Assembly: GCA_944323045.1 (NCBI GenBank)
Contig: CALUQX010000017.1
Coordinates: forward strand, 1-61,853
Direction: 5' to 3'
DNA length: 61,853 bases
DNA from: Candidatus Gastranaerophilales bacterium
GTDB lineage: Bacteria; Cyanobacteriota; Vampirovibrionia; Gastranaerophilales; Gastranaerophilaceae
Position numbers and translations under genes: made by a program
Part shown: positions 1 through 61,853 of the stretch, piece after piece
Layout of the letters: each line of letters opens with the position of its first letter
How positions within the stretch are numbered: position 1 is the stretch's first letter
Notes under the pieces: model-generated
Database searches by the model: none
Seen by the model: only the letters and a program-made list of their open reading frames with translations
What the model was told of the DNA's origin: nothing

Positions 1-120
1 TTTCCGCATAAAATTTTTAAAATGAGACGACATTCCATTTCGTGCCAGACATATTCCATTTTAGCTGACAAATTATAGTTTCTAATAACAGCGGGTTCCA
101 AATGTTTTGTGAAAATAGTT

Positions 121-152
121 AAACTATCTGAACTAAATAATCAAACTATCTG
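121..152. promoter_or_regulatory. 10-bp direct repeat, possible regulator site
   Basis: AAACTATCTG occurs twice, at 121-130 and 143-152, 22 bp apart, which is about two helical turns. No gene is visible in bases 1-371 on either strand. The repeat could be an operator for a gene left of the window, but nothing else supports this. Confidence 0.2.
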
Positions 153-283
153 TTCTTTTACAAATGAAGTGAGTATTTTGCGTAGGGTAATGGTGCGATT
201 ATTGGATGGAATCGGTATTTGGAATGTTTTTGACTGTAGGAAGGAATCAAACCACTTGTCATAACGACTAGTCAGGGCAAATA

Positions 284-318
284 TATAAAAAAAATTTTGT
301 CGGTTTAGTAAAACCGAC
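284..318 (-). terminator. Terminator of the 372-701 gene
   Basis: Arms GTCGGTTT (299-306) and AAACCGAC (311-318) form a perfect 8-bp hairpin. Read on the minus strand it is followed by an AAAATTTTTTTT tract, as expected for an intrinsic terminator just past the stop of the leftward gene. Confidence 0.6.
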
Positions 319-371
319 CTGCAAAACTAATTTAATCCTGGATTCAACAAATTTTTTTATGTTAACACTTT

Positions 372-701
372 TTATTTTAATTTTGTCACGACTTTGATAC
401 TATCTCTTACCATTTGAGCACCTTCAAAGTATGATTTTTTTGCAATACTGTCTAGTTTTAATGAGTCCATCATTTTATTGTATTCTTTCATCCAATTTGC
501 TGTAGAGTTTTTCATTTCACCTTGCAAAATAGCATTATTTATTCTATTGAATCGGTTAATATCCTTGTTTGCAATTTTTGATGAATACTGTTGTATATTT
601 GCATACTGGTTATTCATTATTTTTTTTGTCACAAGTCCGGCTGCAACTCCATTTGTCACACCAATAAGTATTATCCCGATAGTTTTACCTAAGTTACTCA
701 T
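372..701 (-). CDS. Hypothetical protein with an N-terminal membrane/glycine segment
   Basis: 109 residues, not recognised. Residues about 8-27 (IGIILIGVTNGVAAGLV) are hydrophobic and glycine-rich and could be one membrane segment or a signal anchor. The rest is polar, rich in Asn, Lys and Ser, and predicted helical. The gene stands alone, with a terminator hairpin after its stop. The ribosome-binding site is weak (GGGATATTTAAA before the ATG). Its short length and lack of known motifs keep confidence moderate. Confidence 0.5.
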   Translation of the reverse strand: MSNLGKTIGIILIGVTNGVAAGLVTKKIMNNQYANIQQYSSKIANKDINRFNRINNAILQGEMKNSTANWMKEYNKMMDSLKLDSIAKKSYFEGAQMVRDSIKVVTKLK

Positions 702-820
702 TTTAAATATCCCATTCTATTGTCCATATTATATATCATTTGAAAAAGATAATTTTGACATGCAATAATTAAATTTTACATATTGTAATATTAGCGTTCT
801 AAAGTTGTTATATTTATAAA

Positions 821-863
821 AATCGCAGGGTGAACAAAGTGTTAGACAGTTCACTCTACGATT
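821..863 (-). terminator. Terminator of the 884-1405 gene
   Basis: A long hairpin pairs about 821-835 with 849-863 (outer AATCG/CGATT, inner GTGAAC/GTTCAC, with a mismatch and a G-U pair between). T-rich sequence follows on both strands, so it could stop transcription in either direction. The leftward gene ends just before it. Confidence 0.55.
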
Positions 864-883
864 TTTTCAGAAGACAATTTGAT

Positions 884-1405
884 TTAAAATATCAAATTAA
901 ATTGAGCTGCTTGATAAGCTTTTTTAAAGTGGGGATCATCCGAAGGAACTTCCTCTACTTCAATATTATATTTTTGTGCGTCTTTAACAATATTTTGGTC
1001 TTTAATTTTTAATAGTATATCTTGTTGGTTGTGAAGTTTTGTTATTTTTTCTTCCAGTTTTTTAAATGCAGTATTTTCATTTGCTCTTCTTTGGATGAAT
1101 TTAAATATGTTATTTAACAAATATGCCTGTTTCTCTGGAGTTTCATCAAATTCACTATGAGTGGTGAAAGAACAAGCAACTCGTGCCAATTTATTGTTGT
1201 TTTTATCTGTAAGTACGAATACATCAACGCCTTCATTCCGCATTTTGTTTTTTTCAAGAATTAATTTTTCGTCAGGGGAATCTTTTGTTAATTTTTCAAA
1301 AATTTCTCCTGCTTTTTGGGTGTCAATATTCTGGTTTTCAGCTTTGTTGATGAATTTTGCCCCGAAATATGTATTATGACCGGATTGTAATTTTTTAATT
1401 TCCAT
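884..1405 (-). CDS. Hypothetical protein, FGAKF-type
   Basis: 173 residues. It begins MEIKKLQSGHNTYFGAKF, an N-terminal pattern (short basic start, then FGAKF) that I associate with a large family of unknown proteins in gut Melainabacteria; that link is from memory. The body is polar and helical (EIFEKLTKDSPDEKL; KLEEKITKLHNQQDIL) with no membrane segment or signal peptide and no catalytic motif that I can name. It is a single gene with a hairpin terminator past its stop. Confidence 0.55.
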   Translation of the reverse strand: MEIKKLQSGHNTYFGAKFINKAENQNIDTQKAGEIFEKLTKDSPDEKLILEKNKMRNEGVDVFVLTDKNNNKLARVACSFTTHSEFDETPEKQAYLLNNIFKFIQRRANENTAFKKLEEKITKLHNQQDILLKIKDQNIVKDAQKYNIEVEEVPSDDPHFKKAYQAAQFNLIF

Positions 1406-1503
1406 AATATTCTACTTTTCTAAATATACACTCGTTAGAACTTATTTAATTATAAAACTTCTAAAAAATATTTTTGCATTAAAATAGAAAAAAGGGAGGT
1501 AAT

Positions 1504-1848
1504 ATGAATAAATGTAAAATAACAGTTTTGAAAAAAACATTTGATGAAGAATTGGCAAAAGAATACGGTGCAGAAGGCTTAACAGCATGTCCTATGCTGA
1601 AAGAGGGGCAGGTATTCTATGCAGACTATGCAAAACCCGAAGGATTTTGTGATGAAGCATGGAAGGCAATTTATCAGTATGTTTTTGCTCTTTCTCACGG
1701 GGCTGAAAATCAGGTATTTTATTTCGGAGATTGGATAAAAACACCGGGTGTGGCTATTTGCAGCTGTAATGACGGATTAAGACCCGTTATATTTAAAATT
1801 GAAGCAACAGATGACATCTCGGAAATTAATTATACACCTGTAGAATAA
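1504..1848 (+). CDS. TIGR04076-family protein
   Basis: 114 residues with a strong Shine-Dalgarno (GGGAGGT, 1495-1501) ahead of the ATG. The order KCKITVLKKTFDEEL, CPMLKEGQVF, then YVFALSHGA and a late CSCNDGLRPVIFKIE matches the small TIGR04076 family. Its function is unknown; members carry conserved cysteines (here in ACPM and CSCNDG) and are common in anaerobes. It is a single cistron ended by the strong hairpin at 1865-1900 that it shares with gdhA on the other strand. Confidence 0.75.
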   Translation: MNKCKITVLKKTFDEELAKEYGAEGLTACPMLKEGQVFYADYAKPEGFCDEAWKAIYQYVFALSHGAENQVFYFGDWIKTPGVAICSCNDGLRPVIFKIEATDDISEINYTPVE

Positions 1849-1864
1849 ATTTTTACATTAGAAT

Positions 1865-1900
1865 AACGGCGACCGGCAACATTTGTTGCCGGTCGCCGTT
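1865..1900. terminator. Bidirectional terminator between 1504-1848 and gdhA
   Basis: AACGGCGACCGGCAAC pairs perfectly with GTTGCCGGTCGCCGTT around a 4-base loop (16-bp stem). It lies between two convergent genes, so it probably serves both. The flanking T tracts are short. Confidence 0.75.
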
Positions 1901-1917
1901 ATAATACCTGTATTCTG

Positions 1918-3288
<1,371 letters not shown>

Positions 3289-3360
3289 CTATTTTTTTTC
3301 TATTATTGTAGCACATTTTTTTTAATATTTCAAATTTTATTAAGTATTTTGTCTATTAGA

Positions 3361-3389
3361 TTGAATTTTGCATAAATGTATGTTAAAAT
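3361..3389 (+). promoter_or_regulatory. Sigma-70-type promoter of the SIMPL gene
   Basis: TTGAAT (3361-3366), a 17-bp spacer and TAAAAT (3384-3389), followed by GGAG and the ATG at 3422. Confidence 0.6.
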
Positions 3390-3421
3390 AGATAGTAGTA
3401 GTTTATAAGGAGTTTTAATTT

Positions 3422-4147
3422 ATGTGGGAAAAGTTAGAGAAATTTCAAATAGTTTTGATGGCAGTAATACTTGCTATTGGAGCAGTGTGTGCCGTAAAAA
3501 CAGCAACATCAAATATTGTAAAAGATAATATTGCGGTGACCGGTTCTGCCTATAAAATTGTACAGTCAGATTCCGGTATGTTAGAATTTAATATTACAGC
3601 CCGCCAGTCTAACAGACCGGCAGCATTCGCGCTGGTACAAAAACAACTTCCAGAAGTCGTAAATTATCTAAAAGAAAAAGGCTTTACTGATGAGAATATT
3701 GAACTCAAAACAAGCAATGGTTATAATACTTATAAATACAATTCAAATGGTGTAAGCACTAATGAAATAGCGTATTATACCCATACTCAGCCTATTGTGG
3801 TTAAATCTAATGATGTGCAGAAAATCAAAGAAACATCAATTGATATTCAGAATTTAATTTCAAAAGGCATTGAAATTAATACTTTTCCGCCGCAGTATTA
3901 TTATTCTAAACTTTCTGATATGAAAGTAAATCTGTTAAAAGAAGCAACAACCGATGCAAAAGTCAGGGCTGCTGCAATGCTTAATGCAACTCATAACAGA
4001 GTAGGTAATATTGAATCTGTCAGAATGGGGGTATTCCAGATTACTCCTGTTGATTCTACAAGTGTTTCTGATATGGGAATTAACGATACAACTACAATCG
4101 AAAAGAAAGTTACTGCTGTGGCGAATGTCGTTTTTAGAATTAAATAG
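3422..4147 (+). CDS. SIMPL-domain (DUF541) protein
   Basis: 241 residues. An N-terminal hydrophobic segment (about residues 12-27) should anchor or export the protein. The rest has the SIMPL/DUF541 layout: an early VTGSA strand, the helix NRPAAFALVQKQLPEVVNYLKEKG, DENIELKTSNGYNTY, a central TQPIVVKS strand, and a late TTDAKVRAAAML helix followed by a beta strand. Family members are periplasmic or membrane-bound with poorly known roles. A GGAG ribosome site precedes the ATG. The next gene starts 12 bp after the stop, so they are probably one transcript. Confidence 0.8.
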   Translation: MWEKLEKFQIVLMAVILAIGAVCAVKTATSNIVKDNIAVTGSAYKIVQSDSGMLEFNITARQSNRPAAFALVQKQLPEVVNYLKEKGFTDENIELKTSNGYNTYKYNSNGVSTNEIAYYTHTQPIVVKSNDVQKIKETSIDIQNLISKGIEINTFPPQYYYSKLSDMKVNLLKEATTDAKVRAAAMLNATHNRVGNIESVRMGVFQITPVDSTSVSDMGINDTTTIEKKVTAVANVVFRIK

Positions 4148-4159
4148 AAAGGGAATTGT

Positions 4160-4459
4160 ATGAAAAAGATTTTTGTTATCACTCTAGTCTTGACCTGTTT
4201 AAGCGCAACAGCTCCTGTGTTTGCGTTTCCTGAATCTTATTCTTCAAATGATCACAACATGACGATTTTGCGCGAACAGCATTTCCGCTTTCAAGAATTT
4301 GACACTAATAAGGATTTTCAGGAACAAAAACAGAAAAAATTGTTAGAAGATGAAAATTATGTAAAACGCGTAAATCAGAAAAAGGTTATAAAAAGCCTTT
4401 CTCAGCCCAAAGAATTTGTAGAAGAAAACGGTGAAATAAAAATTAAAGGGGCTGATTAA
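4160..4459 (+). CDS. Small exported hypothetical protein
   Basis: 99 residues with a clear signal peptide (MKKIFVITLVLTCLSATAPVFA, cleavage near Ala22-Phe23). The mature part is charged and helical (FDTNKDFQEQKQKKLLEDENY). No known domain. AAAGGG precedes the ATG, and the gene follows the SIMPL gene closely, suggesting co-transcription and an envelope role. The hairpin at 4512-4528 ends the unit. Confidence 0.65.
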   Translation: MKKIFVITLVLTCLSATAPVFAFPESYSSNDHNMTILREQHFRFQEFDTNKDFQEQKQKKLLEDENYVKRVNQKKVIKSLSQPKEFVEENGEIKIKGAD

Positions 4460-4511
4460 ACAAATTGTGTTTTTGTTGTTCTAGAACTCCTCTAGAAATT
4501 CTGTGGTTGAG

Positions 4512-4536
4512 GCCGGTAAATTACCGGCTTTTTTTT
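4512..4536 (+). terminator. Terminator of the SIMPL operon
   Basis: GCCGGTA-AAT-TACCGGC hairpin followed directly by TTTTTTTT. A second inverted repeat (TTCTAGA/TCTAGAA, 4479-4497) lies just upstream. Confidence 0.85.
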
Positions 4537-4547
4537 ATATTTTACAA

Positions 4548-5246
4548 TTAATTATTTTGTCCGGCTCTATATCCGCACCATGCGTAAACTAACGGCAATA
4601 TCGGTTCTATCGGAAGTTTGTTAATAAACGGGAATTTCGTGAGTACAAGAGCACCGAGTGCATCATCAATATTGGCGAGTGCATCTTTGTAATTTAATTT
4701 TCTGTCAGGTTCAATATCTTTAGGGTCATTGATTCTGTTAGCAAGATCTGCAGCAACAACCATGCCGCCGAACAATCCGGCAGCGGTTCCTAATATACGG
4801 CATGGAATATTGTTTAATTTAGGCGAATTCTGCATATATTCGGTTATTGGCGGCATTGATAACAGAGGTATTGTTGCGTTTAAAAACTGAAATATACCTT
4901 CTTTAATTTTAGGGCGTACATTTCTTTTTTTGTCTGTGGCGATACCGGAAGCCGTACCCAGAACTATGGCGCCGGAACTTATTCCCATCATTTCTTTTAT
5001 ACCCATATGTACTTTAAAAGGATTGACCTTTTGTTTGCGTGCAAAATACATCAGCGGCAGAAATGCCCCGAGAAGTCCGCCGGCAGCAGAGGCTATTTTT
5101 ACATTATTATTAGGTTTTTCCACATTGTGATAACGATATGTACGTGTAGAACAAGAATAATAGTTTCTAATACGCGGTTCATTTCTGAATGTACTGAAAA
5201 CATTTGTCTTCGGCTGATATGATTTACTTGTAGTCTGGATAAACAT
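4548..5246 (-). CDS. Hypothetical membrane-associated protein
   Basis: 232 residues, not recognised. After a polar, Tyr/Ser-rich first 50 residues come several small-residue hydrophobic stretches (ASAAGGLLGAFLPLMYFA, MGISSGAIVLGTASGIAT, ILGTAAGLFGGMVVAADLA, VLTKFPFINKLPIEPILPLVYAW), suggesting three or four membrane or lipid-contacting helices. There is no signal peptide. It is a single gene convergent with the SIMPL operon. The ribosome site is weak. Confidence 0.5.
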   Translation of the reverse strand: MFIQTTSKSYQPKTNVFSTFRNEPRIRNYYSCSTRTYRYHNVEKPNNNVKIASAAGGLLGAFLPLMYFARKQKVNPFKVHMGIKEMMGISSGAIVLGTASGIATDKKRNVRPKIKEGIFQFLNATIPLLSMPPITEYMQNSPKLNNIPCRILGTAAGLFGGMVVAADLANRINDPKDIEPDRKLNYKDALANIDDALGALVLTKFPFINKLPIEPILPLVYAWCGYRAGQNN

Positions 5247-5394
5247 TTATTCTATTTCTACTTTCCTTACCTACGATATCACAAAAAAAATTATGGTTGT
5301 AGCAGTAACCATGATTGTTGCTGATTTCTTAATAATATTAAATCAGCAACAGGATAAAATTTGCTAGTAATTCGGGAGTGAAAATTTTTTGAGG

Positions 5395-6045
5395 CTATTT
5401 GCCCGCTAATTTCAGCCCCTTAAGCATATATTCCAATTCCGGAATAACTTCCGGATTTTCAAACGCATCCAGTGCAAGTTTGAGAAAATCAAGTTTTTCA
5501 CGGTTATTGGAAATTTTAACAATATCTTTTAATAATGTTTTTAAGAGAGTATCTTCATTTTCATTATCGAAAATTTTATAAGTGCCGTCTGAATAATAAA
5601 TTATTGTGTTTGCATATTTATTATTTTCAAAATACTCAACGGTTATTGTTTCACCTGTTTTTACTGCCATATCAATGAATCTTTGTTCAATATACTTTTC
5701 ACTGTTATTCATCAGAATGTCTCTTGTTTTGTCTGCTTTATTAAGAAGCTGATAAACATTCTCTGTTTTCAATACTCTGTAATTTGAAATATTATAAGTA
5801 CCGTCAACTAGGCAACTTTCTTCACTGATGCGCTCATCAAAATTAAACAGGTCTTTAGGTTCGACATCTAAAGTAATACAAATGTTTTCAAGAGTTTTTG
5901 CAGACGGAAAATGTACACCTGTTTCCAGTTTTGACATCTGTCTGGGCTGTATTCCTATCATTTCGCTAAGTTTTTCTTGACTTAACCCGCTTGCTTTTCT
6001 ATACTTTTTAATATTAATGCCAAGTGCTTTTGCAAAATTTACCAT
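5395..6045 (-). CDS. XRE-family regulator with C-terminal domain
   Basis: 216 residues. Residues about 8-65 form an XRE/Cro helix-turn-helix (LGINIKKYRKASGLSQEKLSEMIGI, then PRQMSKLETGVHFPSAKTLENI). The remaining 140 residues are a mixed domain of unknown role, possibly for ligand binding or dimerisation. Its HTH resembles those of the genes at 32709-33020 and 50103-50438, suggesting one local paralogue family. The start has an AAGGT ribosome site. Upstream lies an inverted repeat and then the divergent small-RNA promoter, so it may regulate itself and that RNA. Confidence 0.8.
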   Translation of the reverse strand: MVNFAKALGINIKKYRKASGLSQEKLSEMIGIQPRQMSKLETGVHFPSAKTLENICITLDVEPKDLFNFDERISEESCLVDGTYNISNYRVLKTENVYQLLNKADKTRDILMNNSEKYIEQRFIDMAVKTGETITVEYFENNKYANTIIYYSDGTYKIFDNENEDTLLKTLLKDIVKISNNREKLDFLKLALDAFENPEVIPELEYMLKGLKLAGK

Positions 6046-6060
6046 AAACTTTTACCTTAT

Positions 6061-6111
6061 TTTCAGTATAACTACCACATTATCAATAAATAACGTAGTA
6101 AAAAGCTGAAA
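6061..6111. promoter_or_regulatory. Candidate XRE operator
   Basis: TTTCAG...ACTAC (6061-6075) is mirrored by GTAGT...CTGAAA (6095-6111). A related TTTTACGACG lies inside the small-RNA promoter spacer (6141-6150). Placement between the regulator and the small RNA suggests a shared control region. This is inference only. Confidence 0.4.
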
Positions 6112-6128
6112 CAAATCTTAATAAAGTA

Positions 6129-6159
6129 TTTACAAAGAAGTTTTACGACGTATTATAAT
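6129..6159 (+). promoter_or_regulatory. Promoter of the candidate small RNA
   Basis: TTTACA or TTACAA near 6129-6135, an 18-19 bp spacer, and a perfect TATAAT at 6154-6159. There is no open reading frame between it and the terminator at 6260-6285, so transcription would start near 6166. Confidence 0.6.
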
Positions 6160-6165
6160 AAGTGT

Positions 6166-6286
6166 TATAAATTTAGAACGGAATACTTCTCTGTGCAATT
6201 AACTTGTGGGTAATCGAACAGGTTAATTGAGGTAAGTGGAAGATTTCCTTATTAGTTGTACAGTGCAGAAATGCACTGTTTTTTTA
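6166..6286 (+). ncRNA. Candidate structured small RNA, about 120 nt
   Basis: Between a good promoter and a good terminator lies non-coding sequence with its own fold. AATTAACTTGT (6197-6207) pairs with ACAGGTTAATT (6218-6228) over 11 bp with one G-U, closing the loop GGGTAATCGA. GGAA-GAT-TTCC (6238-6248) is a second small hairpin. ACAGTGCA-GAAA-TGCACTGT plus a T run (6260-6285) is the terminator. I checked mentally against SRP RNA, 6S, tmRNA and common riboswitches and saw no match. No gene follows on this strand, so a cis leader is unlikely. Confidence 0.5.
6260..6286 (+). terminator. Intrinsic terminator with GAAA tetraloop
   Basis: An 8-bp stem ACAGTGCA/TGCACTGT with a GAAA loop, followed by seven T residues. 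It ends the candidate small RNA. Confidence 0.85.
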
Positions 6287-6311
6287 TCCAAAATTTATAA
6301 AATCAGATGAA

Positions 6312-7211
6312 TTATTCCCCGAATAAATCGTAAAAATGATAGAATTGTAAAGGACTGATGAGGGTAATGCGTTCAATAAACTTTACATATGCGTTTTCAA
6401 GATTTGTGAGAGTAGTAAAATCATGATGTTCCAAATATACTCTATAAGTCTCATTTTTCTCTTTTAATGCAATGACAAAATAAATGGGAACATCCATCAA
6501 TTGAACAAGTTTGAAACTGCCTATCGGAAAGTTTATTTTGTGCCCGAACAATTCAGCCTCAAAAGTTTTTGCATTAGAACTTTCGGCGATTCTATCACCT
6601 GCAATAAAAGCAATATTACCTTTATCAAGGCTGTCTTTAAGTGATATTGCAGTATCTGCACCAATATTTTCAATATCATATGGAATTACCGGTACTTCTT
6701 TTGATATCTTGGAAATAAAGTTGTTAAAAGTCTGACTTTGAGTTTTGCTAAAAAATACATTTACCTTTCTGGTTTGAGATTCGTCATTTTTAATAAAGAA
6801 TATACGCATTGCATCGGTATTTCCTACATGTGAACATAAAAAGAATACACCCTTGTTTCGAGCAAAATCCGAAAATAGTTTGGCTTTATCCTCTTCTGAA
6901 TCAAATACCAATTTTTCTTTGTCAAAATTGTTTGAAAACAGTTCTATTCTGTCTATTAAAACCTGTGTGTATGATAAAAAATGTCTGAATTGATTTACTA
7001 AAGAGGGGCGGAGTCCGGTGTAGGGATAAACTATATTGAGATATTTTTTTGAATAGCCGCGTATTTCTTTAGCAAAGATAAAAGTAAATAAAGTTACCCA
7101 AAAGCCTATGAAATATAAAGCTTTTTTCCCGAATAATTTATATATATACCAGGTCAGCATCAGGCGTTTTTCGCCGGCAGCCTGTTCTTTAATCTGATAC
7201 CATTGTTTCAT
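6312..7211 (-). CDS. LpxL/HtrB-like acyltransferase of the APE locus
   Basis: 299 residues. The layout fits the lipid A lauroyl/myristoyl acyltransferase superfamily: an N-terminal hydrophobic segment (about 25-48), FFLCSHVGNTDAMRI in the position of the HxxxxD motif (here H-V-G-N-T-D), and later FIAGDRIAES and FPIGSFKLVQLMDVPIYFVIALKE. Such proteins occur in aryl-polyene clusters, where they are thought to put the polyene or a fatty acid onto the lipid carrier. It starts 57 bp from the divergent phosphopantetheinyl transferase. The substrate is unknown. Confidence 0.75.
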   Translation of the reverse strand: MKQWYQIKEQAAGEKRLMLTWYIYKLFGKKALYFIGFWVTLFTFIFAKEIRGYSKKYLNIVYPYTGLRPSLVNQFRHFLSYTQVLIDRIELFSNNFDKEKLVFDSEEDKAKLFSDFARNKGVFFLCSHVGNTDAMRIFFIKNDESQTRKVNVFFSKTQSQTFNNFISKISKEVPVIPYDIENIGADTAISLKDSLDKGNIAFIAGDRIAESSNAKTFEAELFGHKINFPIGSFKLVQLMDVPIYFVIALKEKNETYRVYLEHHDFTTLTNLENAYVKFIERITLISPLQFYHFYDLFGE

Positions 7212-7268
7212 TGTTATTTGTTCCGGTATTTTGTTACGATAGAAAATTTATCATGGTATCATTATAGC

Positions 7269-7949
7269 ATGGACATATTTTACTTAGACAGCAGCGAATT
7301 TTTGAAAAATTTTTCCGCAGAACAGTCAGAAGAATTCATTGAAGTTTTCGGACAAAAATTCAAATCAGAAAAGCGGCGCAAAGAACATGCGCTGGGACGT
7401 TTTTTAGTAAAAACAGTCGCACAAAGTTTTTACGGAGAAAACAATACAGAAATTGAGATTAAAAAAAGCAAGCCTTATTTTACAAATAATGATTTGAATT
7501 TTAGTATTTCGCACAGCAGAAATATAGTCCTTGCAGGATTTGACACGCATCCGCTTGGGGTCGATGTTGAAGTTATTAAGGAGCGCAAAATTCAGGATAT
7601 ACTCGCACATATGAACATCAAAGCTGATAATGTCACTCCTGAATTGTTCTACAGATACTGGACAGCTTATGAAGCCAAAATCAAACTTCAAGATCGCATA
7701 AAATCTAGTTGTACTCTGAAACTTCTGCCGGAATTCATTCTCTCAATTGTCAGCAATCAGTCTTTAGATATAAGAAGAATACTCAGAATATATGAACTCA
7801 AAAGTCCAAGTGCCAGCACAAATCCCAGTGAACTTATTAATTTAAAGCTCGTGAATGCAAGCATTAAAAATGAAAATACTGTTGTAATACAGGAGATTAA
7901 CACTGCATCATTAGAATTTTTTGAACCGTTAAATCTGAATATCGCATAA
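7269..7949 (+). CDS. 4'-phosphopantetheinyl transferase
   Basis: 226 residues from the ATG at 7269 (MDIFYLDSSEFL), chosen because residues encoded further upstream lack family similarity and overlap the divergent gene; no clear ribosome site precedes it. Motifs of the Sfp/AcpT family are HALGRFLVK, NFSISHSRNIVLAGF, PLGVDVEVI and YRYWTAYEAKIKL, in which the usual Lys of WxxKEA is Tyr. It should load the prosthetic arm onto the two ACPs of the locus. The last 60 or so residues are read antisense through the end of the exporter gene and carry no family motif. Confidence 0.8.
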   Translation: MDIFYLDSSEFLKNFSAEQSEEFIEVFGQKFKSEKRRKEHALGRFLVKTVAQSFYGENNTEIEIKKSKPYFTNNDLNFSISHSRNIVLAGFDTHPLGVDVEVIKERKIQDILAHMNIKADNVTPELFYRYWTAYEAKIKLQDRIKSSCTLKLLPEFILSIVSNQSLDIRRILRIYELKSPSASTNPSELINLKLVNASIKNENTVVIQEINTASLEFFEPLNLNIA

Positions 7950-9862
7950 TCAAGTCCAAACCCTGTTATAAGAAATATTGCAAGGATATGGAAAAGATTT
8001 ACCGGCTGAAAAATTCCGATAAAGCATATCGCAAACAGACTCGCAATTACTGAAGGTAAAATGATTTTTCCGGCATTTTTAAATGAAAAAATAAACCCGA
8101 GAAGTACGTAGAGTAGAATAAAAATCGGCAGCAGAATTTTCAGGCAGGTAATTCTTACCTGTCTTATGCCGTTTGAAATTTCTACCGGCAGATTGATGTA
8201 GTGAATGTTTTCTATATCATTTAAAAACTGTACGTTTTCAGCGTCATACAAAACAATCATTGAATGATTTTTATCAAGCAGAAATTCATTTAGCTGAGGA
8301 ATTTTTGTAAAGGCTTCTTCACTGAAATAAGTATTCGGGAAGTGTTTTATGTTCCACAAGTCCTGCAGGGTGAGTATTTCATTAAACACGGCTAATTCTT
8401 CATCATAGAGTTTTGAGCGCAGGGTCATATTAGCTTTTTGTTGTTTTATTGAAGGTAAAAATTTGCTCAATGCATAATATGAAATATTATTTTCATGTAA
8501 TTTTTCACCGACAATTTCTTCGCGTTCAAGTATATCTTGCAAATTTTTCCCCTGAACAATTACAAAAGAGGTATTTGCATTCGTTGAAGTCACTTCTTTG
8601 TATAACTTTTCAGCCGCAAGCATCTGTTTAGACGGTTTGTACATAGTTCTAATATCATCGTTAAATTTTATTCTGAAAAGTCCTGTTGCAATAATCAGCG
8701 CAATAAAAATAAGAATTGCTTTTTTTATGCGCGTAAATTTCAAATTGAATTTATGACGGGAGGTCTGCGGCGGTAAAAACTGATAAAAAAGTATAACTAT
8801 AAAATATACTGTGATTAATCCGGCAGAGGTAAAGACAGCCATTTGTTTAAGCAATTCTATACCCGACAACATCAAAATTAACAGTGCGCAAACTGTTGAA
8901 AGCATACTTACTGTTAAACTTTTGAAAACTTTTTTTATATTGCATTCCATTAAATAATGAAAAGAATAATCCACACAAATTCCTATGAGTGTAGTTGAAA
9001 ATACAAATGTCAGAACATGTATTGAGGAAAATAATAGAGAAGTTGTGAGATATCCCATTCCCATACCGAGTGCAAGGCTTGCAAGAATCGGCAGAAGAAT
9101 TTTTAACGAGCGGAAATACCATAGAATTAACCCGCTTACAAAAAGTGCCGAAATAATACAAATTATATTTGTTTCAGTCATTGAGCGCGCACTTGCGTAA
9201 TATGAATGAATCGGTGCGCCTGTCAGGTAGATATTTACAAGTTCATTACTCTGCGATTTTTGCAAATCAATGAGTTTTTTAACTTCTTTATTCATAACAG
9301 ACGGCGAAAGTGCAAGTTCTTTTTCAACTTTTAGATTTATAATTTCATAAAATTTGCCGTTTACAGAATTCATAATTCCGCCGCTGCCGAGTGAAGTTAT
9401 GTAGTCTGTGAACAGCAAAAACGGATCTTCCTCCTCCGGCAGGAGTGAGAAGCCGAATGGATTATACAGATTGTCAACTGCCTGCTGTGTAATTGTTTCA
9501 AAATCACCGGAGTTCATTGTTTTGTAATCTTTATAAGAAAGAAGATTGTTTTTATACTTTTTATAAAATTCAAGTGTTCGGGCAAAATCTGCAGACTGAA
9601 TTTCAAAACAATTTTTATCAATTTTGTTTAAAAAATTTTCTTTTGATTTTTCAAGCGCATCCGGATTAACACTCTCCAGCAAAACATTAATATTTGCCGA
9701 ATATTTGCCGCTTAAATTAACGAGTAATTCATCTTTAACACCATTTGAAAAAAATGCACGCAAAAGATTTGTCTCAACATGCTGTGGTTTAATTAGTGCG
9801 AGAATTGTTATTCCTGCAAGAACTATTATAAAAAGTATTCTTAAGATGTTTATTTTTTTCAT
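7757..9862 (-). CDS. MMPL/RND-type exporter of the APE locus
   Basis: About 701 residues from the ATG at 9862; an in-frame GTG at 9871 is less likely. One N-terminal membrane helix is followed by a large extracytoplasmic loop, a membrane bundle (about residues 225-385) with GMGMGYLTTSLLF and IGICVDYSFHYLMEC, a second loop and a second bundle ending ITGFGLDYAIFRFNG and LGLLSSYILSILL. The GhxxDY(S/A) motifs mark the MMPL/RND superfamily (COG4258). In APE loci such a protein is thought to move the lipid-linked polyene towards the outer membrane. It follows the LolA-like gene directly. Its 3' end overlaps the opposite-strand phosphopantetheinyl transferase gene by 193 bp. Confidence 0.88.
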   Translation of the reverse strand: MKKINILRILFIIVLAGITILALIKPQHVETNLLRAFFSNGVKDELLVNLSGKYSANINVLLESVNPDALEKSKENFLNKIDKNCFEIQSADFARTLEFYKKYKNNLLSYKDYKTMNSGDFETITQQAVDNLYNPFGFSLLPEEEDPFLLFTDYITSLGSGGIMNSVNGKFYEIINLKVEKELALSPSVMNKEVKKLIDLQKSQSNELVNIYLTGAPIHSYYASARSMTETNIICIISALFVSGLILWYFRSLKILLPILASLALGMGMGYLTTSLLFSSIHVLTFVFSTTLIGICVDYSFHYLMECNIKKVFKSLTVSMLSTVCALLILMLSGIELLKQMAVFTSAGLITVYFIVILFYQFLPPQTSRHKFNLKFTRIKKAILIFIALIIATGLFRIKFNDDIRTMYKPSKQMLAAEKLYKEVTSTNANTSFVIVQGKNLQDILEREEIVGEKLHENNISYYALSKFLPSIKQQKANMTLRSKLYDEELAVFNEILTLQDLWNIKHFPNTYFSEEAFTKIPQLNEFLLDKNHSMIVLYDAENVQFLNDIENIHYINLPVEISNGIRQVRITCLKILLPIFILLYVLLGFIFSFKNAGKIILPSVIASLFAICFIGIFQPVNLFHILAIFLITGFGLDYAIFRFNGSKNSNDAVLISCITTVFSFLMLAFTSFKLISSLGFVLALGLLSSYILSILLISKD

Positions 9863-9863
9863 A

Positions 9864-10379
9864 TTAATCACAATAGAAATTTATGGTTGTTTTGCTGCCG
9901 TTTAAAGGATTTATATTAATTCTGTTAATATATTGCTGTCCGGATATAATGATACTTTCAAGCTGCTGCGCGGCAGGAGATTTTTCTTTTGGTTTTAGGG
10001 CTACTGTCCAGAATCCGTTTTCATTTATGTAAAACAGGTTAAAATTTTTATTGATAAACGAATAATTTTTATTTGCGATACCGGTTACAATATTGTTTAT
10101 TTGTTTGTTGTTTTCTGAGGTGTAAGAAGTTGTTGTTTTTACGGGGTATAGTGTTTCAAATATAACACCTTTTTCTTTTATAAATTGAAAGTTTCCGCCG
10201 GATTTGAGTGTGCGTTTTGGAAAAACTTTTTCCTGCGTAAATTTGCAGGAAATACTGTTCAGTGCCGGCAGTTTTGCTTCAATGTTTTCCGGAGTTGACG
10301 GAAAATCAAAGACATTAGCCGCAAATGCAGCCGAACATATGATTAAAGATATGAAAAACAGTGTTATATACTTAAACAT
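9864..10379 (-). CDS. LolA-like periplasmic carrier of the APE locus
   Basis: 171 residues with a signal peptide (MFKYITLFFISLIICSAAFA). The mature part has the LolA-like start LPALNSISCKFTQEKVFPKRTLKSGGNFQF, in which CKFTQEK and SGG-F-F are family hallmarks, then alternating beta strands as in the LolA half-barrel. It should carry a lipid-linked product across the periplasm, working with the adjacent MMPL exporter. The gene overlaps the thioesterase gene by 16 bp, consistent with translational coupling. Confidence 0.82.
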   Translation of the reverse strand: MFKYITLFFISLIICSAAFAANVFDFPSTPENIEAKLPALNSISCKFTQEKVFPKRTLKSGGNFQFIKEKGVIFETLYPVKTTTSYTSENNKQINNIVTGIANKNYSFINKNFNLFYINENGFWTVALKPKEKSPAAQQLESIIISGQQYINRININPLNGSKTTINFYCD

Positions 10380-10780
10380 TTCAAGCCTTCTTTAAATTTT
10401 TCAGGTGCTTCGTAAACGCTTTTGCCGGATTTAACATCCACACAAATATTCATTGCGGATGCTTTAAATATAGTTTCATTTGTTTGTGCATCTTTAATAA
10501 TATATTTAACTTTCAAAGCCGGTTCAAACTCTTCCAGAATGGCTTTGATAATGAGTTTTTGTGCGAATGTTGCGGATTTTATATACTTCATTTCGACTTT
10601 TGCTACCGGATAGACAACGCCGTCTTCCTGCATTACTTTGTAATCATAACCGATTTTTTCAAGTAATTTGCTACAGGCAATTTCCATATATTTTAAATAG
10701 TTGCCATGCCAGACAACATTCATAGGGTCTAAATCGTGGAACGGAACTTCTACAATTGCTTCTGCTTCAACCAAATTCAT
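10364..10780 (-). CDS. Hotdog acyl-ACP/CoA thioesterase (APE locus)
   Basis: 138 residues of the 4HBT/YbgC family. FHDLDPMNVVWHGNYLKYMEIACSKLLEKIGYDY is the signature, with Asp in the D-x-x-x-V-V-W-H-G-N-Y catalytic segment. It should hydrolyse a thioester, probably releasing or proofreading the acyl chain. It lies between the ligase and the LolA-like gene, the position held by the thioesterase in known APE clusters. A paralogue with the same motif lies at 21451-21873, outside the cluster. Confidence 0.85.
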   Translation of the reverse strand: MNLVEAEAIVEVPFHDLDPMNVVWHGNYLKYMEIACSKLLEKIGYDYKVMQEDGVVYPVAKVEMKYIKSATFAQKLIIKAILEEFEPALKVKYIIKDAQTNETIFKASAMNICVDVKSGKSVYEAPEKFKEGLKCLSI

Positions 10781-10815
10781 AAATACCTCTTTTAGTTGAA
10801 TTATAAAACAAAATT

Positions 10816-12366
10816 TTATTTAATAAAAGTACCCGAAGAAAAATTATTTTTGCCGTCAGAATAAGAAAAATCAACTGACAGGTCATTATTCATAAGTCTG
10901 AGTATAATTTTAGTATCCGGTTTGATTATTTTTGAAAATTTAACTTTTTTAATTTTATTTTCTGAGATTTTACCAAAAATTTCGCCGGCAAAGAAATGCG
11001 CAAAATACAGTTGAACGACCCCGGGGAGAATCGGAATTTCTGGGAAATGTCCTTTAAAGAAATTGCTGTGGCGTAAAAAAGTTAACTCAAATTCTGCATG
11101 ATTACCGGTTATGTTACGCGTGAATATCAGCGGCATAGCTAAATTAAGCCCGAAGATTTTTTTAATTTTTTCTTTATCTGCTTTACCGCTTGTTGTTTTT
11201 GGAATTTCGTCAAGAAAGCGCCAGCGCTGCGGAACAATTTCAGAATATTTTCTGACATGGATTTTTAAATTTTTAGTAAAATCAGGCACTCCGGTGTTCA
11301 ATAGTTCCTCTTTGCCCTGAGGCGTCAGAACAACTATAGCGGCAGCTCTTTCTCCATTTTTAAAACAATATGAATTTTCGATTAACGAATGCCTGTTTAG
11401 ATATTCTTCCAATTCGTCTGCGGAAATTCTTTTTTCCTGTATTTTTAAAATTCTATCGGAACGATTCAAAACTTTAAAGGTATTACCCGATATTTCAACA
11501 ATATCGTTAACTGTAAGTTCATCTTCTAAAAAGTAATTTGATTTAACCCTCAACCGGCTGTCTGTATCTGTTGATATTTTAACGTTAGAACAAACAGTTA
11601 ATCCGGCGGCGTCAGAGGATGTTTTGTATCCTACAGTACTTGTTTCTGTGCTGCCGTAAATATCTACAACTCTGGAATTCTTTTCGAAATATTTAAATGT
11701 AGAATTTTTCAATGGCGCACCTGCTGAAAATATGTATTTCGGCGGCTGCGGATTGTTGTCATACTTTGCCATCATATCAAGAAATGACGGGGATGTAATA
11801 AATACATAATTTTTGTCTGTTATCTGTTCAGGAAATTTTACTACATCAGCATTTATAACAAATCCTTTTACAAGCGGCATTATAAATGCAAAAGTCAGAC
11901 TGAACATATGTGTAAATTTTGTTGTTGTGACAAAAACTAAACTTTTATCAATAGGAAACAGTTCATACATATCATCGGCTTCTGAAAGAACATTTTGCAA
12001 ATTTTTATGAACTTTTTTAGGGGTTGAGGTTGAACCGGAAGTGAATAGATTTATGAAAATTTTTTCCGGATTTATTACAGGCAATTCAAATTCTTCCTCT
12101 AAATTTTTAATTTCAGTGATGAACTCTCCTTCTAGCAAATACATCTTTGTAATGTCTTGCAGAAGAAAAATTTCTTTTCCTGCATATACTCCGGCTAAAA
12201 AATTTATGATAAATTCAAAATGGTCATCACAACACAACAAAAGATTTTTACATTCTGATTTTTTCAAAAATGCAGCCCGCGGGATGATGAGTTTTTTCAA
12301 ATCATGCCAGCTATATTCTTTGTTTTTATGTTTAAGTATTATTTTTTCACCACCGAAATCAAACAT
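10816..12366 (-). CDS. Fused AMP-dependent acyl ligase and hotdog dehydratase
   Basis: 516 residues with two parts. Residues 1 to about 410 are an adenylate-forming ligase: P-loop FTSGSTSTPKKVH, YGSTETS, and the C-terminal lysine motif IPKTTSGKADK. Residues from about 415 on carry FKGHFPEIPILPGVVQLYFAH, the FabA/FabZ-type hotdog signature. In described aryl-polyene loci the aryl-acid ligase and a dehydratase are adjacent; here I read them as one chain with no internal stop. The ligase should load an aryl or acyl starter onto an ACP. The start overlaps the next upstream gene by 8 bp. Confidence 0.87.
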   Translation of the reverse strand: MFDFGGEKIILKHKNKEYSWHDLKKLIIPRAAFLKKSECKNLLLCCDDHFEFIINFLAGVYAGKEIFLLQDITKMYLLEGEFITEIKNLEEEFELPVINPEKIFINLFTSGSTSTPKKVHKNLQNVLSEADDMYELFPIDKSLVFVTTTKFTHMFSLTFAFIMPLVKGFVINADVVKFPEQITDKNYVFITSPSFLDMMAKYDNNPQPPKYIFSAGAPLKNSTFKYFEKNSRVVDIYGSTETSTVGYKTSSDAAGLTVCSNVKISTDTDSRLRVKSNYFLEDELTVNDIVEISGNTFKVLNRSDRILKIQEKRISADELEEYLNRHSLIENSYCFKNGERAAAIVVLTPQGKEELLNTGVPDFTKNLKIHVRKYSEIVPQRWRFLDEIPKTTSGKADKEKIKKIFGLNLAMPLIFTRNITGNHAEFELTFLRHSNFFKGHFPEIPILPGVVQLYFAHFFAGEIFGKISENKIKKVKFSKIIKPDTKIILRLMNNDLSVDFSYSDGKNNFSSGTFIK

Positions 12367-12757
12367 TATGTCTTCTCTTAAAGATTATACGGACAATATA
12401 TTCAACCGCAAATACCATTCCTGTCAGTAAATATGAAATACATCCGTTGTAAATCATCCATACTTTCGGGCTCATAAATATTGTAGCAGAAGAAACCAGA
12501 AAGTTAAACATTAAAAATACGCACCATACATAAGTTAATTTTCTGGTATAACTTTTTACTATATCGGGCAGTTCTTTTCCTTCCATAAGTTTAGCAAATT
12601 TTTGAATAATTGTTTCTTTTGTAAAAATTGATGAGAAAAAGATAAAAAATATCAAAAGATTAATCGCTGCCGGATAAAATTTCAACGCAATTAAATGTGT
12701 AAAATGAAACACACCAATTACAATAAATGTAAAAAGTAGCGGGAAAATCATTTTCAT
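12359..12757 (-). CDS. COG4648-like small membrane protein of the APE locus
   Basis: 132 residues, mostly hydrophobic, with about four membrane helices (for example PLLFTFIVIGVFHFTHLIAL, AINLLIFFIFFSSIF, WCVFLMFNFLVSSATIFM, YLLTGMVFAVEYIVRIIF). A protein of this kind sits between the ACPs and the ligase in aryl-polyene clusters; its role is unknown. It overlaps both neighbours by a few bases (ATGA-type coupling), so it is clearly in the operon. Confidence 0.75.
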   Translation of the reverse strand: MKMIFPLLFTFIVIGVFHFTHLIALKFYPAAINLLIFFIFFSSIFTKETIIQKFAKLMEGKELPDIVKSYTRKLTYVWCVFLMFNFLVSSATIFMSPKVWMIYNGCISYLLTGMVFAVEYIVRIIFKRRHNV

Positions 12758-13005
12758 AACAATTCTTCAATGGCATTTACGACGTCATCAATAGTTCTGA
12801 TTTGTTTAAAATTTTCAGGAGAAATTTTTTTATGAGTGAACTGCTGGACTCTTACAGCCAGATCAACCGCATCAATACTGTCCAATTCCAAATCTTCAAA
12901 CAGATTTGCATCAGGGGTAATCTGTTTTTCATCAATTTCAAAATCTTCAGTAAGAATTTTGGTCAGTTCTTTTAATATGGTATCTTTTGATAATTTTTCA
13001 CTCAT
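12754..13005 (-). CDS. Acyl carrier protein 1 (APE locus)
   Basis: 83 residues. LFEDLELDSIDAVDLAVRVQQ contains the DSxD-type serine that carries phosphopantetheine. The flanking acidic helices (DTILKELTKILTEDFEIDE and DVVNAIEELL) complete the ACP fold. One of two tandem ACPs, 17 bp downstream of the second; two ACPs are typical for aryl-polyene synthesis. Confidence 0.9.
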   Translation of the reverse strand: MSEKLSKDTILKELTKILTEDFEIDEKQITPDANLFEDLELDSIDAVDLAVRVQQFTHKKISPENFKQIRTIDDVVNAIEELL

Positions 13006-13022
13006 TAATCTAACCTTAACCT

Positions 13023-13277
13023 TTATTGTTTTTGTGATTCAATAAAATCTGCCAGAGTTTTGACGGAATAGAAGTATTTTTTATTTTCATCGCTGTCCGG
13101 ACCCATTTGCAGATTGTATTTTTTCTTTAATGCCATACCAAGCTCCAGTGCATCAATAGAATCCAATCCGAGTCCTTCATTGAACAGCGGCGCCTCATCT
13201 TCAATGTCTTCCACTGTAATATCTTCTAGATCCAGTGCATCTATAATTAGCTGTTTAATCTCTTCAGTAATCATCAT
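13023..13277 (-). CDS. Acyl carrier protein 2 (APE locus)
   Basis: 84 residues. FNEGLGLDSIDALELGMALKKKY carries the modified serine. The sequence is only moderately like the neighbouring ACP, which suggests separate partners, for example starter loading against chain extension. It ends 17 bp before ACP 1 and follows the PlsC-like gene in the leftward operon. Confidence 0.9.
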   Translation of the reverse strand: MMITEEIKQLIIDALDLEDITVEDIEDEAPLFNEGLGLDSIDALELGMALKKKYNLQMGPDSDENKKYFYSVKTLADFIESQKQ

Positions 13278-13328
13278 CCTGCCTTCTTTTAATAATATGA
13301 TAAACTAAGCTGGATGTAATGTCAAATT

Positions 13329-14063
13329 TTATTGTATAGCTTTTTTAACTTGCTCCATTATTTCTTTGCGTGCTTTTATGTCAGGCAGATGAGAAAAGGC
13401 TGCAGGAGATATTTCGTCTTTTATATCGATAAAATAATTTACGGGCTTTTTCCCAACATTATAAATAGGTTCGCCTTTTTGCAAAAATGGATAATCAGTT
13501 GTAATTTTTACCGGAACTATACCTGCATTTGAATGTAAAGATATTACAGCAGAGCCTTTATGTAATTTAAGCTTTTCATCAGGTTTGGTTCTTGTGCCTG
13601 TCGGAAAAATCACTATATTAAATCCCTGCTTTAAAAGTTGTTCGGATTCTGCTTTCAATAGGTCTAAATCAATATCATTGATGATATAAACAGATTTTAC
13701 AATATTTCGGAACAGTGGATTTTTGAGAGTGTCTTTTTTGGCAAGACATACAGAATTCGGTATTTCGCTAATCAAAATTATGATATCAATAAAACTCGGG
13801 TGGCTTGCCACAACTATTTTGCCTGAAAGATTGTTGAGTTTTGCTCGATTGTTATAATGAATTTTTACAATATCAAGTTTCTGTATCAGATTGATAAAAA
13901 ATCGCCATGATGAACGCACTATATTTGCGTATTCGGATATTTGTTTATCTTTAGGTACAGTTAATTTTATATAAGGAAATATGAGAAAACTTATTACACC
14001 TGCTCCGCTTCCGAATAATAAAAAACTAAAAAGGACTTTAATCAAACGGATGAATCCGGTCAT
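13329..14063 (-). CDS. PlsC-like 1-acyl-glycerol-3-phosphate acyltransferase homologue
   Basis: 244 residues with one N-terminal membrane segment (VLFSFLLFGSGAGVISFLIF). Acyltransferase motif I is SHPSFID (HxxxxD type) and motif III is FPTGTRT, in which the usual Glu of FPEGTR is Thr. Its place between the ACP genes and the CLF-like gene matches the acyltransferase of known APE clusters, where it probably joins the polyene to a glycerol or lipid anchor. The stop overlaps nothing downstream; the start overlaps the CLF-like gene by 4 bp. Confidence 0.82.
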   Translation of the reverse strand: MTGFIRLIKVLFSFLLFGSGAGVISFLIFPYIKLTVPKDKQISEYANIVRSSWRFFINLIQKLDIVKIHYNNRAKLNNLSGKIVVASHPSFIDIIILISEIPNSVCLAKKDTLKNPLFRNIVKSVYIINDIDLDLLKAESEQLLKQGFNIVIFPTGTRTKPDEKLKLHKGSAVISLHSNAGIVPVKITTDYPFLQKGEPIYNVGKKPVNYFIDIKDEISPAAFSHLPDIKARKEIMEQVKKAIQ

Positions 14064-14653
14064 TTTACCCTCCTTAGCGTGTAAAAAGGCGCATCAAACG
14101 AGTCTTTTTCATTGTTTAAGAATTTTATGAATTCTTCAAGCTCGTTTTTTACACCGGTATTTTGTCGGAGTTCTAAAATAATTTCATCAGCATCTGGTGC
14201 TGCTGTTTTCCCGATAAGACAGGAAACACTTGCAGGACGCGGGAATGTATCTGCATAACAAAACAATACAGTATCAGTTTCTGTCAAAGCTGCTGATAAC
14301 CCGTTAGAAAGACTGTGTTCTCCTGCGGAGATGGCATTATACTTGTGTTTAATGTTATTTAACAAGGAAAAAATTCCCGCTGTTGAATTGTGCACAGAAG
14401 AAGAAAACGCAATCGGTGATACTTCATTGTCCTGACTGTATTGTGAAATTAGTTTGTTAAGTATATCCAATTCACCATACTGCGACGCAAATACAAGATT
14501 TATATCTTTTCCGTCATAACAATCGTACATAGTTGAAAAGGCAGATTTTACAAGCGGACTTAATTTGCGCCTTGTCATCATTGGAATAAAGGACAAATCA
14601 GGCTTTTCGTCTGTTGAGTATGATTTTTTGTATATGAAAAATTTTTCGTTCAT
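14060..14653 (-). CDS. Chain-length-factor-like ketosynthase fragment protein
   Basis: 197 residues, about half a normal ketosynthase, matching the short beta-ketoacyl-synthase N-domain family (Ketoacyl-synt_2 type) found in aryl-polyene loci. The segment where the active cysteine would be reads SPIAFSSSVHNSTAG, with no cysteine, so it should be a non-catalytic partner that helps set chain length with the adjacent KS at 14683. It is the first gene of the leftward operon, starting 29 bp from the divergent KS gene. Confidence 0.8.
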   Translation of the reverse strand: MNEKFFIYKKSYSTDEKPDLSFIPMMTRRKLSPLVKSAFSTMYDCYDGKDINLVFASQYGELDILNKLISQYSQDNEVSPIAFSSSVHNSTAGIFSLLNNIKHKYNAISAGEHSLSNGLSAALTETDTVLFCYADTFPRPASVSCLIGKTAAPDADEIILELRQNTGVKNELEEFIKFLNNEKDSFDAPFYTLRRVK

Positions 14654-14682
14654 GCTATCATATTAATATAGTTGGAGAGAAA
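14654..14682. promoter_or_regulatory. Divergent promoter gap between the two APE operons
   Basis: Only 29 bp separate the two start codons, leaving room for ribosome sites (GGAGAG on the plus strand) but not for two full promoters. The promoters must therefore extend into the opposite coding regions, so the two operons are likely co-regulated. Confidence 0.5.
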
Positions 14683-15807
14683 ATGCAAAACACAATTTCT
14701 ATCACTAAATATGAGGCGATTTGTAATCTTGGCAATAGTATTGATGAGATTTTTAATAATGCGCTGAAAAGTGATAATGATTTTTTTACACCTGTAGATT
14801 CAATTGTTAAAGGTGAGACATTCCCGCTTGGAAAAATCAATTGTGTTTTGCCGGAAATCACAGAAGAAGATTACAATATTCGCTGCAACAGACTTTTACT
14901 GTATCTTTTGGACAAACTGGATAAAGATATTGCTGTTTTGAAAGAAAAATACGGCAATAACCGCATAGGTGTAATCGTTGCAAATACAAATTCCGGAGTT
15001 GATGAATACGAAAAATCAGGGAATAAAAAGCATTTTGAGATAGGTAATCCGGCTGAATTCATAAAAAAACATCTCGGATTAAACAGTTTTTATGCAAGTG
15101 TTTCTACAGCGTGTTCTTCAGGGATAAAAACATTTTCGACGGCACAAAAGTTGATTAACAAAGGTATTTGTGATGCGGTAATAGTTGCTGGTGTTGATGC
15201 ACTCTCCAAACTGCCAGTTTTCGGGTTTCATTCTCTGGAGGTTCTTTCAAAAACACGCACAAATCCGTTTTCTAAGAATCGCAACGGTATAAATATCGGC
15301 GAGGCTGCAGCTATTTTTATTGTAGAAAAAGAAGGGGCAGGCATGATTATAAAAGGTATGGGCGAGACTTCTGATGCTTATCATGCTGCAACACCTGATC
15401 CCAAAGGGTATGAAGCTTCCCGTGCAATACAAATGGCGTTGAAAAATGCAGAATTATCACCTGATGCTATTGATTATATAAATCTTCACGGTACAGGAAC
15501 AATAAGCAATGATTTAATGGAGGCAAACGCTATATATAATGTTTTTGGTGGCTGTACAGAAGTCTCTTCAACAAAACCGCTAACCGGACATTGTCTTGGC
15601 GCTGCTGCATCACTTGAAACAGCTTTATGCTGTGAAGTTTTGAAACATCAAACATTACTGCCGCATATTTATGACGGTGAATATGATTATGCTTTGCCCG
15701 AACTCAATCTTGTTACAAAACCCGTGCACAAAAAGGTCGATAATGTACTGTGTACTTCATTTGGATTTGGCGGAACAAATGCGGCACTAATTCTGGGGAG
15801 ACGATAA
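14683..15807 (+). CDS. Beta-ketoacyl-ACP synthase, APE-type (first KS)
   Basis: 374 residues. Catalytic Cys lies in ASVSTACSSGIKTF. The two histidines are in NLHGTGTISND and TGHCLGAAAS. FGFGGTNAALILG closes the thiolase fold. It should condense malonyl units, probably as a dimer with the cysteine-less half-KS made by the divergent gene, as in characterised aryl-polyene synthases. First gene of the rightward operon; its stop overlaps the next ATG (TAATG). Confidence 0.9.
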   Translation: MQNTISITKYEAICNLGNSIDEIFNNALKSDNDFFTPVDSIVKGETFPLGKINCVLPEITEEDYNIRCNRLLLYLLDKLDKDIAVLKEKYGNNRIGVIVANTNSGVDEYEKSGNKKHFEIGNPAEFIKKHLGLNSFYASVSTACSSGIKTFSTAQKLINKGICDAVIVAGVDALSKLPVFGFHSLEVLSKTRTNPFSKNRNGINIGEAAAIFIVEKEGAGMIIKGMGETSDAYHAATPDPKGYEASRAIQMALKNAELSPDAIDYINLHGTGTISNDLMEANAIYNVFGGCTEVSSTKPLTGHCLGAAASLETALCCEVLKHQTLLPHIYDGEYDYALPELNLVTKPVHKKVDNVLCTSFGFGGTNAALILGRR

Positions 15808-16262
15808 TGCAAAATTACGATATGGAAAAAGTTTTACCGCATAGTTACCCTATGATATTTGTAGATGATGTTATCAGCTACAATTTTGAGGAGCGTTCTG
15901 TCGAAACTATTGTCAGAATTCATGAAGACAAAATTTTCTTTGACAAATCCATAAACGGTGTGCCAGCTATTGCCGGTATAGAATATATGGCGCAGACTCT
16001 TGGCTGCTACTCATATTTTCGCAACGGTGAAAAACCGCCGCGAATAGGATTTTTGCTCGGAACAAGACTGTATAAAAATTACATCTCACATTTTGAAAAC
16101 GGTGAAACTTATAAAGTAAAAGCAAAAGAAATTTTTTCTGATAATGAACTTGTTTCATTTGAGTGTTTAATTTATAATGAAGATACGGTATGCGCAGAGG
16201 CTGTAATAAACGCTTATCTGCCGTCAAATGATTTAAATCTTACAGGTATGTTGAATGAATAA
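15807..16262 (+). CDS. 3-hydroxyacyl-ACP dehydratase, APE-type
   Basis: 151 residues from the ATG at 15807 (MQNYDMEKVLPHSYPM), which overlaps the upstream stop; longer forms starting inside the KS gene lack family similarity. LPHSYPMIFVDDVISYN is the hotdog dehydratase N-terminus (the His of PHSYPM is catalytic in the family) and AIAGIEYMAQTLGCYS replaces the FabZ PGVLxxEAMAQ segment. It should dehydrate the ketoreduced chain to build the polyene. It overlaps the next gene by 8 bp. Confidence 0.88.
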   Translation: MQNYDMEKVLPHSYPMIFVDDVISYNFEERSVETIVRIHEDKIFFDKSINGVPAIAGIEYMAQTLGCYSYFRNGEKPPRIGFLLGTRLYKNYISHFENGETYKVKAKEIFSDNELVSFECLIYNEDTVCAEAVINAYLPSNDLNLTGMLNE

Positions 16263-16983
16263 AACAGTTTTAATAACAGGCTCAAGCCGCGGAATAGGTC
16301 GTGAAACAGCTTTATATCTTGCAAATAAAGGATATGATATCGTCCTGCATTGCCATAGTAATATTCAAAAAGCAGAAGAAACAGCAAAAGAAATAGAGTT
16401 ATCCGGACAAAAGGCAAGAATTTTACAGTTCAATATTGCTGATAGAATAGAATGTAAAAATGTGATAACAGATGATATTGAAAAAAACGGGGTTTATTAC
16501 GGTACTGTACTTAATGCCGGAATTTCAAGAGATAACGTTTTTCCTGCAATGGAAGATGATGAGTGGGATGATGTCATAAACACAAACCTCGGCGGCTTTT
16601 ACAATGTTTTGAAACCAATTGTTATGCCTATGATATCTGAACGCGTAAAAGGGCGGATTGTCACACTGTCATCAATCTCAGGACTTGCCGGAAACCGCGG
16701 TCAGGTAAATTACAGTGCCTCAAAAGCCGGTATAATAGGCGCAACAAAATCTCTGGCACTGGAGCTTGCAAAACGCGGTATTACTGTAAACTGTGTTGCC
16801 CCAGGGGTAATTGATACTGATATGACAAAAGACCTGCCTGTTGATGAACTTAAGAAACTCATTCCAATGAAACGTATGGGTACAGCAAAAGAAGTTGCCG
16901 CACTAATCAGTTTTCTTCTGAGTGAAGACGCATCATATATAACCGGACAGGTGATATCAGTAAACGGAGGGCTGCATTTATGA
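16255..16983 (+). CDS. 3-oxoacyl-ACP reductase, FabG-like (APE locus)
   Basis: 242 residues, a classical short-chain dehydrogenase. NAD(P)-binding TGSSRGIGRETALYLA, LNAGIS, catalytic Ser in TLSSISG and the Tyr-Lys pair in VNYSASKAGIIG. The end, ASYITGQVISVNGGLHL, is FabG-like. It should reduce the beta-keto group in each polyene cycle. It is in the rightward operon and overlaps both neighbours by a few bases. Confidence 0.93.
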   Translation: MNKTVLITGSSRGIGRETALYLANKGYDIVLHCHSNIQKAEETAKEIELSGQKARILQFNIADRIECKNVITDDIEKNGVYYGTVLNAGISRDNVFPAMEDDEWDDVINTNLGGFYNVLKPIVMPMISERVKGRIVTLSSISGLAGNRGQVNYSASKAGIIGATKSLALELAKRGITVNCVAPGVIDTDMTKDLPVDELKKLIPMKRMGTAKEVAALISFLLSEDASYITGQVISVNGGLHL

Positions 16984-18200
16984 GACGAGTTGTGGTCACA
17001 GGCATGGCGCTTGCCAGTTCCTTAGGGCAGGAAGTCAATCAAGCGTTTGAAAGGCTTCATACTTATAAAAACTGCATTTCTTATCTGCCGCAGTTAGAAG
17101 AATATAATAAACTCAATACGCGTTTAGGCTCCCCTGTTCCGTTTGACACACCGGAGCATTTTACCCGTAAAATAACCCGCACAATGGGACCTCTGGCAAT
17201 TATGAGTGTGGCAACATCAGAAAAAGCATTAAAAGATGCAGGTTTGCTTGGTGCAGAAATAATTTCCAACGGACAAACCGGAGTTGCATACGGTTCTTCT
17301 TCCGGGTCATTAAAAACTATTATTGACTTTTACTCAATGGAAGTAGATAAAGAAGTTAAAAATTTGAATTCCGGCTCATATGTAAAAATGATGTCACAAA
17401 CCGCAGCGGTAAATATTTCACTCTACTTTAAAACACGCGGGCGTATAATTCCGACATCTACAGCCTGCACATCAGGTTCTATGGGTATAGGGGCAGCTTA
17501 CGAAGCAATAAAAAACGGTTACCAAACAGTTATGATAGCCGGCGGCGCAGAAGAATTCCACCCGACACATATTGCAATATTTGATACTCTTTATGCAACG
17601 AGTCTTAAAAATGATACGCCGGAACTTTCTCCTTCTCCATTTGACAAAAAACGCGACGGACTTGTCATCGGTGCAGGGGCAGGAACAGTAATTCTTGAAG
17701 AATACGAACATGCCAAAAAACGTGGTGCAAATATTTATGCAGAGGTTATCGGATATGGCAATACAACTGACGGCACTCATATAACCAATCCAAATCACGA
17801 AACAATGGGCGGTGCAATTAAAGAGGCTTTGAAATTCGCTCAAATTTCGCCTGATGAAGTGGGTTATGTTAATGCGCACGGAACAGCAACAATTCAAGGA
17901 GATACAGCAGAATCTATTGCAACTTATGATATATTTAAGCGTGCCGTGCCTATCAGTTCAATCAAAAGCTACACAGGACATACTCTCGGTGCCTGCGGCG
18001 CAATAGAGGCTATTTTGACAATAGAAATGATGAACAACAACTGGTACTGTCCTACCCTTAATCTCAATGATGTAGATGAAAATTGCGCTCCGCTCGGTTA
18101 TATAAAACATGAAGGTATTGAAATGAATAACAATATTGTAATGTCTAACAACTTTGCATTCGGCGGTATAAACACTTCTTTGATTTTCAAAAAAATCTAA
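16980..18200 (+). CDS. Beta-ketoacyl-ACP synthase II-like (second KS, APE locus)
   Basis: 406 residues, FabF-type. Catalytic Cys in IPTSTACTSGSMGIGAAYEA; histidines in VNAHGTATIQGD and YTGHTLGACGAIEA; end NFAFGGINTSLIF. A second KS of this class ends the rightward operon of known aryl-polyene clusters and may act in the first condensation or in priming. Its stop overlaps by 4 bp the stop of the convergent gene at 18197. Confidence 0.92.
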   Translation: MRRVVVTGMALASSLGQEVNQAFERLHTYKNCISYLPQLEEYNKLNTRLGSPVPFDTPEHFTRKITRTMGPLAIMSVATSEKALKDAGLLGAEIISNGQTGVAYGSSSGSLKTIIDFYSMEVDKEVKNLNSGSYVKMMSQTAAVNISLYFKTRGRIIPTSTACTSGSMGIGAAYEAIKNGYQTVMIAGGAEEFHPTHIAIFDTLYATSLKNDTPELSPSPFDKKRDGLVIGAGAGTVILEEYEHAKKRGANIYAEVIGYGNTTDGTHITNPNHETMGGAIKEALKFAQISPDEVGYVNAHGTATIQGDTAESIATYDIFKRAVPISSIKSYTGHTLGACGAIEAILTIEMMNNNWYCPTLNLNDVDENCAPLGYIKHEGIEMNNNIVMSNNFAFGGINTSLIFKKI

Positions 18201-18517
18201 CGGCTGTCGCGCAGATGTCTGAGTGCACATTTATAGTTATTCTTAACCATTAATTTCTCATTGGTTAAATTTTCTATATCACTCTGGTACATCAAAATTC
18301 TCTCTTTGCGTGCTTCACTTGTACAGGGCATGCTGCCTGCAAGTTCTTCTATGGCAAGCAATTTGCCGCGGATTTGTCTGTCTATCACTTTATTCTGTAC
18401 ATTTTTTCTGTTTTTAAGCATTTTCTTTTGCATTCTATAACTGTAACAGCATTCTGATGCTGCGGCGTATCCGGAAAACACTGCCAGCAATACAAGTATG
18501 GTAAAGTATTTTTTCAT
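18197..18517 (-). CDS. Small exported hypothetical protein
   Basis: 106 residues from the ATG at 18517 (MKKYFTILVLL), preferred because GGAG lies 7 bp upstream; a longer form adds eight residues. The signal peptide runs to about SGYAAA. The mature part has cysteines (ECCYSY, PCTSEA, NYKCAL) and basic helices. Not recognised. Tail-to-tail with the second KS, so a link with APE export is possible but unproven. Confidence 0.55.
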   Translation of the reverse strand: MKKYFTILVLLAVFSGYAAASECCYSYRMQKKMLKNRKNVQNKVIDRQIRGKLLAIEELAGSMPCTSEARKERILMYQSDIENLTNEKLMVKNNYKCALRHLRDSR

Positions 18518-18660
18518 CAAACTCTCCTTTTTATCATACAATTCACGCAGATAAACAAGTTTTAAAATCCCTTTTCAGGTAGAATTGTTAAGCTATTAGA
18601 AAATATTTAACAAATTTAATTGCCGCCAATATATTAATCTGGTATAATAAAATCAGAAAT

Positions 18661-19206
18661 ATGGATACGATAATTTTAGAAAATAAAACAACAAATAATA
18701 TTGATTTTGTGACGGACTATACGGTTGTGGATATAGAAACTACCGGCTTGTCTCCGAAAAATAATGAAATTATAGAAATTTCAGCGCTTAAAATCCGCGA
18801 CAATAAAGTCGCTGAAGAATTTTCAACACTTGTAAAACCCGAACAGTCTGTAAACTCATTTATCAATAATTTAACCGGTATATCTGATGAAATGCTTGAA
18901 AACGCCCCGAAAATTGATAAAGTTTTGCCGGAATTTATTGCTTTTGTCGGTGATGATGTGCTTTTAGGGCATAATGTAAAATTCGATATGGGATTTCTTA
19001 ACGCTAATTGTTTAAGGATTTTAAATACACGTCTGCCAAACAAGTCATTAGATACCTGCAAGATTGCTAAAATGATTTGCCCGTTAAAAAATCACAAACT
19101 AAAAACTATTGCAAAATTTTACAATATTTCAACAGCAGGTCACCACAGAGCCTTGAATGACTGCTATATTACCTATGAAATTTATAATAAATTAATGAAT
19201 TCTTAA
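18661..19206 (+). CDS. DnaQ-like DEDDh 3'-5' exonuclease
   Basis: 181 residues. Exo I is VVDIETTGL, Exo II is LLGHNVKFDMGFLN, and Exo III is AGHHRALNDCYITYEIY, with the H-x4-D spacing of DEDDh enzymes (PolIII epsilon/PolC exonuclease class). No polymerase or clamp-binding region is evident, so it is a stand-alone exonuclease that could act in proofreading or repair. The start is inferred; no strong ribosome site is seen. Confidence 0.88.
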   Translation: MDTIILENKTTNNIDFVTDYTVVDIETTGLSPKNNEIIEISALKIRDNKVAEEFSTLVKPEQSVNSFINNLTGISDEMLENAPKIDKVLPEFIAFVGDDVLLGHNVKFDMGFLNANCLRILNTRLPNKSLDTCKIAKMICPLKNHKLKTIAKFYNISTAGHHRALNDCYITYEIYNKLMNS

Positions 19207-19299
19207 AAATTGTTTAACATTTTGATACAAAAAAGGCAATTTTCAACTTAAAAAATACTTTATATATACATAGAGGAAAAATTTAAGGGGAAAATTATA

Positions 19300-20178
19300 A
19301 TGTCAGTATTTGTCAGGAACATAAATATTTCCTGTATGCCGCATCACAGACGACATCATCATTTTCATTGCGGTCCAATAATGCCTATGCCTTATTGCAG
19401 ACCGTTTAATCCATATTACAATTCGCTTTTCTTTGGAATGAACATGATGAATATGTATTCGCTCGGTGTTGCAACCGGCAACAGCCTGCTGGCATTGATG
19501 GGCATGGCGCCGAACAATAATATTGTATACCAGCAGCCATATATACAGCCAATGCCTTATTATCAGCAGCCGGTATACCAGCCGCCTGTATTAACCCCGC
19601 AATTTGGCGGGTTAACAACACCTGTGTATACTCCAACATACACACCGCAGCCTGCTGTATCTACAGTTCCGCAAACAGGATACCAGAGAACAGCAGAAAA
19701 AGTTAAAAAAATTGACTGGAGCAAACTAAATCCATTCAAAAAGAAAAAAGCTAAAGTTAAAACAGATAACAATTTACCTGAATTGCAGCAGGTAGGTTAT
19801 GATAAACAAAAAGGCAAACAACTTGCTCAAGATGTATTAAACCACGCAAATTCTAAATCTACAGGCTACTGTGCAAGATCAGTAAAAGAATCACTGGCAA
19901 GAACTGGACTTGCGGACTATGAAAGCGGTCATGCTTATCAATGTGCGGATATGTTGAGTGATAACCCGAACTTTAAAGAAGTAAAGGTTGATGCAAAAGA
20001 TATAGACGACCTTCCGGCAGGATGTATTGTTGTATATCCAAAAGGAGATTCAGGATATAGCAGCAAATACGGGCACATTGAAGTTGCATTAGGCAACGGT
20101 AAGGCAGCAAGTGACTTTGTAAACAACAATGTTAAAAATTCTGATAATGCAAGGGTATTTGTTCCGGTAATGGCTTAA
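19300..20178 (+). CDS. Proline-rich protein with C-terminal CHAP/NlpC-like domain
   Basis: 292 residues. Residues 1-30 contain many Met and His (PHHRRHHHFHCG). Residues about 60-130 are Tyr/Pro/Gln-rich (QQPYIQPMPYYQQPVYQPPV), a wall- or surface-type linker. A basic stretch follows, then about residues 170-292 form a cysteine-peptidase/amidase fold: TGYCARSVKESL supplies the candidate catalytic Cys and KYGHIEVALG the His. That fits the CHAP/NlpC-P60 superfamily, which cuts peptidoglycan cross-links. No standard signal peptide is seen. GGGG precedes the ATG. Confidence 0.65.
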   Translation: MSVFVRNINISCMPHHRRHHHFHCGPIMPMPYCRPFNPYYNSLFFGMNMMNMYSLGVATGNSLLALMGMAPNNNIVYQQPYIQPMPYYQQPVYQPPVLTPQFGGLTTPVYTPTYTPQPAVSTVPQTGYQRTAEKVKKIDWSKLNPFKKKKAKVKTDNNLPELQQVGYDKQKGKQLAQDVLNHANSKSTGYCARSVKESLARTGLADYESGHAYQCADMLSDNPNFKEVKVDAKDIDDLPAGCIVVYPKGDSGYSSKYGHIEVALGNGKAASDFVNNNVKNSDNARVFVPVMA

Positions 20179-20741
20179 ACAAGTTTTTTCAATAAATCAT
20201 TGACTTGCAATTGCAATTCAGTGATTGAACCGCTATTGTTAATGACATAATCACAATGTTTCAATTTTTCTTCCTGAGATATCTGTGATTTTATTCTTAA
20301 CAAAGCGTATTCATCGTCATAGTTGTTACGTTCAATCAGTCTTTTTATACGGAGGTCATCCTCCGTATAGACAAAGACTATTTTATCAAACAAGTCTTCC
20401 ATATGCGCTTCAAACACCAGCGGGATAGCGACGAATATCAGTTTTTCATCCTTATTTTGTTCAAAAAATCTAATTATATCCTGTTTTATAATCGGGTGAA
20501 CAATATTTTCGAGTTTAATTTTTATATCAGGATTATTAAACACAAGTTGTCCGAGTTTTGTACGGGAAATTTCATTGTTTTCAAAAATATCAAATTCTGA
20601 AAGCGCCTGTTTTACCTGAGGAAGTTTCAGTGCCTGATGCCCGCATTTATCAGTATCGAGGACTTTGTAGCCTGAATCTTCAAGGAGTTTTTGTACAGTA
20701 GACTTACCGGATGCGATGTTACCGGCTATTGCGATTTTCAT
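20175..20741 (-). CDS. coaE: Dephospho-CoA kinase
   Basis: 188 residues, normal length. P-loop GNIASGKST, then SGYKVLDTDKCGHQAL, KIKLENIVHPIIKQDI and VFVAIPLVFEAHMEDLFDKIVFVY-type segments that mark CoaE, the last step of coenzyme A synthesis. It overlaps the pseudouridine synthase gene by 4 bp (ATGA), so they are translationally coupled. It is convergent with the CHAP-like gene, overlapping it by 4 bp. Confidence 0.95.
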   Translation of the reverse strand: MKIAIAGNIASGKSTVQKLLEDSGYKVLDTDKCGHQALKLPQVKQALSEFDIFENNEISRTKLGQLVFNNPDIKIKLENIVHPIIKQDIIRFFEQNKDEKLIFVAIPLVFEAHMEDLFDKIVFVYTEDDLRIKRLIERNNYDDEYALLRIKSQISQEEKLKHCDYVINNSGSITELQLQVNDLLKKLV

Positions 20742-21469
20742 GATTGAGAAATCCTGTTTAAAAAGTTGCGTAATTCTTTAATTTGCTGTGGCTTAATCGG
20801 TTTAAATTCTCCGCGTCGCAGCCCGTCGAGTGTGATTGTGGCGTGTTGAATGCGTTTTAAGGATTTAACTTCATAGCCAAAATGTTCAAACATTTTTCTG
20901 ATTTGGCGGTTAAGCCCTTGATACAGTGTGATTTGCATAGTGGTGTGCTTGTTGTCTGTCTCCAGCACAATTATATCTGCATAAGCTATTTTGCCCGGTT
21001 CAATTTCAATACCTGCAGCCATTTCTTCAAGCTGATGTTTGTGAATGCGAGAATCAATGGTTACAAGATATATTTTCGGGACTTTAACAGACGGATGTGT
21101 CAATTCGTTTATCAAATCACCGTCATTGGTAAGGATTAACAGACCGGTGGAATCTTTATCCAGCCTGCCGACCGGCTTGAGATTGAACATTGACTCAGGC
21201 AGAAGGTCATAAATTGTTTTTCTGCCTTTTTCATCGTCAGAGGTTGTGATATATCCGGCGGGCTTGTAGAATCTGTAGTATTCATGGCGGGCAGGTCTGA
21301 TGAGTTTTTGATTAACAAAGACTTTATCTTTTTCCTGAATGATAAAGCCTAATTCTTTTATTGTTTTCCCGTTGACACTGACAGCGCCGCTTTCGATTAA
21401 TTCGTCTGCTTTGCGGCGGGAACAAAGTCCTGAGGAGGCTATATATTTGTTTAAACGAGTGCCGGACAT
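20738..21469 (-). CDS. rluB: RsuA/RluB-family pseudouridine synthase
   Basis: 243 residues. An S4 RNA-binding domain at the N-terminus (RLNKYIASSGLCSRRKADELIESG) is followed by the synthase domain with catalytic Asp in GRLDKDSTGLLILTNDGDL and the late LYQGLNRQIRKMFEHFGYEVKSLKR. RluB (23S rRNA) is the likeliest member; RsuA or RluE/F types cannot be excluded from sequence reading alone. It lies between coaE and the thioesterase, overlapping both. Confidence 0.85.
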   Translation of the reverse strand: MSGTRLNKYIASSGLCSRRKADELIESGAVSVNGKTIKELGFIIQEKDKVFVNQKLIRPARHEYYRFYKPAGYITTSDDEKGRKTIYDLLPESMFNLKPVGRLDKDSTGLLILTNDGDLINELTHPSVKVPKIYLVTIDSRIHKHQLEEMAAGIEIEPGKIAYADIIVLETDNKHTTMQITLYQGLNRQIRKMFEHFGYEVKSLKRIQHATITLDGLRRGEFKPIKPQQIKELRNFLNRISQS

Positions 21470-21873
21470 TTAAGTTCCCTTTCAAAGACTTCAGCCAGTA
21501 TAGCAGGCATTCTGCGATAGAGTTTTCCGGCTTTAGATATGGCGACGACATCCACATCTGCTTCAATATATGTTACATTTGTTTGTTTTGATTTAATAGT
21601 CTGCTTGAATGTAACCGACAGGTTATTGAACTTTGTTACAGAAGTTTCAATAATAAGTTCATCATTAAGCCTTGCGGATTTTCTGTAGCGCACATTGAGA
21701 TTTGTGACAGGAAGGACAATGTCCTGATTTTCCAGATCAATAAGGTTGTATCCGGCTTGTTCACACCAGAGCACACGCCCCATTTCAAGCCAGCGCAGAT
21801 ATGACCCGTGCCAGACAACGCCATAGGCATCAGTATCAGAATAAAAAACTTTTTGTTCAAATATATGTTTCAT
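21451..21873 (-). CDS. YbgC-type acyl-CoA thioesterase
   Basis: 140 residues from the ATG at 21873 (MKHIFEQKVFYSDTDAYG). The signature DTDAYGVVWHGSYLRWLEMGRVLW is the 4-hydroxybenzoyl-CoA thioesterase family motif. It overlaps the pseudouridine synthase gene by 19 bp, making a three-gene leftward operon with coaE. Its sequence is close to the APE-locus thioesterase at 10364-10780. Confidence 0.85.
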   Translation of the reverse strand: MKHIFEQKVFYSDTDAYGVVWHGSYLRWLEMGRVLWCEQAGYNLIDLENQDIVLPVTNLNVRYRKSARLNDELIIETSVTKFNNLSVTFKQTIKSKQTNVTYIEADVDVVAISKAGKLYRRMPAILAEVFERELKCPALV

Positions 21874-21938
21874 AAGCTGATTGTAGCACAAAATAAAGTA
21901 ATAAGTAAAGTTTAAAAAGTGTAAAAAAGGAGGAAAAA

Positions 21939-22094
21939 ATGAAATTCAGATGTTTAGTATGCGGTTGGATATATGATGAGGCAGAAGAGGGGACAAAGTT
22001 TGATGATTTGCCGTCAGATTGGAAATGTCCGGTATGTTTTGCCGGACACGACAGTTTTGAAATGGTTGATGAAGGCTGTTACGGTGAGGAATAG
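21939..22094 (+). CDS. Rubredoxin
   Basis: 51 residues, complete. CLVCGWIYD and CPVCFAG give the two CxxC pairs that bind one iron, separated by the usual 22-24 residues with DLPSDWKCP. Strong AGGAGG ribosome site. Cytoplasmic one-electron carrier, typical of anaerobes that detoxify oxygen or peroxide. A terminator follows at once, so it is monocistronic. Confidence 0.95.
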
Positions 22095-22118
22095 AGGCAT
22101 AATTGCCTCTATTTTTTT
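22092..22118 (+). terminator. Terminator of rubredoxin
   Basis: TAGAGGCA-TAAT-TGCCTCTA hairpin starting at the stop codon, followed by a run of T. Confidence 0.85.
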
Positions 22119-22196
22119 GTTGTATTAATGAATTTTTCATAAAGCTATTGACGTAAGAAAATGTTTGATGTAAATTAAAAATTGTCAGCAATGACG

Positions 22197-22266
22197 TCGG
22201 GATGTAGCACTCTGCCGAGTGAAACATTTCGGGGAATTGTTTCACGAGAGGTGGTAGCGCACCTTT
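22197..22266 (+). pseudogene. Broken tRNA-Pro-like copy with a hairpin insertion
   Basis: The tRNA-Pro 5' end CGGGATGTAGC recurs about 105 bp upstream of the real gene, as does its D-arm piece GGTAGCGCACCT (near 22253-22264). Between them is an insertion that folds on itself: GTGAAACA pairs with TGTTTCAC, and CTCT with AGAG outside it. No anticodon or T-arm follows. It is a partial duplication of the tRNA split by a palindrome. Confidence 0.6.
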
Positions 22267-22301
22267 TCAAATGTGAAACATTTGAAAATTAAATATACCG
22301 T

Positions 22302-22378
22302 CGGGATGTAGCGCAGCTTGGTAGCGCACCTCGCTTGGGACGAGGGGGTCGCACGTTCAAATCGTGTCATCCCGACCA
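22302..22378 (+). tRNA. tRNA-Pro (anticodon TGG)
   Basis: Acceptor CGGGATG pairs with CATCCCG. Anticodon stem CCTCG/CGAGG closes loop CTTGGGA, giving anticodon TGG. The T-loop is GTTCAAATC, and CCA is encoded after the discriminator A. Confidence 0.95.
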
Positions 22379-22386
22379 TTTATTTA

Positions 22387-22420
22387 AATGGCTTTCGGAA
22401 ATTTTCCGAAAGCCATTTTT
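22387..22420 (+). terminator. Terminator of tRNA-Pro
   Basis: AATGGCTTTCGGAAA pairs with TTTCCGAAAGCCATT, followed by TTT. Confidence 0.8.
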
Positions 22421-22480
22421 GCCGTCCGGTCTGTCTGTCACGATTACATCGTGACCATGCACGCCGCATTCATTAATAAG

Positions 22481-22870
22481 TTAAAGCATTTCTTTTAAAT
22501 TAGGATACAGTCCGATAAGTAATTTGGCAATAAATATTTTTATGTTCGTTTTTACTACATTTTGCGAACACATTAATTTTGCAGAGATTTCTTCAAGACT
22601 ACAGCCGCTTTTGACCAGAGCAAAAAATTCTTCTTCTCTTGCTGTCAGTTTTGTCCCTTCTCTGATCTCGCATGACAATGGGGCTGACAATTCAATATCA
22701 TATTTTGCAGGCAAACTTTCAATTTCGTTGAATGATAGACCAATTATTTCCCTAATTTCAGCTTCTGATTTTTTCTTAATCATCTCTAAAGCTGTTTTAA
22801 TGTCTACATGCTGTAAAAACAACCAATCTTTGTAGTATTTAGTATAATAATCGCTAACTTCTTTTGACAT
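22481..22870 (-). CDS. Small protein with LuxR-like C-terminal HTH
   Basis: 129 residues. The last 55 residues (LTAREEEFFALVKSGCSLEEISAKL, then CSQNVVKTNIKIFIAKL) have the LuxR/GerE helix-turn-helix layout, including the leading LTxRE. The N-terminal 75 residues are helical and unrecognised; there is no receiver domain. It may be a stand-alone transcription factor. It follows the nuclease gene 38 bp downstream on the same strand and may share its transcript. Confidence 0.6.
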   Translation of the reverse strand: MSKEVSDYYTKYYKDWLFLQHVDIKTALEMIKKKSEAEIREIIGLSFNEIESLPAKYDIELSAPLSCEIREGTKLTAREEEFFALVKSGCSLEEISAKLMCSQNVVKTNIKIFIAKLLIGLYPNLKEML

Positions 22871-22908
22871 GTTTATAATTAATACCTAATTCCCTTCTTG
22901 CAATAATT

Positions 22909-23874
22909 TTAACACACAAGTGCATCAATTTGTGACATATCAAAAATATGGTTCTTTTTTAAAGCTTCAATTATTTTTGAATTTTGCAGTTTTTCTCTTA
23001 CAACTTCTTCAGAAAAATCTTTATTTTTACATATTTCTTCGCTGCACCAGGTGTAATTTTTATCTCCATTTAATCTTTTACGCCCTTGTTCATCTCTAAC
23101 ATTCTTTAAAAGAATATAATCACATTCTGTTATATCCGATTTTTTTACTGTTAAATTTATGGTGACTTTATCTCTGTAATCACAAAAAGGATAAGGATGC
23201 TCTAATTCTAAAAAACTGTTATAATTGCCGCTTAAAGGAATTCTAATTGCATAACCGTTTATATCTCCTCTTTCATCATCAATTTCAATAGAATCTGTAT
23301 TATTAAGATTTAAAACTTCATTTAAAACATTTTTGCATATTTCTTGTGGTTCATAAATTTTTTCTATAATTTTTTTATATCTGTCAATTTGTTCACTGTT
23401 TGTTTTAAGACTGTTTAGAATATCCAGTATATTTTTATACGTTAAAGATTTCCAATTTTTATAATTTTCATCAAGTTTATGTTGAAACGGACGCAAATAT
23501 ATGAAACTTTTCTCTAAATGAGTAGCTTTTTCATTAATATAATTTTCATATCTTTTGAGCTGGTCTGGTTCTAAAGTTGTTTCGTTATCATTTTTTCTGC
23601 ATCTGTCTTTATATTTGTTTTCTATTGCAACTATAGAATTTTCATTTTTTATTAATATATCAATATGATTTGCTTCAGTTTGAATTATCAAGTTTTTTTC
23701 TAAGTTTAATGTACTTAGTCCGATTTTATCGAAAAATTTTTCTAAAAATTCAGGCTCTTTAAGTAATAGATAAGCAATTACCATTGAATGAGTTGTTTCT
23801 TTACTTTTAAATATTTCAGCATTTTCCAGCTCTTGAAGTTCTTTATTGATGTCTTTTTTGTCAACGAGATTCAT
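22909..23874 (-). CDS. PD-(D/E)XK nuclease-superfamily protein
   Basis: 321 residues from the ATG at 23874 (MNLVDKKDINKEL), chosen for its AAAGGAGG ribosome site. HIDILIKNENSIVAIENKYKDR shows the D-x(n)-E-x-K core, preceded by a conserved Glu region, and DQLKRYENYI follows, as in the PDDEXK_4 group whose members are often linked with defence or mobile DNA. The rest is unassigned. It follows the WG-repeat gene by 29 bp, so the two are likely co-transcribed. Confidence 0.72.
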   Translation of the reverse strand: MNLVDKKDINKELQELENAEIFKSKETTHSMVIAYLLLKEPEFLEKFFDKIGLSTLNLEKNLIIQTEANHIDILIKNENSIVAIENKYKDRCRKNDNETTLEPDQLKRYENYINEKATHLEKSFIYLRPFQHKLDENYKNWKSLTYKNILDILNSLKTNSEQIDRYKKIIEKIYEPQEICKNVLNEVLNLNNTDSIEIDDERGDINGYAIRIPLSGNYNSFLELEHPYPFCDYRDKVTINLTVKKSDITECDYILLKNVRDEQGRKRLNGDKNYTWCSEEICKNKDFSEEVVREKLQNSKIIEALKKNHIFDMSQIDALVC

Positions 23875-23903
23875 TCTATATCCTCCTTTTCCTTTGTATA
23901 TTA

Positions 23904-25292
23904 TTATAATACATTCATAAAAATTACCGTACCAAAATATTCGTGAAAATAGCCGAATTTGCCGTTTTGTTCTGCTAAATAACAACCTCTTGTTTGAGTA
24001 ATGTAATCATATTGAAAATCTATAACAACTTTATTTTTTCTATCTACAATTCCGTATTTGCCGTTTTTAATAACAATAAACATTTCACCGTCATCAACCG
24101 GCTCAAAACCATAATCATACTCAAACGGTAAAATCAGTTTTCCTTTTTTATCAATTAATCCAAAATTATGCCGGTTCATATCCTGTGCAACTTGCACATA
24201 ACTTTTTTCAAATTCTCCGGTTTCTTTATATTTAAACCCTATTTTTGTTTTGCCGTATTTATCAATGTAGCCCCAGTTTTCAAAATCCTTTGTCGCCTCA
24301 AATAAATCAATTCCGTATGAGTTGTTTTTGATAAACTTAAATTTTGTATTGCATACTTTTTTATTTAAAAAATCGTATATGTAATACTCGTCATTTAAAC
24401 CGCATTTTACTCGAATAAAAGTTTCATCACTCAATTCATGTATGTGACAATTTTTCTCAAACGGAATTATGACTTCATTTTTAAGATTGATTATGCCTTT
24501 TGTATGATACCCTTTTCCTGCAATAAATATACCGTTCTTATTTTGATACTCTTTCAGCGAATCATATTCAAATGGAATTATAATATTGCCTTTGATATCT
24601 ATAACACCGCATTTCCTTATATCATCCTCAGATTGAAGTGTTGCAATTAAATTTTCTTTATTGTTACAAGGGGTTAAATTAGAATAATCAAAAAGTATTA
24701 AGACATTTTTATTATGGTCAATTACACCGTATTTTCCACGTTGTTTTGCAACAAAAGCATTGTTATTTAAAATTGAGAGTTCTTCATCATATTCAGGCTC
24801 AATAATTACATTGTAATCAATGTCCATAATTCCATATTTATTATTTTGCTCAATATGCAAATAAGGTTCATTTTCATAGCTATAAATGCTGTCATATTTG
24901 AGATTGAGTTTAGTTAAATGACAACCTTTGCCTATTTCATACCAATTATCACCATGTTTTGCCAGTGCTTTATGATTGCAAAAATCAGTTGCACAATCAA
25001 AAATAAAGTTATCTTCAAATCTTTTGTTTTTAATTCTTTCATAATCTTCAATATGACGTCTATCAAAAAACTCAATATCCAACCCGAAAAAGATTAAATC
25101 TAAAATGATTTCAATTCCTGTATGGTCAATATTTGGCGGGGTGTAGTAAAATTTACAACCTAAATCAAATGTTTTGTCCCAAGGAAGATATGATTTAAAA
25201 ATACAGGTCAAAGTTTTATGTTTAGTTACATAAAAATTCAAAACATGCCACTTTAAAACTTTATTATAGTTTGTTGAAAATCTCTTTTTCAT
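23904..25292 (-). CDS. WG-repeat protein
   Basis: 462 residues. From about residue 150 on there are eight or so WG-type repeats of roughly 35-45 residues, each with a core like GKYGVIDxxxxVxIxFxYDxx (for example YGIMDIDYNVIIEPEYDE and FGLIDKKGKLILPFEYDY). Such repeats form beta-rich binding surfaces. The N-terminal 140 residues are unknown. There is no signal peptide. First gene of a two- or three-gene leftward unit with the nuclease-fold gene. Confidence 0.82.
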   Translation of the reverse strand: MKKRFSTNYNKVLKWHVLNFYVTKHKTLTCIFKSYLPWDKTFDLGCKFYYTPPNIDHTGIEIILDLIFFGLDIEFFDRRHIEDYERIKNKRFEDNFIFDCATDFCNHKALAKHGDNWYEIGKGCHLTKLNLKYDSIYSYENEPYLHIEQNNKYGIMDIDYNVIIEPEYDEELSILNNNAFVAKQRGKYGVIDHNKNVLILFDYSNLTPCNNKENLIATLQSEDDIRKCGVIDIKGNIIIPFEYDSLKEYQNKNGIFIAGKGYHTKGIINLKNEVIIPFEKNCHIHELSDETFIRVKCGLNDEYYIYDFLNKKVCNTKFKFIKNNSYGIDLFEATKDFENWGYIDKYGKTKIGFKYKETGEFEKSYVQVAQDMNRHNFGLIDKKGKLILPFEYDYGFEPVDDGEMFIVIKNGKYGIVDRKNKVVIDFQYDYITQTRGCYLAEQNGKFGYFHEYFGTVIFMNVL

Positions 25293-25567
25293 AAATGAAA
25301 TCCTTTTAGCTTATAATTTTTACAAATAATTAAACAAAGTCAACTGTGCTGATTTTCCGCCATTGGCTTTGTTTTTAATTATATTCTGCTTATACGTCAT
25401 ATTATGTCGTAACTTGTATTCAAAAAAATAATAAATTAAAAATTAGACCGCAACATCTAAATCTTTTTGCGGTGTCTTTGACTTTTCTTGATAAACATCA
25501 AACAACTATTAAACTCTCATCTCCGCCAGCCGGACCCGTAACGGGTCAGGCTTTTCTCGTTCTCTCT
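25293..25567. other. Intergenic stretch with one hairpin
   Basis: No gene seen. GACCCGT-A-ACGGGTC (25531-25545) forms a short hairpin followed on the plus strand by a weak T-rich tract. An imperfect ACCGCAA/TTGCGGT pair lies at about 25447-25475. Confidence 0.3.
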
Positions 25568-25936
25568 CTATTTAGCAAATTCATCCGCAAAAGCTTTTGC
25601 TACATTAATCCCCGTGAAGTAAGCTTGTGCAGAAGTTTTTCCTTGTGCCAATTGAGCTTTTTCAGCTTTTTCTCCGATATCCATTGATTTTTTTACAAGT
25701 TCCGGATTTTCTTCAAGCTGTTTTAAATCATTCTCTAGGGAATCCGTTGCTTTGACCTGGATTTGTGATTGTCCGATAGCTGCAGCCGGATCATTTCCTA
25801 AATCCTTCTGAGTCATTTCTTTTGCAGGTTCCTGAGTTTGATTTGCTACAGGCGGCACATCTGCCGGTTTTGTCGTTTCTTTCGGGGTTACGTTCGGTTG
25901 GATTGGCAACCCTTTGTTTGGATTAATTTCTGTCAT
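25568..25936 (-). CDS. Hypothetical acidic, proline-rich small protein
   Basis: 122 residues from the ATG at 25936 (MTEINPNKGLP), favoured over a GTG two codons upstream because AGGA is correctly spaced. The first 60 residues are Pro/Thr/Gln-rich and likely disordered; the rest is helical (SLENDLKQLEENPELVKKSMDIGEKAEKA in part). No membrane segment or known domain. Single gene. Confidence 0.55.
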   Translation of the reverse strand: MTEINPNKGLPIQPNVTPKETTKPADVPPVANQTQEPAKEMTQKDLGNDPAAAIGQSQIQVKATDSLENDLKQLEENPELVKKSMDIGEKAEKAQLAQGKTSAQAYFTGINVAKAFADEFAK

Positions 25937-26120
25937 AGGCACATCCTCATTTTCTCCAAATACATATTTAAGATTTTTTTCCGTGTTTTATGCTTTAAAA
26001 CCCAAAGATTATTTTTTTTGCTAGTTTATCATAAAAAAATTACAAAAATTAATAATAAATTTTTCTGAATATTTTTTATGTTATCATTTATTATATACTA
26101 ATTATGAAAGTAATGCAACT

Positions 26121-27239
26121 ATGAACTTAACCAAATTATTATCAGCAATAAGCCCGAAAGAAGTTTTAAATAACCTGCCGGATGCAGTGTTTGTGCTTGA
26201 ATTGGACGGAAAAATATGCTGGGTGAATAAAAAAACTGTTACGTTATTTGACGTTGAAAAATCCATTTTGCAGAACTGTAATTTTGACGATTTTGTTACA
26301 GAAGGTATGAAAAATGTCGCCAAATCCGCAAATAAACGCACTTCTGTCATAACAGGCGCGGTTAGCGGAAATGGTTATGAATTTTTTGTAGAACTGAACG
26401 CCAGATTTTATGATGACCAGTATTATGTAACTCTCCGCGATGTTACGGCAATGACAGATATCTTTAACAATGCGGAAGAAACCAGCCGTCTGACTAAAGA
26501 TAAAAATCTTATGCTGGAAAAACTTTCTACTGATTTTAAAGCACCTTTGCAGTCTATGCTAGGATTCTCGCAGGCATTGCTTGACGGATTAGGCGGCGAT
26601 ATTTCTGAAAAACAGGAAAAATATATTAAAATTATTAATAAAAACGCTAATGATATGCTGTTTTTTATGGATAAATTCCTGGAATTTTCTAAATCCGAAG
26701 CTAATTACTATAAGCCGGACTGTCAGATGTTTGATGTAATAAACACAATTCAGGCAGTGTTAAGGAGTAATGAAGTTGCATTTGCCGCAAAAAATCTGGC
26801 TGTAAACTTTGATTATGAAGAGTTTGATAAGAAAACTATCTATTCAGATGAAAATTTTCTTAAGCTTATACTGCAAAATATTCTGGAAACAGCCATTAAA
26901 TTGACTGAAATAGGCAGTATATCCATAAAATTGTCTCATCCTGATGACGAAATCCTTAGTAAATATAATATAAGTCACAGAGATGATTCCGCTAAATATA
27001 TGCAGATAACCGTTACTGATACAGGTATGGGTTTGACAGAAAACGAACAGGCAGAACTTTTTAATCCGTATCAGCATCTTGATAAAGTTAATAAGAAAAA
27101 CATAGTAAGAGCTTTTGGACTCGGATCGGCATTAAATCTCGCTGAAAAATTAAACGGTACATTGCAGGTTAGTGCAGAAGTTATGAAAGGGTCTGAATAT
27201 ATTATTATTTTGCCTATAGATAAGGAAGCAGATGAGTAA
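26121..27239 (+). CDS. Degenerate sensor histidine kinase (PAS-HisKA-HATPase)
   Basis: 372 residues, cytosolic. A PAS-like part (LPDAVFVLELDGKICWVNKK, about 18-110) is followed by a HisKA-like helix and an HATPase domain. The H-box reads KLSTDFKAPLQSMLGF: the phospho-accepting His is Thr137 (codon ACT, 26529-26531). The N-box reads NILETAIKLT, lacking its second Asn. DTGMG, the F-box LFNPYQHL and GLGSALNLA remain. It may bind ATP but should not autophosphorylate by the usual route. It overlaps the ABC ATPase gene by 8 bp. Confidence 0.85.
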   Translation: MNLTKLLSAISPKEVLNNLPDAVFVLELDGKICWVNKKTVTLFDVEKSILQNCNFDDFVTEGMKNVAKSANKRTSVITGAVSGNGYEFFVELNARFYDDQYYVTLRDVTAMTDIFNNAEETSRLTKDKNLMLEKLSTDFKAPLQSMLGFSQALLDGLGGDISEKQEKYIKIINKNANDMLFFMDKFLEFSKSEANYYKPDCQMFDVINTIQAVLRSNEVAFAAKNLAVNFDYEEFDKKTIYSDENFLKLILQNILETAIKLTEIGSISIKLSHPDDEILSKYNISHRDDSAKYMQITVTDTGMGLTENEQAELFNPYQHLDKVNKKNIVRAFGLGSALNLAEKLNGTLQVSAEVMKGSEYIIILPIDKEADE

Positions 27240-28272
27240 AGTTGTTTTAAAAAATGTAACTAAAATCTACGATAAGAAAAAAGTTATAGACAATATTGAT
27301 TTAACAATTAATGATAAGGAATTCGTTGTTCTTGTCGGTGCCTCAGGATGCGGCAAATCTACTGTTTTGCGTATGATAGCCGGGCTGGAAGAAATTACTG
27401 AAGGCGAAATTTATATCGGTGATAGAAGAGTAAACGATATTCCGCCAAAAGATAGAGATATTGCATTTGTTTTTCAAAGTTATGCACTGTATCCGCATAT
27501 GACTGTTAGAGAAAATATCGCTTTTGGACTTAAAATGCGCAAAATTGATAAGGCAACAATTGAGAAAAAAGTTCAGGAAGCAGCAGAAATTCTCGATTTG
27601 GGCGAATATTTAGACAGAAAACCAAAACAGCTTTCAGGCGGACAGCGTCAGCGTGTGGCGCTGGGGCGTGCCATAGTACGCAACCCGAAGGTCTTTCTTA
27701 TGGATGAACCGCTGTCAAATCTTGATGCAAAATTACGTGTACAAATGCGTTCAGAGATTAAAAAACTGCACGAAAAATTACAGACAACATTTATATATGT
27801 AACACATGACCAGACGGAAGCATTAACCATGGGTGACAGAATTGTTGTGTTAGACAAGGGTGTTATTCAACAGGCAGACAAGCCTGAAATCATTTACAAT
27901 GAACCTGCAAACACTTTTGTCGCTGGCTTTATCGGGTCTCCGCAAATGAATTTTATAAATGCAAAAGTCGTTCATGGCGGCGTGAAATTTGAGGATGTAT
28001 TTCTGCCTTTAGAAAAAGATTTTTCAGACAGAAAAGAAGTAATCCTCGGCATCAGACCGGAAAAAATGGTTTGCGGCGGTGAAGTTCAATTTGAAGCCAA
28101 TGTAGATATGATTGAACTTCTGGGCAGTGAAAAAATTGTATATTTTACAGTTGAAGGTAAAAAATGTTCGGCAAAACTTCCTGCTGAATGTGATATTAAC
28201 CACACTTTAAGATTAAGTATTCAAAAATCCGACATATATTTGTTTGATGCAGAAACAGGTGTGAGAATTTAA
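27232..28272 (+). CDS. ABC transporter ATP-binding protein, UgpC/MsmK type
   Basis: 346 residues. Walker A GASGCGKST, Q-loop FVFQSYALYPHMTV, signature LSGGQRQRVALGRAIV, Walker B VFLMDEPLSNLDAKLR, H-loop VTHDQTEALTMGDR, then a C-terminal TOBE-like domain (about 240-346) with ILGIRPEKM. This is the carbohydrate-uptake (CUT1) ATPase class. No permease or binding protein is nearby, so it may serve several transporters. It is translationally coupled to the kinase-like gene before it. Confidence 0.9.
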   Translation: MSKVVLKNVTKIYDKKKVIDNIDLTINDKEFVVLVGASGCGKSTVLRMIAGLEEITEGEIYIGDRRVNDIPPKDRDIAFVFQSYALYPHMTVRENIAFGLKMRKIDKATIEKKVQEAAEILDLGEYLDRKPKQLSGGQRQRVALGRAIVRNPKVFLMDEPLSNLDAKLRVQMRSEIKKLHEKLQTTFIYVTHDQTEALTMGDRIVVLDKGVIQQADKPEIIYNEPANTFVAGFIGSPQMNFINAKVVHGGVKFEDVFLPLEKDFSDRKEVILGIRPEKMVCGGEVQFEANVDMIELLGSEKIVYFTVEGKKCSAKLPAECDINHTLRLSIQKSDIYLFDAETGVRI

Positions 28273-28347
28273 TATTCCGCATTTTTACCATAGAAAGTTT
28301 GTTTGTGATATTTTAATGTTATACGCATATGAAATAAGGATATAAAA

Positions 28348-31002
28348 ATGATTAACACATCAATGAAAATAGAAGATTTACCTACAGTTTATGACCCGAA
28401 AGAGACAGAAGAAAGTATATATAAATTCTGGGAAGAGGGCGAGTTTTTTAAGGCTGATGCTAAAAGTCAGAAAACGCCTTATTCTATTGTGATTCCGCCG
28501 CCTAATGTTACAGGTGTATTGCATATGGGACACGCATTGGATGAAACTTTGCAGGATATTCTCATCCGTTATCACAGAATGGCAGGGTATGAAGCGCTCT
28601 GGATGCCGGGAACGGATCACGCAGGTATTGCGACTCAAAATGTTGTAGAAAAGAAATTACGCGAACAAGGGCTTTCCCGCTATGATTTAGGACGTGAAAA
28701 GTTTTTGGAAGAAACATGGAAATGGGCAAATGAACACAAATCAGCTATTCTTGACCAGTGTAAACGTTTAGGCGCATCATTTGACCGTTCAAGAGAAAGA
28801 TTTACTTTTGACAAAGGCTGTTCTGATGCAGTAAAAGAAGTTTTTGTAAGACTTTATGAAAAAGGCTTAATTTATAAAGGCGCTTATATTGTTAACTGGT
28901 GCCCGCGCTGTAACAGTGCTATTTCTGATGTTGAAACTGAATACGAAACTGAACAGGGGCATTTGTGGGAGATTTCATACCCGCTGAAAGGTGAAGCCGG
29001 TGCAATTATTGTTGCTACTACACGACCGGAAACTATTTTCGGCGATGTTGCAATTGCTGTTCATCCGGATGACCATAAATATTCAGAATTAGTCGGCAAA
29101 ACAGTAATCATCCCGCTTTCCGGCAGAGAAATACCTATTATTGCAGATGAATATGTTGATAAGAATTTTGGTACAGGTGCTGTAAAAATTACCCCTGCAC
29201 ACGATCCAAATGATTATGAAGTCGGAAAACGCCATAATTTAGATCCAATCTGGGTAATTGATACAGAAGGCAAAATGAAGGCTTGCGGCGAAGTTCCTCA
29301 GGAATTGCACGGGCTTGACAGATATGAAGCAAGAGAAAAAATTGTCGGAATGCTTTCATATAACAACTTCCTGCTAAGAACCCGTGATCACGAACACAAT
29401 GTCGGAAAATGCCAGCGCTGCAACACTACAATTGAACCGCTTTTGTCTGAACAGTGGTTTGTAAAAATGGGACCGCTTGCAAAAGAGGCAATTGCTGCAG
29501 TAAAAGACGGACGTATAAAATTTGTTCCTGAACGCTGGGAAAAGAATTATCTTGGCTGGATGGAAAATATCCGCGACTGGTGTATTTCCCGTCAACTGTG
29601 GTGGGGACATCAGATACCGGCTTATTATAACAAAGTAACAGGCGAAATGGTTGTCGCAAGAGAAAACCCTGATCCTGAAAATTATGTACAGGATCCTGAT
29701 GTTCTGGATACATGGTTTTCTTCCGCATTATGGCCGTTTTCAACTATGGGCTGGCCTAATACAGATTCTGAAGACTTTAAAAAATTCTACCCGACAACCA
29801 CACTTGTAACTGGATTTGATATTATCTTCTTCTGGGTCGCAAGAATGATTACTATGGGTCTGGAATTTACAGGCAAAGCTCCATTTTCAACTGTCTACAT
29901 TCACGGGCTTATTCGCGATGAAAAAGGTCAAAAAATGTCAAAATCTAAAGGCAATACTATTGATCCGGTTAAAATCATTGATAAATACGGCTGCGATGCT
30001 TTGAGATTTACAATGACATCACTTTGCACATATGGCGGTCAGGATATAAAAATCAGCGATGAGAGATTTGAATACGGTCGTAACTTCGCTAATAAAATCT
30101 GGAACGCATCAAGATTTGTTCTGATGAACCTTGACGGTGTAGATAATAAAGAAATTGATTTTGCAAATCTGACAATTGCGGACAAATGGATTCTTGATAA
30201 ATTAAATACAACAGCAAAAGAAATTAACGATAATATCAAAGAATTCAGAATTGGCGAAACTGCCCATGTTCTCTATGATTTCTTCTGGAATTCATACTGT
30301 GACTGGTATGTTGAAATTGCGAAAATTCAATTGCAGGACAGCACATTGAAACTTAATACACAACGTGTTTTGAGATATGTACTTGATATGGCGCTTAGAA
30401 TGCTGCACCCGATTATGCCGCATATTACAGAACGTGTATGGCAGCTTATTCCAAAACAAACTGAATTTAAAGCAATTATGGTCGCAGATTACCCTCAATA
30501 CAGTGAAAATCTTTCCTTCCCTCAGGAAGCCAAAGAAATGGAACTTGTATTTGAAACAATTAAATCATTGAGAAATGTGCGTCAGAGCTTTAATATAGCA
30601 CATTCTGTAAAAGTTAATATTGAAATACGTGCTGACAAAGATGAAGAATCAGTATTCAAGGCAATAGAATCTTATATCAGAAGACTCGCCAGAGTTGAAG
30701 ATATAACTTATGCGGCAGATGATGCGGAAGTTCCGCCAAAATCTGCAACAGCAGTTGTTTCAGCGTCAAAAATCATTGTGCCGCTTGCGGATTTGATTGA
30801 CCTTGATGCAGAAGTTGCACGCCAGCAAAAGAAATTGGATAAACTTCTGGCTGAGAAAAAATCTCTCTCCGGCAGAATAAATAACCCTAAATTCGTTGCT
30901 AATGCGCCAAAAGAACTTATTGAACAAACAAAAGAACGTATTGCAGAAATTGAAATTCAAGAAAATACAATCTCTGAACTAATAAGTTCCTTAAAAGCAT
31001 AA
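28348..31002 (+). CDS. valS: Valyl-tRNA synthetase
   Basis: 884 residues, normal for the enzyme that charges tRNA-Val. The class I HIGH motif is PPPNVTGVLHMGHAL, KMSKS is GQKMSKSKGN, and the editing domain carries TTRPETIFGDVA. A C-terminal coiled coil (RQQKKLDKLLAEKKSLSGRI) is the tRNA-binding arm. The start MINTSMKIEDLP has AAGGA upstream. Confidence 0.97.
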   Translation: MINTSMKIEDLPTVYDPKETEESIYKFWEEGEFFKADAKSQKTPYSIVIPPPNVTGVLHMGHALDETLQDILIRYHRMAGYEALWMPGTDHAGIATQNVVEKKLREQGLSRYDLGREKFLEETWKWANEHKSAILDQCKRLGASFDRSRERFTFDKGCSDAVKEVFVRLYEKGLIYKGAYIVNWCPRCNSAISDVETEYETEQGHLWEISYPLKGEAGAIIVATTRPETIFGDVAIAVHPDDHKYSELVGKTVIIPLSGREIPIIADEYVDKNFGTGAVKITPAHDPNDYEVGKRHNLDPIWVIDTEGKMKACGEVPQELHGLDRYEAREKIVGMLSYNNFLLRTRDHEHNVGKCQRCNTTIEPLLSEQWFVKMGPLAKEAIAAVKDGRIKFVPERWEKNYLGWMENIRDWCISRQLWWGHQIPAYYNKVTGEMVVARENPDPENYVQDPDVLDTWFSSALWPFSTMGWPNTDSEDFKKFYPTTTLVTGFDIIFFWVARMITMGLEFTGKAPFSTVYIHGLIRDEKGQKMSKSKGNTIDPVKIIDKYGCDALRFTMTSLCTYGGQDIKISDERFEYGRNFANKIWNASRFVLMNLDGVDNKEIDFANLTIADKWILDKLNTTAKEINDNIKEFRIGETAHVLYDFFWNSYCDWYVEIAKIQLQDSTLKLNTQRVLRYVLDMALRMLHPIMPHITERVWQLIPKQTEFKAIMVADYPQYSENLSFPQEAKEMELVFETIKSLRNVRQSFNIAHSVKVNIEIRADKDEESVFKAIESYIRRLARVEDITYAADDAEVPPKSATAVVSASKIIVPLADLIDLDAEVARQQKKLDKLLAEKKSLSGRINNPKFVANAPKELIEQTKERIAEIEIQENTISELISSLKA

Positions 31003-31030
31003 GTTGTTAAGATATATTAAAGATAGACAG

Positions 31031-31060
31031 AACATGCCGCAAATTCCGGCATGTTTTGTT
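31031..31060 (+). terminator. Terminator of valS
   Basis: ACATGCCG (31032-31039) pairs with CGGCATGT (31047-31054), followed by a T-rich tract. Confidence 0.8.
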
Positions 31061-31100
31061 TTTGTATAACCAGAAAAATAATTATGAAAGGGAAAATGAA

Positions 31101-31400
31101 ATGACAGGAATTCAAAAAGCAGGATGGGATTTTGCAAAAATGGCAGCAAAGAACGGACAAAAATTAATGAGCGTCCCTCTTAAAGACAAAAGTAGTGCAA
31201 AAGTTCTCTGGAATGACAATTCTGTAGACTGCTTTATAATGAAAAACGGCAAAATGGTAAGCGGACGCGGCGCTCAGGGCAACCCTGATTTTATCAATAA
31301 TGAACTGGCTGTTATCCTTGACAAAGTCAGAAAATTCGCAGAACCTGGCTTTGATATGTTGACAAATTTCATCAAAGCATCTAAAAATACAGTGAAGTAA
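31101..31400 (+). CDS. Small hypothetical protein
   Basis: 99 residues from the ATG at 31101 (MTGIQKAGWDFAKMAAKNG), with AAAGGG upstream. There is a beta segment (SSAKVLWNDNSVDCFIMKNGKMVSGRGAQG) and a helical end. No known family recognised. Single gene between valS and the S1 protein. Confidence 0.6.
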   Translation: MTGIQKAGWDFAKMAAKNGQKLMSVPLKDKSSAKVLWNDNSVDCFIMKNGKMVSGRGAQGNPDFINNELAVILDKVRKFAEPGFDMLTNFIKASKNTVK

Positions 31401-31406
31401 TGTAAA

Positions 31407-31445
31407 CTTAGTTTACAAAAACTTTACAAAATTTGAATAATATGT
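31407..31445 (+). promoter_or_regulatory. Promoter region of the S1 gene
   Basis: TTTACAA elements near 31413 and 31423 are followed by TAATAT or TTAAAAT near 31439-31448, ahead of the start at 31514. The exact pair is ambiguous. Confidence 0.4.
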
Positions 31446-31513
31446 TAAAATATATACATAAATTAATTATTATGTATGTCGTAGAAAAGTATGGCAATGG
31501 AGTAAAGTTAAAA

Positions 31514-32641
31514 ATGGCATCAAAAAGTGAATTAGATTTTGAAGAGTTATTAAAACAGTATGACTATAATTTCCAAAAAGGAGATTTAGTTAAAGGGGTT
31601 GTCTGCGGATATGATAGTAATGGGGCAATGGTTGATATAGGCGCAAAAACTATAGCTGTTGTACCGGAACGCGAAGCCGTAGAAAAAGGTGAAAACATTG
31701 AGGATAAACTCATTAAGGGGAATGAGTATGAATTTTTAATCGTCAGAGAAGAAGACGAAGACGGAAAATTTTTACTCTCACGCAAAAAAGTTGACCTTGC
31801 TTATGCATGGAAAGAACTTGAAAAAGCAAAAGCAGCCGATGAAACAATTCTGGGAACAATAGCAGGCATTGTTAAAGGCGGCTTGTTGATTGATATTTCA
31901 GGTGTTAGAGGCTTTGTTCCTACCAGTCAGTTGCGTTCAAAAGAATCTGAACTAGAGGTCGGAAGTAAAATAGAATTGAAAATTTTAACACTTGACGCAC
32001 AACAAAATAATTTCATTCTTTCTAACAAAAAAGTATATGATGACAGTGCTGTAGAAGCTAGAAAAAATGTATTCTCACAAATCGAACCTGGACAAATTGT
32101 TAAAGGTGATGTTGTGAGAATTACTGATTTTGGCGCATTTATTGACCTAGGCGGAATTGATGGTTTGCTGCCGCTTTCTCAACTAAGCTGGCGTTGGATT
32201 GACCACCCGACAGATATTTTGAAAGTCGGCGACAAAATTGATGTTGAAGTCATTGCAGTTGACCATGACAAACAGCGTGTTTCTTTGAGTTTGAAAAATC
32301 TTGAACCGGATCCATGGGTTGAGGCTGAAAAACAAATCAAAGAAGGCGATAAGGTTGAAGGTACAATCACTCGAATCAAACATTTCGGCGCATTTGTGGA
32401 AGTCTTCCCTGGTGTTGAGGCACTGTTGCCGCACAACGAAGTTGAAGAACTTCAAAACAAACAGGATTGTATCCTGAAAGTAGGCGACAAGGTTATGACT
32501 TATATTCTGAAGTTCAACCCGACAGACAAACGTATTGCGCTCACTGTTAATGAACCGGAAATTAAGGCAGAACAACCTGCAGATGAACCGGTTGCAGAAA
32601 CGCCTTCAGCAGCGACCGAACCTGAAACAACAGAAGAATAA
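31514..32641 (+). CDS. rpsA: 30S ribosomal protein S1-like, four S1 domains
   Basis: 375 residues from the ATG at 31514 (MASKSELDFEELL), since the 27 codons upstream overlap the promoter. Four S1 (OB-fold) domains follow: KGDLVKGVVCGYDSNGAMVD, ETILGTIAGIVKGGLLID, GQIVKGDVVRITDFGAFIDL and GDKVEGTITRIKHFGAFVEV. The acidic Pro/Glu tail has no domain. Four domains is short against the six of E. coli but common in cyanobacterial and Gram-positive S1 proteins. The role is mRNA binding on the 30S subunit. Confidence 0.88.
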   Translation: MASKSELDFEELLKQYDYNFQKGDLVKGVVCGYDSNGAMVDIGAKTIAVVPEREAVEKGENIEDKLIKGNEYEFLIVREEDEDGKFLLSRKKVDLAYAWKELEKAKAADETILGTIAGIVKGGLLIDISGVRGFVPTSQLRSKESELEVGSKIELKILTLDAQQNNFILSNKKVYDDSAVEARKNVFSQIEPGQIVKGDVVRITDFGAFIDLGGIDGLLPLSQLSWRWIDHPTDILKVGDKIDVEVIAVDHDKQRVSLSLKNLEPDPWVEAEKQIKEGDKVEGTITRIKHFGAFVEVFPGVEALLPHNEVEELQNKQDCILKVGDKVMTYILKFNPTDKRIALTVNEPEIKAEQPADEPVAETPSAATEPETTEE

Positions 32642-32664
32642 TTAAATTCTATATAAATTATAAA

Positions 32665-32699
32665 AACAACAGCTTATTTACAAAGGCTGTTGTTTTTTA
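32665..32699 (+). terminator. Terminator of the S1 gene
   Basis: AACAACAGC pairs with GCTGTTGTT (32686-32694), followed by TTTTT. Confidence 0.85.
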
Positions 32700-32708
32700 T
32701 CGCAAAAT

Positions 32709-33020
32709 TTATAGATTAATAGCCATTAGATAGAGCGCTTTTAATCTGTCACCGCTAAGCTGCGCCATTTTATTGATAATAGCAAGTTTTAATTCTTCAT
32801 CAGATGCAAAACAATCATTAATAAACAATTCTTGAACTTTAATGCCAAAAGCCTCTGCTATTTTTTCCAGATTTTCTGCTGTTGGAAAGCTTTCGCCGTT
32901 TTCAATCCTCACAATCTGCCGCGGATTCAAATCAACAAGTTCAGAAAAATATTCTTGAGAATATTTTCTTTGTTTTCGCAGTTCTTTAATTTTTGTACCG
33001 AGGAGTTTTTTGATATTCAT
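32709..33020 (-). CDS. XRE-family regulator next to pseudopilin gene 1
   Basis: 103 residues. The HTH spans about 6-62 (LGTKIKELRKQRKYSQEYFSELVDL, NPRQIVRIENGESFPTAENLEKI). A short helical tail resembles those of the XRE genes at 5395-6045 and 50103-50438. It is divergent from the pseudopilin gene at 33197, and three TGTCAT words lie between the two starts, so it probably controls that gene and itself. Strong GGAGG ribosome site. Confidence 0.85.
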   Translation of the reverse strand: MNIKKLLGTKIKELRKQRKYSQEYFSELVDLNPRQIVRIENGESFPTAENLEKIAEAFGIKVQELFINDCFASDEELKLAIINKMAQLSGDRLKALYLMAINL

Positions 33021-33087
33021 TATAACCTCCTATTAAATTATAGCGTCACATTGTTTCTGCATTAAGGCAATTGTTTTGCGTAAATTA

Positions 33088-33172
33088 TTGACAAAAATGC
33101 AAAAATATGTCATGATTATTGCAAAAGTTTGTCATAATTACGTTAATAAAACGAAAACTAATGTCATAGTTT
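33088..33172 (+). promoter_or_regulatory. Promoter and repeated TGTCAT sites
   Basis: TTGACA (33088-33093) begins the promoter. ATGTCATGAT, TTGTCATAAT and ATGTCATAG follow as three direct repeats spaced over about 60 bp. They are candidate binding sites for the divergent XRE protein. Confidence 0.45.
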
Positions 33173-33196
33173 TAAGAGATTAAGGAGATATAAAAC

Positions 33197-33967
33197 ATGA
33201 AATTAAGAATCGACGAAACAACCGCTCAGACTAATTCCAGAAACAACGGTACTCACCGTACTCACTTCACTAACTTAATCACTTCCCAAAAATCCGCGTT
33301 TACGTTAGCCGAAACCCTCATAACCCTTGCTATAATAGGCATTGTGGCAGCAATAACAGTGCCTTCATTAATACAAAGTTACAAAAAGAAAGAATATTCA
33401 ACAAAGTTGAAAAAATTCTACTCAACAATGCAACAAGCAGTACAAATGTCGCAGATTGATAATGGCTTAATAGAAAACTGGGATTTTCAGATGAATATTA
33501 AGGATGAAGAGGGGAACTATGATTATAACGCCAATATGAAATATGAAAAAGAATGGTTAAATAAATATATTCTGCCTTATATAAAATATAATAGGATTAC
33601 TGATGGATTGTATATTCCACCGGAAAACGAAGAAGATGAGGGTGTTTATGAACCTGTTACTATCTATATGAACGATGGTTCAACGATTGTTATATGGCTT
33701 GGAAGCTGTATGGATCTAAGCTACGATGTAAATGGAGAAAGTATGCCAAATACAGGCGGACGTGATAAATATAGATTTACTTTTTGTTTTGGTGCAAGTG
33801 GAGCAGAATATAAGAATTCATTAGGCTTTAAGCCGTATCTTTTAGGCAGCGTCACCTCTAGAGAAGCTGCGCGCTCAAGATGCATAACAAACCCGGAAGG
33901 ATTCTGCTCTACATTGCTCTGGTATGATGGCTGGGAATTTAAAGATGATTATCCTTATAAATTATAA
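33197..33967 (+). CDS. Pseudopilin-like protein 1 with long Thr/His-rich leader
   Basis: 256 residues. After a 34-residue leader rich in Thr, Asn and His comes SAFTLAETLITLAIIGIVAAI, the prepilin-peptidase site (Ala34|Phe35, Glu39 at +5) and N-terminal helix of type II/IV pseudopilins. Ala in place of Gly at -1 is unusual. The mature part has two Cys pairs (GSCMDL, FTFCFGASG, SRCITNPEGFCS). It should insert in the inner membrane and be processed by a PilD-type peptidase not in this window. AAGGAG precedes the ATG. Convergent with paralogue 2. Confidence 0.82.
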   Translation: MKLRIDETTAQTNSRNNGTHRTHFTNLITSQKSAFTLAETLITLAIIGIVAAITVPSLIQSYKKKEYSTKLKKFYSTMQQAVQMSQIDNGLIENWDFQMNIKDEEGNYDYNANMKYEKEWLNKYILPYIKYNRITDGLYIPPENEEDEGVYEPVTIYMNDGSTIVIWLGSCMDLSYDVNGESMPNTGGRDKYRFTFCFGASGAEYKNSLGFKPYLLGSVTSREAARSRCITNPEGFCSTLLWYDGWEFKDDYPYKL

Positions 33968-33973
33968 TTAGAG

Positions 33974-34008
33974 TTAGTATAGAGCCGCGTTTCGACGCTC
34001 CATACTAA
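33974..34008. terminator. Shared terminator between the two pseudopilin genes
   Basis: TTAGTAT (33974-33980) pairs with ATACTAA (34002-34008), and AGC/GCT extends the stem, enclosing CGCGTTTCGAC. T-rich sequence lies downstream on the plus strand. Confidence 0.6.
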
Positions 34009-34020
34009 TTTATTTTAGTT

Positions 34021-34815
34021 TTAGTATTTAATCTTACGCGGGTAATCAGCAGGTATTTTCCAGCCATTTCTGGCAATTATTGCAGTACAGTAGTCACCTG
34101 TCGCCTCACATCCGCGCGTAGGGTCATTATACAAGCTCTCAGGATCTCCGTCCCACGCATACAGTGTTGGCTCCATTCCTTTACCTTTTAAATATTTCCA
34201 TGCCCCATCATTTATTGATGACATAGATATATTGGCAGGATAAAATTCAAAAGCAAATCGGCAGATACCACTTACATTTTGAACTTTTATACATTTTTCT
34301 GCTTTGTAAGGGAAAAATTGGATATCGCGTATTTCGTGAAATGCATATGAAAAAGCACTGCCGTCAGCCAGATAGTAAAAATATCTTTGATTCCCATTAT
34401 AATCAGTTACTTTCTTTTTACTGGTAATTTTCAAATATGGAGCAAGATATTTTTGAAAGGCTGCATCAATTGCTTCAGTCTGATTTATAAGATTACCTTC
34501 TTCATCTTGCAGGTCATCAACCCAGTAATCCCATGTTTCCGGCGCACCATTGTCAATTTTTGACATTATAATTGCTTGATTCATTAGAGAATAAAATTTA
34601 GCAAGTCGTGTTTCTGTCATTCTATAAGTATATTTTTGAATAACAGCAGGAATTGTCAACGCTGCAACCACGCCTATTATAGCAAGGGTTATAAGTACTT
34701 CTGCTAGCGTAAACGCGGCTTTTGGGAAAGTAAGTAAGTGAGTGAAGTGAGTATGGTGAGTAGTGTAGTTTCTGGAATGAGTTTGATAGGTTGCATCTTT
34801 GCTTTTTAATTTCAT
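34021..34815 (-). CDS. Pseudopilin-like protein 2 with long Thr/His-rich leader
   Basis: 264 residues, a paralogue of the gene at 33197. The leader is also exactly 34 residues (MKLKSKDATYQTHSRN..., rich in Thr and His), then AAFTLAEVLITLAIIGVVAAL with the cleavage site at Ala34|Phe35. The mature domain differs more (LAKFYSLMNQAIIMSKIDNGAPETWDYW conserved; Cys in KCIKVQNVSGICRF and RGCEATGDYCTA). Its own XRE regulator starts 107 bp upstream in the opposite direction. Confidence 0.82.
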   Translation of the reverse strand: MKLKSKDATYQTHSRNYTTHHTHFTHLLTFPKAAFTLAEVLITLAIIGVVAALTIPAVIQKYTYRMTETRLAKFYSLMNQAIIMSKIDNGAPETWDYWVDDLQDEEGNLINQTEAIDAAFQKYLAPYLKITSKKKVTDYNGNQRYFYYLADGSAFSYAFHEIRDIQFFPYKAEKCIKVQNVSGICRFAFEFYPANISMSSINDGAWKYLKGKGMEPTLYAWDGDPESLYNDPTRGCEATGDYCTAIIARNGWKIPADYPRKIKY

Positions 34816-34851
34816 GTTTTATATCTCCATTTTTCTTATCTATATATGTAA

Positions 34852-34900
34852 ACTTATAACTTATTTATTGACATGTTATAGCATGATGTAAGTTATAAGT
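34852..34900. promoter_or_regulatory. 12-bp inverted-repeat operator
   Basis: ACTTATAACTTA (34852-34863) is mirrored perfectly by TAAGTTATAAGT (34889-34900), with TTGACA in between (34868-34873). It lies between pseudopilin 2 and the divergent small XRE gene, the natural place for that regulator's site. Confidence 0.65.
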
Positions 34901-34922
34901 CAACAATTATAAAATTATAACT

Positions 34923-35147
34923 ATGAATAAAACAGAATTATTAAAACGTTTCGGTAAAAATGTAAAAATTGAGCGTATAAAAAAAGATATGACTCAAGAA
35001 CAGTTAGCCGAAAAACTTGAAGTAAGCCGCACTTACTTAGCCAGTGTGGAATGCGGGAATGAAAATATGTCACTCGGTAAAATTCTTGAAGTCGCTCAAG
35101 TTCTGAATATTAATATAGAAAAATTACTTAAATTCGCTGATGATTAG
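34923..35147 (+). CDS. Small XRE regulator next to pseudopilin gene 2
   Basis: 74 residues, essentially one HTH domain (FGKNVKIERIKKDMTQEQLAEKL, SRTYLASVECGNENMSLGKILE), like phage repressors and restriction-modification C proteins. Divergent from pseudopilin gene 2 with a perfect 12-bp inverted repeat between. No restriction or modification gene adjoins, so the pilin-like gene is the likeliest target besides itself. Confidence 0.85.
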   Translation: MNKTELLKRFGKNVKIERIKKDMTQEQLAEKLEVSRTYLASVECGNENMSLGKILEVAQVLNINIEKLLKFADD

Positions 35148-35495
35148 ATTAGTAGTGGGTAAATCCAAGACAGCGATAGTGTGCCCACCTTCTATTAGTA
35201 GGCTTGGTAAAGCCGACTAACATTATTGTTGTCGGGCTGAAACCAGACCTATTTTTGATTAGAATTGACGGCTGTTGATATTAAAATTTGTCTGATGAAT
35301 ACAATTTACACTACATCATTTATACGTATTTTCTCTGAAAAACTACTGCAAATGTATGATTTTACGTTATTCCTGATATATTTTTTTTATCCTGTGACGT
35401 ATAATTTATTATAGTTATGTTGACTTTTTTTAAAACATAATTAAATAGATACTTGTAGTAGATATTAAGTTATACATAATCAGGAGAATACGCAT
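35148..35495 (+). other. Intergenic and leader region before the coiled-coil operon
   Basis: No gene seen. There is an imperfect hairpin at about 35198-35219 (AGGCTT/AAGCC), a GTGGG/CCCAC pair near 35157-35191, and a TTGACT element near 35419 that may start the promoter. GGAG precedes the ATG at 35496. Confidence 0.35.
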
Positions 35496-36761
35496 ATGGG
35501 TATGGCAGCTTCACAAGCCAGATATCTGGCACTAACCGCAAGAAAAACTAACGTTGAATACGAAGGACAACAGGTCAATCAGGCTCGTACAGCACTGGCG
35601 AACCAGAGTGCTAATACATTTAATGATTTGCTGGCATTGGAAGTTCCGACTGCCCCGAGTACAAACGATTTTACAACTGTTCAATACTCTTATGAAGATG
35701 GAACTGTCGGCGAAACAATAACCGATATGACTCCGCTTGCTAATGACCCTGACTATAACTATATGGTTACACACTACCATTATTCAGATGTATTTACCGG
35801 TGTTCAGTCAATGAAGACTAATCCTCAGGTTGTTATGGGGATTGATCCGGCAAGAAACACAGTTGACCGTGCTAATATCACACAGGATGCTGCTACAGGC
35901 ACTTATCTGGTTAACGGACAACAGGTTCAGGATTACAACCCGCTTGATAATGTGCAAAGTGATAGTTTAAATCAGATTTATGAAGAGTATCCAGAATTTG
36001 AAGATGTAGCACCAAATGACATCGGTTATTATCTTGACGCTGATAACAATATGCATTTCTTAGACAAAACTCAACTGGATGGAACAGAAAATATGTTCGA
36101 TTACTATGTTCAATCAGATGTTCCGACTTATGTCGGCAACTGTGAACTTGAATCTTACACCGAACTTATAAATGACCCGGATGTTAACTATGAAGAATTA
36201 AAAGAAGCCGTAGAACAAATCAGAGAAGATTTTCCAAATTCTACCTTTGCTGATGCGGCAGATGAAGATATTTATACTTGGGAATATCAGGGCAAAAGAT
36301 ACTTTGCCTGCAGAGAAGATTTGTACGCCAGTGCAATTTCCGGACCTGACGCAACTCTTCCTACTGAAAATCAGGATAAATTAACTTATTACAACGCACA
36401 GGATGTCAAAACAAAAATTGAACGTACAGAAAAAGCATTCATAGACTTCGACGATCAGGGACGCGCAGAAACAATAAGATTTGAAGATTCATCATTGACT
36501 TTTGCGCTTAACACAGAAACACTAACTGATGAAGAAGCTTATCAAGATGCAATGAATCAGTATAATTATGAACGCGATGTTTATGAAAAAGCAATTGAAG
36601 ATATCAACGCAAAAACAAAACAAATTCAGGAACAAGATAGAACACTTGAATTACGTTTGAGACAACTTGATACCGAACAACAGGCACTGCAGACAGAAAT
36701 GGAAGCTGTTGCCAAGGTAATTGAAAAGAATATCGAATCTACATTCAAGACATTCCAATAA
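35496..36761 (+). CDS. MGMAASQAR-type coiled-coil protein, function unknown
   Basis: 421 residues. It begins MGMAASQARYLALTARKTN with no signal peptide, followed by a helix with Gln/Asn-rich heptads. An acidic, Tyr/Asp-rich middle (about 55-310) may be beta-rich. A long coiled coil closes the protein (about 345-421, ending EMEAVAKVIEKNIESTFKTFQ). The same start and end occur in the short protein at 38134-38457. Such proteins seem abundant in gut Melainabacteria (from memory); their role is unknown. First gene of a four-gene run. Confidence 0.7.
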   Translation: MGMAASQARYLALTARKTNVEYEGQQVNQARTALANQSANTFNDLLALEVPTAPSTNDFTTVQYSYEDGTVGETITDMTPLANDPDYNYMVTHYHYSDVFTGVQSMKTNPQVVMGIDPARNTVDRANITQDAATGTYLVNGQQVQDYNPLDNVQSDSLNQIYEEYPEFEDVAPNDIGYYLDADNNMHFLDKTQLDGTENMFDYYVQSDVPTYVGNCELESYTELINDPDVNYEELKEAVEQIREDFPNSTFADAADEDIYTWEYQGKRYFACREDLYASAISGPDATLPTENQDKLTYYNAQDVKTKIERTEKAFIDFDDQGRAETIRFEDSSLTFALNTETLTDEEAYQDAMNQYNYERDVYEKAIEDINAKTKQIQEQDRTLELRLRQLDTEQQALQTEMEAVAKVIEKNIESTFKTFQ

Positions 36762-36788
36762 TGTAAACGAGATTGAAAAGAGGTTTTT

Positions 36789-37607
36789 ATGTCTTATAAA
36801 AATGATAGTTATCTGGTAATAGCAAATAAATTTGGTTCCGCGAGCGGGGATGCAAAAGCGATGCTATTTGAAACATATGATAAACTGCGTGACCTGACAG
36901 TATCCGGCAGTGGTCAGGGAACAGGGTTTGAAGCAACCGGCGGATTTTTATATAGTTTAGCAAGTATGTTAGCACCATCATCATTTGCAACCGTATTTGG
37001 CGGGTCAGATTCAATGAACGTACCGGGTACATCTTACAATTCAAGTTTTTCCGGCGGCACATCATTCGGTATAGATTCCCTGTATAACTATTCAGGATTC
37101 CCTGGAGGTGCAGCGCCTATATCATGGGGGTTGAGCGGGACTTCAACCGGCGGAGCCGCAAATATTACTGGCTGGGGCTCTTCAACAAGCGGTGTTGCAA
37201 CAGGTTATGCATCTAATATGGGTGGAATAGCTGATGTTGCAAGTGCTGCAGCATACGGCGTCGGAGCAGCAAACGGCTATGGATTCTTTGCCAAAAATAT
37301 TGTACTGCCTGTGGCAGGTGTTATTTCCGGATGGGGCGGTATTATGCAGGCTGCAGCTCCATATCTCGGTGAATACGGGTTGCCGGCACTTGTTATGGGT
37401 AACCTGATGCAAGGTACAACTTCCTCAGCGCTCGCTGCTTATCAGCGTGTAACAGGTAATATTACCGCTAACGCCGACACTATTCTATCTAACAAAGTCC
37501 GCAACATTGAAACAGTCTGCAAAATGTTAGACACTCAAGGCGATGTTGTAAAGAAAATGCTTAAAGAATCAATCGATGGTGATAGTAAAGCCATTCAAAA
37601 CTTGTAA
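36789..37607 (+). CDS. Gly/Ser-rich hypothetical protein
   Basis: 272 residues. The N-terminus is helical; residues about 50-150 are Gly/Ser/Thr-rich (SSFSGGTSFGIDSLYNYSG, GLSGTSTGGAANITGWGSS); about 165-220 are hydrophobic and small-residue-rich (VLPVAGVISGWGGIMQAAAP), suggesting membrane contact; the end is helical. No known domain. It lies 27 bp after the coiled-coil gene and has AGAGG before its ATG, so it is probably co-transcribed. Confidence 0.65.
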   Translation: MSYKNDSYLVIANKFGSASGDAKAMLFETYDKLRDLTVSGSGQGTGFEATGGFLYSLASMLAPSSFATVFGGSDSMNVPGTSYNSSFSGGTSFGIDSLYNYSGFPGGAAPISWGLSGTSTGGAANITGWGSSTSGVATGYASNMGGIADVASAAAYGVGAANGYGFFAKNIVLPVAGVISGWGGIMQAAAPYLGEYGLPALVMGNLMQGTTSSALAAYQRVTGNITANADTILSNKVRNIETVCKMLDTQGDVVKKMLKESIDGDSKAIQNL

Positions 37608-37833
37608 TATATTATGTAAAAATTTATTACAAAAAATGTTTAAGTTGGCTTATGAATTAAAGTTTAAGCCAACTTTTATCGTTATAAAAAACAGTAAATT
37701 GTAATTTCGTTTGAAATAAATATTTTAGACTGAAAACTTGATTAAGACATGTTAAGAAATATATACCAAACATGGCAATAATTTCCCAAAACTTGTTTTA
37801 TTATATGTAGGTCTAAAGTTACAAAGGAGAAAA

Positions 37834-38106
37834 ATGCTTCGCGAAACTTTAGAGATGAATATAAAAAGGTTGATAGACTTTTTAATATATTCGAGAAACT
37901 TCATAATAAGAAAAAATCCAATAAAAGCATTTGCGAATTCAATAGTAGATGGTTTAAAAGATTTTCTTACAATGAAGAAAAAGTTAAAGATGGCACAATA
38001 CAGGCTAAACTATCACCGTCATCAGTTTCACAAAATGGAGCAATTGATCGCCGAGAATAACCAGCATAGTTTCCTGAAAGGCACCCATCTTAACGAAACC
38101 AGATAA
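37834..38106 (+). CDS. Small basic helical protein
   Basis: 90 residues with a high Lys/Arg/His content and helical pattern (MKKKLKMAQYRLNYHRHQFH). No membrane segment and no family recognised. AAAGGAG precedes the ATG. It stands 27 bp before the short coiled-coil gene, so the two form a likely pair. Confidence 0.6.
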   Translation: MLRETLEMNIKRLIDFLIYSRNFIIRKNPIKAFANSIVDGLKDFLTMKKKLKMAQYRLNYHRHQFHKMEQLIAENNQHSFLKGTHLNETR

Positions 38107-38133
38107 AGGTTTAAAACAAAAAGGTAAAAGGTA

Positions 38134-38457
38134 ATGGGTATACTGGTAGCAACAATTCGACTTCAATATCTAATACAACAGAAGTCCAATCTGGAGTATA
38201 AGATACAGTTGATTACACAGGCTAAAATGGGCTTGATGCAGTCAACAAACGAGTTGATGGCAGTTGGCAACGATTATGACCCGGATTCACCTATAGTAAA
38301 AACATTGCAGCAGCGGCAGGCGAAGATGAAAATACTTGAAGCGCAATTGGATGCGCAGATGCAGCAGTATCAAAACCAGTTAAAGGCTGTCGAAACAGAA
38401 ATGGAATCAGCAAGAGGAATAATTGATAAGAATATTGAACACTCGTTTAAGTATTGA
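38134..38457 (+). CDS. Short coiled-coil protein related to the 35496 gene
   Basis: 107 residues. MGILVATIRLQYLIQQKSNLEY at its start and MESARGIIDKNIEHSFKY at its end match the two ends of the 421-residue protein at 35496, without the large middle domain. The whole is one long helix with heptads. The pair may assemble with each other. Function unknown. Confidence 0.68.
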   Translation: MGILVATIRLQYLIQQKSNLEYKIQLITQAKMGLMQSTNELMAVGNDYDPDSPIVKTLQQRQAKMKILEAQLDAQMQQYQNQLKAVETEMESARGIIDKNIEHSFKY

Positions 38458-38699
38458 TGAGTGAATAGAAGTAAGTACGATTGAGAATATGGGGCTTTCG
38501 ATGTACTGATTCAGTGAATCGTGACCAGTGAACCGTGAACGGTTGTTACCTGAAGTGACTGAGTGATTAAGTGGATACAAAAATCAGTCAATGAGGCATT
38601 TAACGTAGGTGAGTCGTAGGGTGCCGTCGTTTCTACGCACCGGTTCAGTGATTAAAGGCACTAAGGGGCTAAGGCACTATGGCACTAAGTAGTTAATAA

Positions 38700-38737
38700 A
38701 ATCAGGCAATGTGGATATTCCATGTTGCCTGATTTTT
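38700..38737 (+). terminator. Hairpin with T run
   Basis: AATCAGGCAA...TTGCCTGATT stem with an inner TGG/CCA extension, followed by TTTTT. It would end any transcript reading out of the coiled-coil operon. Confidence 0.65.
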
Positions 38738-38763
38738 GTAACCCGCTTAATCTCTCAATCACC

Positions 38764-38966
38764 TGTCTTGAATTTGCTCCACGCTCACGGAGACTCGCCT
38801 AAGGAGCTCTGCTCCAGTCGGCTCGTTCCGTTCGCTATCCGGACTCGTTTCACTGTCTTACTCGCCGGCGTTAAACGGGTCTGCAACGCCGCCGCCTTCG
38901 CGTCGCCGTTTCGCCCTCTGCCGGCTCGCGCTCCGTCCGTACGCAAATCCGCTAGTGCCTTAGTAA
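38764..38966 (-). repeat. GC-rich dispersed repeat, diverged copy
   Basis: Locally GC-rich sequence that, on the minus strand, matches pieces of the 54188-54310 repeat: the CGCTATCCGGACT core, CGTCCGTACG followed by AAATCCGCT, and a TTGAATTTGCTCCACGCTC edge. It has an extra middle segment. An open frame crosses it but has repeat-like composition, so it is not called as a gene. Confidence 0.6.
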
Positions 38967-39211
38967 CTTCTGTTTCTGAGATCGCGCAATAAATGCGCGA
39001 TGACATGGAGGAGGTGCGAGGGAAATTCAGCGTTGGCTGAATTCATGTAACCCGCTTAATCACTTAATCACCCAGTCACTTAATCACTTTTGTAACAACC
39101 GTTCACTGTTCACCGTTCACCGGTCACTGAGCCCATATATAAAAGCGGACTAGTCCGCCGGTTCACCGGTCACAGAGAGCTACTTAGTGTCTTTAATCAA
39201 TAACAACTATA

Positions 39212-40630
39212 TCAGAACTTATAATCCCGACCGCCGTGTTCGATTTTATCAATATCTTCAATCACTGTTGTTTTGATTTTCGCATCTTCTAAAGATTGAA
39301 TTTCCTTTTCAATAAGTTTTTCGCCTATTGCTTTAGTTTCCGGTGAAGCGTAATCTTCCAGATATTCTTTCAACGTCAATATAGCGTTTGGATGGCAGAA
39401 ATTATGAATTTGCTGTGATTTACAGATATCCATAAATCTGTCGCCTGTTCTTCCGCTTCTGTAGCAGGCTGTACAGAAACTAGGCAAATACCCTAATTCC
39501 ATAAGCCATTTTATTACTTCATCCAGCGGACGTCTGTCAGAAATATCAAACTGTGCAGAATCTTCATCTTCCGGCATAGGGTTAAAATAGCCGCCGACAC
39601 TTGTTTTTGACCCGCCGCTTATTTGAGAAACACCTAAGTGTAACAAGCGCGCACGAACTTCTTCGCTTTCTCTGGTTGAAATAATCATGCCGGTATAAGG
39701 TATGGCGATTCGAATACATGCAACGATTTTGGCAAAAGTATCATCATCAATGCCGTTGTCAAATACATCAGGGTCAATATCATCTGCTTTTCTTATACGC
39801 GGAACACTGACTGCGTGCGGTCCGACTCCGTAAGTTGCTTCTAAGTGTTCTGCATGCATTAACAATGCTGAGAATTCATAACGGTATAACTCTAATCCGA
39901 AAAGTACACCGATACTTACATCATCAATACCTGCCTGCATTGCTCTGTCCATAGCTTCTGTATGGTATTTGTAATTGTGTTTTGGACCTGTCGGGTGCAG
40001 GCGTTCATAAGTTTCTTTATTGTATGTTTCCTGAAACAGTATATATGTGCCAATACCTGCATCGTGCAATTTTTTGTAATTTTCGACAGTTGTTGCTGCA
40101 ATATTTACGTTAACACGACGGATGGAGCCGTTTTTATGTTTTACACTGTAAATTGTTTTTATTGATTCCAGAATATATTCAATAGGATTGTTAACAGGAT
40201 CTTCACCGGATTCAATGGCGAGACGTTTGTGTCCGATATCCTGCAGTGCTTCAACTTCGCGTCTTATTTCTTCCTGTGTTAGTTTTCTGCGCGGAATGTG
40301 TTTGTTTTTAGCATGATAAGGACAATATACACATCCGTTTACGCAGTAATTTGAAAGATATAGTGGCGCAAACAAAACAATTCTGTTGCCGTAATAATCT
40401 TTTTTGATTTTTTCAGCAAGTGCGAAAATCTCTTTATTCTTTTCTTCTATATCACAATCAAGTAAAACAGCGGCTTCTCTATGCGACAAACCTTTACCTA
40501 GTTTTGCTTTTTCTAATATTTTGTCTATAACTTCAATGTTATGTTTGTTTTCTTCTGCGTATTTTAAAGACGCAAGAACTTCTTCATGGTTAATAAATTC
40601 TTCAGCTATTTTTGATTTTGGATTATACAT
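39212..40630 (-). CDS. hydG: [FeFe]-hydrogenase maturase HydG
   Basis: 472 residues, the usual HydG length. The radical-SAM cluster motif is NYCVNGCVYCPYH (Cx3Cx2C). The C-terminal auxiliary cluster motif is CTAC, 22 residues, then C (FCHPNA), exactly the CX2CX22C pattern that separates HydG from ThiH. It cleaves tyrosine to supply CO and cyanide for the H-cluster. The partner HydF is at 44077; HydE and the hydrogenase are not in the window. Upstream on the same strand is mnmA. Confidence 0.96.
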   Translation of the reverse strand: MYNPKSKIAEEFINHEEVLASLKYAEENKHNIEVIDKILEKAKLGKGLSHREAAVLLDCDIEEKNKEIFALAEKIKKDYYGNRIVLFAPLYLSNYCVNGCVYCPYHAKNKHIPRRKLTQEEIRREVEALQDIGHKRLAIESGEDPVNNPIEYILESIKTIYSVKHKNGSIRRVNVNIAATTVENYKKLHDAGIGTYILFQETYNKETYERLHPTGPKHNYKYHTEAMDRAMQAGIDDVSIGVLFGLELYRYEFSALLMHAEHLEATYGVGPHAVSVPRIRKADDIDPDVFDNGIDDDTFAKIVACIRIAIPYTGMIISTRESEEVRARLLHLGVSQISGGSKTSVGGYFNPMPEDEDSAQFDISDRRPLDEVIKWLMELGYLPSFCTACYRSGRTGDRFMDICKSQQIHNFCHPNAILTLKEYLEDYASPETKAIGEKLIEKEIQSLEDAKIKTTVIEDIDKIEHGGRDYKF

Positions 40631-40683
40631 GATTAATCTCCCCTCTACAATTTATGATAATCCTGTAAAAATCAAAAGTAAAG

Positions 40684-41736
40684 TTATTTGCAAATCCAGC
40701 CGCTGCCGATTAAATAGCGGTCATTAATATCATAAATAACACATGCCTGTCCTGTTGTTATTGAATTAACAGGTTCATAGAATTCTATATCGGCACAGTC
40801 TCCGCAAATGCAGACATGTGCTTTTTTGTGAGACATGTTATAACGGATTTTTACAAGTGCGTCGAATTCTTTTTTTTCAAGTGGCATGGCTAAGTTTAAA
40901 TCTTTAATTTTTACATTATTTTTGTAATTATCTTCTTCCCGTCCCAGATAAACAATATTTTTAGATGCATCAATATCAATTACATAAAGCGGATAAGGCG
41001 CTGCTATTCCAATACCTTTGCGCTGTCCTATAGTATATTGATAACAACCGTTGTGTTCCCCCCATTTTTTACCGGTAAGTATATCAATAAAGTCACCTCT
41101 TTTTTCCCCGAGTTTATCTATAAGATATTTTTTTGTGGTTAGAGGTTTATGTATAAAACAGATATCCTGACTTTCTTTTGATGATTTTGGCGGCAAATCA
41201 TAGCGGTCAGCTATTTGTCTTACTTCTTCTTTTTTGTAATCAGACAGCGGAAAAATAGTTCTTGCAAGCTGATACTGCTTAAGACGTGAGAGAAAATACA
41301 ACTGGTCTTTGTTTTCATCGTATGCCGGATATAACCTGTAAATACCGTTTTCGCATTTAATCTTTGCATAATGACCGGTTGCATAAACATCTGCATTCAA
41401 TTCATCCATTGCATAATCAAATATATCACCCCATTTGATAAACTGATTGCATTTTATGCATGGATTAGGTGTTTTTCCTTCTTCATAAGACTTTTTGAAA
41501 TAATCAATGACTTCGTGTTTAAATTTGTCTGTCAAGTCAAGAATTATGTGCCTGATGCCAAGTTTATCCGCAACATTTTTTGCATTCTCACAAATTACAG
41601 CGGCATTTTGGGTATTAATCATTTTACCGGTAATCCCGATAACTTCATACCCTTGCTGCTGCAAAAGCAAAGCCGCAACAGAACTGTCTACTCCGCCGCT
41701 TAATGCTACTACTGCTTTCTTCTTATCACCACTCAT
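40684..41736 (-). CDS. mnmA: tRNA-specific 2-thiouridylase MnmA
   Basis: 350 residues. PP-loop VALSGGVDSSVAALLL, catalytic Cys in NPCIKCNQFIKWG, and later GQRKGIGI and the second Cys region TTGQACVIYD. It adds sulfur at U34 of Lys, Glu and Gln tRNAs. It precedes hydG by 53 bp on the same strand; both handle sulfur or iron-sulfur chemistry, but co-transcription is only inferred. It is divergent from glmU. Confidence 0.95.
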   Translation of the reverse strand: MSGDKKKAVVALSGGVDSSVAALLLQQQGYEVIGITGKMINTQNAAVICENAKNVADKLGIRHIILDLTDKFKHEVIDYFKKSYEEGKTPNPCIKCNQFIKWGDIFDYAMDELNADVYATGHYAKIKCENGIYRLYPAYDENKDQLYFLSRLKQYQLARTIFPLSDYKKEEVRQIADRYDLPPKSSKESQDICFIHKPLTTKKYLIDKLGEKRGDFIDILTGKKWGEHNGCYQYTIGQRKGIGIAAPYPLYVIDIDASKNIVYLGREEDNYKNNVKIKDLNLAMPLEKKEFDALVKIRYNMSHKKAHVCICGDCADIEFYEPVNSITTGQACVIYDINDRYLIGSGWICK

Positions 41737-41802
41737 AATATAAAAATATCACAAATATATTTCTTGTGGTAAAATATTTTCAGGATATTAAGGAGCGAAA
41801 AA

Positions 41803-43077
41803 ATGGAAATTAAATCAGTAATTTTAGCTGCCGGAAAAGGCACACGTATGAAATCAAATACCCCTAAAGTTTTACATAAAATTATGGAAAAACCGCTGCT
41901 GGGTTATGTTCTGGATAATGTAAAAGATATTGTTAATGAAGCTTATGTAATTGTCGGACATCACGCCGAAGAAGTAACAGATTACGTAAACTCAAACTAC
42001 AGCTTTGCAAAAACAGTTCTGCAATCACCGCAGTTAGGAACAGGACATGCTGTTTCTATGGTTTGTCCATATCTTGCAAATTTTGACGGATTGGCGATAA
42101 TTCTGTGCGGTGACACCCCTTTGATTACTGAAAGCACTCTTAAAAAATTCATAGAATACCACATTTCCTGCGGCTCTGACTTAACCGTAATGAGCACAAT
42201 ATTTGATAATCCAACAAACTATGGCAGAATTATCAGAGAAGATGACAACTCGTTAAAATGTATTGTTGAAGAGAAAGATGCAACGGCTGAACAAAAGGCA
42301 GTAAATGAAGTTAATGCCGGAATTTACTGTCTGAATTGGAAGAAAATCAAACCTGCATTTTCTCAGCTTACAAGTAATAATGCTCAGGGCGAATATTATT
42401 TAACTGATATAATTTCATGGGGCAAAAACCAGAATTTAAAAGTAAATGCTTATATCTTAGAAAATAATGAAGAAATTTACGGAATAAATTCGCGTGCCAA
42501 TCTTGCAGAAGCAACACGTATAATGAATACGCGAAAACTTACATCTTTGATGGAAAACGGGGTTACAATAGTTGACCCTTCAAGCACCTGGATATCAGAA
42601 GATACTGAAATAGGCAATGATACAATTATTTATCCGTCCACCTATATAGAAGGCAAAAACAAAATTGGCAGCAATTGCAAAATAGGTCCATGTGCACATC
42701 TTCGCGGAGGTGTTGAAATTGCTGACAACTGTAAAATAGGTAACTTTGTAGAAGTCAAAAAAGCAAAAATTGACCACAACACTAATGCCGGACACTTAAG
42801 CTACATCGGTGACAGCGAAATTGGCGCCAATGTAAATATCGGTGCAGGAACAATTACTGCTAATTACAATCCATTGACAAAAGTAAAAAGCAAAACAATT
42901 CTAAAAGATAATGTAAAAATCGGCTCAAATACAGTTCTTGTCGCTCCTGTAGAAGTTCAGGAAGGTGCCAATATAGGCGCCGGAAGTGTCATAACAAAAA
43001 CTATTCCGCAATGGGCTCTTGCATTAACCCGTGCGCCTTTGAGAATTATTGAAGGTTGGGTAAAGAAAAATTCATAA
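41803..43077 (+). CDS. glmU: Bifunctional UDP-GlcNAc pyrophosphorylase/GlcN-1-P acetyltransferase
   Basis: 424 residues, slightly shorter than the common 450-460. N-terminal uridyltransferase: LAAGKGTRMKSNTPKVLH, LGTGHAVS, LCGDTPLI. The C-terminal left-handed beta helix has hexapeptide repeats from about 250 on and the acetyltransferase segment NAGHLSYIGDSEIGANVNIGAG. It makes UDP-GlcNAc for peptidoglycan and lipid A. AAGGAG precedes the ATG. Confidence 0.95.
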   Translation: MEIKSVILAAGKGTRMKSNTPKVLHKIMEKPLLGYVLDNVKDIVNEAYVIVGHHAEEVTDYVNSNYSFAKTVLQSPQLGTGHAVSMVCPYLANFDGLAIILCGDTPLITESTLKKFIEYHISCGSDLTVMSTIFDNPTNYGRIIREDDNSLKCIVEEKDATAEQKAVNEVNAGIYCLNWKKIKPAFSQLTSNNAQGEYYLTDIISWGKNQNLKVNAYILENNEEIYGINSRANLAEATRIMNTRKLTSLMENGVTIVDPSSTWISEDTEIGNDTIIYPSTYIEGKNKIGSNCKIGPCAHLRGGVEIADNCKIGNFVEVKKAKIDHNTNAGHLSYIGDSEIGANVNIGAGTITANYNPLTKVKSKTILKDNVKIGSNTVLVAPVEVQEGANIGAGSVITKTIPQWALALTRAPLRIIEGWVKKNS

Positions 43078-43179
43078 CAATAAGCTTAATATTTCGTTAC
43101 AATGTCGTACCCATAAAGCAATTTTCCGAAGAAAAAATACTTTATATATTTAAAGAGTATAAAAGGAAAAGGGCATACT

Positions 43180-43635
43180 ATGGGATTAAGTGAAATAAAT
43201 GCAAAAATTCAATTTGAAAAAGACCCGAAACTACAGGAACGTTTTGGAACTTTAGAAAATTATTTACAATTCCAACAGTTACAATTAAAACGCCAGTCAG
43301 CATGGACTTACGGTCAAACAGTCACTAATAGTATACGTGAAGGCGTCAAAGACTGGGTCAGCGGAAAAGAAAAAGACCGCGATGCTGCAGAAGCCAGATA
43401 TGAAGCCGCAATGCAGGCAAGTTATGCTATGGATGCCAATTATGAAAAAGCACTTTCCGAACTCCAGACCAAATACAGAGCCTATGGCGATGATACAAGC
43501 AAATATAATGATGCGATAACTGCATATAACAATTTGAAAACTTCTAAATTTGATACTGATCTGGAAGTGAAACTCGCAAGAGATCACTTTAATGACGCAA
43601 ATCAATTCTACGGAAGAATTTCATTTATGGGTTAA
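43180..43635 (+). CDS. Helical hypothetical protein
   Basis: 151 residues, helical and Gln/Ala/Tyr-rich throughout (LENYLQFQQLQLKRQSAWTY; DRDAAEARYEAAMQASYAMD). No signal peptide, no membrane segment, no family recognised. In composition it resembles the coiled-coil proteins at 35-38 kb. AAAGG precedes the ATG. It lies between glmU and rpsO. Confidence 0.6.
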   Translation: MGLSEINAKIQFEKDPKLQERFGTLENYLQFQQLQLKRQSAWTYGQTVTNSIREGVKDWVSGKEKDRDAAEARYEAAMQASYAMDANYEKALSELQTKYRAYGDDTSKYNDAITAYNNLKTSKFDTDLEVKLARDHFNDANQFYGRISFMG

Positions 43636-43751
43636 TATTTAACGTCTTGTAACATGTCTGTTAATAGAGTGTTGATTTTTTTTCTTGATATATTATCATT
43701 TCCTTGTAGAGTGCTTACGCCAATAATCACTCAACAGTAAAGGAAAATGAT

Positions 43752-44021
43752 ATGTCAATTAACTTAAAAAACAAACAAGACATCGTAAAAGCATACGGTG
43801 CTAACGAAAAAGATACCGGTTCAGCAGCAGTTCAGGTTGCTATGATGAGTCAGAAAATTAATGAACTGACTGAACACTTGAAAAACAACCAGAAAGATTT
43901 CGCAACTAAAAGAGGTCTTTTGATGATGGTTGGTAAAAGAAAAAGATTACTCTCTTATCTTAAATCAAGAAACCTTGATGAATACAGAGAATTAATCAAG
44001 AAATTAGGTATCAGAGGTTAA
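43752..44021 (+). CDS. rpsO: 30S ribosomal protein S15
   Basis: 89 residues, full length. DTGSAAVQVAMMSQKINELTEHLK and KRGLLMMVGKRKRLLSYLK are the family's rRNA-binding signature. AAAGGAAAA precedes the ATG. A strong terminator follows. Confidence 0.97.
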   Translation: MSINLKNKQDIVKAYGANEKDTGSAAVQVAMMSQKINELTEHLKNNQKDFATKRGLLMMVGKRKRLLSYLKSRNLDEYRELIKKLGIRG

Positions 44022-44033
44022 TTTTTAAATTTA

Positions 44034-44057
44034 AAAAGCTGCCTGAGGGCAGCTTTT
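44034..44057 (+). terminator. Terminator of rpsO
   Basis: AAAAGCTGCC-TGAG-GGCAGCTTTT, a 10-bp stem ending in a T run. Confidence 0.9.
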
Positions 44058-44076
44058 TTAGTATAAGAGGGGAATA

Positions 44077-45270
44077 ATGAAAACACTAAAATCAATGCGC
44101 TTACACATAGGTATATTTGGCAGAACAAATGCCGGAAAATCTACTATTGTAAACAAAATAACAGGTCAGGAAGTTTCTATAGTGTCTGAAATTGCAGGTA
44201 CAACAACAGATGTTGTGGAAAAATCAATGGAACTTTTACCGGCAGGTCCTGTGACATTCCTTGATACAGCAGGTATTGATGATGAGAGTGAACTCGGCAC
44301 TCAACGTATAGAAAAAACGAAAAAAATCTTAAACAGAACAGATGTTGCTGTTGTCGTCTGTGATTTTAACGGGTTCAGTGACTATGAAAAAGATCTGATT
44401 GAAGAATTAAATAATCTGAAAATTCCTAATATTGTAATTGTCAACAAACTTGACAAACAGGAAATTTCACCTGAAAAGTTAAACGAAATAGAAAAATACA
44501 GCAGTAATATAATTCTCACTTCCGCTCAGGATGACAAGGATTTTATATACAAATTCAAAGAAAATTTAGTAAAATTACTGCCTGATGATTTTGTAAATTC
44601 TCCGAAAATTGCCGGAGATTTAATACCAGCAAAAAGCACGGTGATTCTTGTAATTCCGATTGACAAAGAGGCACCTAAGGGTCGTATAATTTTGCCGCAG
44701 GTTCAAACCATTAGAGATTTACTGGATTCTGATTGTCTTTCTTATGTAGTAAAAGAAAGTGAATTAAAACAGGCGCTTGAAAATTTAAAAGAGCCGCCGG
44801 CACTTGTTATTACAGATTCTCAAGCGTTTAAACAGGTTAGTGAAATTGTACCGGATGCCATTCCGCTTACTTCTTTTTCAATACTTTTTGCACGGTTGAA
44901 AGGGGATTTACAGACATTTGTCAAAGGTGCAGAGGCAATAGAAAATCTAAAAGACGGTGATAAGGTTCTAATTCTTGAAAGCTGTACACACCACGCGATT
45001 GAAGATGACATAGGCAGGGTCAAAATTCCAAACTGGCTTAAGAAAAAAACAAGCAAAGATTTAATTATAGAAAACTATTCAGGACACGATTTCCCGAAAA
45101 TAGATGATTACAGCCTGATTATCCACTGCGGCGCCTGTATGACAAACAGACGCGAAGTGTTATCGCGTATTTTAATAGCCTCACAAAAAGGTATTCCTAT
45201 AACGAATTACGGAGTGACAATTTCTTATTGTTTGGGGATTCTGCCACGCGCAATAAAAATATTTGAATAA
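44077..45270 (+). CDS. hydF: [FeFe]-hydrogenase maturation GTPase HydF
   Basis: 397 residues. The GTPase domain has FGRTNAGKSTIVNKITGQE, EIAGTTTDVV, FLDTAGIDD and VNKLDK. A dimerisation part follows, then the C-terminal cluster region with CTHHAIEDDIGRVKIPNWL and HCGACMTNRREVL, the Cys/His set that binds the [4Fe-4S] cluster in HydF. It is the scaffold on which the diiron subcluster is assembled with HydE and HydG. It starts 20 bp after the rpsO terminator, so it likely has its own promoter or depends on read-through. Confidence 0.96.
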   Translation: MKTLKSMRLHIGIFGRTNAGKSTIVNKITGQEVSIVSEIAGTTTDVVEKSMELLPAGPVTFLDTAGIDDESELGTQRIEKTKKILNRTDVAVVVCDFNGFSDYEKDLIEELNNLKIPNIVIVNKLDKQEISPEKLNEIEKYSSNIILTSAQDDKDFIYKFKENLVKLLPDDFVNSPKIAGDLIPAKSTVILVIPIDKEAPKGRIILPQVQTIRDLLDSDCLSYVVKESELKQALENLKEPPALVITDSQAFKQVSEIVPDAIPLTSFSILFARLKGDLQTFVKGAEAIENLKDGDKVLILESCTHHAIEDDIGRVKIPNWLKKKTSKDLIIENYSGHDFPKIDDYSLIIHCGACMTNRREVLSRILIASQKGIPITNYGVTISYCLGILPRAIKIFE

Positions 45271-45296
45271 TGACAAGGGGACGCGAACGGATCAGT

Positions 45297-45450
45297 AGGG
45301 TGCTGTCGTTTCGACACACCGGTTCAATGTGAACTGTGACCAGTGACCAGTAAACAGTGAACAGTTGTTACATTGAGCAGGCAACGCTGAATCTTCCTCG
45401 CCCCTTGTGGGGCGGACTAGTCCGCCTAATCACACCTCAGCGTTCACTGG
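45297..45450. repeat. Intergenic repeat mosaic B
   Basis: No gene. It shares units with the 38.5-39.2 kb mosaic: the GGTG...CACC stem-loop unit (45297-45326), GTGAACAGTTGTTAC (45357-45371) preceded by related GTGAC/CCAGTGA words, and the palindrome GGCGGACTAGTCCGCC (45411-45426). It lies between the convergent hydF and dut genes. Confidence 0.75.
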
Positions 45451-45456
45451 TTTTTG

Positions 45457-45894
45457 TTATTTCCCTGTAGAGCCGAAACCACCTTCGCCGCGCGCGGTTG
45501 CAGTCAATTCCACAGCTACTTTTATCTCTGCCTGTTCAACCCTTGCAATTACCATTTGGGCAATGCGTTCATCAGGTTGGATTGTGTACGCTTCATTTGA
45601 CAAATTAACAACAGGTACGCAAACCTCGCCTCTATAATCCTCGTCTATCGTTCCTACACAATTTATTAACGTAATCCCGTGTTTTATTGACAAGCCTGAG
45701 CGCGGGCGTACCTGTGCTTCATATCCGTGTTCAAGTTCGATTTTCAGTCCAGTTGGTATCAGTCGGCGTTCCAAAGGCTGTAATGTAACAGGTTCTGTTA
45801 TCGCAGCGCATAAATCCATGCCGGCTGCCCCTTCTGTTTTATATTCGGGTACAAAACGGTTGTGTGGTAATCTTTCTATCTTCAATACGGTCAT
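45457..45894 (-). CDS. dut: dUTP diphosphatase
   Basis: 145 residues, the normal trimeric dUTPase length. Five motifs in order: GMDLCAAI, RPRSGLSIKHG, NCVGTIDEDYRGEV, RIAQMVIAR and RGEGGFGSTGK. It hydrolyses dUTP to dUMP. It is 25 bp downstream of the DUF2142-like gene on the same strand, with GGAGG before its start. Confidence 0.96.
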   Translation of the reverse strand: MTVLKIERLPHNRFVPEYKTEGAAGMDLCAAITEPVTLQPLERRLIPTGLKIELEHGYEAQVRPRSGLSIKHGITLINCVGTIDEDYRGEVCVPVVNLSNEAYTIQPDERIAQMVIARVEQAEIKVAVELTATARGEGGFGSTGK

Positions 45895-45919
45895 CTTTTT
45901 CCCTCCTTAGTTTAATATC

Positions 45920-47311
45920 TTATATCTTGTAATACAGTTGCGGCGTGATATTATAAAATCTGTGCAGCAAGGACATTTCACTTGATGCCAGAATTAATAT
46001 TACGGCTATTATTATTGCAAACTTAACTTTATCATAATCATATTGTGCAATAGACTTTTTAAAAATCAAACATAATGGCAGCATCAGCGGTATAAAATAT
46101 TTTCCGTTTAACCCGAGTACTACGCTGTTTCCGACCGGTGACCACATTATATAAAGACTGGTATATGTGATAATAGTACCGGCAATCAATACTGCCCAAA
46201 TTAAAACTTTTTGCCATTTTTCTAATTCAAAGTCGAAATTATCTGCGCGCACTGCAAAGTACATTAAAGCAGGATATGCAATATAGGTTATCCAATCCAG
46301 TTTTGTATCCTGCCAGCCAAGAACTCCTATCATCGTAATCAAAAGCCGCGGCGTTTTTACAAAAAATGTCTTGACTAACACAAGTAAATAATCAAATGGA
46401 TGCGACTTGATAAATTCAATCTGCATTGCAGAATTTGCAAAACTGTTGTTCATATCAAGACTGAGTCCTTTAGTGCAATATGACCAGAAAATAAGTCCCG
46501 CAAGCGCCAGCGATAATATTCCAATTACAGAAATAAAATAATCGCGTTTTGTTTTAAAAAGTTTTGGCGGGAGTAGAAATATCAGCGGCAAAAGCAGCAC
46601 ATAAGACTTTGAAAGTGCTATCAATAAGCCGAGAACCGCTGTAATAGCTATCCATTTGCTTTTTAAATCCAACTTCTGCGGCTGTGTCATCATCTTTAAA
46701 ATTACAGCTATCCATAAAAAATTCAGTCCTAAAACCGCAACATCACATGTATAAGCGCCTGCAAGCGATAATGACATAGGCATCAGTGCCAGCAAAAACA
46801 TCGGACATTTAAAAAACGGTGTAATTTTAAGCGCCCAAAACACAAGCAGGCAATAAGCAATTAAGTTGCTCAAACGCCCAAGATAATAAATTCCGGCAAG
46901 CGATAGCCCTGCTAATTTTCCTGCTATAACTCCGGGTAACTGGCTAATGTAACAGACAGGTGAATACAATGAAGTATTGGTAAATTGCGTAAAATCCTTA
47001 TTTTCAGCATTTAGCGGAAGTTGAAAATTTCTTTTTATGTCAGAGATTCCTGTTTTTTTATCAATATTTTTTATAAACGGGACATACATTTCGTAGAATT
47101 TTGAAAGTGAAGACGGTATAACATCGCCCACTTTGCCGTCGATATTTTTCGAAACAAATTGTCCTTCTGATATCTGATAAGTTCTGAAAAAGTGCATGCC
47201 TTCATCTACCGACTGGAACGGTGGAAGAATAAATACATACAATATCCCGAAGAATAAAGCTATAAGTACAAATAGTTTTTCTATAGAAAAATCCATTATA
47301 TTTTTTATCAT
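45920..47311 (-). CDS. DUF2142-like polytopic membrane protein
   Basis: 463 residues with about ten membrane helices. PPFQSVDEGMHFFRTYQISEGQF near the N-terminus (the P-x-x-x-x-DE-x-xH pattern) and the loop structure fit the DUF2142 family of GT-C-fold, probably lipid-sugar-dependent transferases. The DE pair would be the acidic catalytic site by analogy with the superfamily. The acceptor is unknown; envelope glycan assembly is likely. Co-oriented with dut. Confidence 0.75.
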   Translation of the reverse strand: MIKNIMDFSIEKLFVLIALFFGILYVFILPPFQSVDEGMHFFRTYQISEGQFVSKNIDGKVGDVIPSSLSKFYEMYVPFIKNIDKKTGISDIKRNFQLPLNAENKDFTQFTNTSLYSPVCYISQLPGVIAGKLAGLSLAGIYYLGRLSNLIAYCLLVFWALKITPFFKCPMFLLALMPMSLSLAGAYTCDVAVLGLNFLWIAVILKMMTQPQKLDLKSKWIAITAVLGLLIALSKSYVLLLPLIFLLPPKLFKTKRDYFISVIGILSLALAGLIFWSYCTKGLSLDMNNSFANSAMQIEFIKSHPFDYLLVLVKTFFVKTPRLLITMIGVLGWQDTKLDWITYIAYPALMYFAVRADNFDFELEKWQKVLIWAVLIAGTIITYTSLYIMWSPVGNSVVLGLNGKYFIPLMLPLCLIFKKSIAQYDYDKVKFAIIIAVILILASSEMSLLHRFYNITPQLYYKI

Positions 47312-47395
47312 AAATCAATTTTACTATAAAAATACAATTTTGTTTTTTAAAGGGCATATTTGCCGGCGGGATGCCATGTGTTTTTGTTTTCAGGC

Positions 47396-47423
47396 AAAAA
47401 AAAGCGGGATGGAGGCATCCCGC
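47396..47423 (-). terminator. Terminator of alaS
   Basis: GCGGGATG-GAGG-CATCCCGC (47404-47423). Read on the minus strand it is followed by eight T residues (the A run at 47396-47403). Confidence 0.9.
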
Positions 47424-47436
47424 ACCCTCACTCAAT

Positions 47437-50037
47437 CTAATTTAAGTCACTTTCAATTTTTGTTAAAATTTCATCCAGTTTAGAAGAATCTTTCACTCCG
47501 CCCTGGGCAAAGTTTGGACGACCGCCGCCGTTTGCGCCGGTAAAGCGTGCTATTTCTCCTACAATCTTGCCGGCGTTAATGCCTTTTTTAACAAAACTGT
47601 CTGAAACTTTTGCGGCAACTGTTTTAGGAGATGCCAGAACTATGATGCTTTCGCCAAATTTTTGAGCCAGATATTCCATGCCGGCTTTAATTGCATCGCT
47701 GTCAAAGTTTTCAACTTTTGTGATGAACAATTTTCCGCCGTCAATATCCTGAGCTTTTGATAAGAATGATGCAAATTTTGCTCTTGCATTTTCTTCTTTT
47801 AACTGTGTAATTTGTTTTTGGTATTCTTTATTTTCTTCTGCAAGTTTTTCTACACGTTCAACGACTTCATCATAGTGAGTTTTGAACATAATAGAAAGCT
47901 TGTCAAGTTCTTTGACTTTTGCATTCATAAATTCAAATGCTGCTTTTGAAACAACTGCCTCAATACGTCTTGTACCTGCGGCTATTGCACCTTCTGAGAC
48001 TATTTTAATTAAGCGTAGGTCTCTGATATTTCTGGCATGAGTACCTGCACAAAATTCTTTTGATATACAGGTTTTGCCGTCAGTTATAGAGACAACTCTT
48101 ACTACATCGTCGTATTTTTCACCGAACAATGCCATTGCACCTGTAAGTTTTGCCTGTTCAATGTCCATAATATCAGTTTTGACATCATAGCCTTTTGCTA
48201 TCCAGCAGTTCATAATATTTTCAACTTTTTCAAGTTCTTCAATAGTCATTGCTCTTGAGAAAGTGAAGTCAAAGCGCATTCTGTTTTCTTCAACCTGTGA
48301 ACCTGCCTGATGAACTTCTTCTCCCAGAACTTTTATCAAAGCAGCCTGTAAAAGGTGGGCTGAGGTGTGATGGAGTCTTATTTCTTCACGGCGCGGAACA
48401 TCAATTAATGCTTTAACTTTTTCGCCGATTGTTATTTCTCCGTTAATAACTTTTGAACGATGTACATAAAGGTTGTTAACTTTGAATGTTGTCAAAACTT
48501 CTGCCTTCAAGTTTTCGTTTTCTATTATGCCGCTGTCACCTACCTGACCGCCGCATTCAGCATAGAATGGAGTTTTGTCTAAAACAATGTCGACAAACCC
48601 GTCGCCTTCGACGGTTGCCAGAATTTTAGCATCCGCCTCATTTTCTGTGTATCCGACAAATTCAGTTGAACCGACTTCTTCTTCAATTTTGGCGTATTTC
48701 ATATCGCCTGTGACACTGATTTTTTGAGTTGCGGCTTTTGCGCGGTCTTTCTGTTCCTGCATTGCTGCTTTAAAACCTTCTTCATCAACATTCAGACCGT
48801 TTTCTGCTGCAATTTCTTTTGTCAATTCAAACGGGAATCCAAAAGTATCGTAGAGTTTGAAAGCGCTTTCACCGTCAATATCTTTTTTGCCTGTGATAAA
48901 TTCATCAAGCATTTTGTAACCGCGGTCAAGCGTTTTGGCAAATCTTTCTTCTTCCTTTTTAATTGTGTCAATAATTTTTGATTTGTTTTTGATTAAATCA
49001 GGATAAGCTTCGCCGTACAAATCAACAACTACATCAACAAGTTTGTACAGGAACGGCAAATCCATGCCTAAGATTTTTCCGTGTCTTAATGCGCGCCGCA
49101 GAATCATTCTCAGAACATAACTTCTGCCTTCATTACCCGGTATTACTCCGTCTGAAATAAGGAAAGTTACGCATCTTGCGTGGTCTGTGATAATTCTTAG
49201 CGAAATATCTGTTTTTTCAGATTTTTTGTAAGGAACGCCGCTCATTTCTGAAACTTTATCCAGAATTGGTTTTAAAAGATCTGTTTCAAAAGTAGATGCC
49301 ACGCCCTGACATACCATGGTGATACGTTCCAGACCCATGCCTGTATCAACGTTTTTGTGTTCAAGCGGTGACTGGTTGCCTTCTTCATCCTGATAAAGTT
49401 CCGTGAATACAAGGTTCCATATTTCAACCCAGCGGTCGCATTCACATGTGTCAATACCGCAGCCGCGCGGGTCATCGCATTTGTATTGTTCACCTAAATC
49501 ATAGTGAATTTCTGAGCAAGGTCCGCATGAGCCTGATGCCCCCGGAGGTCCCCAGAAATTATCTTTTTTGCCTTTTCTTTTAATTCTTTCAGCCGGTACT
49601 CCGACGCTTCGCCATATTTCATAGGCTTCATCATCGGTTTCAAATATTGTTATCCACAATCTGTCTTTATCAAGTTTCAGGACATTTGTTACAAAATCCC
49701 ATGCCCACGGAATAATTTCTTTTTTGTAATAGTCGCCGAAAGAAAAATTACCTAACATTTCAAAGAATGTATGGTGTCGCGGCGTACGTCCTACATTTTC
49801 GATATCACTGTCTTTGCCGCCGGCTCTTGCGCATTTCTGGCATGAAGTTGCACGTGCCGGATCATACGGAGATTTTACTATCCCTAAAAATATCGGCAAA
49901 AATTGCAGCATGCCGGCAGTTGTTAACAGTACTGTCGGATTGTCAGGCACAAGGCTTGAACTTTCTACAATTGTGTGCTGATGTTTATCTTTAAAGTAAT
50001 CTAAATATAATTTTCTTATCTCATTTCCGGTTAGCAT
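47437..50037 (-). CDS. alaS: Alanyl-tRNA synthetase
   Basis: 866 residues, full length. Class II catalytic core (TTAGMLQFLPIFLG, GRTPRHHTFFEMLGNFSFGDYYK, GVIPGNEGRSYVLRMILRRA in part), editing domain with HHTSAHLLQAAL and CAGTHARNI, and a C-terminal DHHA1-type domain (FTGANGGGRPNFAQGG). It ends in a strong terminator and stands alone on the minus strand. Confidence 0.97.
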   Translation of the reverse strand: MLTGNEIRKLYLDYFKDKHQHTIVESSSLVPDNPTVLLTTAGMLQFLPIFLGIVKSPYDPARATSCQKCARAGGKDSDIENVGRTPRHHTFFEMLGNFSFGDYYKKEIIPWAWDFVTNVLKLDKDRLWITIFETDDEAYEIWRSVGVPAERIKRKGKKDNFWGPPGASGSCGPCSEIHYDLGEQYKCDDPRGCGIDTCECDRWVEIWNLVFTELYQDEEGNQSPLEHKNVDTGMGLERITMVCQGVASTFETDLLKPILDKVSEMSGVPYKKSEKTDISLRIITDHARCVTFLISDGVIPGNEGRSYVLRMILRRALRHGKILGMDLPFLYKLVDVVVDLYGEAYPDLIKNKSKIIDTIKKEEERFAKTLDRGYKMLDEFITGKKDIDGESAFKLYDTFGFPFELTKEIAAENGLNVDEEGFKAAMQEQKDRAKAATQKISVTGDMKYAKIEEEVGSTEFVGYTENEADAKILATVEGDGFVDIVLDKTPFYAECGGQVGDSGIIENENLKAEVLTTFKVNNLYVHRSKVINGEITIGEKVKALIDVPRREEIRLHHTSAHLLQAALIKVLGEEVHQAGSQVEENRMRFDFTFSRAMTIEELEKVENIMNCWIAKGYDVKTDIMDIEQAKLTGAMALFGEKYDDVVRVVSITDGKTCISKEFCAGTHARNIRDLRLIKIVSEGAIAAGTRRIEAVVSKAAFEFMNAKVKELDKLSIMFKTHYDEVVERVEKLAEENKEYQKQITQLKEENARAKFASFLSKAQDIDGGKLFITKVENFDSDAIKAGMEYLAQKFGESIIVLASPKTVAAKVSDSFVKKGINAGKIVGEIARFTGANGGGRPNFAQGGVKDSSKLDEILTKIESDLN

Positions 50038-50102
50038 AATCTTTTTCCTTATCCTCTTATCATTATAACAAAATTATAGCGTAAAAATAAAATTATGCGA
50101 AA

Positions 50103-50438
50103 TTATATCAGACCTTTAAAAAATATATATGCACTTTTTAGCAATTTAGAATCATTTTTTATGCTATTAAGGCGTTCCTGAATGTAGTTGAACATTTCTT
50201 CTTTTGAAAGGACAGAGGACAAATCATTAAATATAAACAACTCGTAAGGTTCAATATTAAGAACATCTACGATATTTTCAAGTGTTTTTGCTGTTAAAAA
50301 TCCATTACCTGTTTCAATGTAGCTCAAAGATGTCGGGGCTATGCCAATTGCTTCTGCAAATTTTTCCTGACTGAACCCTTTTGATTTTCGTAATTGTTGA
50401 ATTCTTTTTCCAAGTTGTTGCTGTATAAATTTAGACAT
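50103..50438 (-). CDS. XRE regulator divergent from the glycan operon
   Basis: 111 residues. HTH about 7-65 (LGKRIQQLRKSKGFSQEKFAEAIGI, SYIETGNGFLTAKTLENIVDVL). The short helical tail resembles those of 5395-6045 and 32709-33020. AAGGAG precedes the start. The promoter-overlapping inverted repeats between it and the LicD gene suggest it represses both. Confidence 0.83.
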   Translation of the reverse strand: MSKFIQQQLGKRIQQLRKSKGFSQEKFAEAIGIAPTSLSYIETGNGFLTAKTLENIVDVLNIEPYELFIFNDLSSVLSKEEMFNYIQERLNSIKNDSKLLKSAYIFFKGLI

Positions 50439-50485
50439 CAGTTCTCCTTATTAGAAATTATAAATTTATTAGAATTATCCTTCTA

Positions 50486-50520
50486 ACAGATTAAAACTAT
50501 TGACAATAGGTTTAATCTGT
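50486..50520 (+). promoter_or_regulatory. Operator-promoter overlap before the LicD operon
   Basis: ACAGATTAAA (50486-50495) is mirrored by TTTAATCTGT (50511-50520). TTGACA (50500-50505) lies inside, and a weak TTGTAT follows 17 bp later. A second motif pair TTAGAA/TTCTAA lies at about 50467-50486. Confidence 0.55.
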
Positions 50521-50576
50521 GATTGTATTTTATTTGTGTAGTGGTAAAATATATATTTAACGGAATTAAGAAAATA

Positions 50577-51506
50577 ATGGATATGAAAAAACTTTTCGGA
50601 ATTGACCGGAGTCATCACTCACATGACACTTTGTATATAGCCGGTATAAAAATAAAAATACTAAAATCGTCTATTAGAAATAATTCTAAACTTTACAATA
50701 CGTATAAGAATGCGGAAGAAATACCTAAAGCAACAGGAATATTGCGTGATGTACAGATGGGGAATTTGACGCTTATTAAAATTTTTGATAAGTTTTGCAA
50801 AGAAAATAATCTGCAATACTGGATAGATTTTGGTACACTTTTAGGGGCTGTTCGTCATAAAGGATTTATCCCGTGGGATGATGATATTGATCTGGGCATG
50901 CTTAGAGATGATTATGAAAAACTAATTGAACTTTTGTCACAGATTGACCACCCTTATCTCAGGTTGGATTTGGCTAGAAATAAGCCGTATCAATGTTTTG
51001 TAAAGGTCCGATACAAAGGATTGCGAAAATTATTTATTGATGTTTTTCCGTATGATATGTATTATGCCAAAACAGATGCGCAAGAAAAAATTGAACTGCA
51101 TAATAAAATTACCAAATTGGTTAAAAAATTGAAGTATACATCAAATGTTATAAAGGACAAATACGTACTAAGAGAAAAGTTTAAAACAATTACGCAGCAT
51201 GAAATACTACAGGACAGAGTTTGCCGTAAAGTAAACAAACCGTCAATTTTCTGGGCAATAGATTTTCCTCATGATCGCTGGAAAAACAGAGTTTATGACT
51301 GGGAAAATATTTTTCCTGTTAAGAAAATACCTTTTGAAGATACAGAAGTATTCTGTCCGAACAATCCTGATTTTGTTCTTAAAAATGTATATGGTGATTA
51401 TATGAAAATACCTGAAAGAATTTACCCGGGGCATGTAAATATCTCCGGAGTTACAGAAGAAGATTTAAAAATAATAAGAGATTTTATAAAGGAGGCAAAT
51501 GTATGA
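50577..51506 (+). CDS. LicD-family phosphotransferase
   Basis: 309 residues from the ATG at 50577 (MDMKKLFGIDRS); the longer form would run through the promoter. YWIDFGTLLGAVRHKGFIPWDDDIDLGM is the LicD nucleotidyltransferase-fold signature (DFGTLLG, WDDDID). LicD proteins move phosphocholine or other phospho-alcohols from CDP carriers onto glycans. The next gene makes CDP-glycerol, overlapping by 4 bp, so phosphoglycerol transfer is the likeliest reaction here (inference). Confidence 0.85.
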   Translation: MDMKKLFGIDRSHHSHDTLYIAGIKIKILKSSIRNNSKLYNTYKNAEEIPKATGILRDVQMGNLTLIKIFDKFCKENNLQYWIDFGTLLGAVRHKGFIPWDDDIDLGMLRDDYEKLIELLSQIDHPYLRLDLARNKPYQCFVKVRYKGLRKLFIDVFPYDMYYAKTDAQEKIELHNKITKLVKKLKYTSNVIKDKYVLREKFKTITQHEILQDRVCRKVNKPSIFWAIDFPHDRWKNRVYDWENIFPVKKIPFEDTEVFCPNNPDFVLKNVYGDYMKIPERIYPGHVNISGVTEEDLKIIRDFIKEANV

Positions 51507-51913
51507 AAACTGTTTTAACCTACGGGACATTTGATCTTCTGCATTACGGACACATAAATCTTTTGAAAAGGGCTAAAGCTCTCGGTGACTACTTGATTGT
51601 GGGATGTTCTACTGACGAATTTAATGCAATAAAAAATAAGCATTCATTCTATACCTTTGAAAACAGAAAACGAGTTTTAGAAGCAATAAAATATGTTGAC
51701 CTTGTAATTCCGGAAAATGATTGGGAGCAAAAAAGAAAAGATATTCAAAAGTACGGTGTTGATGTATTTGTCATGGGTGATGATTGGCAAAATAAATTTG
51801 ATAATCTTTCTGATTTGTGTGAAGTTGTATATTTGACACGCACTCCTGATATTTCTACAACAATGGTGAAATCTTATATTGACCGCCGTGATGCAGTTGT
51901 TAACAATTCTTGA
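51503..51913 (+). CDS. tagD: Glycerol-3-phosphate cytidylyltransferase
   Basis: 136 residues, full length. YGTFDLLHYGHINLLKRAKALGDYLIVG has the HxGH motif, and RTPDISTTMVK is the RTxxISTT motif. It makes CDP-glycerol from CTP and glycerol 3-phosphate. In Gram-positives this feeds teichoic acids; in this diderm it probably feeds phosphoglycerol decoration of a surface glycan through the overlapping LicD gene. GGAGG precedes its ATG. Confidence 0.93.
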   Translation: MKTVLTYGTFDLLHYGHINLLKRAKALGDYLIVGCSTDEFNAIKNKHSFYTFENRKRVLEAIKYVDLVIPENDWEQKRKDIQKYGVDVFVMGDDWQNKFDNLSDLCEVVYLTRTPDISTTMVKSYIDRRDAVVNNS

Positions 51914-51997
51914 TTTAAACTTTGTTTTAATTGACAGTCCCTTTTGAAGTTTTATAATGAATTTAAAGCTTTAGGGTAGTTTAAGAGGGAATTAAAA

Positions 51998-52726
51998 ATG
52001 ACTGAAAAACGTAATATAATTTGTATGAAATGGGGAACAAAATTCGGACCTGAATACGTTAATAGACTATTCAAAATGGTAGAAAAGAATCTTACACTCC
52101 CTCATCGTTTTGTGTGTTTTACAGACAATGCAGAAGGACTTGACCCTAAAATTGAAGTCCGTCCGATACCTGATTTTCCTATAGACCCAAGTGTTCCAGA
52201 CAGAGGCTGGAAAAAATTGACAGTGTTTTCTGAAAAATTAGCTGATTTAGAAGGACAGGCAATATTTCTTGATTTGGATATTGTAATCCGCGACAATATA
52301 AATTGTTTTTTTGAAGAAGAAGGTGAATTCTTAATAGTAAAAGACTGGGATTTTCCAAAAGACATCATCGGTAATTCTTCAGTATTTAGATTTGAAGTCG
52401 GCAAGCATCAGGATGTGTTAGACAATTTCTTTAAAATAGGAAAAGATATTAGAAATTTCTATAAAAATGAACAGGCATATTTGTCATATGAAATGCATAG
52501 AAAAGGTATTTTGAAATATTGGAACAAGGACTGGTGTGTAAGTTTCAAGCGCCAGTGTCTGCAGAAATTCCCGATGAATTATTTCAAAATGCCAAAAGAT
52601 CCACAGCAGGCGAAAATCATAGTGTTCCATGGACGTCCTACTCCTATGCAGGCATATAAAGGGTTCTTTGGAAAAATGGGCTTGCGTTATGTAAAACCTA
52701 CAAAATGGCTTGAAAAATACTGGTAA
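51998..52726 (+). CDS. Putative glycosyltransferase, GT-A fold
   Basis: 242 residues. LTVFSEKLADLEGQAIFLDLDIVIRDNINCFFE shows a DxD-type metal site (DLDIV) after a helix, and HRFVCFTDNAEGL precedes it, as in small nucleotide-sugar transferases of bacterial capsule or LPS loci. A late VFHGRPTP could bind the donor. There is no membrane segment. It lies 84 bp after tagD with GAGGG upstream and 9 bp before the GT8 gene. Confidence 0.75.
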   Translation: MTEKRNIICMKWGTKFGPEYVNRLFKMVEKNLTLPHRFVCFTDNAEGLDPKIEVRPIPDFPIDPSVPDRGWKKLTVFSEKLADLEGQAIFLDLDIVIRDNINCFFEEEGEFLIVKDWDFPKDIIGNSSVFRFEVGKHQDVLDNFFKIGKDIRNFYKNEQAYLSYEMHRKGILKYWNKDWCVSFKRQCLQKFPMNYFKMPKDPQQAKIIVFHGRPTPMQAYKGFFGKMGLRYVKPTKWLEKYW

Positions 52727-52735
52727 TCTGTAAAT

Positions 52736-53656
52736 TTGGAGAGCTTTATGGATAGAATTAATATATGTGTTTCTACTGATGATAATTACAGCAAATATGC
52801 AGGTGTGGTAATAGCTTCGGCACTTAGTCATGCCGCAGAGGATGATGATTTGCATGTCTATATTCTTGACGGCGGTGTCAGTGAAGAGAACAGAGAAAAG
52901 ATATTAGCCCTCAAAAGTCTTCATAAATGTGAAATAAATTTTGTGGACATTGACGAAAAATTATTTGACCTGTATAAGAATGTAAAAACGCATAGTTATA
53001 TATCACTGCCTGCATATTATAGATTAAAACTCGCAAGTATTTTACCTGAAATTGATAAAATAATATATTTTGACTGTGATGTTGTTGTGAATTCCAGTTT
53101 GAAAGATTTGTTCAACTATGACTTGAATGGAAACCCGATTGGCGGAGTTTTGGATATCAAAAACAGAAAAGTAAAATTGGAAAACGAGACTTATGTAAAT
53201 TCCGGCATGCTGGTATTTGATCTGGAACGAATTAGAGAGGAAAATATAGAGCAGGAATTGTATGAGTATACGCGGGACAATTTTGACAAAATTGTAATGG
53301 GTGACCAGCAGATAATTAATGAAGTTTTGGAGGGTCGAATACAAGTATTGCCGGATGAATGGAATGTACAGACGAGTAATTTTGTAAATCGTTCAAGTTA
53401 TACGAAACATCCGCGCGTAATACATTATGTAAGCCGTCAGAAACCGTGGATATATGGAAGTTGGAATTATTTTAAGAGATATTATTTTGAGAATTTGCAG
53501 CAGACGCCGTGGAGATTATCGGAGGATGAAAAATTTCGCTGGTACGTGTTGAATGAGATAGTATCAATAATGAAATATGTAAAATATCGTCCACTGTTTA
53601 TTTTGCGTCCTCGATACTGGTATGCATTGTGGCAGACATATGTTGCGAATAGATAA
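52736..53656 (+). CDS. Family 8 glycosyltransferase
   Basis: 306 residues. The GT8 pattern is clear: NICVSTDDNYSKYAGVVIASAL, YYRLKLASILPEIDKIIYFDCDVVVN (DxD), VNSGMLVFDL, DQQIINEVL and late VIHYVSRQKPW. GT8 enzymes retain configuration and often add galactose or glucose to LPS core. Last gene of the glycan group; 50577-53656 reads as one operon. GGAG precedes its ATG. Confidence 0.92.
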   Translation: MESFMDRINICVSTDDNYSKYAGVVIASALSHAAEDDDLHVYILDGGVSEENREKILALKSLHKCEINFVDIDEKLFDLYKNVKTHSYISLPAYYRLKLASILPEIDKIIYFDCDVVVNSSLKDLFNYDLNGNPIGGVLDIKNRKVKLENETYVNSGMLVFDLERIREENIEQELYEYTRDNFDKIVMGDQQIINEVLEGRIQVLPDEWNVQTSNFVNRSSYTKHPRVIHYVSRQKPWIYGSWNYFKRYYFENLQQTPWRLSEDEKFRWYVLNEIVSIMKYVKYRPLFILRPRYWYALWQTYVANR

Positions 53657-53823
53657 TATTTGTTAATTTTTAAAGATGATGCGAATTTTTTTGCGAAAAC
53701 ATATTGCGTGAAAAAATGTTTATGCTAGTATAGAATTATGAGGGATAAATACAGATACCCCACACTAATCCAAATCTGATTGTCCCTCTGGATCCATAAA
53801 AAGCGAAAATCGAATAGAATTAA
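53657..53823. other. Spacer before tRNA-Arg
   Basis: No gene seen. TTGCGT...TAGTATAGAAT near 53704-53737 may be the tRNA promoter. Confidence 0.35.
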
Positions 53824-53896
<73 letters not shown>

Positions 53897-53897
<1 letters not shown>

Positions 53898-53938
53898 AAT
53901 AATAATAGGACAGAATAAATTCTGTCCTATTATTATTT
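53897..53938 (+). terminator. Terminator hairpin after tRNA-Arg
   Basis: A near-perfect 20-bp stem (AAATAATAATAGGACAGAAT and its complement) directly after the tRNA. Confidence 0.75.
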
Positions 53939-53975
53939 GCATTGGTATAGATTCAAACGCGTATGTGCGTTCGGA

Positions 53976-54102
53976 GGATTTTGGCAAGTGCGCCGTGTGA
54001 GCACAGCGAACCCAGCACGTCCTAATGAGAAAGTCTACGAAACGATAAAATTGCTATGCAATTTTAGAGTTGAGTACTAGACTTTCGAATTGCCAATAAT
54101 CC
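53976..54102. repeat. Palindromic repeat segment with terminal inverted repeats
   Basis: GGATTTTGGCAA (53976-53987) is mirrored by TTGCCAATAATCC (54090-54102). Inside, GAAAGTCTA (54029-54037) pairs with TAGACTTTC (54078-54086), and AAAATTGC-TAT-GCAATTTTA forms a tip hairpin. The left half recurs at 61533-61612. It looks like a small non-autonomous element or a structured RNA/DNA repeat. Confidence 0.65.
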
Positions 54103-54121
54103 GATTAATCGCATCCAGGGT

Positions 54122-54160
54122 AGATAAGACAGGATGACTTTTGTTATCCTGTCTTATTTA
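54122..54160 (+). terminator. Terminator hairpin after att copy 2
   Basis: AAGACAGGATGAC pairs with GTTATCCTGTCTT, with A/T-rich stem extensions and a T-rich end. Confidence 0.7.
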
Positions 54161-54187
54161 TTATGGATATCGATGAGAACGCCCTGC

Positions 54188-54310
54188 GCGTTCGAGCGGA
54201 TTTCCGTACGGACGACACGAGCGCAAGCGAGTTAGTCCGGATAGCGAGGATATTGAGCCTGCTAAGCCGTCAGGCTTAAAGGCGAAACTATTCGAGCGTG
54301 GAGGAAATCC
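54188..54310 (+). repeat. GC-rich dispersed repeat, copy in the stacked att region
   Basis: The 64 bp from 54188 to 54251 (GCGTTCGAGCGG... to ...GCGAGGAT) recur at 61473-61536 with about two differences. A diverged copy is at 38764-38966 in reverse. It is richer in G+C than its neighbours and spans no convincing gene. Confidence 0.75.
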
Positions 54311-54344
54311 AAGACAATCGCATCCAGGGTATTTTTTATTGCAA

Positions 54345-54418
54345 AATTGCTGTAGCTCAGCGGGATAAAGCATCTGCACATCTAAAGAGGGTCCCGCGTT
54401 CGAATCGCGGCAGGCGTA
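54345..54418 (+). pseudogene. Degenerate tRNA, Arg-like
   Basis: GTAGCTCAGCGGGATAAAGC is a D-arm and CCGCGTTCGAATCGCGG a perfect T-arm. The acceptor stem has two mismatches, however, and the anticodon stem (TCTGC against AAGAG) does not close. It may be the relic of a second tRNA carried in or split by integration. Confidence 0.6.
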
Positions 54419-54688
54419 TTTTTTTGTGCAAAAAATCGTCAGAGTCGCAAAAAAGTTGCAAATTATTTTTGAATGACATTTAAGTCGTAACCTCTTTTGT
54501 GTAGCGAGTTTTAAGGTTTGTGAAATTGTTTTTGTATGTATTTATACTTGACAAGTTGAAAAATGCGACAGCGGACGCCGTAGCTACTCCATTTTAGACC
54601 ATAAAGAAATGATGTGGAAAGACTTTAAAATAAAAATACCCGCTTAAAATAAGCGAGTATAAATATGATTGCAATATACAAATTTTTA
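54419..54688. other. Spacer with no gene
   Basis: No gene seen. An imperfect ATACCCGCTTA/TAAGCGAGTAT hairpin (54637-54661) may end the leftward integrase relic. Confidence 0.35.
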
Positions 54689-55428
54689 TTATATCCCAAA
54701 TCTCACAATTTTTTCTTGTGCTTCAACAGTTGTATTTACTATGTTATTCAAGAGATTGACACACTTGTCATTAACTTCGGGTAATAAGTGAGTGTATAAG
54801 TCCATCGTCATTGTTATAGAAGCATGTCCTAATTGACTTTGAACATATTTCATTTGTGCCCCGTTAGCAAGAAGCAAGCTTGCGTATGTGTGTCTGAGGT
54901 CATGGAATCTTATTTCATCAATACCTGCACGCTTTAGAGCAGGTTTAAATCTTCTTTTTAGCATATTATTAGCGTCAAAGTGCAAGCCTTCACTATTAGG
55001 AAAAACTAAATCTAAATCACTATGAGGACAAGCTAAACGCCATTCTTTAAGGACTTTCGCTAATTCATTTGACATATCTACATACCTGATTTTATTTGTC
55101 TTTGGTGTTCCCACGCGGTCATGAGTATAATTTTTATCAACCTTGATTTTACCTTTTATCCAATTTATTGAGCTCCAGGTTAATCCCAAAAGCTCACCCT
55201 GTCTCATTCCTGTAAATAATGCGGTGAATAATAACGGATAAAAATCAGGGATAAATTTTTTTAGTTTTAGAAAGTAGTGCTTGAACTTCTTCTGTACACA
55301 GAGCACGAATCTTTTTATTCTTAACTTCTTTGAGCGATTTTACACGAGCAAGCGGGTCTCTTACCGCAATATCGCTGTCAATCATAAAATTATAAATCGC
55401 ACTTATGAATTTAACGTATTTTAATACA
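54689..55428 (-). pseudogene. Tyrosine integrase, truncated and frameshifted
   Basis: The C-terminal catalytic domain is whole: TGMRQGELLGL (Arg), FHDLRHTYASLL (HxxR), LGHAS and MDLYTH (Tyr). The preceding core-binding part (KFISAIYNFMIDSDIAVRDP, then KKIRALCTEEVQALL) reads in another frame and meets a stop just after an A7 run on the coding strand (55256-55262). One base less would rejoin the frames. No N-terminal arm is found: the fragment begins at the end of the PDZ gene. It is the likely relic of the island's integrase. Confidence 0.8.
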
Positions 55429-56167
55429 ATAGTTTGTTATTGATATTTCTTAAATTATTATTTATGTTGTAAAGATTGTTATTCATTTGTATTTGATTTA
55501 CTGCATTTATTGAATTTTGTATTGTTTGCTGTCTTAACATATTTTCTTGTACTTCAAGCTGCCTATCCTGTGCGGTTTTATTAATTTCTCTATTAGTTAA
55601 ATTTATAAGACAAGCATTTTGCTCAGAAGCAGGATATGACATACAAACATCATAACTATTTTTAAATTCCGCTTTTCTTGCAAGCCAGTAATTTGTAAAA
55701 GGCACAACTTCCGCATACCACTTTTTACTCATATTATTAATCATATTTTGCGGTATAGGTTCAATTCTTGCATTTACCGGGGCAATTTGTTTCCAATGAA
55801 TTTCAAACTTATTCTGAACTTTTTCCGGCAGCACGAATTTTGCCCGAGGAATTTCTATTGTACTTTCTTCTTTGTTGTACTTAATTACTAGCTTTACTTT
55901 TGTACCTTCTTCACCGCGAATTAAATTTGTAACTTGATTAATATCAAGTTTTTTAACTTTCCGGTCATTTACAGAAATTATTTCAGCACCTTCGGGTAAT
56001 CCATACTTTAAGGCCATAGAATTTGGAAATGTTTTCAAAACAAAAACTTTTTTATTATACGGGTCTTTTACAAGATTTGTACCTATACCGCAAATAGAAG
56101 TTTGTGCAAAGACAAAACTTTGCGAAATTACAACTATTAAAACAAGAAAAATTAATGCCTTTCTCAT
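55421..56167 (-). CDS. Exported PDZ-domain protein
   Basis: 248 residues. The signal peptide ends near VFAQ (residue 22). Residues about 25-105 form a PDZ-like domain (FVLKTFPNSMALKYGLPEGAEIISVNDRKV, LIRGEEGTKVKLVI). The rest is polar and ends in an Asn-rich helical tail (NNLYNINNNLRNINNKLLY). It lacks a protease domain. It was probably carried in with the island. Its stop lies at the junction with the integrase relic, so its last residues may be affected by that junction. Confidence 0.7.
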   Translation of the reverse strand: MRKALIFLVLIVVISQSFVFAQTSICGIGTNLVKDPYNKKVFVLKTFPNSMALKYGLPEGAEIISVNDRKVKKLDINQVTNLIRGEEGTKVKLVIKYNKEESTIEIPRAKFVLPEKVQNKFEIHWKQIAPVNARIEPIPQNMINNMSKKWYAEVVPFTNYWLARKAEFKNSYDVCMSYPASEQNACLINLTNREINKTAQDRQLEVQENMLRQQTIQNSINAVNQIQMNNNLYNINNNLRNINNKLLY

Positions 56168-56288
56168 ATTTACCTTTCTTAACCACGCATAGTATTAGTC
56201 TTTAAAATCTCGATATACAAAAGATTAACACATATAAACGCACGTTCAGTTTGTTCCATTGATTTTATATTACCACGAAAATTGCAAT

Positions 56289-56504
56289 ATGAGTAAAAAA
56301 GATTTACAAAAGTTTGGTAAGAGATTAAAATTTCTAAGGCTTGATAAAGAATTAACTCAGCTTGAACTTGCTGAAATTCTTGATATGTCCCCCAATTTTA
56401 TCGGAATGATTGAACGCGGAGAAAGAAATACAACTGTTGAAAATGTGTTTAAAATCGCAAGAGCCTTAGGAATTAAACCTTCTACTTTATTTGATGAACT
56501 TTAG
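56289..56504 (+). CDS. Small XRE regulator of the island
   Basis: 71 residues from the ATG at 56289 (MSKKDLQKFGKRLKFLR); nine upstream codons are unlikely to be used. A single HTH (ELTQLELAEILDMSPNFIGMIERGERNTTVENVFKIARAL), like C proteins and phage repressors. It is close to the ATPase-methyltransferase pair and could control it. Divergent from the PDZ gene and convergent, with a 4-bp overlap, with the next small gene. Confidence 0.82.
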   Translation: MSKKDLQKFGKRLKFLRLDKELTQLELAEILDMSPNFIGMIERGERNTTVENVFKIARALGIKPSTLFDEL

Positions 56505-56722
56505 GTCTGCAAAATGTTTATCGCTTTTTGTAGCTTTTTGTTTAATGTTCTGAAAAGTATGTAATAATCGTCTTTGTCTTTATTGAGTTGTAATTCTTCA
56601 TCAATAATCTCTGAATCACTAGCAAGGGCGCCTAACTTAATGAACACTTGTAAATCGTATAAAATCATTCTTGCGTTTGATAGTTTGTTTTCTAATAAAT
56701 TTAATGCGTTTTTATCGCACAT
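56501..56722 (-). CDS. Small helical protein, intact paralogue
   Basis: 73 residues, helical, no membrane segment. KLSNARMILYDLQVFIKLGALASDSEI and the following acidic DEELQLNKDKDDYY are shared with the broken gene at 56852-57066. Function unknown; small helical proteins of this kind are common in integrated elements. Confidence 0.58.
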   Translation of the reverse strand: MCDKNALNLLENKLSNARMILYDLQVFIKLGALASDSEIIDEELQLNKDKDDYYILFRTLNKKLQKAINILQT

Positions 56723-56851
56723 AAAAATTAACTCCTTTGTATTGGTATGCGTATATCTAGCTGTTTTATAGAATCATTTTACGGTGTCTCGATTATTTTG
56801 TGCACCCAGTTTATTTTTATGAGTAGTAAATATGAGTAGCAACATTGGAAG

Positions 56852-57066
56852 TTAATCAAAGAGCAAATGTTCAATTCTGTGAATAAGATTTACTGCTTGT
56901 TTTAATGCAAAATAATATTCTAAGTTATCTTGCATTTTTAATTCATCATCACATATATATAAGAATCCGAGGCTAATGCCCCAACCCTTGTTAAACACTT
57001 AACCTCTAATAAAATGAGACCAACCTCTTGCATTATTTTTCCCTGTGCCACATTAACTTCTACCAT
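56852..57066 (-). pseudogene. Frameshifted paralogue of the 56501 gene
   Basis: It starts with a strong GGAGG site and MVEVNVAQGKIMQEVGLILL, and reaches RVGALASDS like its neighbour. The frame then breaks in a TATATATATG tract near 56957-56966. In the shifted frame homology goes on (DDELKMQDNLEYYFALKQAVN) to a stop at 56852-56854. Two bases fewer in the TA run would restore it. A slippage-prone run could also switch the gene on and off. Confidence 0.65.
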
Positions 57067-57231
57067 TCTTCCTCCTTTAAAATCGCAAAGAATCAATTTT
57101 ATCGAGAAAGAAATCAAGTAAACGCATACAGTTAGAAATGTTTGCAAAAGTTAGTCAAGTTATATGTTTAATTTTTCTTTATAAAAAACAAGAATATTAA
57201 TTTTCGATTATAATATTAACAGAGGTAATAC

Positions 57232-59028
57232 ATGGAATTAATAGATAAACTTTCTCAAAAATTTAATAGTGGACAGTATGATAATTTTATTACAGAAATA
57301 AATTTGCCATACTTTAAAAATATTAAGGTAGGTACAAAAATTAATTTTACATTCCCTCTCACTGTTTTAATTGGGCAAAATGGATGCGGTAAAAGTTCAT
57401 GTTTACAAGCTATAAAAGGATGCCCAAGAGGAAATATGCCAAGTGAGTATTGGTTTTCAACACCAATTGATGAAATTAAAGAGAAAAATGTTTCAGCATA
57501 CTATGACAAAATTACAAAAGTATGGCCTACAATTTTTTATAGATATAAAAAAGCAAATGAAGAATATCAAGTCTTGTACCAGGCTGTTTATAGAAAGGAC
57601 AACCCAGATTATTGGGAAGCTCGTATTCCTGTAAAAGCTTATGGAATGACTAACACAAAAAGACATGATAACATTGTAAAAGATGTAATATATTTGGATT
57701 TTAGAGGTGAATTAAGTGCTTTCGATAAATATTTTTATTTTGGAGAAAAGCATACAAAGAAAAACATAAAAGCAAATAAAAAACAAGATTATTTGAGAAT
57801 TCAGGGACAAAAATTAAAAAAAGTTTTTGAGCAGTCAAAAAGGTATATTGTTCCTCGTTCAGACAAAAAACGTTTTTACAACGAGCTACCTGTCGAATTT
57901 TCAAAAGAAGTTTTGAATCATATAAACAAAATTCTAGGGAAAGATTATAAAAGTGCTAAATTGGTATACCATCATTTATTCGAGAGTTATGGAGCTTCTA
58001 TTTTATTTAAAACTTCAAATATGAATTACTCTGAAGCATTTGCAGGTAGTGGAGAAATGTCAGCGTCAATACTTGTATATAATGTACTTAATGCACAAAA
58101 AGATTCTTTGATATTATTAGATGAGCCCGAAGTTTCTCTACACCCATTAGCACAAGAAAAATTAAGAGAATTCTTGTTGGAACAAGCTCTCGCAAAGAAT
58201 TTACAAATAATTGTTTCTACACATTCCCCAAGTTTTGTTAATGGATTACCTAAAGAAGCTATAAAAGTATTCAGAGAAGACTCGGATGGCTCTTTTGAAG
58301 TTTTACAGAACATGTCTTGTGAATCTGCTTTTAATATCGTTGGCTTTAAATTTTCTACATCAAAAAATATTTTAGTTGAAGATATTTTAGCAAAAAAAAT
58401 TTTAGAAGCTGTAATTAAAAAATATAGTGGTGAAAACCCAGCTCTTGAAAATATAGAAATAAATTTTAATCCAGGAGGTGCTGAGGAATTATATAAAGAT
58501 GCAGAGCGTATAATTAGATGTGGGGCAAATGTTTCAAACAATACTTATATTGTTTTGGATGGTGATAAATATAGGGAAGATTTTCAAGATTATAATCAAT
58601 GGGTACAATCTGATATAACATTACAAAATATAAATGAACATATAAAAAATGTTACTAATATATCAGATTCTAAAATTTTCCCAGCAGATTCTAATCAAAG
58701 CAATGATGTATCAATAAAACAAAGAAAAGAGTTTATTGACTACGGAAGAAACAATATAATGTATATGTTAAGAATTGAGCCTGAGAAAATTATATGGGAT
58801 GAAAATGTATGCAAGCAATGTCTTGAATACTCTGGAGTGTTTGATATTGAACAAACACAGCAAATGATTACTAATGAACAAAGTTACAAACAAAAGTTTA
58901 AAATTTTATCAGAAAAATCTGGTATCAATGTGAGTGAATTAGAATCTAATTTTGTAAAACGCTGGATAAATTCTGATAACGGTAGCATTTCACAAATAAA
59001 AGTAACGATTTTAGATAAAATAGTCTAG
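57232..59028 (+). CDS. OLD-like ATPase with TOPRIM-type C-terminal domain
   Basis: 598 residues. Walker A is IGQNGCGKSSC (about 47-57), the ABC-like signature region is FAGSGEMSAS, Walker B is SLILLDEPEVSLHP (about 290-304), and the H-switch is VSTHSPSFV (about 326). After residue 370 a TOPRIM-like core appears: ILVEDILAKKILEAV (acidic at about 382) and YIVLDGDKY (DxD at about 441). OLD proteins are ATP-controlled nucleases, as in Gabija GajA. It lies 41 bp ahead of a DNA methyltransferase, so the two probably act together. AT-rich, island-borne. Confidence 0.83.
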   Translation: MELIDKLSQKFNSGQYDNFITEINLPYFKNIKVGTKINFTFPLTVLIGQNGCGKSSCLQAIKGCPRGNMPSEYWFSTPIDEIKEKNVSAYYDKITKVWPTIFYRYKKANEEYQVLYQAVYRKDNPDYWEARIPVKAYGMTNTKRHDNIVKDVIYLDFRGELSAFDKYFYFGEKHTKKNIKANKKQDYLRIQGQKLKKVFEQSKRYIVPRSDKKRFYNELPVEFSKEVLNHINKILGKDYKSAKLVYHHLFESYGASILFKTSNMNYSEAFAGSGEMSASILVYNVLNAQKDSLILLDEPEVSLHPLAQEKLREFLLEQALAKNLQIIVSTHSPSFVNGLPKEAIKVFREDSDGSFEVLQNMSCESAFNIVGFKFSTSKNILVEDILAKKILEAVIKKYSGENPALENIEINFNPGGAEELYKDAERIIRCGANVSNNTYIVLDGDKYREDFQDYNQWVQSDITLQNINEHIKNVTNISDSKIFPADSNQSNDVSIKQRKEFIDYGRNNIMYMLRIEPEKIIWDENVCKQCLEYSGVFDIEQTQQMITNEQSYKQKFKILSEKSGINVSELESNFVKRWINSDNGSISQIKVTILDKIV

Positions 59029-59069
59029 TCTTTCACTTTATGTGTTAAAATTTCTATAGAGGGCAAAAC

Positions 59070-60125
59070 ATGTCAAAGAAAAAAATTAAAGTTTTTGATT
59101 TTTTTTCTGGTTGCGGAGGAACTGCACAAGGTTTCAAGCAAGCTGGTCTTGACATTGTTGTAGGTATAGATAATGACAAAGATGCTTCAGAAACATATAA
59201 ATACAATATTAAGCCCGAACTATTTATAAATGACGATATTAGACAAATAAAGACAGATTCTATAAGTGCTTATGTTAATAAGTATAAAAAAAATAGTTAT
59301 ATTTTATTTTGTGGTTGTGCACCATGTCAGCCATTTTCTAGTCAAAACAAAAAAAGATTTTCAAAAGATGATAAACGTTTTTCTCTTTTAGATGAGTTTT
59401 CAAGATTCGTTGAAAGGCATGAACCAGATTTTATATTTTTTGAAAATGTTCCTGGTATGAAAAAACTCAAGCCAAAAGAATCACCATTATATAAATTTGA
59501 GAAGAAATTAAAAATAATGGGATACAATGTTTGCGGTCCTCAAATAGTCTGTGCTGAAGAATATGGTGTTCCTCAAAAGAGAAGACGTTTAATATTGATT
59601 GCAAGTAAATTAGGTAAAATAAATTTCCCAGAAGCAACACATGGTCCAGATTGTGAACAGGATTATATTACAGTAAGAGAGGCTATTTATTTCTTACCAA
59701 AACTTGCTGCAGGTCAAGAAAGTAAGCAATATTTAAATCATAAAGCTGCAAAATTATCAGATATTAATTTAAAAAGACTAAAAGTTATTAATGAAGGCGA
59801 AAGTATATCAAAGTGTATTGGAGACTTATCATTGCAATGTCATATAAATCATAAAGGGCATAGTGATGTTTATGGACGTTTAAAGTGGGATGAACCATCA
59901 GTCACTTTAACCACGAAATGTACAAGTTTCTCAAATGGAAGATTTGGGCATCCAGAGCAGGATAGGGCATTAACGCCTCGCGAGGCTGCTTGTCTTCAAT
60001 CTTTCCCATTAGATTTTGAATTTAAAGGGTCTGGAGTGACTTCCTGGGGAAAACAAGTGGGAAATGCTGTGCCTGTAAAATTGGCGGAAGCATTTGGATT
60101 GAACTATAAGAATTATATTAAATAA
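59070..60125 (+). CDS. DNA (cytosine-5) methyltransferase
   Basis: 351 residues, a complete C5 enzyme. Motif I DFFSGCGGTAQGF (from residue 9), motif IV with catalytic Cys GCAPCQPFSS (about 83-92), ENV motif VI (FFENVPGM), VIII QKRRRLILIAS, a short target-recognition region (about 180-280), IX LTPREAACLQSFP and X GNAVPVKLAEAFG. It modifies cytosine in an unknown site. No classical restriction endonuclease is adjacent; the OLD-like gene upstream is the only nuclease candidate. Confidence 0.95.
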   Translation: MSKKKIKVFDFFSGCGGTAQGFKQAGLDIVVGIDNDKDASETYKYNIKPELFINDDIRQIKTDSISAYVNKYKKNSYILFCGCAPCQPFSSQNKKRFSKDDKRFSLLDEFSRFVERHEPDFIFFENVPGMKKLKPKESPLYKFEKKLKIMGYNVCGPQIVCAEEYGVPQKRRRLILIASKLGKINFPEATHGPDCEQDYITVREAIYFLPKLAAGQESKQYLNHKAAKLSDINLKRLKVINEGESISKCIGDLSLQCHINHKGHSDVYGRLKWDEPSVTLTTKCTSFSNGRFGHPEQDRALTPREAACLQSFPLDFEFKGSGVTSWGKQVGNAVPVKLAEAFGLNYKNYIK

Positions 60126-60130
60126 ATTAT

Positions 60131-61273
60131 TTACGTTCCTTCTTTTAAAACTTCCAAATACTCTTTATACGCAAAAGTTCTATTTCTGCTTTGAGTTGAA
60201 GTTTGTTCAAGGACACCGATACTAGTCAGGTCTTTGACTATGCTTGACATTGTGTTAAATGCTATATCAAGCTCTCTGGCTGTTTTTTGAATTTCAATAA
60301 TAGGATTTGATTCTAAGTATTCAAATACTCGCATAGCATTTTTAGCTTTGCGTCCCAAGCCTTTGATTTTCAGACAATAGTTATCATGCAGAGAAGTTAA
60401 TTTATCAATCGTTTCAACGGCGTCTTTTGCTGATTCATAAACGGCTTCCAAGAAAAATTTAATCCATTGTTCATAGTTACCTTTTGAACGCACTTCATTC
60501 ATTCTGTCATAATATTCAATCCTATTCTTTTTCAAGAAATAAGAAATATACAATGCAGGTGTGCTTAAAACTTTATTTTTCATTAAAAATAAAGTAATCA
60601 AAAGTCGCCCGATTCTACCGTTACCGTCTAAAAACGGGTGAATAGTTTCAAATTGATAATGAATTAAGCCTGCTCTAATTAAAACATCAAGTTCATCATC
60701 AGCATTAATATATTTTTCTAAATCAGACATTGCTTGAATCATATCTTCAACAGATGGTGGAATATAGCGGGCATTTTGCAAATTACACCCTGTGGCACCT
60801 ATCCAGTTTTGAGAATGCCTGAATTCACCGGGACTTTTATTTTGTCCTCTAACTCCCGATAATAAAACTTCATGTGCTTCTTTTATTAGGCGATTACACA
60901 ATGGTAATTCTTTCAATCTATTAATTGCATAATCAGTTGCTTTTATGTAGTTTACAACATCTCCGACAGGTCTGTTTGTGTTTTCTTCCAAGCACGGGTC
61001 TAGTACATCTTCTAAAGTAGCCTGAGTCCCTTCAATTTGTGAGGACATAAGAGCTTCTTTTCTCACATACATAGAAATAAATAAATGAATATTAGGAATT
61101 CTGCTTGAAATTCCTTCAAGTAATGCAAGCTGCTTATTAGCTTTTACTAATAAATCTACAATATCTTTATCAAGTTCTATTGGCGGATTAGGCGGCAAAA
61201 CTGATGGTATAAATGATTTATAAGCCATTTCTCCTGATAAATTATTTTTGTATGTTCCTGCTCTATTATTCAT
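60131..61273 (-). CDS. Fic-domain protein with C-terminal winged helix
   Basis: 380 residues. A Fic_N-type start (LPPNPPIELDKDIVDLLVKAN) holds the inhibitory helix motif SSQIEG (about 77-82), which blocks the active site in class II Fic proteins. The Fic motif HPFLDGNGRIGR (about 212-223) is complete, so AMP transfer to a target protein is expected. The last 90 residues are a winged-helix DNA-binding region. Tail to tail with the methyltransferase, 5 bp apart. A perfect inverted repeat upstream suggests self-repression. Confidence 0.9.
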   Translation of the reverse strand: MNNRAGTYKNNLSGEMAYKSFIPSVLPPNPPIELDKDIVDLLVKANKQLALLEGISSRIPNIHLFISMYVRKEALMSSQIEGTQATLEDVLDPCLEENTNRPVGDVVNYIKATDYAINRLKELPLCNRLIKEAHEVLLSGVRGQNKSPGEFRHSQNWIGATGCNLQNARYIPPSVEDMIQAMSDLEKYINADDELDVLIRAGLIHYQFETIHPFLDGNGRIGRLLITLFLMKNKVLSTPALYISYFLKKNRIEYYDRMNEVRSKGNYEQWIKFFLEAVYESAKDAVETIDKLTSLHDNYCLKIKGLGRKAKNAMRVFEYLESNPIIEIQKTARELDIAFNTMSSIVKDLTSIGVLEQTSTQSRNRTFAYKEYLEVLKEGT

Positions 61274-61283
61274 CGCAACTCCG

Positions 61284-61347
61284 AAATTGAAATAACATGT
61301 TTATTATAGCACCTTTATTTCAATTTAACAACTCAAATTGAAATAAA
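61284..61347. promoter_or_regulatory. Inverted-repeat operator of the Fic gene
   Basis: TTTATTTCAATTT (61314-61326) is mirrored perfectly by AAATTGAAATAAA (61335-61347). A third half-site AAATTGAAAT lies at 61284-61293, and another partial site follows at about 61367. It is likely bound by the Fic protein's own winged-helix domain. Confidence 0.65.
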
Positions 61348-61472
61348 ACTAAATAATTTGTTACAGTATTTCAATCTCGTATCTAGTAGAACGGAATTTC
61401 GTCAAAAATACAGAATTTTCCTGTGTCTCCGATTAAAGGAGGCTAAATAGGGAATTTATCCCTCCGCCACTT

Positions 61473-61612
61473 GCGTTCGAGCGGATTTCCGTACGGACGC
61501 CACGAGCGCAAGCGAGTTAGTCCAGATAGCGAGGATTTTGGCAAGTGCGTCGTGTGAGAACAGCGCACCCAGCGCGTCCTAATGTGAAAGTCTACAAAAC
61601 GATAAAATTGCT
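61473..61612 (+). repeat. GC-rich repeat at the right edge of the island
   Basis: 61473-61536 matches 54188-54251. From 61533 on, sequence matching the palindromic segment at 53976-54055 follows (GGATTTTGGCAAGTGCG...). The two repeat types seen separately near the tRNA are thus joined here, so this may be the fuller form. The region 61274-61701 holds no gene otherwise. Confidence 0.72.
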
Positions 61613-61701
61613 TAATAAAACTCAACAATATGTCTGGAATATTAAAGTAAATCTAAAAAAAGCCGTTTTGATAAACAGAACCCAACGTGTGAGGAGGTTT
61701 A

Positions 61702-61853
61702 ATGTCAGATCCAATCCAAATATCAATGTACATCCAGAGTCTGGGCTTAAGCGGCAAAGAAGCTGAAACCAAACGTGCGGAATTGGAAAAGTTGTCCGAT
61801 GCCGAACTTACTGCATTGATTACCGGAAAACCCTCACAAACCTTTGCCCCCTA
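61702..61853 (+). CDS. N-terminal part of an unknown protein, cut by window end
   Basis: Fifty codons are visible, from an ATG with a strong GAGGAGG site. The protein begins MSDPIQISMYIQSLGLSGKE and continues as charged helix (AELEKLSDAELTALI). No family recognised. It lies outside the right repeat and may be chromosomal sequence beyond the island. Confidence 0.6.
   Translation, partial: MSDPIQISMYIQSLGLSGKEAETKRAELEKLSDAELTALITGKPSQTFAP

Follow-up and report, generated by a model that had tools for sequence, protein, structure and literature searches.

An OLD-type ATPase-TOPRIM protein paired with a C5 cytosine methyltransferase: a candidate restriction-modification-like module on a tRNA island of a Gastranaerophilales bacterium

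In a 61,853-nucleotide stretch of DNA from a Candidatus Gastranaerophilales bacterium, called the window here, a gene for an OLD-type ABC ATPase-TOPRIM protein (57232..59028, plus strand, 598 residues) is followed after 41 bp, on the same strand, by a gene for a C5 cytosine DNA methyltransferase (59070..60125, plus strand, 351 residues), both reading frames being intact. Relatives of the ATPase gene occur in many bacterial phyla and almost always in the company of a C5 methyltransferase. The two genes very probably form one functional unit, and the likeliest role of the OLD-type protein is that of effector arm in a C5-methylation-based defense system. To the fuller reading, a single C5-methylation-linked module in which the OLD-type protein acts as a methylation-gated effector nuclease, we assign a probability of about 0.5.

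Predicted products of the two genes

A first-pass annotation, made from the sequence alone, had read the upstream gene as encoding an OLD-type ATPase, with Walker and H-switch motifs and a TOPRIM-like acidic core, and both parts of that reading held up. The N-terminal half (57232..58344, plus strand, residues 1-371) has the complement of an ABC ATPase of the OLD family: a Walker A motif at residues 48-56, a signature-like AGSGE at 271-275, a Walker B DE at 297-298, and an H-switch histidine, H331. Walker A residues G48, N50, G51 and K54, together with D297-E298 and H331, are invariant in an alignment of 55 relatives, and the stretch DFRGEL.AFDKYFYF at 156-170, invariant or nearly so in the same sequences, is a family signature of the ATPase half. 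Pfam returns AAA_15 (1.9e-21) and AAA_21 (5.5e-19) for the product, and the names offered by Pfam and NCBIfam are generic ATPase families, nothing more specific. In PADLOC the candidate family HEC-04 scores best (3.2e-38), followed by NsnB, AriA, ATPase-Toprim_I-B (retron), PtuA, Old and GajA. No restriction endonuclease family appears among the Pfam matches or the best 25 from PADLOC and best 25 from NCBIfam, and we identified no domain for site-specific DNA recognition in the protein.

Pfam, its OLD-like TOPRIM model included, does not recognize the C-terminal half (58345..59025, plus strand, residues 372-598). An AF2 model of the whole protein, built from the 55 aligned relatives, has a pLDDT of 91.3, and Foldseek places TsOLD (6p74, E 1.6e-12) first among PDB entries, then GajA of the GajA-GajB complex and retron Eco8; the ATPase half aligns by VIA-align at Z 16-19 to SMC, Rad50 and PtuA heads. 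Because one domain can dominate the match list of a whole model, we folded the C-terminal half separately. The resulting model (pLDDT 95.6, pTM 0.90) has as its best 20 PDB rows by VIA-align nothing but TOPRIM domains of OLD, Gabija, PARIS and retron proteins. AriB of PARIS heads the ranking (Z 10.1 over 160 residues at 3.9 A, with another AriB row at 9.0), ahead of BpOLD of B. pseudomallei (8.8), XccOLD of Xanthomonas (8.3), TsOLD (7.3), GajA (6.3), and the retrons Eco2 (6.2) and Eco8 (5.9); the first unrelated row scores 5.3. Taken alone, the C-terminal half gives weak Foldseek E-values, the best being 3.7e-3 for the Xanthomonas OLD, and the TOPRIM assignment therefore rests jointly on the structural alignment, the ranking, and the residues described next. 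As modeled, then, residues 372-598 adopt the TOPRIM fold typical of the OLD family, as the first-pass annotation had proposed.

The residues of interest in the TOPRIM half are E383-D384, G415-G416, D443-G444-D445, E518 and K553. Identity in all 55 aligned sequences extends to E383, D384, G416, D443, G444, D445, P517, E518 and K553. Five of the six side chains considered from the BpOLD active site (PMC6755086) have invariant counterparts, E400 at E383, D455 at D443, D457 at D445, E508 at E518 and K562 at K553, a correspondence drawn from sequence order and spacing rather than from a superposed active site. The sixth, E404, is replaced by an alanine, A387, in 52 of the 55, so the metal-B site probably differs from that of BpOLD. 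Motifs and model together identify the product as an OLD-type ABC ATPase-TOPRIM protein with predicted nuclease activity.

The downstream gene encodes, by its profile matches (PF00145, 1.1e-60; TIGR00675, 5.9e-48; PADLOC MTase_II, 4e-92), a complete C5 cytosine methyltransferase, as first annotated, and its activity is predicted. An alignment of four sequences shows motif I as FDFFSGCGG, motif IV as PCQ with the cysteine C86, and the further motifs ENV, QKRRR and GNAVP.

Co-occurrence, gene neighborhoods, and carriage

To survey the family, patterns derived from the ATPase alone were scanned against 84,980 genomes and 2.9 million viral contigs. After removal of two weak matches and of redundancy above 90%, 65 loci remained. 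At 64 of these a C5 methyltransferase is encoded within the retrieved flanking DNA, which extended to at most 5 kb, and the one remaining locus is cut by a contig end. As a control, the same methyltransferase profile was applied to 20 OLD-like TOPRIM loci of the window's own class and eight HEC-04-like plasmid loci, some of them with short flanks, and matched at none of the 28. The pairing that the first-pass annotation could only propose is thus widely conserved. Direct adjacency is found at 40 of the 65 loci, in 22 with the ATPase gene first, in 15 with the methyltransferase gene first, and in three with the genes convergent; at several, such as L047, L049, L050 and L062, the genes overlap by 4 bp. 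Twenty-five loci are strict two-gene units, defined as having no further open reading frame of 120 residues or more in the same-strand run. The functional linkage suggested by this pairing is further supported by co-divergence: over 44 non-redundant pairs, distances among ATPases and among methyltransferases co-vary (Mantel r 0.66, where the largest of 2000 permutations gave 0.16). Partial correlations with methyltransferase distance, 0.31 for the N-terminal half and 0.16 for the C-terminal half, separate the halves weakly.

Relatives of the ATPase come from about 15 phyla (Bacteroidota, Bacillota, Pseudomonadota, Spirochaetota, Fibrobacterota, Cyanobacteriota, Planctomycetota, Verrucomicrobiota, Gemmatimonadota, Acidobacteriota, Lentisphaerota, Bdellovibrionota, Thermodesulfobacteriota, Ignavibacteriota and Patescibacteria) and also from prophage contigs. 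The viral contigs yielded no relatives to a single-protein search, and yielded them once an alignment of four sequences was used; INPHARED and PLSDB hold no close relative among named phages and plasmids. Within the window's own lineage, the pair was found in three of 383 genomes of the family and two of 292 of the phylum. The pairs closest to that of the window come from members of its own family. Two of these members, G233 and G469, belong to another genus and keep both genes in the same order, with ATPases 73% and 62% identical to the window's, respectively, and methyltransferases 82-83% identical. G523, a cyanobacterium of another family, has the reversed gene order with a 4-bp overlap.

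DNA comparisons among these close relatives suggest that the pair moves as a unit. The blastn homology block shared with G233, at 75% identity, covers 57168..60109 on the plus strand, beginning 64 bp upstream of the ATPase gene and stopping within the last codons of the methyltransferase gene; outside the pair, the DNA of the window matches that of G233 only in the integrase gene and in a portion of the XRE gene. Against G469, blastn blocks run from 57201 to 58569 and from 58987 to 60119, leaving a part of the TOPRIM half, 58570..58986 on the plus strand, with no DNA-level homology. The swapped segment falls after the DGD motif, while the ATPase part and the methyltransferase to either side stay alike. 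The copies in G233 and G469 (L018 and L019) are 83% identical in the N-terminal half, 42% in the C-terminal half, and 94% in the methyltransferase, and it follows that a segment of the nuclease half has been replaced, whereas the ATPase half and the methyltransferase were kept. The pattern suggests, on sequence grounds, that the exchanged part is under separate and probably antagonistic selection.

Several architectures exist, of which the two-gene form is one, and the claim that the methyltransferase is the sole partner must be narrowed to that form; many other loci carry further restriction effectors. GHKL/MORC-type ATPases are encoded at L020, L029, L036, L038 and L039, the fourth of these with a Z1 helicase as well. 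L040 has an HpaII endonuclease, in an operon like those of L053 and L055; L045 has a BsaWI-like protein, L056 Mrr with a McrB-type AAA protein, L067 a McrB/LlaJI-like protein, L063 a UvrD-PDDEXK protein and L080 an HNH protein, and Vsr occurs at several loci. L032 encodes a helicase and an MZB protein that, in our reading rather than by any database call, resemble DrmAB of DISARM. On the prophage contigs L082, L086 and L088, an S24/CI-type repressor gene lies just ahead of the ATPase gene. With other restriction effectors present in many relatives, the OLD-type protein cannot be the sole effector there. Within the window's own family, methyltransferases 58-61% identical to the window's adjoin other effectors instead, either an unnamed protein of 641-658 residues with DUF6339 and Vsr, or a set of HEF_HK/GHKL, Response_reg_2 and Vsr; in flavobacteria, two genes of the latter set sit between the methyltransferase and the ATPase. 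Seen in this way, the ATPase behaves like one member of a set of exchangeable effectors around C5 methyltransferases, and it can also be combined with the others.

In the window the pair is carried on an island at a tRNA gene. The integration target, a tRNA-Arg (TCT) gene found by ARAGORN at 53824..53897 on the plus strand, has copies of its 3' end at 54107-54127 and 54316-54336, detected by a repeat search. These are followed by a truncated tyrosine integrase, a PDZ protein, an XRE regulator, and a small convergent open reading frame. The integrase gene (54689..55306, minus strand, 205 residues; PF00589, 3.3e-30) preserves the C-terminal part of the protein, as judged against the 368-residue integrase of G233 (L015, 9857-10963), with a blastn match over 54738-55397. 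The XRE gene (56259..56504, plus strand; PF01381) and the Fic gene, which encodes a SoFic protein (60131..61273, minus strand; PF02661/PF13784, PADLOC SoFic 5.5e-120), are both present as first annotated, but XRE is island backbone rather than specific to the pair. Copies 81-96% identical occur in several genomes without the ATPase, and in G234 and G397 XRE and the small convergent frame recur at about 92% DNA identity on the same backbone (L172/L173) with other cargo: DUF5677, GmrSD_N, a HEPN protein, and another C5 methyltransferase. XRE and the small frame are accordingly not part of the pair, and the region from 57.1 to 61.4 kb is an exchangeable cargo slot. The Fic gene is separate cargo; in G469 it does not lie beside the pair. 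We considered XRE as a restriction controller and rejected it, since its match to a PADLOC control protein is real (5e-15) but the gene is backbone that occurs without the pair; C-box-like sites are not enriched, with eight matches at one mismatch against 11.3 expected. No restriction endonuclease gene adjoins the pair within the window, again as first reported.

Known systems and competing readings

OLD nucleases have a history of more than 50 years (PMC10568477), and their published classes comprise proteins that stand alone, proteins with a UvrD helicase, proteins with a retron, and the split form in PARIS (PMC10568477, PMC6755086). Class 1 (P2 Old, TsOLD) and class 2 (GajA) have the same domain order as the window protein, ABC ATPase then TOPRIM, and share with it the active-site residues E, DxD, E and K (PMC6755086). 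They differ in partner, which is none in class 1, the UvrD helicase in class 2, and a C5 methyltransferase in the window, and the window protein differs further in its A387 and in escaping the Pfam OLD-like TOPRIM model. No UvrD/PcrA/Rep-like helicase corresponding to gajB of Gabija lies beside the pair in the window, and among the typed loci Pfam finds an upstream UvrD helicase only at L063, with L066 similar by eye. In retrons of type I-B (Eco8, Eco2) an ATPase-TOPRIM protein is likewise the effector of a defense system, but its partner is a reverse transcriptase with msr/msd RNA; the methyltransferase takes that position here, and no reverse transcriptase is found among the window neighbors (XRE, methyltransferase, Fic). 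PARIS consists of AriA and AriB, sometimes fused as AriAB, and has no methyltransferase; AriA aligns with the ABC half of the window protein (Z 16.3) and AriB with its TOPRIM half, whereas the window protein is a single chain with a near-obligate C5 methyltransferase. PADLOC gives AriAB 62 bits, against 129.5 for HEC-04. The HEC-04 match, for which no cut-off is supplied, spans residues 220-452 only, and all 55 family members match that model. HEC-04-like plasmid relatives are about 100 residues shorter, have no C5 methyltransferase neighbor, and score 87-151 bits on the profile built for the family of the window protein, compared with over 400 for most of its members.

In type II and MORC/GHKL restriction-modification systems a C5 methyltransferase is the modification arm, surrounded by Vsr, GHKL ATPases and helicases, and the ATPase described here joins such operons in several phyla. 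The window module shares with type II systems a methyltransferase closely and conservedly linked to a predicted nuclease, but it has no gene of restriction-endonuclease fold, the TOPRIM protein being its only predicted nuclease, and that protein falls in no recognized restriction-endonuclease family in the searches given above. A 2008 paper on MORC describes operons of methylase, Vsr and GHKL, and its description of them includes no OLD-type protein (PMC2292703). The first-pass annotation had taken the pairing to be unlike known OLD systems, and a C5 methyltransferase partner is indeed absent from published OLD classes 1-4 (PMC10568477, PMC6755086). The literature covered contains no description of the pair, though REBASE, Krishnan et al. 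2020 and Dot et al. 2023 lie outside it and may list such neighbors. The joining of an OLD-type nuclease to a C5 methyltransferase seems to be a hitherto unreported design for a system of the restriction-modification kind. The survey by Krishnan et al. (2020, NAR) reportedly dealt with ABC ATPase neighborhoods.

In the mechanism we propose, the methyltransferase would mark host DNA at a short motif and so protect self. The ABC ATPase dimer would control a two-metal TOPRIM nuclease, kept inactive on correctly methylated self DNA and released by unmethylated DNA of an invader. The module would then work as restriction-modification with a nuclease that is an ATP-regulated OLD/TOPRIM enzyme rather than PD-(D/E)XK. 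Tentatively, and at somewhat less than even odds, we would go further and see here an additional OLD class with an obligate C5 methyltransferase partner, in which the ATP-gated TOPRIM enzyme would itself serve as the methylation-sensitive restriction nuclease, giving a restriction-modification type of two genes with no PD-(D/E)XK, HNH, or other classical restriction nuclease.

The main rival holds that the OLD-type protein is a back-up or suicide effector, in which a phage trigger (for instance the loss of methylation, or an anti-restriction protein) would cause the TOPRIM domain to cleave host tRNA or DNA, as PARIS may do beside restriction-modification or BREX, the methyltransferase being a guarded partner rather than the self-marker of the nuclease. 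AriB gives the two highest structural scores for the C-terminal half, though the margin over BpOLD is small (10.1 against 8.8), and AriB is reported to cleave host tRNA, not DNA (PMC12839542). A 2026 survey places OLD-ABC/TOPRIM dyads near BREX systems, as back-up effectors of systems of that type (PMC12839542), and the ATPase described here is also found within whole restriction operons that have their own nucleases; at about 25 loci, however, there is no further restriction gene for it to guard. Of a general back-up gene one would expect association with adenine methyltransferase systems as well, although this is expectation only, whereas the association here is with C5 methyltransferases at 64 of 65 loci. 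Weighing these points, we consider a guarding role doubtful, if worth serious attention.

The OLD-type protein might instead be an accessory factor with no part in defense, an ATP-driven loader or a repair nuclease that clears lesions at failed or hemi-methylated sites, as Vsr does with Dcm. Vsr is often a companion, and OLD proteins were formerly proposed to act in DNA repair (PMC6755086). Carriage on islands and prophages, the existence of two-gene units without any restriction gene, and the swap within the TOPRIM half between close relatives, which fits an arms race and not housekeeping repair, make such a role improbable. That two independent genes merely happen to lie side by side is scarcely credible: defense islands do gather unrelated systems, and a Fic gene is present on this one too, but the relatives were found without selection for a methyltransferase, the pair occurs in both gene orders, and the two proteins co-diverge. 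The control, in which no other OLD-like locus of 28 had a C5 methyltransferase, rejects chance pairing. Of these readings we prefer the methylation-gated effector nuclease, with the probability given at the outset.

How the ATPase controls the TOPRIM nuclease, and how self is told from non-self, are open questions for OLD nucleases in general (PMC10568477). In an OLD family bound to a methyltransferase, methylation state would be a signal of self or non-self open to manipulation in vitro, and would offer a direct handle on OLD control. If the proposed mechanism is true, TOPRIM joins the nuclease folds that serve as restriction arms, and the "orphan" C5 methyltransferase seen in many genomes and prophages beside an "AAA ATPase" would be explained.

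Integration traces at the tRNA-Arg end of the island

Copies of the tRNA-Arg 3' end stand three in tandem order, at 53882-53902, 54107-54127 and 54316-54336, and these successive ends are traces of repeated integration into one tRNA, with short remnants left between. At 54350-54420 lies a tRNA-like sequence (gctgtagctcagc...gttcgaatcgcggcaggcgta) that ARAGORN did not accept as a tRNA; it looks like a decayed tRNA or an island-borne one. Two repeats, of 82 nt (53974-54055 and 61531-61612) and 68 nt (54188-54255 and 61473-61540), place one copy at each island end, with 93-96% identity between copies. Both also occur close to the boundary in genome G234, and they may represent island borders or genome-wide repeats.

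Small ORFs of the island backbone

Small ORFs sharing a CALASDS/GALASDS motif are found in the window (56501-56722 and 56938-57147, both on the minus strand) and in the loci of two relatives carrying the same pair (L015, 3497-3697; L016, 9081-9281). Convergent with the XRE gene in all islands seen, they belong to the island backbone.

Operons and cassettes with C5 methyltransferases

Five loci of OLD-type ATPase relatives (L021, L025, L028, L033, L048) show a flavobacterial-type operon of four genes, in the order C5 methyltransferase, HEF_HK/GHKL protein (~960-1000 aa), Response_reg_2 protein (~550-600 aa) and OLD-type ATPase; the middle two are a two-component-like pair within a restriction operon. 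In L040, L053 and L055, the ATPase directly follows an HpaII-type endonuclease (typed by Pfam in L040 only, among the three), in operons that also carry two C5 methyltransferases and an unnamed ~210 aa protein.

Within Gastranaerophilales, a recurring cassette (L163, L164, L166-L169) joins a C5 methyltransferase to a 72 aa ORF, an unnamed 641-658 aa protein, a ~298 aa protein, DUF6339 and Vsr, the last two being the only ones named by Pfam. The stretch NLAREICQNSLDA in the 641-658 aa protein resembles a GHKL N-box. Another cassette, of DUF5677, GmrSD_N, HEPN and C5 methyltransferase (L172, L173), shares its island backbone with the pair in the window.
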